From the IMG/VR virus record IMGVR_UViG_3300035187_000080, positions 1-22,710 of that record: a stretch of 22,710 nucleotides of DNA, one strand, 5' to 3'. Under the pieces are notes generated by a model that saw nothing but the letters and a program-made list of their open reading frames with translations, was not told the origin of the DNA and made no database searches. Source of the DNA: a virus. Of this stretch, positions 1 through 22,710 are shown piece by piece. Position 1 is the stretch's first letter; each line of letters opens with the position of its first letter. The position numbers were made by a program, and so were the translations under genes.

Positions 1-35
1 CCAAGAAGATGGCCTACGGCGGTAAAGCCTGCTAA
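1..35 (+). CDS. 3' end of an upstream CDS, small basic protein (partial)
   Basis: The first bases read in frame as KKMAYGGKAC followed by a TAA at 33-35, which is also the start of the TAAGGAG ribosome binding site of the next gene. The lysine-rich tail ending in GG-K-A-C resembles the end of the next protein (NGGMC), suggesting a related small basic virion-region protein. Only about ten residues are visible, so no function can be given. Confidence 0.6.
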   Translation, partial: KKMAYGGKAC

Positions 36-44
36 GGAGCTATC

Positions 45-428
45 ATGAAGCGCAGCGTTAACGAATACGATGCAAATCGTGGTGGTGGACTGTCTCCCTT
101 GGCTTATGTACCACCAGCAGTAGGGTTGGGGGGCATGGCTTTTGCAAAGAAAAAACAAATTGACATAGCTCAAGAAGCTGGCGACAAAGATAGGCGTGAA
201 GCTGCTGCTGAGATGAAGCGTGAGTCACGCGGTATTCCAAAACCCGCTAACTTTGATGCAATGCAAGAATCTATTCAAGACGCCAAAGATGCCAAAGATC
301 GTAAAAAGATCAGTGACATGGGCTATAAAAAAGGTGGTATGACTGCTTCTAAGCGGGCTGATGGTTGCGCTGTCAAAGGCAAGACCCGTGGCACTATGAT
401 CACCATGAAGAATGGTGGGATGTGCTGA
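45..428 (+). CDS. Small basic protein with SKRADGCAVKGKTRG motif, unknown function
   Basis: A 127-residue protein. The ATG at 45 lies 5 bases after AAGGAG (34-39). The N-terminus (about 1-34) is Gly/Pro rich, the middle (about 35-90) is charged and probably helical, and the C-terminus holds YKKGGM, then SKRADGCAVKGKTRG, and ends NGGMC. I know the RADGC(A)xxGKTxG block from many uncultivated phage proteins located near connector genes, but no biochemical role is known to me. There is no signal peptide or membrane segment. The position just upstream of the connector suggests a structural or assembly role, which is inference. The call as a real gene is secure from the RBS, the codon pattern and the tight packing. 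Confidence 0.8.
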   Translation: MKRSVNEYDANRGGGLSPLAYVPPAVGLGGMAFAKKKQIDIAQEAGDKDRREAAAEMKRESRGIPKPANFDAMQESIQDAKDAKDRKKISDMGYKKGGMTASKRADGCAVKGKTRGTMITMKNGGMC

Positions 429-429
429 T

Positions 430-606
430 ATGGCAACCGCAAAACCAGCCGCTAAAGTAGTTAAGTCTCTAAAAGAGGCTGGGTTTTATGGCGCGAGTAA
501 GCCTAAACGGTTGGGTATTATCAACAAAGTTACAACCAAACCTCAACGGATAGAGATGGTTGATAAACTGTTTCTGGCCAAAAAGGCTAAAGGTGGTAAA
601 AAATGA
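430..606 (+). CDS. Small lysine-rich protein, unknown function
   Basis: A 58-residue, strongly basic protein (MATAKPAAKVVKSLKEAGFY at the start) ending AKKAKGGKK. The ATG at 430 lies one base after the stop of the preceding gene (TGATATG). An upstream in-frame start would add six residues inside the previous gene and has no reason to be preferred. About a quarter of the residues are Lys or Arg, which suggests nucleic acid or acidic-surface binding, but no domain is recognised. The C-terminal GGKK echoes the GG motifs of the neighbours. It is translationally coupled to both neighbours. Confidence 0.75.
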   Translation: MATAKPAAKVVKSLKEAGFYGASKPKRLGIINKVTTKPQRIEMVDKLFLAKKAKGGKK

Positions 607-878
607 TGGCATCCCGTGGTATGGGCGCAATACGCCCTTCTAAAATGCCCGGCGCTAAGACAAAAGCGCGGCGGGATGACACTGATTTCACCCAGTTCAA
701 AGAGGGTGGTAAGGTAAACGCCGCTGGTAATTACACGAAACCTAGTCTGCGAAAGCGGATTGTGTCGCAGGTAAAAGCCGCAGCAACGCAGGGCACTGGC
801 GCAGGTCAGTGGTCAGCGCGTAAAGCACAGCTTGTTGCCAAGAAGTACAAGGCGGCTGGCGGGGGTTATCGAGATTGA
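603..878 (+). CDS. Small basic protein with GQWSARKAQ...GGGY motif (DUF5872-like?)
   Basis: A 91-residue protein. The ATG at 603 overlaps the previous stop (ATGATG), so a Met-Met start is possible. The N-terminal half is Lys/Arg rich and includes FKEGGKV. The C-terminal half reads YTKPSLRKRIVSQVKAA, then GQWSARKAQ and KKYKAAGGGY. That last block is a small conserved domain seen in phages, large DNA viruses and some bacteria. I associate it with the DUF5872 type, but that name is from memory and a profile search is needed. The function is unknown. The basic amphipathic character fits a nucleic acid binding or virion-interior protein, as inference only. Confidence 0.75.
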   Translation: MMASRGMGAIRPSKMPGAKTKARRDDTDFTQFKEGGKVNAAGNYTKPSLRKRIVSQVKAAATQGTGAGQWSARKAQLVAKKYKAAGGGYRD

Positions 879-1108
879 AAGCGCCTCAAAAATCCCTAAA
901 GGATTGGGGCGACCAGAAATGGAGAACCAAAAGTGGAAAACCGTCTAGTAAAACGGGTGAGCGATATCTTCCAGAAGCTGCGATCAAAAGTCTCAGCCCT
1001 GCTGAGTACGCTGCGACGACCAAAGCCAAGCGGGCAGGAAAAGCCGCCGGAAAACAATTCGTAGCCCAACCCAAAACAATTGCAAAGAAAACCGCAGGGT
1101 ATAGATAA
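875..1108 (+). CDS. Small basic protein with GERYLPEAA / EYAATT motif, TTG start
   Basis: A 77-residue basic protein. No ATG is available at the start. A TTG at 875 overlaps the upstream TGA (TTGA), which makes it the natural coupled start. The recognisable core is LKDWGDQKWRTKSGKPSS, then GERYLPEAAIKSLSPAEYAA and KRAGKAAGKQFVAQPK, a pattern I know from many phage small proteins and some large viruses of algae, usually beside a GQWSARKAQ-type protein as here. No catalytic residues are apparent. The constant pairing with the preceding gene suggests the two proteins act together, which is inference. Confidence 0.75.
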   Translation: MKAPQKSLKDWGDQKWRTKSGKPSSKTGERYLPEAAIKSLSPAEYAATTKAKRAGKAAGKQFVAQPKTIAKKTAGYR

Positions 1109-2040
1109 TGGCTAAGACCACCGGAACCACAGCTTTTGATCTCGACATGAACGACCTCATTGAGGAGGCGTTTGAGCGTTGCGGTCAAGAACTTCGCACG
1201 GGTTACAACTTCCGCACAGCGCGGCGGTCGTTGAACCTGCTGACGATTGAGTGGGCAAATCGTGGTTTGAACTTCTGGACTGTAGAACAGGGCCAGATTC
1301 CAATGGTGACGGGTCAGGCTATATACCCCATGCCTACGGACACAATCAATCTCCTAGACATGGTTATACGCCAAAGTAACGCCACATCTAACCAGATCGA
1401 TATCAACATCAGCGGTATTTCAGAATCGACCTACATGAGTCTGCCAAACAAGTTGGCACAAGGTCGCCCAATTCAGGTCTGGTACAACCGTCAGTCCGGT
1501 CAAGAGAACAGCACTACGGTTACCCTTAACGGAACTATTTCATCTACAGCCACCACAATTACGTTGTCTAATGTGGATGGTTTGACCACTGCTGGGTTTA
1601 TCAAAATTGATAATGAAACCATCAGTTACCCCAACGTAGACCCTGTAAACAACCAGTTGTTAAACTGTGCTCGTGGACAGAACGGTACAACCGCTGCAGC
1701 GCATACTACTGGTGCAGCTATAACCGTGCAGAACCTACCTGCTATCAATGTGTGGCCTACACCTAACGCCCCCGGGGATCAGTACATGTTTGTGTACTAC
1801 CGCATGCGCCGTATTCAGGACGCTGGCTCTGGTGTAACTGTCCAAGACATTCCATTCCGCTTTATCCCCTGCATGGTGGCAGGATTGGCCTATCTGTTGA
1901 GCATGAAGTTGCCAGATGTTGATCCAAACCGTGTAATGGGTCTAAAGGCTGAGTATGAACAGCAGTGGGAATTGGCCCAGTCGGAAGACCGCGATACCTC
2001 TCCGTTGAGGTTTGTGCCAAGGAATTTGTTCTATGCCTAA
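1108..2040 (+). CDS. Head-tail connector / tail accessory factor, P22 gp4-like, with an inserted beta domain
   Basis: A 310-residue protein. The ATG at 1108 shares a base with the upstream stop (TAATG). Residues 10-130 hold the family pattern: LIEEAFERCG near the start, RTARRSLNLLTIEWANRGLN, then IYPMPTDTINLLDMVIR. Residues 210-310 hold NVWPTPNAP, YYRMRRIQDAG, the helix IPCMVAGLAYLLSMKLPD and a C-terminal YEQQWELAQSEDRDTSP. This matches the tail accessory factor that sits under the portal and receives the tail hub in P22-like phages. The usual proteins are much shorter (P22 gp4 is 166 residues). The excess is partly a Thr/Ser-rich beta segment at about 135-209 (TTITLSNVDGL, IKIDNETISY, CARGQNGTTAAAH) that reads as an insertion. 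Acts in the virion neck. Confidence 0.8.
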   Translation: MAKTTGTTAFDLDMNDLIEEAFERCGQELRTGYNFRTARRSLNLLTIEWANRGLNFWTVEQGQIPMVTGQAIYPMPTDTINLLDMVIRQSNATSNQIDINISGISESTYMSLPNKLAQGRPIQVWYNRQSGQENSTTVTLNGTISSTATTITLSNVDGLTTAGFIKIDNETISYPNVDPVNNQLLNCARGQNGTTAAAHTTGAAITVQNLPAINVWPTPNAPGDQYMFVYYRMRRIQDAGSGVTVQDIPFRFIPCMVAGLAYLLSMKLPDVDPNRVMGLKAEYEQQWELAQSEDRDTSPLRFVPRNLFYA

Positions 2041-2461
2041 TCGGTTTGCTTCCGGTAAGCATGCAATTGCTGAATGCGACCGTTGTGCGCAGAGGTACAT
2101 GCTCAAGGAACTAAAGACACAGACAGTCAAGACTAAGCCATTTAAGGTCAAGGTTTGCCCCGCATGTTGGGATCCCGATCAGCCGCAGTTGCAACTGGGT
2201 ATGTATCCAGTCAATGATCCGCAAGCTGTGCGTGAGCCGCGTCCTGATGTGAGCTATCAAGTCTCTGGTCAAAGTGGCTTACAGATTCTGTTAACGGATA
2301 GCACCACTCAAGATGGGTTTGGCTATCCAGAGCAAGGCAGTCGGGTGTTTCAGTGGGGGTACAACCCTGTTGGTGGCGCAAGAAGTTTTGATACGCTTTT
2401 AACGCCAAATAACTTGGTGTTAGCGATAGAACTTGGTACAGTTACGGTTACAGTTACATAA
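2033..2461 (+). CDS. Zinc-ribbon virion-region protein
   Basis: A 142-residue protein. The ATG at 2033 overlaps the end of the connector gene by 8 bases and follows AAGGA at 2019-2023. Residues 15-45 contain two Cys pairs, CDRC (15-18) and CPAC (42-45), separated by 23 residues and typical of a four-cysteine zinc ribbon. They are followed by WDPDQPQLQLGMYPV and NDPQAVREPRPD, a block I recognise from many phage proteins at this locus. The C-terminal part is beta-rich (FDTLLTPNNLVLAIELGT, then a TVTVTVT tail). It probably plays a structural or assembly part at the head-tail joint. The exact role is unknown. Confidence 0.75.
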   Translation: MPNRFASGKHAIAECDRCAQRYMLKELKTQTVKTKPFKVKVCPACWDPDQPQLQLGMYPVNDPQAVREPRPDVSYQVSGQSGLQILLTDSTTQDGFGYPEQGSRVFQWGYNPVGGARSFDTLLTPNNLVLAIELGTVTVTVT

Positions 2462-2471
2462 GGAGCCTGAA

Positions 2472-2675
2472 ATGGACAAAGCAGATTTGAAACAAGACAA
2501 GAAGATGGTAGCTGGAGCCGTGCACAAGCACGAGAAAAAGCTACATCCCGGTCAGCCTATGACAAAACTTGCCAAAGGCGGCAAGACAAACGCTCAGATG
2601 AAAGCTCTGGGTCGTGGTTTGGCCAAAGTGGCTAACCAGAAGAAGTCTTCCTTCACCTATAAAAAAGGAGCTTGA
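2472..2675 (+). CDS. Small basic protein with HKHEKKLHPGQPMTKL motif
   Basis: A 67-residue, Lys/His-rich protein. I chose the ATG at 2472 because TAAGGAG (2459-2465) precedes it at good spacing. A longer in-frame start would overlap the previous gene and lacks an RBS. The sequence runs DKKMVAGAVHKHEKKLHPGQ, then MTKLAKGGKT and ends YKKGA. The HKHExxLHxGxxxTKLxxGG pattern is common in phage genomes next to connector and adaptor genes. The function is unknown, and a His/Lys-rich helix could bind metal or nucleic acid. Confidence 0.75.
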   Translation: MDKADLKQDKKMVAGAVHKHEKKLHPGQPMTKLAKGGKTNAQMKALGRGLAKVANQKKSSFTYKKGA

Positions 2676-2676
2676 T

Positions 2677-2943
2677 ATGGCAACTTTTAGCAAAAAGATG
2701 ATGGGTAAAGAAGTTGGCGATGCCAGCGTTTATGCTCCGCCCCACAATATGAATGGTGAAGCTGGTGTAGACATCAAGAACAGTGGCTATAACGGTGGTA
2801 ACCGTTTGACCGCTAATGATGTGAACATGTCTGTTGGTAACATCAGTCGTGACCCATACAAAGAGCCAAAGACTTCTGGTATTAAAATCCGTGGTACTGG
2901 CGCGGCTACCAAAGGCGTGATGGCGCGAGGCCAAATGGCTTGA
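2677..2943 (+). CDS. Small hypothetical virion-region protein
   Basis: An 88-residue protein. The ATG at 2677 lies one base after the preceding stop and 6 bases after AAAGGAG (2664-2670). It starts MATFSKKMMGKEVGDASVYA and is Gly/Asn rich without membrane segments or cysteines. KIRGTGAATKGVMARG near the end is a motif I have seen in phage small proteins that accompany adaptor genes. No function is recognised. The next gene begins one base after its stop, so the two are co-translated. Confidence 0.7.
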   Translation: MATFSKKMMGKEVGDASVYAPPHNMNGEAGVDIKNSGYNGGNRLTANDVNMSVGNISRDPYKEPKTSGIKIRGTGAATKGVMARGQMA

Positions 2944-2944
2944 T

Positions 2945-3643
2945 ATGAATTACACCGAACTGTTCAATAACATTCAGTCGTACACGGAAAATAATTTTCC
3001 GGACTTCGCCGTTTCTGACGGCGCGATAGAAACGTCTAAAGAGCAGATTGATCGGTTTATTGAGCAAGCCGAATTGCGCATCTATAACACGGTGCAGTTT
3101 CCGTTTTTGCGCAAAAACATGACGGGTAATATTCAGTCAGGTAACAAATATCTTCAAGCGCCGAATGACTACCTTGCCACATATTCTTTGGCAGTGATTG
3201 ATTCATCAGGTAACTACGAGTACTTGTTAAACAAAGACGTAAACTTCATTCGCCAGTCGTACCCTAATCCTACGACAGATACTGGGATTCCAAAGTATTA
3301 CGCGTTGTTTGGCCCTGCAATTGTGGGTAGCGCAATTACAACTGAACTAACGTTTATTCTTGGCCCAACTCCTAATACTAATTACACAGCAGAGCTTCAT
3401 TTCTATTACTACCCTGAGTCAATTACGACAGCGGGTACGTCATGGCTTGGCGATAACTTTGATACTGTGCTCTTGTATGGTTCACTGGTTGAAGCGTATA
3501 CCTTTATGAAGGGTGAGCCTGACATGCTTGCTTTGTACGACGGTAAATACAAAGAAGCTCTTGCACAAGCTAAACGTTTGGGTGATGGTATGGAGCGTCA
3601 GGATGCTTATCGTTCTGGTCAATATAGACAGGCGGTGACCTGA
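2945..3643 (+). CDS. Phage adaptor protein (head-tail joining)
   Basis: A 232-residue protein. The N-terminal helices (about 1-50) end in IDRFIEQAELRIYNTVQFPF, and are followed by LRKNMTGNIQSGNKYLQAPN, then YLLNKDVNFIRQSYPNP and GIPKYYALFG. The C-terminus has a helical stretch (LLYGSLVEAYTFMKGEPD) and YKEALAQAKRLGDGMER. This is the pattern of the widespread phage adaptor family that packs against the portal or connector ring. The general layout parallels the gp4-like connector at 1108-2040 (a G...Y..P.D block followed by VI, and a C-terminal helix), so a distant common fold is likely. It acts in the virion neck. Confidence is good for family and moderate for exact position. Confidence 0.75.
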   Translation: MNYTELFNNIQSYTENNFPDFAVSDGAIETSKEQIDRFIEQAELRIYNTVQFPFLRKNMTGNIQSGNKYLQAPNDYLATYSLAVIDSSGNYEYLLNKDVNFIRQSYPNPTTDTGIPKYYALFGPAIVGSAITTELTFILGPTPNTNYTAELHFYYYPESITTAGTSWLGDNFDTVLLYGSLVEAYTFMKGEPDMLALYDGKYKEALAQAKRLGDGMERQDAYRSGQYRQAVT

Positions 3644-4065
3644 TGGCTTTCACAGGTAACTACTCCTGCAATACGTTGCGCACAGGCTTGATTAACGGTA
3701 CGTTGAGATTTGCAACAGATACGTTTCGTTTGGCGTTGTATACCAACTCAGCTACATTGAATCAACTGACTGCGGCGTATACATCAGATGGCGAGACTTC
3801 TGGTGGTAACTATGTAGCTGGTGGCCAAGTAGTCACGGCAACGGTTAATACCGCGCTTGGTTCAAACAGTAGTACCATTTATGTGTCGTTTTCTAGCCCT
3901 GCTTGGACTGGTGCAATCACGGCTCGTGGCGCGTTAATTTACGATGTCACTACTGGCGCGGCTGTCTGTGTTTTGGATTTTGGAAATAACATAACATCGA
4001 CACAAACTTTCACCGTAACGATGCCTGCTGACACCAGCACGGCTGCACTCATTAGACTTGTATAG
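3643..4065 (+). CDS. Beta-rich virion protein, paralogue of 4279-4755
   Basis: A 140-residue protein. The start codon shares a base with the upstream stop (TGATG). It shows the pattern of a common small phage virion protein: TFRLALYTNSATLNQLTAAY, ETSGGNYVAGG, a run of beta strands, ARGALIYDV, VLDFG, and a C-terminal FTVTMPADTSTAALIRL. Nearly every recognisable block recurs in the protein encoded at 4279-4755, so the two are paralogues. The low Lys/Arg and high Thr/Ser/Ala content and the beta prediction fit a fibre or decoration component, but the exact place in the particle is unknown. Confidence 0.75.
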   Translation: MAFTGNYSCNTLRTGLINGTLRFATDTFRLALYTNSATLNQLTAAYTSDGETSGGNYVAGGQVVTATVNTALGSNSSTIYVSFSSPAWTGAITARGALIYDVTTGAAVCVLDFGNNITSTQTFTVTMPADTSTAALIRLV

Positions 4066-4073
4066 GAGAAAAT

Positions 4074-4268
4074 ATGGCATTGGTCACAACCACCAAAGGC
4101 GAAATGGATGAATCTTTGCTTGAAAAGCGAGAGGGTTCCGTTGATAATGACAACGAATCAACCACATGGGTGGAGTATTGGTTAGATGGAGAACTTGTGC
4201 ATCGCTCTGCCCATGTTGCCCTAAAGAAATCCGTAACACTAGCCGCCGAAGCGGCATCTTTTAACTAA
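4074..4268 (+). CDS. Small acidic protein, conserved phage hypothetical
   Basis: A 64-residue protein with AGGAG at 4063-4067 and the ATG at 4074. The sequence MALVTTTKGEMDESLLEKRE, then DNDNESTTWVEYWLDGELVH and RSAHVALKK, belongs to a small phage family I recognise from virion gene clusters but for which I know no function. It is acidic in the middle and contains Trp-Val-Glu-Tyr-Trp, which may form a short beta hairpin. It sits between the two paralogous virion proteins, so the three may form one unit. Confidence 0.75.
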   Translation: MALVTTTKGEMDESLLEKREGSVDNDNESTTWVEYWLDGELVHRSAHVALKKSVTLAAEAASFN

Positions 4269-4278
4269 GGAGCCTAAC

Positions 4279-4755
4279 ATGGCAAACACACAAGCAATGA
4301 CGACAAGTTTTATGGGTGAGTTAATGACCGCCACTCATAATTTTGGCACTGCCCCCGTTCGTGCAACCGGCGCAACTGATGCGTTTAAAGCCGCTTTGTA
4401 TTTAACAACTGCAACGGTTAATGCGGCTACCACTGCATATTCAGCAAGCAATGAAGTGTCTGGTACAGGCTATTCTGCGGGCGGTGTTGCGGTTACATTT
4501 GGCACGCCCCCAACAGCAACCAACAGCTCTGCAACAGCAGGTGTTGCATTTGTTACGCCTTCGGCCAGTATCACATACACCACAGTGACTTTGGCTACGG
4601 CGTTTGACGCAGTGTTGATTTACAACTCGACGCAAAGCGATAAGGCTGTGAGCGTACACACCTTTGGTTCACAGACAATTACTGCTGGTACGTTTACTCT
4701 TACCATGCCTGCGAATACAACTTCGACTGCTTTGATCCGTTTGGCTACAACCTAA
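4279..4755 (+). CDS. Beta-rich virion protein, paralogue of 3643-4065
   Basis: A 158-residue protein. The ATG at 4279 follows TAAGGAG (4266-4272). It shares with 3643-4065 the blocks FKAALYLTTATVNAATTAY, EVSGTGYSAGG, VLIYN, and the ending FTLTMPANTTSTALIRL. The N-terminus differs (MANTQAMTTSFMGELMTATH), with an extra segment, and may mediate a separate attachment. It is a likely structural component of tail or fibre. Duplication followed by divergence is the simplest explanation of the pair. Confidence 0.75.
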   Translation: MANTQAMTTSFMGELMTATHNFGTAPVRATGATDAFKAALYLTTATVNAATTAYSASNEVSGTGYSAGGVAVTFGTPPTATNSSATAGVAFVTPSASITYTTVTLATAFDAVLIYNSTQSDKAVSVHTFGSQTITAGTFTLTMPANTTSTALIRLATT

Positions 4756-4760
4756 TAGGG

Positions 4761-4780
4761 CCGGTGGGGTAACTCACCGG
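4761..4780 (+). promoter_or_regulatory. RNA hairpin with GTAA (GNRA) tetraloop overlapping the RBS of the next gene
   Basis: In the 32-base gap between the stop at 4755 and the ATG at 4788, ccggtggg (4761-4768) pairs with ctcaccgg (4773-4780) through eight pairs, one of them G-U. The loop is GTAA, a GNRA-type tetraloop in RNA. The only Shine-Dalgarno candidate, GGAG at 4779-4782, has its first two bases in the stem, so folding should limit initiation. There is no T run after the stem, which argues against an intrinsic terminator. Alternatives are an RNA processing or stability element. Confidence 0.6.
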
Positions 4781-4787
4781 AGTAGCC

Positions 4788-5564
4788 ATGTTTGGAATCT
4801 CCGCATTCGCCGAAGCGCCGTTTGCCTCGCTTGCGGGGCAGACAATAGTTCTTCCTCTTACCGGCGTTCAGGCATCTGGCGCGGTAGGATCAGTCACGAT
4901 TGATTCGGCTTGTGCGCTTACGGGAGTAGAAGCGGCAGGAGCAGTTGGTATTGTTGTTGGAGACAACACAGTTGCACTAACTGGAGTTGAGGCGCTTGGT
5001 GCGGTAGGGGATGTCACAGAAACTAACAGCCCAGACGAAACTGGGGTGTTGGCCAATGGCGATGTTGGGACCGTCACAGTGGAGCAGTTGATTGCTCTGA
5101 CAGGTGTCGGAGCATCTGGCGCGGTTGGTAGTGTTGATTTTGCATACACTGCAATTTTGACGGGTGTTGAGGCTTCAGGCGCTGTTGGAACAATTATCCC
5201 CGGCAAAGAGTTCGGTCTTGACGGGGTACAAGCATCGGGCGCAGTTGGCACTGTTGATTTCTCGCCTATCCCAGATGGTGTTTTAGCTTCTGGTGCAGTT
5301 GGTACGATTGGGATGGGCGAACGGCTTATTGCCCTAACGGGTGTTCAAGCCGCTGGCGCGGTGGGAGATGTTACTGAGACCAACAGCCCAACTGAAGATG
5401 GTGTGGTGGCTACAGGCAGTGTAGGATCAGTTAGTACCAGCAGGACCGTGGCATTGGCTGGGGTCGGGGCCACGGGTCAAGTTGGCACAATGAATTATTT
5501 TTATTGGACAACAATTGATGACAACGGGACGCCGAACTGGCAAAATGTCGAAATGACGGTGTAA
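4788..5564 (+). CDS. Tandem-repeat virion protein, eleven copies of a roughly 20-residue LTGVxAxGAVGxV repeat
   Basis: A 258-residue protein. After a short N-terminus (MFGISAFAEAPFASLAGQ) it is almost wholly repeats of the form LTGVxASGAVGxV plus 6-8 variable residues. The GAVG-type tetrapeptides start at residues 31, 51, 71, 91, 111, 131, 151, 169, 190, 210 and 230, so the period is exactly 20 over the first seven copies. The C-terminus (about 235-258, FYWTTIDDNGTPNW) is unrelated and probably a cap or anchor. The regular Gly and small hydrophobic spacing suggests a beta-solenoid or a string of beta hairpins. It sits among fibre genes, so a virion surface or fibre role is likely. The same repeat closes the protein at 17540-17923. 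Confidence 0.75.
   Translation: MFGISAFAEAPFASLAGQTIVLPLTGVQASGAVGSVTIDSACALTGVEAAGAVGIVVGDNTVALTGVEALGAVGDVTETNSPDETGVLANGDVGTVTVEQLIALTGVGASGAVGSVDFAYTAILTGVEASGAVGTIIPGKEFGLDGVQASGAVGTVDFSPIPDGVLASGAVGTIGMGERLIALTGVQAAGAVGDVTETNSPTEDGVVATGSVGSVSTSRTVALAGVGATGQVGTMNYFYWTTIDDNGTPNWQNVEMTV
4857..5489 (+). repeat. Coding tandem repeats, 60-base period, encoding GVxAxGAVG units
   Basis: Eleven imperfect copies of about 60 bases encode the repeats of the protein above. The spacing is 20 residues six times, then 18, 21, 20 and 20. The stretch DVTETNSP occurs twice (protein residues 75-82 and 193-200), each time preceding a copy that starts with an acidic residue and lacks the usual LTGV. That points to a segmental duplication of several repeats. 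The copies differ at many synonymous positions, so the array is old or under diversifying change rather than freshly amplified. Confidence 0.75.
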
Positions 5565-5573
5565 GGACATAAT

Positions 5574-6017
5574 ATGGCACTTGTATTAGCAGATCGCGTA
5601 AAAGAAACCACTACCACGGCTGGTACGGGGACCATCACGCTTGCGGGCGCGGCCACAGGTTTTCAATCTTTTGCCGTTGTAGGTAATGGTAATACAACTT
5701 ATTACACAATTGCTGCGCAAACCGGGAGCGAGTGGGAAGTTGGTATTGGCACGTATACATCCGCTGGAACCCTTCTTGCTCGTACTACAGTTTTAGCCAA
5801 TAGCGCGGGAACACAACCCACTGCATTAACATTTTCTGCTGGAACAAAAGACGTATTTGTAACGTACCCAGCAGGATATGCTGTGGCTTCTACTAATGTG
5901 GGTACATCAGGGCAGTTGTTAACTTCTAATGGTACGGGTGTAGCTCCTACATACCAAACTTCTACCGCTGCCTCAAAATCGTATGTACAGGCAATGGGCA
6001 TCCTGAATGGACTATAA
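5574..6017 (+). CDS. Tail fibre-type virion protein (short)
   Basis: A 147-residue protein with TAAGGA before the ATG at 5574. It starts MALVLADRVKETTTTAGTGT and continues with ITLAGAATGFQSFAVVGNG, TYYTIAA, WEVGIGTYTSAGTLLARTTV and VFVTYPAGYAV. It closes with GTSGQLLTSNGTGVAPTY and a short hydrophobic C-terminus. This is a very common small protein of phage tail-fibre regions. The GxxGQxLTSNGTG element is shared with the next protein. It is probably a fibre or adaptor subunit of the adsorption apparatus. The exact role is not established by the sequence. Confidence 0.75.
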   Translation: MALVLADRVKETTTTAGTGTITLAGAATGFQSFAVVGNGNTTYYTIAAQTGSEWEVGIGTYTSAGTLLARTTVLANSAGTQPTALTFSAGTKDVFVTYPAGYAVASTNVGTSGQLLTSNGTGVAPTYQTSTAASKSYVQAMGILNGL

Positions 6018-6026
6018 GGATAAAAA

Positions 6027-6836
6027 ATGGCAGTAACTAATTTTTCCCCACTTCTTGGTTTGGCGTTACCCACAACGGGGGACTTGTCTGGTACTTGGGG
6101 TACTGTTGTTAACGTCTCAATTACTGATCTAATTGACTCTGCTATTGCGGGCACAACCACTCTTAGTACAGACGCTAACGTTACTTTGAGCACCACTAAC
6201 GGCGCGGCTAATCAATCCCGTGAAGCTATTCTTTTGTGTACTGGTGCGCGTACTAGCATTAAAACCATTACAGCCCCAGCGCAGTCTAAGACATACATTA
6301 TTATTAACGCTACCACTGGCGGGTACGCAGTCAAGATTGTAGGTTCTGGCCCAACTACGCCGGGCGTGACTGTTCCTAATGGCGAGAAAGCGTTAGTCGC
6401 TTGGAATGGTTCCGATTTTGTGCAGGTTGCGTCTAGCGTTATTGATCTTACTTCAGAGGTCACGGGTATATTGCCTGTTGCTAATGGTGGCACTGGCCAA
6501 ACCTCATATACAGATGGCCAATTGTTAATTGGAAATTCTTCTGGGAATACGTTAACAAAAGCCACGCTAACTCAAGGTTCTGGGGTTACTATTACCAACA
6601 GCGCGGGCGGTATTACAATTGCCGCTACGGGTTCTGGTGGAACAGTTACATCAGTCACTGCGTCATTACCTATATCATCCAGTGGTGGAACAACTCCTAA
6701 TCTTAGTTTCCTCGCTCCCGGAACTGCGGGTAATGTACTAACTTCAACCGGAACCTCGTGGGCATCTTCCACCCCTGCGGCCAGTGGTATTACCGCTGGC
6801 AAGTCCATCGCTTTTGATTTAATATTCTCTATCTGA
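6027..6836 (+). CDS. Tail fibre protein with LPVANGGTG motif
   Basis: A 269-residue protein with AAGGA 10 bases before the ATG. The N-terminal part (about 1-135) starts MAVTNFSPLLGLALPTTGDL and includes SGTWGTVVN, ILLCTGA and VPNGEKALVAWNGSDFVQV, a pattern common to phage fibre and structural proteins. Then comes EVTGILPVANGGTGQTSYTD, with QLLIGNSSGNTLTKATLTQG, SGVTITNSAGGITIAA and AGNVLTSTGTSW, the low-complexity triple-stranded fibre shaft type. The C-terminus ends IAFDLIFSI, like many short fibre tips. It is probably a homotrimeric fibre on the virion. There is no chaperone domain or receptor domain that I can identify. Confidence 0.78.
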   Translation: MAVTNFSPLLGLALPTTGDLSGTWGTVVNVSITDLIDSAIAGTTTLSTDANVTLSTTNGAANQSREAILLCTGARTSIKTITAPAQSKTYIIINATTGGYAVKIVGSGPTTPGVTVPNGEKALVAWNGSDFVQVASSVIDLTSEVTGILPVANGGTGQTSYTDGQLLIGNSSGNTLTKATLTQGSGVTITNSAGGITIAATGSGGTVTSVTASLPISSSGGTTPNLSFLAPGTAGNVLTSTGTSWASSTPAASGITAGKSIAFDLIFSI

Positions 6837-6846
6837 AGGAACTATC

Positions 6847-7233
6847 ATGGCAAATCCCAACATAGTAAACGTAGCCGCCATTTACGGTAATACGTCTACA
6901 AACTTAATTTCATCTACAGCCGACCCGTTTGCAACTGCACTGGTTAATAACGCAGCCTCTAGCGGCAAGGTCTATAAGATCAACTCAATTGTTGTAGCCA
7001 ACGTAGACGGTACTTCTGCGGCTGACATTACGATCAAAATCTTTTCTCAAGACGATCTTGGCGGCACAGGAACAGCGATTGTTTCTACCATTTCTGTGCC
7101 TGCTGACGCCACACTGATTGTGACCGACAAGACCACATCGTTCTACCTGCTGGAAGACAAGTCTATTGGTGCTACGGCAAGTGTAGCCAACGATCTGGTT
7201 GTTACTTGCTCGTGGGAAGAGATCAACGCATAA
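6847..7233 (+). CDS. Small beta-rich virion protein
   Basis: A 128-residue protein with GAAGGA at 6835-6840 before the ATG at 6847. It starts MANPNIVNVAAIYGNTSTNL and has ALVNNAASSGKVYKINSIVV, then DITIKIFSQDDLG, VSVPADATL-like strands and a C-terminal LVVTCSWEEINA. The alternating hydrophobic pattern suggests a beta sandwich. I recognise the family from fibre regions of other phages as a structural protein of unknown position. It immediately precedes the kelch-like repeat proteins, so it may link them to the particle, which is inference. Confidence 0.7.
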   Translation: MANPNIVNVAAIYGNTSTNLISSTADPFATALVNNAASSGKVYKINSIVVANVDGTSAADITIKIFSQDDLGGTGTAIVSTISVPADATLIVTDKTTSFYLLEDKSIGATASVANDLVVTCSWEEINA

Positions 7234-7244
7234 AGGGGGGCATC

Positions 7245-8447
7245 ATGCCACTACGTCCTCCTGCTGGGTTTATCTCAGCCTTTTATGATCCGCTGAACAA
7301 CCCTAATGCGCCGACCATCGGGACGGCTACGGGTGGTGATGCTTCTGCGTCTGTGGCTTTTACTGCCCCTGCCAACGTGGGTGGTTCGGCCATCTCTTTG
7401 TATGGTGCTCGTTCAACGCCTGAAAACATTACCGCAACGGCAGCAGCTTCTCCTATTAGCGTCACAGGTCTGACCAACGGCACGGCTTACACGTTTGCTG
7501 TGTGGGCTATCAATACTTATGGGCCAAGTGCGTTTAGTGCGTCTAGTAACAGTGTGACGCCCGCGTTGGTGAGGGGGGTTTGGGCTGGTGGTTTTACCAA
7601 CGGGGATGTGCGTGTTAACAATATATCGTATGTAAATATAGCAAATACGGGTAACGCCACAGATTTTGGTGATTTGGTAGGAGCGTACGCTTCCATATCA
7701 GGCTGCGGCTCTACTACTCGTGGAATTTTTGCTGGTGGTGCAACTGGCTCTGACGCTGAAGTGAATGTAATTCAATACATCACTTTTGCAACTACAGGCA
7801 ATGCCACAGATTTTGGCGACATGGCTATTGTGAGAGAAACTCTAGGATGTTGTAATTCATCCACTAGAGGGTTAATTGGTGGGGGCGCGGATAATGGAAA
7901 TAACACAAATGTAATTGAGTACATCACTATTGCTTCTGCTGGAAATGCAACAGATTTTGGTGATTTAGCTAATGCAACAAGACAATTAGGCTCTTGTTCC
8001 TCTCCAACCAGAGGTATTTGGGCTGGTGGGCGAGTTAGTACAAATACAAGCGCCATAGTGTATGTAACAATTGCCTCTGAGGGTAACTCATCAAGTTTTG
8101 GTGATTTGTCTAGTGCTGCCAGAAACATTTCATCTTGTTCTTCGGCAACTCGTGGGCTGTTTGGTGCAATGCAAGAGTTGACTAACGGTACAAACGCAAT
8201 TGAGTACATTACTATTGCTTCAACTGGCAATTCCACAGATTTTGGTGATTTGACAATTGAGCGATTAAATAGGGCGGCGTGTTCATCTTCAACCAGAGGT
8301 GTTTTTGGTGGTGGTAATAGCGCGTATACCAACGTATTGGACTATGTAACAATTGCAACGACAGGTAACGCCCTTGATTTTGGCGACCTTCCAATAGAAG
8401 AAGGTGTCTTAGCCGCTTGCTCATCGTCTAACGGAGGAGTTCAATAA
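7245..8447 (+). CDS. Kelch/RCC1-like repeat protein A: FN3 domain plus six repeats
   Basis: A 400-residue protein. I chose the ATG at 7245, downstream of AAAGGGGGG (7232-7240). The longer frame would extend into the previous gene. Residues 1-20 (MPLRPPAGFISAFYDPL) look like a virion anchor. Residues 21-108 form a fibronectin type III domain (NAPTIGTATGGDASASVAF, ISVTGLTNGTAYTFAVWAIN, SNSVTPA). Residues 110-400 contain six repeats of about 45-50 residues: RG(V/I/L)(F/W)(A/G)GG, loop, YITIASxGNATDFGDL, loop, CSSST. Each repeat fits a four-strand propeller blade, so a six-bladed propeller is predicted. The fifth copy (RGLFGAMQELTNG) has lost the GGG. It ends CSSSNGGVQ. It is a likely adsorption or receptor-binding protein, with the repeat count seen and the fold and role inferred. 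Confidence 0.75.
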   Translation: MPLRPPAGFISAFYDPLNNPNAPTIGTATGGDASASVAFTAPANVGGSAISLYGARSTPENITATAAASPISVTGLTNGTAYTFAVWAINTYGPSAFSASSNSVTPALVRGVWAGGFTNGDVRVNNISYVNIANTGNATDFGDLVGAYASISGCGSTTRGIFAGGATGSDAEVNVIQYITFATTGNATDFGDMAIVRETLGCCNSSTRGLIGGGADNGNNTNVIEYITIASAGNATDFGDLANATRQLGSCSSPTRGIWAGGRVSTNTSAIVYVTIASEGNSSSFGDLSSAARNISSCSSATRGLFGAMQELTNGTNAIEYITIASTGNSTDFGDLTIERLNRAACSSSTRGVFGGGNSAYTNVLDYVTIATTGNALDFGDLPIEEGVLAACSSSNGGVQ

Positions 8448-11400
8448 TGCCAAGTTATTCAGGTGTATGGACACTCACTGCTCAGTACCAAGCCATTGGG
8501 GGTCAGAACTGGCCTATGGCTCCCGGCGCTCCTACAAGCGTTTCTGCCACGGCGGGTGATGCTCAAGCCACGGTAACCTTTGTTGCCCCCACATTTGTAG
8601 GTATTCCACCGCCAATCACTGGGTACTTGGCAACTTCAATTCCCGGCGGGCTTACCGCCACTGGCGCGTCGTCTCCATTGACGGTAACAGGCTTGAGTAA
8701 CGGAACGGCCTATACGTTTGCTGTGCAGGCTACCAATGCGGTTGGCTACGGCCCTGCTGGGACAAGTGGTAGTGTGACACCTGCGGCTCCAGATCGCGGA
8801 TTATTTGGTGGTGGCTCTAGCAATGTAATTGACTATGTAGCAATCTCGACATTAGGAAACGCTACCGATTTTGGTGACTTAACAAACAGCCCCGCCCAAA
8901 CAAGCGCCCTTGCGAATTCCGTTAGAGGCATTTGGTCGGGCGGAGCAAGCACCAACGTAATTCAGTACATTACGATTGCCACAACTGGCAATGCGGCGGA
9001 TTTTGGCGACCTTCTTGCCCCAACTTTTGCGCTTGCAGGGCTTGCAAACAGTACGCGTGGTGTGATTGGAGGCGGGTTTAATAATACTACTAGTTCTGCT
9101 ACCAATGTTATTCAATATGTAACCATAGCTACCACTGGAGATGCTATTGATTTTGGAGATTTAAATAAGCAAAGAAGGGGTGTAGCTTCTGCAAGCTCAA
9201 GTACAAGAGGCTTGTTTGCAGGTGGTGTAGATACTGATTTTAATGGTTCAAATACTATTGATTATGTAACAATTGCTTCAACCGGAAATGCAACAAATTT
9301 TGGTCAGTTAACAATAACAATATATTTATTTGCTGGTTGCTCTTCATCTACAAGAGCGGTTTTTGGTGGGGGCTCTTTAACCACCACTGGGGCTACGCAA
9401 AATGTTATTCAATATGTAACAATTGCTTCAACCGGTAACGCCACGGATTTTGGTGATCTTTTAAACACCAATACAGAAGCTATTGCTGCTTGTTCAAATG
9501 CAACTCGCGGCCTTTTTGCGGGCGGAGCAGACGGGCCAGCAACAAATGTAATTCAATACATTACCATTGCATCTACGGGTAATTCTATTGATTTTGGTGA
9601 TTTAACTACTGCAAGGTCAACTCTAGCTGGTTGTTCTGATTGCGGCGGAGGGCTTCAATAATGGCAATCTCTTCATGGAACGCAGGGATCATCAGACCCG
9701 TAGCCGTTGCTCCTGCTGGGCCGTTTCAAGACGGAGCGGCTCCCGGTGTATGGACACTTGACCAAGCAACATTTTGGATTCAGCAAGGGCTGTGGCCGAT
9801 TGCGGGTAACGCTGCGCCTATTGGTTTGTTTGGGGGTGGAACAACAGGATCGTTTACTAACGTAATTGACAAAATTATTATTGGCACATCCGGTAATGCC
9901 GTTGATTTTGGTGACTTAATTGCGAATACCGCCTTTTTAGCATCGTTTTCGTCAAGCACTCGCGGTGTATTTTCTGGCGGATATTCTGGGCCAACAAATG
10001 TAATTGCCTATGTCACATTTACCTCATCTGGTAACGCCGTTGATTTTGGTGATTTATTTGAGGCCGTTGGAGAAACGTGCGGTTTTTCTAATGCAATCAG
10101 AGGCGTTGTTAGCGGTGGACAAGATGTTTCTGCAAGAACGAATATAGTTCAATACGTAACCATTGCATCCACAGGCAATGCCACAGACTTTGGTGATCTA
10201 ACTGTTGCTCGTTCAGGCCCCGGCGCATGCGCTTCGTCTACTAGAGGTATTACTGCGGGCGGATATAATGCAGCCCTTGGCCGATTGAATGTTATCGATT
10301 ACGTAACCATAGCTTCTACCGGCAACGCAACTGATTTTGGAGATTTGACCTTTGCAAGAGAGGCGCTTGCGGGAAGTTCTTCTGAGACTCGCGGGTTGTT
10401 TGGAGGCGGACTAAGCACTGGGCCAACTACGTATTACAACGTCATTGATTACGTTACGATTGCCTCAGCAGGAAACGCTACAGACTTTGGTGACATGACG
10501 GTGGCTGTTCAGGGGTTGGCCGCTTGCTCCTCTTCAACCCTCGGGGTTTTTGGCGGCGGCTCAGATATTGGTAGTACACAATCAAATGTTATTAATTACG
10601 TCACCATTGCTTCCACAGGCAATGCAACGGATTTTGGAGACTTAACTGTGGCCCGTAGTGGCCTTGCAGGTTGCTCCTCTGCCGCCGCCGCTGTCCAACC
10701 CACGCCGACAAGTGCTGCGATGGCTTTGTTTGGGGGTGGGTATAACGGGAGTAGTAAGCAAACGGCAATTCAATACGTAAACATTGCCACAACAGGTAAT
10801 GCCATGATGTTTGGCGATTTGACTGTTGGGAATTATGAGCAAGGATCGTGTTCGTCTTTAACTCGCGGTTTGTGGGCAGGTGGGGAACCATCGTCCAGTA
10901 CAAACGTAATTGAATACATTGAATTTTCTTCTTTTGGAAAATGCTCTGATTTTGGTGATCTAACAGCGGCAACTTATAATTTGGCTGGGTGCTCTTCTTC
11001 AACTAGGGGCTTATTTGGAGGCGGCCAAAGCCCGTCGGCTACCAACGTAATCTCGTATGTAACGATTGCATCGACAGGCAATGCAACAGATTTTGGGGAT
11101 ACCATTGAAGCTAGATATTACATAGCAGCATGTGCTTCTCCGACGCGAGGGGTATTTGGTGGGGGTCGAAATACAACTCCAGCAGCCTCCAACGTAATTG
11201 ATTACGTCACTATTGCATCCACAGGTAACGCCACCGACTTTGGTGATCTAACTGCGGCAACACAAAATCTGGCCTCGTGCTCTTCCAGTACTCGCGGGCT
11301 ATTTGGTGGGGGCAGTACGGGGAGTTTAACTAACACAATTTCTTACATTACCATAGCATCTGCTGGTAACGCTACAGATTTTGGGGACTTGACTCAAGCT

Positions 11401-11586
11401 AGGTATGAATTGATGTCCACCTCATCCAATATTACGGGCCTGTTTGCAGGCGGAAGTCCTGCGCCGGGGTATTCAAATGTCATCGACTACGTAACAATTG
11501 CTTCTACAGGCAATGCCACTGATTTTGGTGATTTAATTCCAGCGGTTACCGTGGGGTCGGGTTGTTCTAACAACCACGGTGGTTTA
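7572..11586 (+). repeat. Coding array of 24 kelch-like repeats in four sets of six
   Basis: Twenty-four repeats of about 130-155 bases each encode the blades of proteins A, B and C. The core YVTIASTGNATDFGDL is nearly constant. The arrays are interrupted only by N-terminal parts of B (about 8448-8794) and C (about 9661-9822) and by a 40-base linker at about 10680-10720. The DNA of the cores is similar enough (attgcttcaacaggtaacgc-like) to support homologous recombination between genes and with other phages. Confidence 0.75.
8447..9661 (+). CDS. Kelch/RCC1-like repeat protein B: FN3 domain plus six repeats
   Basis: A 404-residue protein whose ATG shares a base with the stop of protein A (TAATG). 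The N-terminus has GVWTLTAQYQAIGGQNWPMA (residues 6-25), a motif also present in protein C. Residues 28-115 form a fibronectin type III domain (SVSATAGDAQATVTF, LTVTGLSNGTAYTFAVQATN, GSVTPA). Residues 117-404 hold six kelch-like repeats built around NVIQYVTIASTGNATDFGDL. It ends CSDCGGGLQ, equivalent to the end of protein A. The loops after the GG(G) and after FGDL vary most. It is a paralogue of A with the same domain order, so tandem gene duplication is clear. Predicted surface-exposed virion protein. Confidence 0.75.
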   Translation: MPSYSGVWTLTAQYQAIGGQNWPMAPGAPTSVSATAGDAQATVTFVAPTFVGIPPPITGYLATSIPGGLTATGASSPLTVTGLSNGTAYTFAVQATNAVGYGPAGTSGSVTPAAPDRGLFGGGSSNVIDYVAISTLGNATDFGDLTNSPAQTSALANSVRGIWSGGASTNVIQYITIATTGNAADFGDLLAPTFALAGLANSTRGVIGGGFNNTTSSATNVIQYVTIATTGDAIDFGDLNKQRRGVASASSSTRGLFAGGVDTDFNGSNTIDYVTIASTGNATNFGQLTITIYLFAGCSSSTRAVFGGGSLTTTGATQNVIQYVTIASTGNATDFGDLLNTNTEAIAACSNATRGLFAGGADGPATNVIQYITIASTGNSIDFGDLTTARSTLAGCSDCGGGLQ

Positions 11587-11589
11587 TGA
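9661..11589 (+). CDS. Kelch/RCC1-like repeat protein C: twelve repeats (two six-repeat units fused)
   Basis: A 642-residue protein. The ATG at 9661 shares a base with the stop of B. It has no FN3 domain. Residues 1-54 carry GVWTLDQATFWIQQGLWPIA (30 or so to 49), related to the N-terminus of B. Twelve repeats follow from residue 55. After repeat six the sequence reads CSSAAAAVQPTPTSAAM (about 338-354), where A and B end in CSSSNGGVQ and CSDCGGGLQ. Repeats seven to twelve then start with ALFGGGYNG and end CSNNHGGL. This reads as two six-bladed units joined by read-through of an old gene end. The in-frame ATG at 10720 has no good RBS, so one long protein is expected. Predicted adsorption protein with two propellers. 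Confidence 0.75.
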   Translation: MAISSWNAGIIRPVAVAPAGPFQDGAAPGVWTLDQATFWIQQGLWPIAGNAAPIGLFGGGTTGSFTNVIDKIIIGTSGNAVDFGDLIANTAFLASFSSSTRGVFSGGYSGPTNVIAYVTFTSSGNAVDFGDLFEAVGETCGFSNAIRGVVSGGQDVSARTNIVQYVTIASTGNATDFGDLTVARSGPGACASSTRGITAGGYNAALGRLNVIDYVTIASTGNATDFGDLTFAREALAGSSSETRGLFGGGLSTGPTTYYNVIDYVTIASAGNATDFGDMTVAVQGLAACSSSTLGVFGGGSDIGSTQSNVINYVTIASTGNATDFGDLTVARSGLAGCSSAAAAVQPTPTSAAMALFGGGYNGSSKQTAIQYVNIATTGNAMMFGDLTVGNYEQGSCSSLTRGLWAGGEPSSSTNVIEYIEFSSFGKCSDFGDLTAATYNLAGCSSSTRGLFGGGQSPSATNVISYVTIASTGNATDFGDTIEARYYIAACASPTRGVFGGGRNTTPAASNVIDYVTIASTGNATDFGDLTAATQNLASCSSSTRGLFGGGSTGSLTNTISYITIASAGNATDFGDLTQARYELMSTSSNITGLFAGGSPAPGYSNVIDYVTIASTGNATDFGDLIPAVTVGSGCSNNHGGL

Positions 11590-11606
11590 TGGAATCCCCC
11601 ACAAAC

Positions 11607-11620
11607 AGGAGAACCCTTTG
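11607..11620 (+). promoter_or_regulatory. RBS deciding a TTG start
   Basis: AGGAG at 11607-11611 is followed by a six-base spacer and TTG at 11618-11620. The frame remains open upstream to a GTG at 11579 inside the preceding gene, but that has no Shine-Dalgarno sequence. The AGGAG-TTG pair also sets the gap between the two genes, so it is the better start. Confidence 0.6.
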
Positions 11621-12463
11621 AGCAATGAACTGATCCTTGGCAATATGAACACTGCGCTGGTCGTAACAAAACCAGAGTACAACTTGATGTTGAAAAACAT
11701 CCAAGATAGGATGCCTGCCGTCACACGCGACACCAGCAACTTCCATAAGTCTCATAGCCAATTCATGTCGGTGACGCTGGATGTAACAGCCATCACCCCA
11801 ATCCGTTCTATTAAGCACACCCTTGCCGAAATTGACCGCACCAAGTCAGCCCTGCAAGAAGCCTATATTGGCCTGCGTAAAAAGCAAAACGAGTTGAAAA
11901 AGAAAGAGCGCGATTTGGAAGCCTCAACCGATCCACTGGATCGTGAATTGCTTGAGATTGAAATCTTGGAACTCAACAGCCACCTTGAGGGTACTCAGAA
12001 CCATGTCAACGGCGCATTGCGCAAGATGAACTTCATGGTGAATCAGCACAAACAACTGCTGGAAGCCGTTGGCAAGAACGAAATTACCGAAGAAGACTAC
12101 GAGCAGGAAGAGTCCAAATACCACATCATGACCTGCATGAAGCAAGCCCTCAATGCGGCGCGTTCACGTAATGGCACGATTGATGAAGGCAACATGATCT
12201 ACTTGTTTGATTTGGGCATCAACGCTGCTCAAGCGCAGGCAGAAGTGTTTGCCTACCTGAACATGGAGAACCAACTGATCTCCAGCGGTACTGCGCCAAC
12301 ACACGAAATGACCGTGCGTTGGTTGGAAGCCTGTGCAGCCAAGTGGGCCAAAGACCCTGCTACCTTTGCATCCCGCCGAGGTTTTTCTGTGTTTGACCGT
12401 TCATCTTTGACCAACTCTCCTGCGCTAGAGATGGCTCCTGACCCAGAGCAGAAGGCCGCATAA
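11618..12463 (+). CDS. Coiled-coil protein, conserved phage hypothetical
   Basis: A 281-residue protein from the TTG start. It begins MSNELILGNMNTALVVTKPE, and residues 20-60 (YNLMLKNIQDRMPAVTRDTS) look globular. Residues about 64-150 form a strongly heptad-patterned, charged coiled coil (LAEIDRTKSALQEAYIGLRK, then KKKERDLEAS and LLEIEILELNSHLEG). The C-terminal third has KYHIMTCMKQALNAARSRNG, then GNMIYLFDLGINAAQAQAEV and MTVRWLEACAAKWAKDP. I recognise this as a conserved phage protein, but I know no assigned function. Its codon usage and overlap with the following glycosyltransferase gene (TAATG) place it in the same unit. It could be a scaffold or a long virion spacer. Confidence 0.75.
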   Translation: MSNELILGNMNTALVVTKPEYNLMLKNIQDRMPAVTRDTSNFHKSHSQFMSVTLDVTAITPIRSIKHTLAEIDRTKSALQEAYIGLRKKQNELKKKERDLEASTDPLDRELLEIEILELNSHLEGTQNHVNGALRKMNFMVNQHKQLLEAVGKNEITEEDYEQEESKYHIMTCMKQALNAARSRNGTIDEGNMIYLFDLGINAAQAQAEVFAYLNMENQLISSGTAPTHEMTVRWLEACAAKWAKDPATFASRRGFSVFDRSSLTNSPALEMAPDPEQKAA

Positions 12464-13173
12464 TGCACCTAGTCGTCGGCACACCATGTTATGGGGGGAT
12501 GATGTGTACTGAGTACACTCAGTCCCTGCTGGCGCTCAAAGAAGCGTGTTTGGTCAACAACATCAAGCTGACCTGCGTATTCCTTGGCAACGAAAGTCTG
12601 GTGCAACGTGGCAGAAATACCATAGCGCACCACTTCATGCAGATGCAGGATGCAACCCACCTGATCTTTATTGACGCTGACCAGAAGTTTGTGGCAAACG
12701 ACATTGCCCGAATGATTAAAGCTGACAAAGGTATTGTGGGTGGCCCAGTCCCCATGAAGGGGGTCAACTGGGACAGAGTGCGTCAGGGCGCTGTTCTAAA
12801 CCATCCTAACTTAGCTGCCCTCACGGGCATTTTTAATTTAAACAAGCTGGACGGTCACGAGATGATTAGCCCAGACTTGCCGTTTCAAGTAAAGCATATT
12901 GGCACAGGATTTATGTTGATCCGCCGCGATGTTTTTGAGAAACTACAGCCTCATGTGGGCTGGTATGACAACGGGGGTGTAACCATCCCCAAAGGCGAGA
13001 AAGTGTACGACTACTTCAAGGTACAGAACTACGACCACGAGCTTCTGTCTGAGGACTACAACTTCTGCCACTTGTACCGTGAGCATGGTGGAACCGTCTG
13101 GGCTGCACCTTGGTGCGAACTCGGACACTTTGGCGCATATCTTTTTAGCGGGCAGTACGCCCAAGGAGCATAA
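12463..13173 (+). CDS. Glycosyltransferase, GT-A fold (Anp1/GT2-like)
   Basis: A 236-residue protein. The first residues (MHLVVGTPCYGG) match the start of GT-A glycosyltransferases. Residues 45-60 (SLVQRGRNTIAHHF) and the IDADQ (DAD at 71-73) form the nucleotide-sugar and metal site. Residues 146-160 (IGTGFMLIRRDVFEK) and SEDYNF (196-201) followed by W...C..GH (213-222) supply the acceptor-side and second metal motifs. There is no signal peptide or membrane segment, so it is cytoplasmic and probably transfers a sugar from a nucleotide donor. Phage enzymes of this type may modify virion proteins, DNA or host surface sugars. The neighbouring virion genes make a structural-protein target plausible, as inference. 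Confidence 0.75.
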   Translation: MHLVVGTPCYGGMMCTEYTQSLLALKEACLVNNIKLTCVFLGNESLVQRGRNTIAHHFMQMQDATHLIFIDADQKFVANDIARMIKADKGIVGGPVPMKGVNWDRVRQGAVLNHPNLAALTGIFNLNKLDGHEMISPDLPFQVKHIGTGFMLIRRDVFEKLQPHVGWYDNGGVTIPKGEKVYDYFKVQNYDHELLSEDYNFCHLYREHGGTVWAAPWCELGHFGAYLFSGQYAQGA

Positions 13174-13175
13174 AA

Positions 13176-13517
13176 ATGGCACATCGCATGATGAAGTATC
13201 GTTTAGCCGCTGACGGCACAGTCCCTACATTCCTCTGCCTACACGCTGAAGGCGTTGGTGGTGTGTACGTGGTTGCTGACCCCAGCACCCCTAGCCCCCG
13301 TGATATGGTCATGGTTGGCATCTCTGAAACCGACGACATAGGGGACGCTGAAGCTATTGCAACTAAAGCTGACCTGTTGGCGTATTTGACAACAGTGGGC
13401 GCAGGTTGGACATTACCTGACCCAGCAAACCCCGGCGATCCAACAGCCACCATTCCTTTTGATCCTTCTGCCGCTGCTGACTGGGCATGGGGTCGTTTGG
13501 ATGCATTGAACGCCTGA
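13176..13517 (+). CDS. Conserved phage hypothetical protein
   Basis: A 113-residue protein with AAGGAG at 13163-13168 and the ATG at 13176. It starts MAHRMMKYRLAADGTVPTFL and has DPSTPSPRDMVMVGIS and DAEAIATKADLLAYL, then WTLPDPANPGDPTATIPFDP and AAADWAWGRLDALNA. The mixed alpha/beta, Pro-rich C-terminal half (WxxDPxxP pattern) is one I have seen in uncultivated phages beside glycosyltransferase-like genes. No function is known to me. It ends three bases before the first lysis-cassette gene and is probably co-transcribed with it. Confidence 0.7.
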   Translation: MAHRMMKYRLAADGTVPTFLCLHAEGVGGVYVVADPSTPSPRDMVMVGISETDDIGDAEAIATKADLLAYLTTVGAGWTLPDPANPGDPTATIPFDPSAAADWAWGRLDALNA

Positions 13518-13519
13518 TC

Positions 13520-13612
13520 ATGTGGGACTGGGCTGAAGCGTTTATCGTTGCGGCCTTTGTAACCATCTTCATTGTATGGGGTACATTTACCCTCGTTTGG
13601 ATTTGGGGATGA
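13520..13612 (+). CDS. Small single-TM membrane protein (30 residues)
   Basis: An ATG at 13520, two bases after the preceding stop, opens a 30-codon frame. It reads MWDWAEAFIVAAFVTIFIVW, then GTFTLVWIWG, and stops at TGA 13610-13612. The next gene starts inside that stop (ATGA). The whole central part is a single hydrophobic helix flanked by Trp residues, with an acidic N-terminal segment. The size and content fit a small membrane protein of the kind found in lysis cassettes (holin accessory or pinholin-like), but no homology is claimed. It is shorter than most gene-finders accept. Coupling on both sides is the best evidence that it is real. Confidence 0.7.
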   Translation: MWDWAEAFIVAAFVTIFIVWGTFTLVWIWG

Positions 13613-13761
13613 AATGGCTGTTGGTAATCTTCATGTTAGTGCCGCAAACGTCTAGTCAAAAAAAGAAAGATGAATACCGCTGTGTGCGCTGGGCTTGGAC
13701 AGGAGATGTGTATAACCGCAAAGTAGTATGCCTTGAGTGGCAAAAGGTTGAACGGAAATGA
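13609..13761 (+). CDS. Small secreted or membrane protein with YRCVRWAWTGDVYNRKV motif
   Basis: A 50-residue protein starting at the ATG at 13609, which overlaps the preceding TGA. Residues 1-14 (MKWLLVIFMLVPQT) are a signal-peptide or anchor-like stretch. Then come SSQKKKDEYRCVRWAWTGDV and YNRKVVCLEWQKVERK, with two cysteines (about residues 25 and 41) that could form a disulfide. I recognise the CxRWxWTGDVYNRKVxCLEW pattern from many phages of this type, always in or next to the lysis region. The function is unknown. There is no lipobox that would make it an Rz1-type o-spanin. Confidence 0.72.
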   Translation: MKWLLVIFMLVPQTSSQKKKDEYRCVRWAWTGDVYNRKVVCLEWQKVERK

Positions 13762-14252
13762 TTGATCCGATCACGGCGCTAGAAGGATTGCAAACTGCAA
13801 TTAGTGTCGTTAAAAAAGCTAGTAAAGTCGCTAGTGATCTGGCAGGTCTAACTCCGTCAATAGCCAAGCTTTTTGATGCAAAGAGCACCGCTACGAAAGC
13901 CATGCTTCAGGCCAAGCGTACAGGTGGTAAGTCTAACCTTGGTGCGGCGCTACAAATTGAGATGGCTTTGGATGAAGCCAAGCGGTTTGAAGAGCAGTTA
14001 AAGATGCTTTTTATGCAATCTGGGCGTATAGACGTGTGGAATGCAACCAAAGCCCGTCAAGCTGAGATGGACAGGGATGATGCCAAAGAGATGGCGGCCT
14101 TACACGCTGAAGAGAAAAGGCGCAAAGAAGCTGAAGCCGAACAGATGCAGTGGGCGGTTGCCATTGTTATTATTGTGATGTTTATTGGTGCTGTTGGTTG
14201 GGGCATTAATGAAGTCTCTGATCTGTGTGCAAGATCAAGGTGTGGGCGGTGA
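13758..14252 (+). CDS. Helical protein with C-terminal TM, lysis-cassette member
   Basis: A 164-residue protein whose ATG overlaps the preceding stop (ATGA). The N-terminal region (MIDPITALEGLQTAISVVKK) and AALQIEMALDEAKRFEEQLK are helical. The middle (about 96-130) is highly charged and looks like a coiled coil (AEEKRRKEAEAEQM). Residues 131-150 (QWAVAIVIIVMFIGAVGWGI) form a single TM helix, followed by a short Cys/Arg tail. The starts DPITA.. and the helix-charged-TM layout match a phage protein family with no proven role that sits next to holins. It is not a clear i-spanin, because its TM is C-terminal. Confidence 0.72.
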   Translation: MIDPITALEGLQTAISVVKKASKVASDLAGLTPSIAKLFDAKSTATKAMLQAKRTGGKSNLGAALQIEMALDEAKRFEEQLKMLFMQSGRIDVWNATKARQAEMDRDDAKEMAALHAEEKRRKEAEAEQMQWAVAIVIIVMFIGAVGWGINEVSDLCARSRCGR

Positions 14253-14398
14253 ATGAGTACCAAAAGCAATTTGACCTTTTCCTTAAAGTCTTTGTGCGGT
14301 TGTGCATTGCATGGTGGGTGCTTGGGCTGCTCCGCTTCCTGCCAGATGAATTGGCGGGGAAAATTGTCGATAAACTACTTGGAATGATAGGACTGTAA
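14249..14398 (+). CDS. Small single-TM membrane protein (49 residues), GTG start
   Basis: A GTG at 14249 overlaps the preceding stop (GTGA) and opens 49 codons ending in TAA at 14396-14398, which in turn shares a base with the next ATG. The protein begins MNEYQKQFDLFLKVFVRLCI, and continues AWWVLGLLRFLPDELAGK and IVDKLLGMIGL. Residues about 14-31 are a TM or membrane-surface helix, followed by an amphipathic helix. It lies directly before the holin-like gene, so a holin partner or antiholin is plausible, as inference. The overlapping frame at 14253 (44 codons, Cys-rich) is less likely because it breaks the coupling. Confidence 0.65.
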   Translation: MNEYQKQFDLFLKVFVRLCIAWWVLGLLRFLPDELAGKIVDKLLGMIGL

Positions 14399-14901
14399 TG
14401 CTTTCACTATTTTCAACACTTGGCGGTCTGCTCATATCGGGCTTGCCAAAACTACTAGACTTCTTCCAAAACAAGGCTGACCAGCGGCATGAGTTGGCTC
14501 TTGCCCGTGTGCAAGTAGAGTTACAGCTTCAGATGATGGCTCAAGGCTTTGCAGCCCAAGAGCGCATGGAAGAGATACGCACCGACCAGATTGCTATGGA
14601 AACAGACGCGCAGATGACCGTTGCCGCCTATGACCACGACAAGAAAATCATGGAAGAAGCCAGCCGCTGGGTGGTTAACTTTGTGGGTACTGTGCGCCCG
14701 ATGGTCACCTACATTTTTGTGCTGGAACTGTGTGCCATCAATGCTTGGATTGCCTATTACGTCTACAGCAACCCACGGCTTGTCTTGAGCATGGAAGACC
14801 TGATTCGTGTTTCTGACATCATCTTCTCCACAGACGAAATGGCTATGCTTGGAGGCATCATTGGTTTCTGGTTTGGCTCACGTAGCTGGAGCAAGAAATG
14901 A
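14398..14901 (+). CDS. Holin-like protein, GTA holin 3-TM family
   Basis: A 167-residue protein with the start shared with the preceding stop (TAATG). The N-terminal segment (MLSLFSTLGGLLISGLPKLL) is hydrophobic. Residues 26-75 are a charged helix (NKADQRHELALARVQVELQL). RWVVNFVGTVRPMVTYIFVL and the following residues to 123 form a TM helix. The C-terminus LGGIIGFWFGSRSWSKK (151-167) forms the last segment, ending with the typical FGSRxWxK. This matches the holin family of gene-transfer agents and phages with three membrane segments. It would form lesions in the inner membrane to let the endolysin out. Immediate overlap with the endolysin gene supports this. Confidence 0.8.
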   Translation: MLSLFSTLGGLLISGLPKLLDFFQNKADQRHELALARVQVELQLQMMAQGFAAQERMEEIRTDQIAMETDAQMTVAAYDHDKKIMEEASRWVVNFVGTVRPMVTYIFVLELCAINAWIAYYVYSNPRLVLSMEDLIRVSDIIFSTDEMAMLGGIIGFWFGSRSWSKK

Positions 14902-15404
14902 AACTGGGCAAAGCTGGCGCTGATTTGATGCACCAGTGGGAGGGGTACAGGACCAAACCGTACCTCTGCCCGGCCCACATTTGGACAATTGGTTACGGCC
15001 ATGTTTTGTACCAAGAGCAAATCCGTCTACCTGTAGTAAGGGTAGAGGGTAAAGACACCCCAATGATTCGCAAAGAGATGCCACTGAAGCAGGAGGACAA
15101 CCGTGTCTGGACTAAAGAAGAGATCGAGAAACTATTCGAGGATGACGTCGGCCCTACTGAACGCGGTGTTCTTAGACTTGCTCCCGCTTTATCTGGTCGT
15201 CAAGGGGCTTTCGATGCGTGTGTCAGCTTTGCCTTCAACGCCGGAGTGGGGGCTTTTCAGCGTTCTTCTATTCGGATGAAAATCAATCGTGGTGATTGGG
15301 AAGGTGCAGCCGATGCCCTCTTGCTGTACTGCATGGCAGGGGGTAAAATTCTTCTAGGGCTAAAAAAGCGCAGGGACGCTGAAAAAGCACTGTTTCTATC
15401 CTAG
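14898..15404 (+). CDS. Endolysin, GH24 lysozyme
   Basis: A 168-residue muramidase. The ATG overlaps the holin stop (ATGA). The N-terminal motif E15-GYRTKPYL-C24-PAHIW-T30-IGYGH fits the GH24 pattern Glu, eight residues, Asp or Cys, five residues, Thr. Glu15 and Thr30 are intact and the middle position is Cys, an accepted variant. Residues 36-68 (about 33, VLYQEQIRLPVVRVEGK and after) form an extended loop not seen in the shortest family members. The rest follows the family: a helix with FDACVSFAFNAGVGAFQRSS and a C-terminal GLKKRRDAEKALF. There is no signal or SAR anchor, so it should depend on the adjacent holin. Confidence 0.9.
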   Translation: MKLGKAGADLMHQWEGYRTKPYLCPAHIWTIGYGHVLYQEQIRLPVVRVEGKDTPMIRKEMPLKQEDNRVWTKEEIEKLFEDDVGPTERGVLRLAPALSGRQGAFDACVSFAFNAGVGAFQRSSIRMKINRGDWEGAADALLLYCMAGGKILLGLKKRRDAEKALFLS

Positions 15405-15412
15405 GACTGCTC

Positions 15413-17536
15413 ATGCCATTACAAAAATTCCTGTTTAAACCGGGCGTCAACCGGGAAAACACACGCTATACCACCGAAGGCGGCTGGTATGAGGGCGACA
15501 AAATTCGTTTTCGTCAAGGCAATCCTGAAAAGATTGGTGGTTGGACTCCATTTGCTGGTAGTACTTTTGAAGGCGTATGCCGTTCTCTGTGGAACTGGAT
15601 TACGCTTACGGGTGAAAGTTTAGTTGGTGTTGGCACTAACTTATATTTTTATATTCTCAAAGGTAGTGATTACTATGATGTCACTCCAATACGTACAACA
15701 ATTACGTTAACAAATCCGTTTACGGCAACTAATGGTTCAGCCGTCATAGCGGTTTCTGATGTAAACCATGGGTGTGTGGATAGCGATACAGTTATCTATA
15801 GCGGTGGAGGAATTGTTGGTTTAGGTGGCAACATCACCGCCGCAGTGCTAACAGGCGCTTTTCAAATTACGTTTGTTGACGATGACAACTACACCATTAC
15901 AGTATCGGCTACTGCAAATGCCACAGATGCTTCTGGCTCCCCCGGTGGTGGTACGGTCGTAACGCAATACGAAGTAAATACTGGCCCCGCATATCAGGTG
16001 CCGTTGGTTGGTTGGGGTGCTGGCCCTTGGGGTGCAGGTACATGGGGTAATGGGCAAACTACATCTACGGCTTTGCAACTGTGGAGTCAGCAAAACTTTG
16101 GTGAAGATTTAATCTATGGCCCTCGCGGTCAAGGCATCTACTATTGGAGTGCCAACGTAGGTTACTCACCTATTCAAATCACAATCAGTATTGCCGCACC
16201 GGGGCAAATTACTTTACCCGCTGGGTTTTCGTTCCCTGATGGCACAACAATCTCGTTTACATCCACAGGTGCTTTGCCTACTGGCTTAACTGTTGGGCAA
16301 GTGTATTTTGTAGTCAATTCCACGGGTGGCACATTCAATGTGTCTACAACAATTGCTGGCTCTCCAATTACAACTTCTGGTGGCCAGTCTGGCATCCAGC
16401 GTATATCTCAGCGCGGTATTGATTTAGCTGATGCGGGTGACGATGACACGCCTATCTATCAAAACTTTATTCTTGTATCTGATGCCAGCCGTTTTGTGGT
16501 TGTATTTGGTACAAACGATTATGGTAGTAGCGTACTAAACCCAATGTTAATTCGTTGGTCTGATTCAGATGACCCATACACATGGACTCCACAGGCTACA
16601 AATCAAGCAGGTAGTTTGCAACTATCCCACGGCTCTCAAATTGTTACCGCTGTGCAGTCTCGCCAAGAGATTGTGGTGTTTACAGACTCTTCGCTGTATT
16701 CATTTCAGTACGTAGGCCCACCTTTTGTGTGGACAGCACAACTTATTGCAGACAACGTATCTATCATTGGCCCTAACGCCGCTGTCATTGCATCAGGTGC
16801 GGTGTATTGGATGGGTATTGATAAGTTCTACAAATATGATGGCCGTGTACAAACTTTAAATTGCGACTTACGCCGCTATATTTTTAGTGACTTTAATACA
16901 CTTCAAACAGAACAAGTCTACGCCGGTACAAACGAAGGTTTTAACGAAATCTGGTGGTTCTATTGTTCCGCAGACAGTTTGGAAAATGACCGTTATGTAG
17001 TGTACAACTACATAGAAAACGTTTGGTATTACGGTAACTTGGGCCGTACTGCATGGCTTGATTCAGGTCTGTTACCTTTACCTGTTGCGGCTACTTACAA
17101 CTACGAATTGGTTCAACACGAAGACGGTGTTGATGCTTACGATCTTGGCAACATTACGCCTATTGAGGCTTATATTTCTTCGTCAGAATTTGACATTGGT
17201 GATGGTCACAACTTTGGTTATGTGTGGCGTGTAGTGCCTGACTTAACATTTACGGGTTCGTCTAGTACGGCAGGCACATCAGGTTCGGGTGTACCTACCC
17301 CTGCGGTGACTATGACTTTATACCCTCTGCAAAGCTCTGGTTCCGGCACTGGCACTGCGGCTAATGGTACGGTTACAAAAGGTTCTACCTATAATATTAC
17401 TGAAGAGTACACAGGGATTATCTACACACGTGCCCGTGGTCGTCAGATGATATTTAAAATTGCGTCTACCCAACTTGGTACAACATGGCAATTAGGTGCG
17501 CCTAGATTAGATATTAAAGCGGATGGTAGGAGATAA
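15413..17536 (+). CDS. Tail hub / packaged DNA stabilisation protein, P22 gp10-like
   Basis: A 707-residue protein. The N-terminus (PLQKFLFKPGVNRENTRYTT, then EGGWYEGDKIRFRQGNPEKI) is a signature of the phage stabilisation protein family that closes the tail of P22-like phages. Residues 95-185 (TTITLTNPFTATNGSAVIAV, then VNHGC, FQITFVDDDNYTITVS, NATDASGSPGGG) and 255-328 (FPDGTTISFTSTGALPTGLT, VYFVVNSTGG, SPITTSGGQSG) read as modular beta segments. The second looks inserted. The rest has NFILVSDASRFVVVFGTNDY, DPYTWTPQATNQAG, SLYSFQYVGPPFVW, NEIWWFYCS and a C-terminal RARGRQMIFKIAS. Expected to bind the gp4-like connector. Fold is likely a propeller hub. Secure family call. Confidence 0.85.
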   Translation: MPLQKFLFKPGVNRENTRYTTEGGWYEGDKIRFRQGNPEKIGGWTPFAGSTFEGVCRSLWNWITLTGESLVGVGTNLYFYILKGSDYYDVTPIRTTITLTNPFTATNGSAVIAVSDVNHGCVDSDTVIYSGGGIVGLGGNITAAVLTGAFQITFVDDDNYTITVSATANATDASGSPGGGTVVTQYEVNTGPAYQVPLVGWGAGPWGAGTWGNGQTTSTALQLWSQQNFGEDLIYGPRGQGIYYWSANVGYSPIQITISIAAPGQITLPAGFSFPDGTTISFTSTGALPTGLTVGQVYFVVNSTGGTFNVSTTIAGSPITTSGGQSGIQRISQRGIDLADAGDDDTPIYQNFILVSDASRFVVVFGTNDYGSSVLNPMLIRWSDSDDPYTWTPQATNQAGSLQLSHGSQIVTAVQSRQEIVVFTDSSLYSFQYVGPPFVWTAQLIADNVSIIGPNAAVIASGAVYWMGIDKFYKYDGRVQTLNCDLRRYIFSDFNTLQTEQVYAGTNEGFNEIWWFYCSADSLENDRYVVYNYIENVWYYGNLGRTAWLDSGLLPLPVAATYNYELVQHEDGVDAYDLGNITPIEAYISSSEFDIGDGHNFGYVWRVVPDLTFTGSSSTAGTSGSGVPTPAVTMTLYPLQSSGSGTGTAANGTVTKGSTYNITEEYTGIIYTRARGRQMIFKIASTQLGTTWQLGAPRLDIKADGRR

Positions 17537-17539
17537 CCT

Positions 17540-17923
17540 ATGTCCATGCTTCAAAATCGGTCTTCACCAAACATACCGCAAGCACCGGCGCAGTACGATG
17601 TTGCATACATGAATGCTTTGAGTAACGTGATTCGGTTGTTTTTTAATAACATTAACACCGTACAACAACTTAATCTGGCAAGTTTGAATCTTGACTTACG
17701 TACACTGCCAACTGATGCTGACCTACCTAATCTACGTATTGGCGATGTATACCGAGATACCCAAGATGGTGTACAAGCCACAAGTCAAATGCTTCGTATT
17801 AAAGTCCCAGTTGAATTGGCTGGAGTTTCGGCTTCTGGCACGGTTGGGTCAGTCGGGACTACAAAAACAATTGGATTAACGGGTATTTCTGGGGCTGGGG
17901 CTGTTGGCACGGTGACCCCTTAG
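17540..17923 (+). CDS. Tail-region protein ending in the 20-residue GVxAxGxVG repeat
   Basis: A 127-residue protein starting three bases after the hub gene. Its N-terminal part (about 15-50, PAQYDVAYMNALSNVIRLFF and NNINTVQQLNLASLNL) is a conserved helix found in phage proteins next to the gp10-like hub. The middle (PTDADLPNLRIGDVYRDTQD) is acidic. The last 37 residues read VELAGVSASGTVGSVGTTKT and IGLTGISGAGAVGTVTP, that is, two copies of the repeat of 4788-5564 with the same 20-residue spacing. It probably attaches to the hub by its N-terminus and displays the repeat, as inference. A helix-only relative without repeats would be the usual form. Confidence 0.72.
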   Translation: MSMLQNRSSPNIPQAPAQYDVAYMNALSNVIRLFFNNINTVQQLNLASLNLDLRTLPTDADLPNLRIGDVYRDTQDGVQATSQMLRIKVPVELAGVSASGTVGSVGTTKTIGLTGISGAGAVGTVTP

Positions 17924-17931
17924 TACTAAAA

Positions 17932-17937
17932 TATGAT
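17932..17937 (+). promoter_or_regulatory. Weak -10-like element (TATGAT) in the 34-base intergenic gap
   Basis: TATGAT in an A/T-rich gap resembles a -10 box, but no TTGACA-like -35 box sits 16-18 bases upstream (the nearest, TTGGCA at 17904, is 22 away). Downstream, atgata (17933-17938) can pair with tatcat (17954-17959), which includes the start codon of the next gene. Either could mark a promoter or a small regulatory fold at the head of the ejection-protein module. Low confidence. Confidence 0.2.
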
Positions 17938-17957
17938 AAAACGTAGAGGAGCCTATC

Positions 17958-18998
17958 ATGGGTACTGGAGTTGGTGAAGCAATGCTGCTTGGCGCGGCAA
18001 TGGGTGGTGGCTCTGCCGCTTTGACTGGTGGCGACCCTCTTAAAGGTGCTCTCCTTGGGGGCTTGACTGGCGGTGCCGGTGCGGGTATTGGCGGTGCTTT
18101 GGGTGGTAGCGCGGCTGCTGGTACTGAGGCGGCTTTGGCTACTGCGGGTACTGAGGCGGCTACGAATGCGGCAATGGCGCAGGCTTTACCTGCGTCAACT
18201 ATGGTAGCTAATCCAATAACCGCTACAGGGCTTACGCCAATTCCGGCAGGTCAAAGTTTTGCGCAAGCAAGCCAGTTGGCAAACACCACCTCTGGTGTTA
18301 ATGCGGCAATGAATCAGGCGTTTCCATTGTCGGCAAATGCGGGTATCTCTGGCCTACCCGCCGCATCTACCTCTCCGTTTTTACCTACCGCACCTTCAGT
18401 GGTTCCCCCTCCACCCGCTCCAACCTTTGGTGAGGGTATGGCTAAGTTTGCCAGTGACCCAATGGCTTCGTTACAAGCCAACAAGTTTACTGCCGCCGCT
18501 TCTGGTTTAGCTGGTGCTATGGGTGGAAGAGAAGACCCATATTCCCCTGAAGAATATAACGGCCCTCTAAAACGTTTTCGTCTTAGTTCAGACTATCGCG
18601 GCGTTACGCCATACGCAGAAGGCGGCATTACTGATCTAGCCGCAGGTGGTTATGACCGTATGGTTGGCGAAGAGCCTATGTACCCACAGGCTATGGCTCG
18701 TGGTGGTATCTCTAATTTAGGTAGTTACTCTGATTACGCACGTGGTGGCCGCATGCTCAAAGGCCCCGGTGATGGCATGTCTGACAGCATCCCTGCAAGC
18801 ATTGGAGGTAAGCGCCCCGCTCGTTTAGCCACTGAAGAGTTTGTAGTCCCCGCTGATGTGGTCTCTCACCTTGGTAACGGCTCCTCTGATGCAGGCGCTA
18901 AACAACTCTACGCCATGATGGACAAAGTGCGTAAAGCCCGCACAGGTCGTAAGTCTCAGGGGCGTGAGATTAACCCCCGCAAGTACATGCCTGCATAA
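17958..18998 (+). CDS. Candidate ejection protein: glycine-zipper N-terminus, conserved VVPADVVSHLGNG C-terminus
   Basis: A 346-residue protein after GAGGAG. Residues 1-52 (MGTGVGEAMLLGAAMGGGSA, then LKGALLGGLTGGAGAGIGGA) are glycine- and alanine-rich with small-residue repeats, typical of membrane-inserting glycine zippers. Residues 55-190 are Ala/Pro/Thr-rich with low complexity. A short GG-motif set follows (YAEGGITDLAAGG, ARGGISNL, YARGGRML). The last 80 residues contain GPGDGMSDSIPASIGGKRPA, then EFVVPADVVSHLGNGSSDAG and AKQLYAMMDKVRKARTG, a conserved phage domain. The layout and position beside the other right-end genes suggest a protein packaged in the head and delivered with the DNA. 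The family's biochemical role is not known to me. Confidence 0.7.
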   Translation: MGTGVGEAMLLGAAMGGGSAALTGGDPLKGALLGGLTGGAGAGIGGALGGSAAAGTEAALATAGTEAATNAAMAQALPASTMVANPITATGLTPIPAGQSFAQASQLANTTSGVNAAMNQAFPLSANAGISGLPAASTSPFLPTAPSVVPPPPAPTFGEGMAKFASDPMASLQANKFTAAASGLAGAMGGREDPYSPEEYNGPLKRFRLSSDYRGVTPYAEGGITDLAAGGYDRMVGEEPMYPQAMARGGISNLGSYSDYARGGRMLKGPGDGMSDSIPASIGGKRPARLATEEFVVPADVVSHLGNGSSDAGAKQLYAMMDKVRKARTGRKSQGREINPRKYMPA

Positions 18999-19007
18999 GG
19001 AATAACC

Positions 19008-20219
19008 ATGATTATCCCAAATAAATTTAATGGCTTCTATGGTGGTGTACGCCGTTGTTTTGGCGGCGGTGGAGGTGGAGGCGGCGGTGATGGCGGCGGT
19101 GATGGCGGTGGCCCCGGTGGTGATGCTGGTGGCCCTAATGATGTTTATACTCCCCCCACAAATACTGGCAACGTTGTAAACACTGGTAATACTGTAAACA
19201 CTGGCAATACAGCGGTTTCTACAGCTACCACTACCCCTCCATACGCTAATATGGCTGTCAATACTCAACAAGGGTATAACACTCTGGCCGGTATGAAAGG
19301 TATTCCTTGGGAGAAATCTGGCACTGCTTATAACGAGTTGTTAAACCAAGGGTTTACTAGTAACCAGATTAGAGACTCTGCAAGCCAAATGTATGGCAAA
19401 CCGTCTGACTCTAACTGGAGTGGGATGGTGCAGAACGCTGGTATGACTTCACCTACTGGCAGACCCATGGCGGGTTCTGATCAATTTTTTCAGCCCATCT
19501 ACAACACGTCATACCAAAACTACGCTCGACCTGCTACGCAGTTTGATACAAGCACATATGGCACACAGCCCGTGCAATCGCCAGCTTTTAACTCCGGCAT
19601 GTCTCGTAGGAATATCAATAACACAATTGGTAATTACTTTCAACAAAATCCAAACTCAAATATAAGTAATACTTTAGATTTCATGCGAGATAGTGGTATT
19701 AACCGCACGGATATTCAATCATTTGGTGGTTATAACAACTACGGCCCTCAGATGTCTATGCCGCAGACACAACAGCCATTTAACCCTTACACCAATAGTT
19801 CTGGGTTTGGTGGTGGCTTTGGTGGTGGCTTTGGTGGTGGCTTTGGTGGTGGCTTTGGTGGTGGCTTTGGTGGTGGCTACCCCGATGGTATGTTCCGTAC
19901 TCAAACGCAAAGTCCATTTAGCTACCAACAACAAAGCTATCAACCCCCAATGCAGATGCAGACTCCGTTTAGTTACCAACAACAAAGCTATCAGCCTAGC
20001 TACCAACAACAAAGCTATCAACCTTCTTATGGTGGATATAGCGACTATGGCATGCAGACTCCATTTAGCTACCAACAACCCGCGCCACAACCTGTAATAC
20101 CGCGCTCATCTGGCCCAACAACTCCTATCGTAGGTCGGTCTTCAGGTTTCCGTGGCACCCCTAACGTAATGCGCCGTGCTGAAGGCGGCATTGCGTCTTT
20201 GATGGATGATGTCGAATGA
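19008..20219 (+). CDS. Low-complexity Gly/Gln/Tyr-rich protein, candidate ejected protein
   Basis: A 403-residue protein with AAGGAAT before the ATG at 19008. Residues 18-42 are nearly all Gly with some Asp and Pro (R-C-F-then a nine-Gly run). Then comes an Asn/Thr-rich stretch (NTGNVVNTGNTVNTGNTAV), a partly globular region (NTQQGYNTLAGMKGIPWEKS and after), six FGGG units (about 267-290), and several copies of SYQQQSYQP. The C-terminus ends RRAEGGIASLMDDVE, where AEGGIASL is a common phage-protein tail. The Tyr/Gln/Gly content resembles prion-like or phase-separating sequence. The position between candidate ejection proteins suggests a flexible, packaged protein. The function is unknown. Confidence 0.68.
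   Translation: MIIPNKFNGFYGGVRRCFGGGGGGGGGDGGGDGGGPGGDAGGPNDVYTPPTNTGNVVNTGNTVNTGNTAVSTATTTPPYANMAVNTQQGYNTLAGMKGIPWEKSGTAYNELLNQGFTSNQIRDSASQMYGKPSDSNWSGMVQNAGMTSPTGRPMAGSDQFFQPIYNTSYQNYARPATQFDTSTYGTQPVQSPAFNSGMSRRNINNTIGNYFQQNPNSNISNTLDFMRDSGINRTDIQSFGGYNNYGPQMSMPQTQQPFNPYTNSSGFGGGFGGGFGGGFGGGFGGGFGGGYPDGMFRTQTQSPFSYQQQSYQPPMQMQTPFSYQQQSYQPSYQQQSYQPSYGGYSDYGMQTPFSYQQPAPQPVIPRSSGPTTPIVGRSSGFRGTPNVMRRAEGGIASLMDDVE
19806..19877 (+). repeat. Six perfect 12-base tandem repeats (tttggtggtggc, encoding FGGG)
   Basis: The unit tttggtggtggc occurs six times without a single change. It is followed by a variant ending in tac. The 12-base length keeps the frame, so slippage would add or remove FGGG units without breaking the protein. 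Because all copies are identical, the array is recent or actively homogenised, unlike the other repeats in this window. Confidence 0.9.
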
Positions 20220-20647
20220 ACCTAACAATCCGTTCTGTAGATGTAAGCTATATTCACCAAATATGGCCTACGGTAAAACCGTACATTGAAGACGCATTAA
20301 ACAAAGGTCATGATTTTCCTGACTGGGCGTATTGTTACAACATCGACCACGTACAACAATATGTAACTTCTGGGCAGTGGCTTCTGTTAGTTGCTATTGA
20401 CGAAGAGAAACAAATCCATGGTGCTTGCACTGTGTCCTTTATAAACTACCCGCTTCATAGGGTAGCGTTTGTTACTTGCATTGGCGGTAAATTGATTTCT
20501 AACCAAGCTACTTTTGAGCAATTAAAAGAGTTGCTTAAATCGCATGGGGCAACGAAAATACAAGGTAGTGGCCGTGAAGCCATTGTGCGCTTGTGGAAAC
20601 GTTACAACTTTGAACCGCGCAACACCTTAGTCGAGGTACTAATATGA
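20216..20647 (+). CDS. GNAT-like acyltransferase
   Basis: A 143-residue protein whose ATG overlaps the preceding stop (ATGA). It starts MNLTIRSVDVSYIHQIWPTV and follows the order of short phage GNAT proteins: an N-terminal helix pair with YIEDALNKGH, strands (WLLLVAIDEEKQIHGACTVS, RVAFVTCIGGK) and a C-terminal helix-strand (KIQGSGREAIVRLWKRYNFE, then P and a last strand). The classical acetyl-CoA loop (Q/RxxGxG/A) is not clear, so activity is uncertain. It sits between two candidate ejection proteins, a position I recall for such genes. It may modify a host or virion protein after entry, as inference. Confidence 0.6.
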   Translation: MNLTIRSVDVSYIHQIWPTVKPYIEDALNKGHDFPDWAYCYNIDHVQQYVTSGQWLLLVAIDEEKQIHGACTVSFINYPLHRVAFVTCIGGKLISNQATFEQLKELLKSHGATKIQGSGREAIVRLWKRYNFEPRNTLVEVLI

Positions 20648-22710
20648 GCTATTCCCGCCGAGAACTTTATGCCATGGGTGAACCCTTTGGTGAATCTGTA
20701 ACCCGCAAAGAAGGTGGCCGCATCATTTATGGTGGCGGTGGTGGCGGTGGCCCTACTCAAACAACCGTAACCCAATCTAATGTGCCTGACTGGTTGCGCC
20801 CTCAAGTTGAAAACGTGCTCATGGGCGCGGGTAAAAATTTATTTCAAACTAGGCAAGTAACTGATCCAACAACAGGCGCGGTATCAGATGAAATTACAGG
20901 CACCCGTCCATTCACACCTTACAGTACCGACCCCTCTAAATACGTAGCGGGCTTTAGCCCCTTGCAACAGCAGGTTCAGTACAACGCGGCTAATTTGATG
21001 GTGCCCGGTCAGTTTAATCAGGCCACAGGTTACGCTAACGCCGCAGCCCAAGGTGGTTTAGGTACTGCACAACAAGCCGCAGGTTACGGCAATGCAGGAT
21101 TCCAGTCTGGTCAGATGGGTCAGGCTTTGGGTATGCAAGCGGCTCAACAGGCCGCACAACGTGCCGCTATGGGTGAACAAGCGGCTTACGGCTATGGCAA
21201 TATGGGTGTTCAAGCAGGTTTGCAAGGTCAGCAATCTGGTTTGATGGGTCAACAAATTGGTACACAAGGTGGCCAATACTATGGCGGTATGGGTGCAGGT
21301 TACGGTCAACAAGCCGCTGGTTTATCTAATCAGGCGCTAGGTTATGGTCAAGCCGGATATGGTTCTGGTCAAATTGGTCAACAACTTGCTCTTGATGCCG
21401 CACAACGCTATGGCCAAATGGGTTCAGGTTATGGCGCATCTGCCGCCGCAATGGCTCCTCAAGCGCAAATGTATGGACAGTCTGCCGCTGACATTGGTCG
21501 CATGGGTCTTCGCGCAGAGTCGTTAGGGCAAGATATTACAGGGCAAGCACGTAATTATGCGGCCCAACAAGCCGCCGCAGGGCAAGATTACGCTCGTCAA
21601 ATGACAAGCCCATATGCCATTCAGCAGTACATGAACCCATATCAGTCTGCTGTGACTGACGTTCAAATTGCCGCCGCGCAACGCCAAGCTGATATTGCCG
21701 CTCAAGGTCGTAAATCTGCCGCCGCCCGTGCTGGTGCGTTTGGTGGTTCACGTCAGGCTATTGAGAATGCTGAAGCTAACCGTGCTTTGGCTTCACAGAT
21801 GGACGCCATTCGCGCCCAAGGCCAGCAAACCGCTTACGACAAAGCCATTCAGGCTATGCAGTATGGCTCTAATCTTGGTCTTCAAGGTTTGGGCGGTGCG
21901 CAATCTGGATTAGGTACTGCCTTGCAAGGTGGTCAGCTTGGTCTATCTGGTATTGGTCAGGCTATGGCCGGTCAACAAGCAGGTCTTGCAGGTCTTGGTC
22001 AGGCGGGGTCTTTGTATGGCCTTGGTATGCAAGGTGCCGGTATGGGACTCCAAGCCGCACAGACTGGACTTCAAGGTACAGCCCAAGGTATGCAGGGTGC
22101 ACAAGCCGGTTTAGCAGGTGTTGGTGCCGCAAATCAAGCGTTCCAAACTGGCATTCAAGGTGCGGGTATGGGCTTGCAAGGTGTGGATCGTCAACTGGCT
22201 GGTACAGCCCAAGGTATGCAGGGTGCTCAAGCCGCTATGCAAGGCGCAGGTGTTGGTTTGGCTGGTGTAGACCGTGCTTTGGCTTCTGGTCAACTTGCTT
22301 TGTCAGGCGCGGATCGTGGTCTTGCAGGTACAGCCCAAGGTATGCAGGGTGCTCAAGTGGGCCTCCAAGGTGTCACAGGACAACAAGCTGGTTACGGATT
22401 AGCTAATCAGGCTGCCGGGACTCTTGGTCAACTTGGCACACAGCAACTTGCTGCACAGACAGGTATTCTTGGTTTGCAAAATCAAATTGGCGGGCAGCAA
22501 CAAGGTCAGCAACAGCAGATCATCAACCAAGCGATCCAGAACTACGCGCAAGCGCAAGAAGCGCCTATGACTGCGTTCAATCAATACAACGCCTTGTTGC
22601 GTGGTTATGCCGTTCCCGGTCAGACTACAACTCAATACCAAGCACAGCCTACACTTGCCAATCAATTAGCAGGTTATGGTACAGCCGGTGTTAGTGCTTT
22701 GGCATTGAAC
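20644..22710 (+). CDS. Long glycine-heptad repeat protein, candidate DNA-ejection / tail lumen protein (3' end outside window)
   Basis: The ATG at 20644 overlaps the previous stop (ATGA). The frame stays open for 689 codons to the window end with no stop. After a short N-terminus (RKEGGRIIYGGGGGGG, then NVPDWLRPQVENVLMGAG) come Gln/Gly/Ala-rich heptads (about 120-300). A conserved block follows, SPYAIQQYMNPYQSAVTDVQ and RAGAFGGSRQAIENAEANRA (about 322-382). Perfectly phased heptads such as GTAQGMQ, GAQAGLA and GAGMGLQ run to about residue 600, then QQQQ and FNQYNALLRGYAVPG. The FGGSR block is common in phage ejection-type proteins. The heptads suggest long helices with Gly on one face, perhaps a channel or a packed coil. 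Function is inferred. Confidence 0.75.
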   Translation, partial: MSYSRRELYAMGEPFGESVTRKEGGRIIYGGGGGGGPTQTTVTQSNVPDWLRPQVENVLMGAGKNLFQTRQVTDPTTGAVSDEITGTRPFTPYSTDPSKYVAGFSPLQQQVQYNAANLMVPGQFNQATGYANAAAQGGLGTAQQAAGYGNAGFQSGQMGQALGMQAAQQAAQRAAMGEQAAYGYGNMGVQAGLQGQQSGLMGQQIGTQGGQYYGGMGAGYGQQAAGLSNQALGYGQAGYGSGQIGQQLALDAAQRYGQMGSGYGASAAAMAPQAQMYGQSAADIGRMGLRAESLGQDITGQARNYAAQQAAAGQDYARQMTSPYAIQQYMNPYQSAVTDVQIAAAQRQADIAAQGRKSAAARAGAFGGSRQAIENAEANRALASQMDAIRAQGQQTAYDKAIQAMQYGSNLGLQGLGGAQSGLGTALQGGQLGLSGIGQAMAGQQAGLAGLGQAGSLYGLGMQGAGMGLQAAQTGLQGTAQGMQGAQAGLAGVGAANQAFQTGIQGAGMGLQGVDRQLAGTAQGMQGAQAAMQGAGVGLAGVDRALASGQLALSGADRGLAGTAQGMQGAQVGLQGVTGQQAGYGLANQAAGTLGQLGTQQLAAQTGILGLQNQIGGQQQGQQQQIINQAIQNYAQAQEAPMTAFNQYNALLRGYAVPGQTTTQYQAQPTLANQLAGYGTAGVSALALN
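22075..22452 (+). repeat. Three copies of a 126-base (42-residue, six-heptad) super-repeat
   Basis: The sequence ggtacagcccaaggtatgca begins at 22075, 22201 and 22327, an exact 126-base interval each time. Each copy starts GTAQGMQ GAQ and continues in heptads (for example GIQ, GLQ, GVDR units), so the repeat is six heptads long. The third copy decays after its second heptad. The copies share many synonymous bases at their starts, which implies duplication of a six-heptad block. Confidence 0.8.

What the first reader, a model, noticed from the sequence alone, without database searches (positions are those of the whole stretch)
4788..5564. A 20-residue GVxAxGAVG repeat is used by two distant virion genes
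The protein at 4788-5564 is built of eleven such repeats (exact period 20 over the first seven). The protein at 17540-17923, 12 kb away and next to the tail hub, ends with two copies at the same 20-residue spacing. Finding the same repeat in two separate structural genes suggests exchange of a module, or co-assembly in which the repeats stack together.
Basis: partly seen in the sequence, partly recalled or inferred. Interest (0 to 1): 0.55.

Follow-up and report, generated by a model that had tools for sequence, protein, structure and literature searches.

The report
Shared repeat in two phage tail proteins
An uncultured phage builds the shaft of one tail-region protein from eleven copies of a 20-residue repeat and hangs two copies on the end of a second tail protein; relatives suggest the second gene gained its copies once, long ago, and that repeat arrays are swappable building material rather than a lock-and-key pair.

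Summary
The protein at 4788-5564 has eleven GVxAxGxVG repeats (seven at exact 20-residue spacing); the one at 17540-17923 ends with two, 20 residues apart. A profile built only from arrays finds 36 of 39 distinct tails of the second family at E<1e-3. In the related virus contigs fetched, only these two gene families reach that score.

The first gene encodes N-cap, repeat array, Trp-rich C-cap, in the fibre region between adaptor and nozzle genes. Copy number varies widely and the repeat type is swappable: relatives keep the caps but carry a different 20-residue repeat (ETATGTDAV). A cultured pelagiphage carries a third, of about 22 residues.

The second gene directly follows the nozzle gene, where SU10 encodes its trimeric tail needle. 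It occurs as a 90-residue form without repeats or with 1-4 repeats.

On nozzle trees the repeat tail changed once and array type five or six times. Five array switches happened without a tail being gained. Tail repeats are no closer to their own genome's array than to other genomes'. So sharing is one old event; ongoing exchange and obligate co-assembly are not supported. Fold predictions are low-confidence but beta-solenoid-like.

The parts
4788..5564 (+). Cap-array-cap protein (258 aa), fibre-region gene, called P0001 here
   Evidence: 334 relatives in viral contigs by tblastn, best 80 kept
4788..4856 (+). N-cap MFGISAFAEAPFASLAGQ..., like the N-caps of relatives that carry other repeat types
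   Evidence: Alignments A1 and A4; sequences
4857..5492 (+). Array of eleven GVxAxGxVG units, period 18-21 (mode 20)
5493..5564 (+). Trp-rich C-cap NYFYWTTIDDNGTPNWQNVEMTV plus stop
   Evidence: hhalign A1 against A4: 98.1% probability, E 9.5e-14, over the last repeat and C-cap only
15413..17536 (+). Tail nozzle protein (707 aa)
   Evidence: phrog_3287 E 4.9e-66; 9nwi_Y E 6.2e-17, 6 chains; the Bruynoghevirus protein PaP4_059 matches 9nwi_Y, 'nozzle gp16' 8zkk and SU10 tail chain 7z47_G
17540..17923 (+). Needle-position protein (127 aa), called P0002 here
   Evidence: directly behind the nozzle gene, as SU10 needle gp18 is numbered behind nozzle gp17 (PMC9509320 passages)
17540..17803 (+). P0002 N-domain, residues 1-88, conserved with and without tail; amphipathic helix at about 19-38
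   Evidence: Alignment A3, 28 rows; hydrophobic columns 19, 23, 27, 31, 34, 38; helix 21-37 in a low-confidence model
17804..17923 (+). P0002 repeat tail, two GV units, plus stop
   Evidence: absent from the 90-aa form, which ends LRIKTST in 56 of 76 distinct short ORFs
1108..2040 (+). SU10-type adaptor-like protein
   Evidence: PF24175 34.8 bits, cut-off 27
2945..3643 (+). SU10-type adaptor-like protein, second copy
   Evidence: PF24175 73.3 bits, cut-off 27

Best explanation
P0001 is a virion protein of the fibre region of a short-tailed phage. A short N-cap and a Trp-rich C-cap are joined by a rod of 20-residue beta repeats. Rod length is set by copy number, and the repeat type can be replaced while the caps stay. 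P0002 is the protein at the tail-needle position, encoded directly after the nozzle: a short N-terminal helix anchors it, probably as a trimer in the nozzle mouth, and the C-end is variable. In one clade the C-end is 1-4 copies of the same GV repeat, acquired once, probably from a P0001-type array, and inherited since. Shown: the repeats, their likeness, the gene positions, the cap/array modularity and the single change on the tree. Inferred: presence in the virion, fold (beta-solenoid or similar), trimerisation, needle function, donor of the tail, and the structural (spacer) role of the repeat.
For: Repeats and shuffles. Profile links the two families; hhalign of A1 and A2 95.9%, E 5e-9. Copy number 5 to 41, median 10.5, in 62 distinct arrays by a loose motif (the longest has 24 by the stricter motif). 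Caps similar while arrays differ: and P0007 of cultured Pelagibacter phage HTVC023P. P0002 short and long forms; its N-terminal stretch fused to other C-terminal domains, directly behind the nozzle, in G091, G092, G096. Nozzle identity; 7Z47 is the SU10 tail (PMC9509320). SU10 numbering nozzle gp17, trimeric needle gp18. In Bruynoghevirus the gene after the nozzle encodes a protein solved with three chains (9nxp). Trees: tail 1 change, array 6 or 5. Model: regular strands, VIA Z 12.1 to RsaA (4.5 A, 229 aligned) and 11.7 to HxuA (3.6 A, 190 aligned).
Against: Both models are weak (mean pLDDT 48.2 and 61.0), and Foldseek gives no PDB match under E 1 for either; for a repeat protein VIA Z near 12 may mean only a common arrangement. 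P0002 has no sequence match to a solved needle nor to PaP4_058 (hhalign probability 0.2%), so needle identity rests on gene position. PHROGs files the nozzle family under head and packaging, and a table in PMC13299392 calls its 9NWI match a head-to-tail adapter. I searched for no virion proteomics of these phages. Short repeats can converge, so homology of tail and array repeats is likely, not proven.
Confidence: 0.55

Rival explanations
1. Co-assembly: the two units on the needle-position protein stack on the P0001 array and dock it at the tail tip.
For: Among 60 records where both states could be read, 28 of 28 with a repeat tail have a GV array, against 10 of 32 without (Fisher 7e-9, ignoring kinship). 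No array switch inside the tail-bearing clade.
Against: The association collapses to one event on the nozzle tree. Absence of switches in the clade has probability 0.13-0.20 at the rate seen elsewhere. Thirteen records have GV arrays and no GV tail. Four of the 28 (G000, G085, G088, G089) were not found through P0002, so they have GV arrays by choice; without them it is 24 of 24.
Confidence: 0.12
2. Ongoing exchange: repeats move repeatedly between the two genes by recombination or gene conversion.
For: Both genes of one genome carry the same repeat, and copy number varies in both.
Against: Own-array likeness equals other-array likeness at protein and DNA level in 17 genomes; one tail change on the trees; 33 of 39 tails end in the same [VI]GTxTP form.
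Confidence: 0.06
3. Convergence: the short glycine-valine repeat arose twice as a generic beta-rod motif.
For: Other phages use different repeats of 20-22 residues between similar caps, so the rod tolerates many sequences; the units are short and simple.
Against: The array profile hits 36 of 39 tails. Of 110 distinct ORFs that it hits at E<1e-3, 36 are P0002, 72 are P0001 types, and the last two are the P0001-like proteins of MW202675 and CRP-345.
Confidence: 0.15
4. The repeats are flexible, disordered linkers rather than a folded rod.
For: Low pLDDT, especially residues 156-258.
Against: Periodic strands at the same place in most units, near-invariant Gly and alternating Val/Ala/Leu columns (the Gly columns are partly set by the motif used to cut units), and solenoid-like alignments.
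Confidence: 0.15

Closest known systems
Uncharacterised repeat proteins: HTVC023P gp68 (QGZ17697.1), DSL-LC04 WJZ48131.1, MW202675 UOF80312.1, CRP-345 gp55
   Same: An N-cap like P0001's in HTVC023P gp68 (LLGITAISQSPIASLGG) and a Trp-rich C-cap in gp68 and DSL-LC04; GV-type units by profile in DSL-LC04, MW202675 and CRP-345
   Different: Best repeat lag 22 in HTVC023P, DSL-LC04 and MW202675; repeat sequence differs in gp68; I saw no GV repeat on the protein encoded next after the nozzle in DSL-LC04, HTVC023P or CRP-902
SU10 (Kuravirus) short tail: adaptor gp11, nozzle gp17, trimeric needle gp18
   Same: Adaptor-like genes by Pfam PF24175, nozzle related through Bruynoghevirus, P0002 directly after the nozzle gene
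   Different: P0002 has no detectable sequence likeness to a solved needle; its C-end is a repeat tail, whereas the modelled SU10 needle ends in a beta-prism
Bruynoghevirus tail (Pa223/PaP4): nozzle 9nwi, following gene product 9nxp
   Same: Nozzle related by sequence; following gene encodes a protein solved with three chains
   Different: P0002 N-domain not alignable to it

Membership tests
SU10/Bruynoghevirus-type nozzle (gene 15413-17536) | Sequence relation to a solved nozzle | tested here: met
   9nwi_Y E 6.2e-17; PaP4_059, same length as 9nwi_Y and matching it over all 513 residues, also matches 8zkk 'nozzle gp16' (2.4e-63) and SU10 tail chain 7z47_G (7.6e-29). The window protein itself did not match 8zkk or 7z47 at E up to 1
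Tail needle (SU10 gp18 kind), for P0002 | Gene directly after the nozzle gene, same strand | tested here: met
   window 15413-17536 then 17540-17923; numbering gp17/gp18 in PMC9509320
Tail needle (SU10 gp18 kind), for P0002 | Sequence or fold relation to a solved needle | tested here: inconclusive
   Best PDB sequence hits are unrelated recombinases at E 0.13 and above; fold search E 3.5 and above with a pLDDT 61 model
Tail needle (SU10 gp18 kind), for P0002 | Trimer with coiled-coil shaft | not testable with these tools
   Only an amphipathic helix pattern at about 19-38 seen
Beta-solenoid rod, for the P0001 array | Confident solenoid fold | tested here: inconclusive
   pLDDT 48.2; Foldseek PDB E 1.4 and above; VIA Z 12.1 and 11.7 to RsaA and HxuA
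Known repeat family (Pfam, PHROGs) | Match above curated cut-off (Pfam) or at E<0.001 (PHROGs) | tested here: not met
   Pfam: none above cut-off for either protein; PHROGs: best phrog_13352 E 0.0067 for P0001, none for P0002

The most novel reading that the evidence does not exclude
The fibre-region rods of these phages are a cassette system: constant end caps hold interchangeable arrays of different 20-22-residue beta repeats. In one clade the needle tip carries the same repeat, so that needle and rod form one composite beta structure at the tail tip.
Probability: 0.1. Interest if true: 0.65.

Novelty: new variant of a known kind. Interest (0 to 1): 0.4.

Why it matters
Modular tail parts are well known (recalled), but whole-array replacement between similar caps, with the repeat also appearing on the nozzle-adjacent protein, gives a clean natural series (type and number of repeats) for asking what a phage rod repeat is for. 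The family is common in IMG/VR (334 relatives of P0001 confirmed in one scan), and the four relatives in named phage records are annotated as hypothetical proteins.

Tried and rejected
Named phage records by tblastn at E 1e-5 gave nothing for either protein; at E 10, three records for P0001; the 90-aa P0002 form at E 1 gave none; an ET-type protein at E 0.01 gave none. Bacterial genome contigs: 34 pattern matches, none confirmed, so no host is inferred. hhalign of the GV and ET families aligned only the last repeat and C-caps, so common descent of the two repeats is untested beyond a GV-like last unit in some ET arrays. Sequence relation of P0002 to PaP4_058: not found. Remnants of repeats in 180 bases behind the stop of short P0002 forms: 0 of 79 distinct stretches, so loss by a recent stop is not seen. 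My first regex for P0002 was wrong, and its P0002 counts and its remnant count are void; one search replaces them. In one search one ORF counted as short ends LRIKVPVF and is cut by a locus end. The list of other ORFs was filtered by motif, so I repeated it unfiltered.

Literature: searches (the last two for 20-residue repeats and tandem repeats in phage) listed no paper that I could see describes this repeat. I read passages only of PMC13299392, PMC10611076, PMC9599517 and PMC9509320.

Limits of the table and tree. Of 86 records with a P0002 domain, G063 was dropped (nozzle fragment under 300 aa); 25 more (17 without tail, 8 with) had no array found, in most because the contig does not reach that far. 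Of 20 records fetched through P0001 and searched for P0002, 14 had no match, 3 a partial one, 3 a full one. Of the 22 ET calls, 20 were read as sequence; G040 and G043 rest on score. Of the ten GV calls without tail, G069, G079 and G081 rested on score and show as GV hits of loci L236 and L230 and by score alone for G081. The tree used the quick method and warned of long branches (G047, G073); leaving these and short rows out gave the same tail result. Tail units were cut by motif and include a few spurious overlaps; 17 of 28 genomes could be used.

Full report
What is there. The window is a whole virus record of 22,710 bases. The ORF 4788-5564 (P0001, 258 aa) holds eleven GVxAxGxVG motifs, seven at exact spacing 20, then 18, 21, 20, 20. 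The ORF 17540-17923 (P0002, 127 aa) ends with two, 20 apart. Shuffles do not give this. A profile of 487 units cut from arrays only scores the window's P0002 at E 4.8e-7 and P0001 at 4e-75. It scores 36 of 39 distinct tail-bearing P0002 relatives below 1e-3; L097, L105 and L127 miss. Unfiltered, 110 distinct ORFs of the loci reach 1e-3: 36 are P0002, 69 P0001 by the Trp cap, 3 more P0001 by eye, and 2 are the P0001-like proteins of the named records MW202675 and CRP-345.

Surroundings. Two adaptor-like genes (PF24175) lie at 1108-2040 and 2945-3643. P0001 follows a phrog_644 gene, with a second one a little further up, and fibre or minor-tail profile matches follow it. An endolysin gene precedes the nozzle at 15413-17536, and P0002 starts three bases behind the nozzle's stop. 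In SU10 the nozzle is gp17 and the trimeric needle gp18 (PMC9509320 passages). In Bruynoghevirus the protein after the nozzle is solved with three chains (9nxp), and the nozzle matches 9nwi, assigned to Pseudomonas phage Pa223 in a table of PMC13299392, where it is called a head-to-tail adapter. P0002 therefore sits at the needle position. Sequence and fold searches neither confirm nor exclude that it is a needle.

P0001 relatives. The viral contig scan found 334 relatives and kept 80. Among 62 distinct full arrays, copy number by a loose motif runs from 5 to 41 with median 10.5. Among 69 distinct ORFs with five or more motifs, 83% of spacings under 30 residues are 20 or 21. N-caps come in at least two kinds (FGxxxF... 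and WG-rich). In many relatives whose P0002 is short, the gene at the same place has the same kinds of caps but another array, ETATGTDAVxxx. Of its spacings between neighbouring motifs, 160 of 218 shown are 20 and most others are near multiples of 20; these counts include redundant loci. hhalign aligns the two families over the last repeat and C-cap only, 98.1% and E 9.5e-14. Some ET arrays end with a GV-like unit, as in NVYPTGIQLLVSIGNVLVW. Cultured Pelagibacter phage HTVC023P gp68 has similar caps around a third repeat of about 22 residues. In the loci held the ET repeat was seen only in this gene.

P0002 relatives. The scan found 219 relatives and kept 80; two more scans with short forms found 302 and 279 and kept 80 each. 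Distinct ORFs: 39 with a tail, 76 without, 1 cut. Tails hold mostly 2 or 3 motifs by a loose pattern (19 and 12 of 39; 4 in four, 1 in three, none by the pattern in one). Short forms end LRIKTST in 56 of 76. In G091, G092 and G096, which have GV arrays (loci L048, L056, L074), only the first 40 or so residues match; the rest is a different domain, and the gene lies directly behind the nozzle.

Is the pairing real? Among 60 records where both states could be read, all 28 with a tail have a GV array; of 32 without a tail, 22 have ET and 10 GV (Fisher 7e-9). On a nozzle tree of 85 rows (quick IQ-TREE, 46 of 68 inner branches starred) the tail changes once and the array six times, five of them outside the tail-bearing clade. 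A stricter set of 80 rows gives one tail change and five array changes, all outside. Independent-pair tests had too few pairs to be significant. With equal rates, no switch within the tail-bearing clade has probability 0.13 to 0.20. Tail units are as close to other genomes' arrays as to their own: protein mean 0.579 against 0.581, and best match 0.713 against 0.708; DNA 0.570 against 0.568, and 0.666 against 0.667; p 0.26 to 0.63; 17 genomes with both sets of units extracted. The sharing is thus one old event, and there is no independent evidence that the two proteins need each other.

Fold. AlphaFold2 with alignments of 33 and 53 rows gave mean pLDDT 48.2 and 61.0. The P0001 model has regularly spaced short strands. 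Foldseek found no PDB match under E 1 but two uncharacterised phage proteins in BFVD at 3.9e-5 and 7.1e-4. VIA aligned it to the S-layer protein RsaA (Z 12.1, 4.5 A, 229 residues) and the HxuA secretion domain (Z 11.7, 3.6 A, 190 residues); that these stretches are beta-helical is recalled. This favours a solenoid-like rod without proving it.

Mechanism. Inference from these facts: P0001 is a rod whose length and surface can be retuned by copy number or by replacing the array, while its caps keep the attachment points. P0002 is a small anchor in the nozzle mouth whose C-end is free to carry different material, here two rod units at the tip. The repeat most likely serves as stiff structural filler. 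Confidence 0.55.

Novelty. The repeat is in no Pfam family above cut-off and only weakly in PHROGs. My literature searches listed no description of it (see Tried and rejected). I file it as a new variant of modular short-tail components.

Noticed in passing
window 7206-11589: Three consecutive ORFs built of a second repeat, around VIxYVTIASTGNATDFGDL with GGG turns; the two of them scanned have PHROG matches of unknown function, and the first also one to a minor tail protein.
   Followed up: no
window 3643-4065 and 4279-4755: Two paralogues of phrog_644 (unknown function), with one short ORF between them, directly before P0001.
   Followed up: no
window 1108-2040 and 2945-3643: Two SU10-adaptor-like genes; the first also matches tail and baseplate profiles around residues 126-208.
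   Followed up: no
window 19008-20219: Gly- and Gln-rich low-complexity protein (FGGGFGGG, SYQQQSYQP) with no PHROG match at E<0.001.
   Followed up: no
L276-L280, L282-L289, L292, L293 (unnamed virus records): Second 20-residue repeat type (ETATGTDAV and looser variants) between similar caps at the P0001 locus.
   Followed up: yes
L296, L297, L298: P0002-like N-terminus fused to larger, different C-terminal domains, directly behind the nozzle; one has a BclA_C match below its cut-off.
   Followed up: partly
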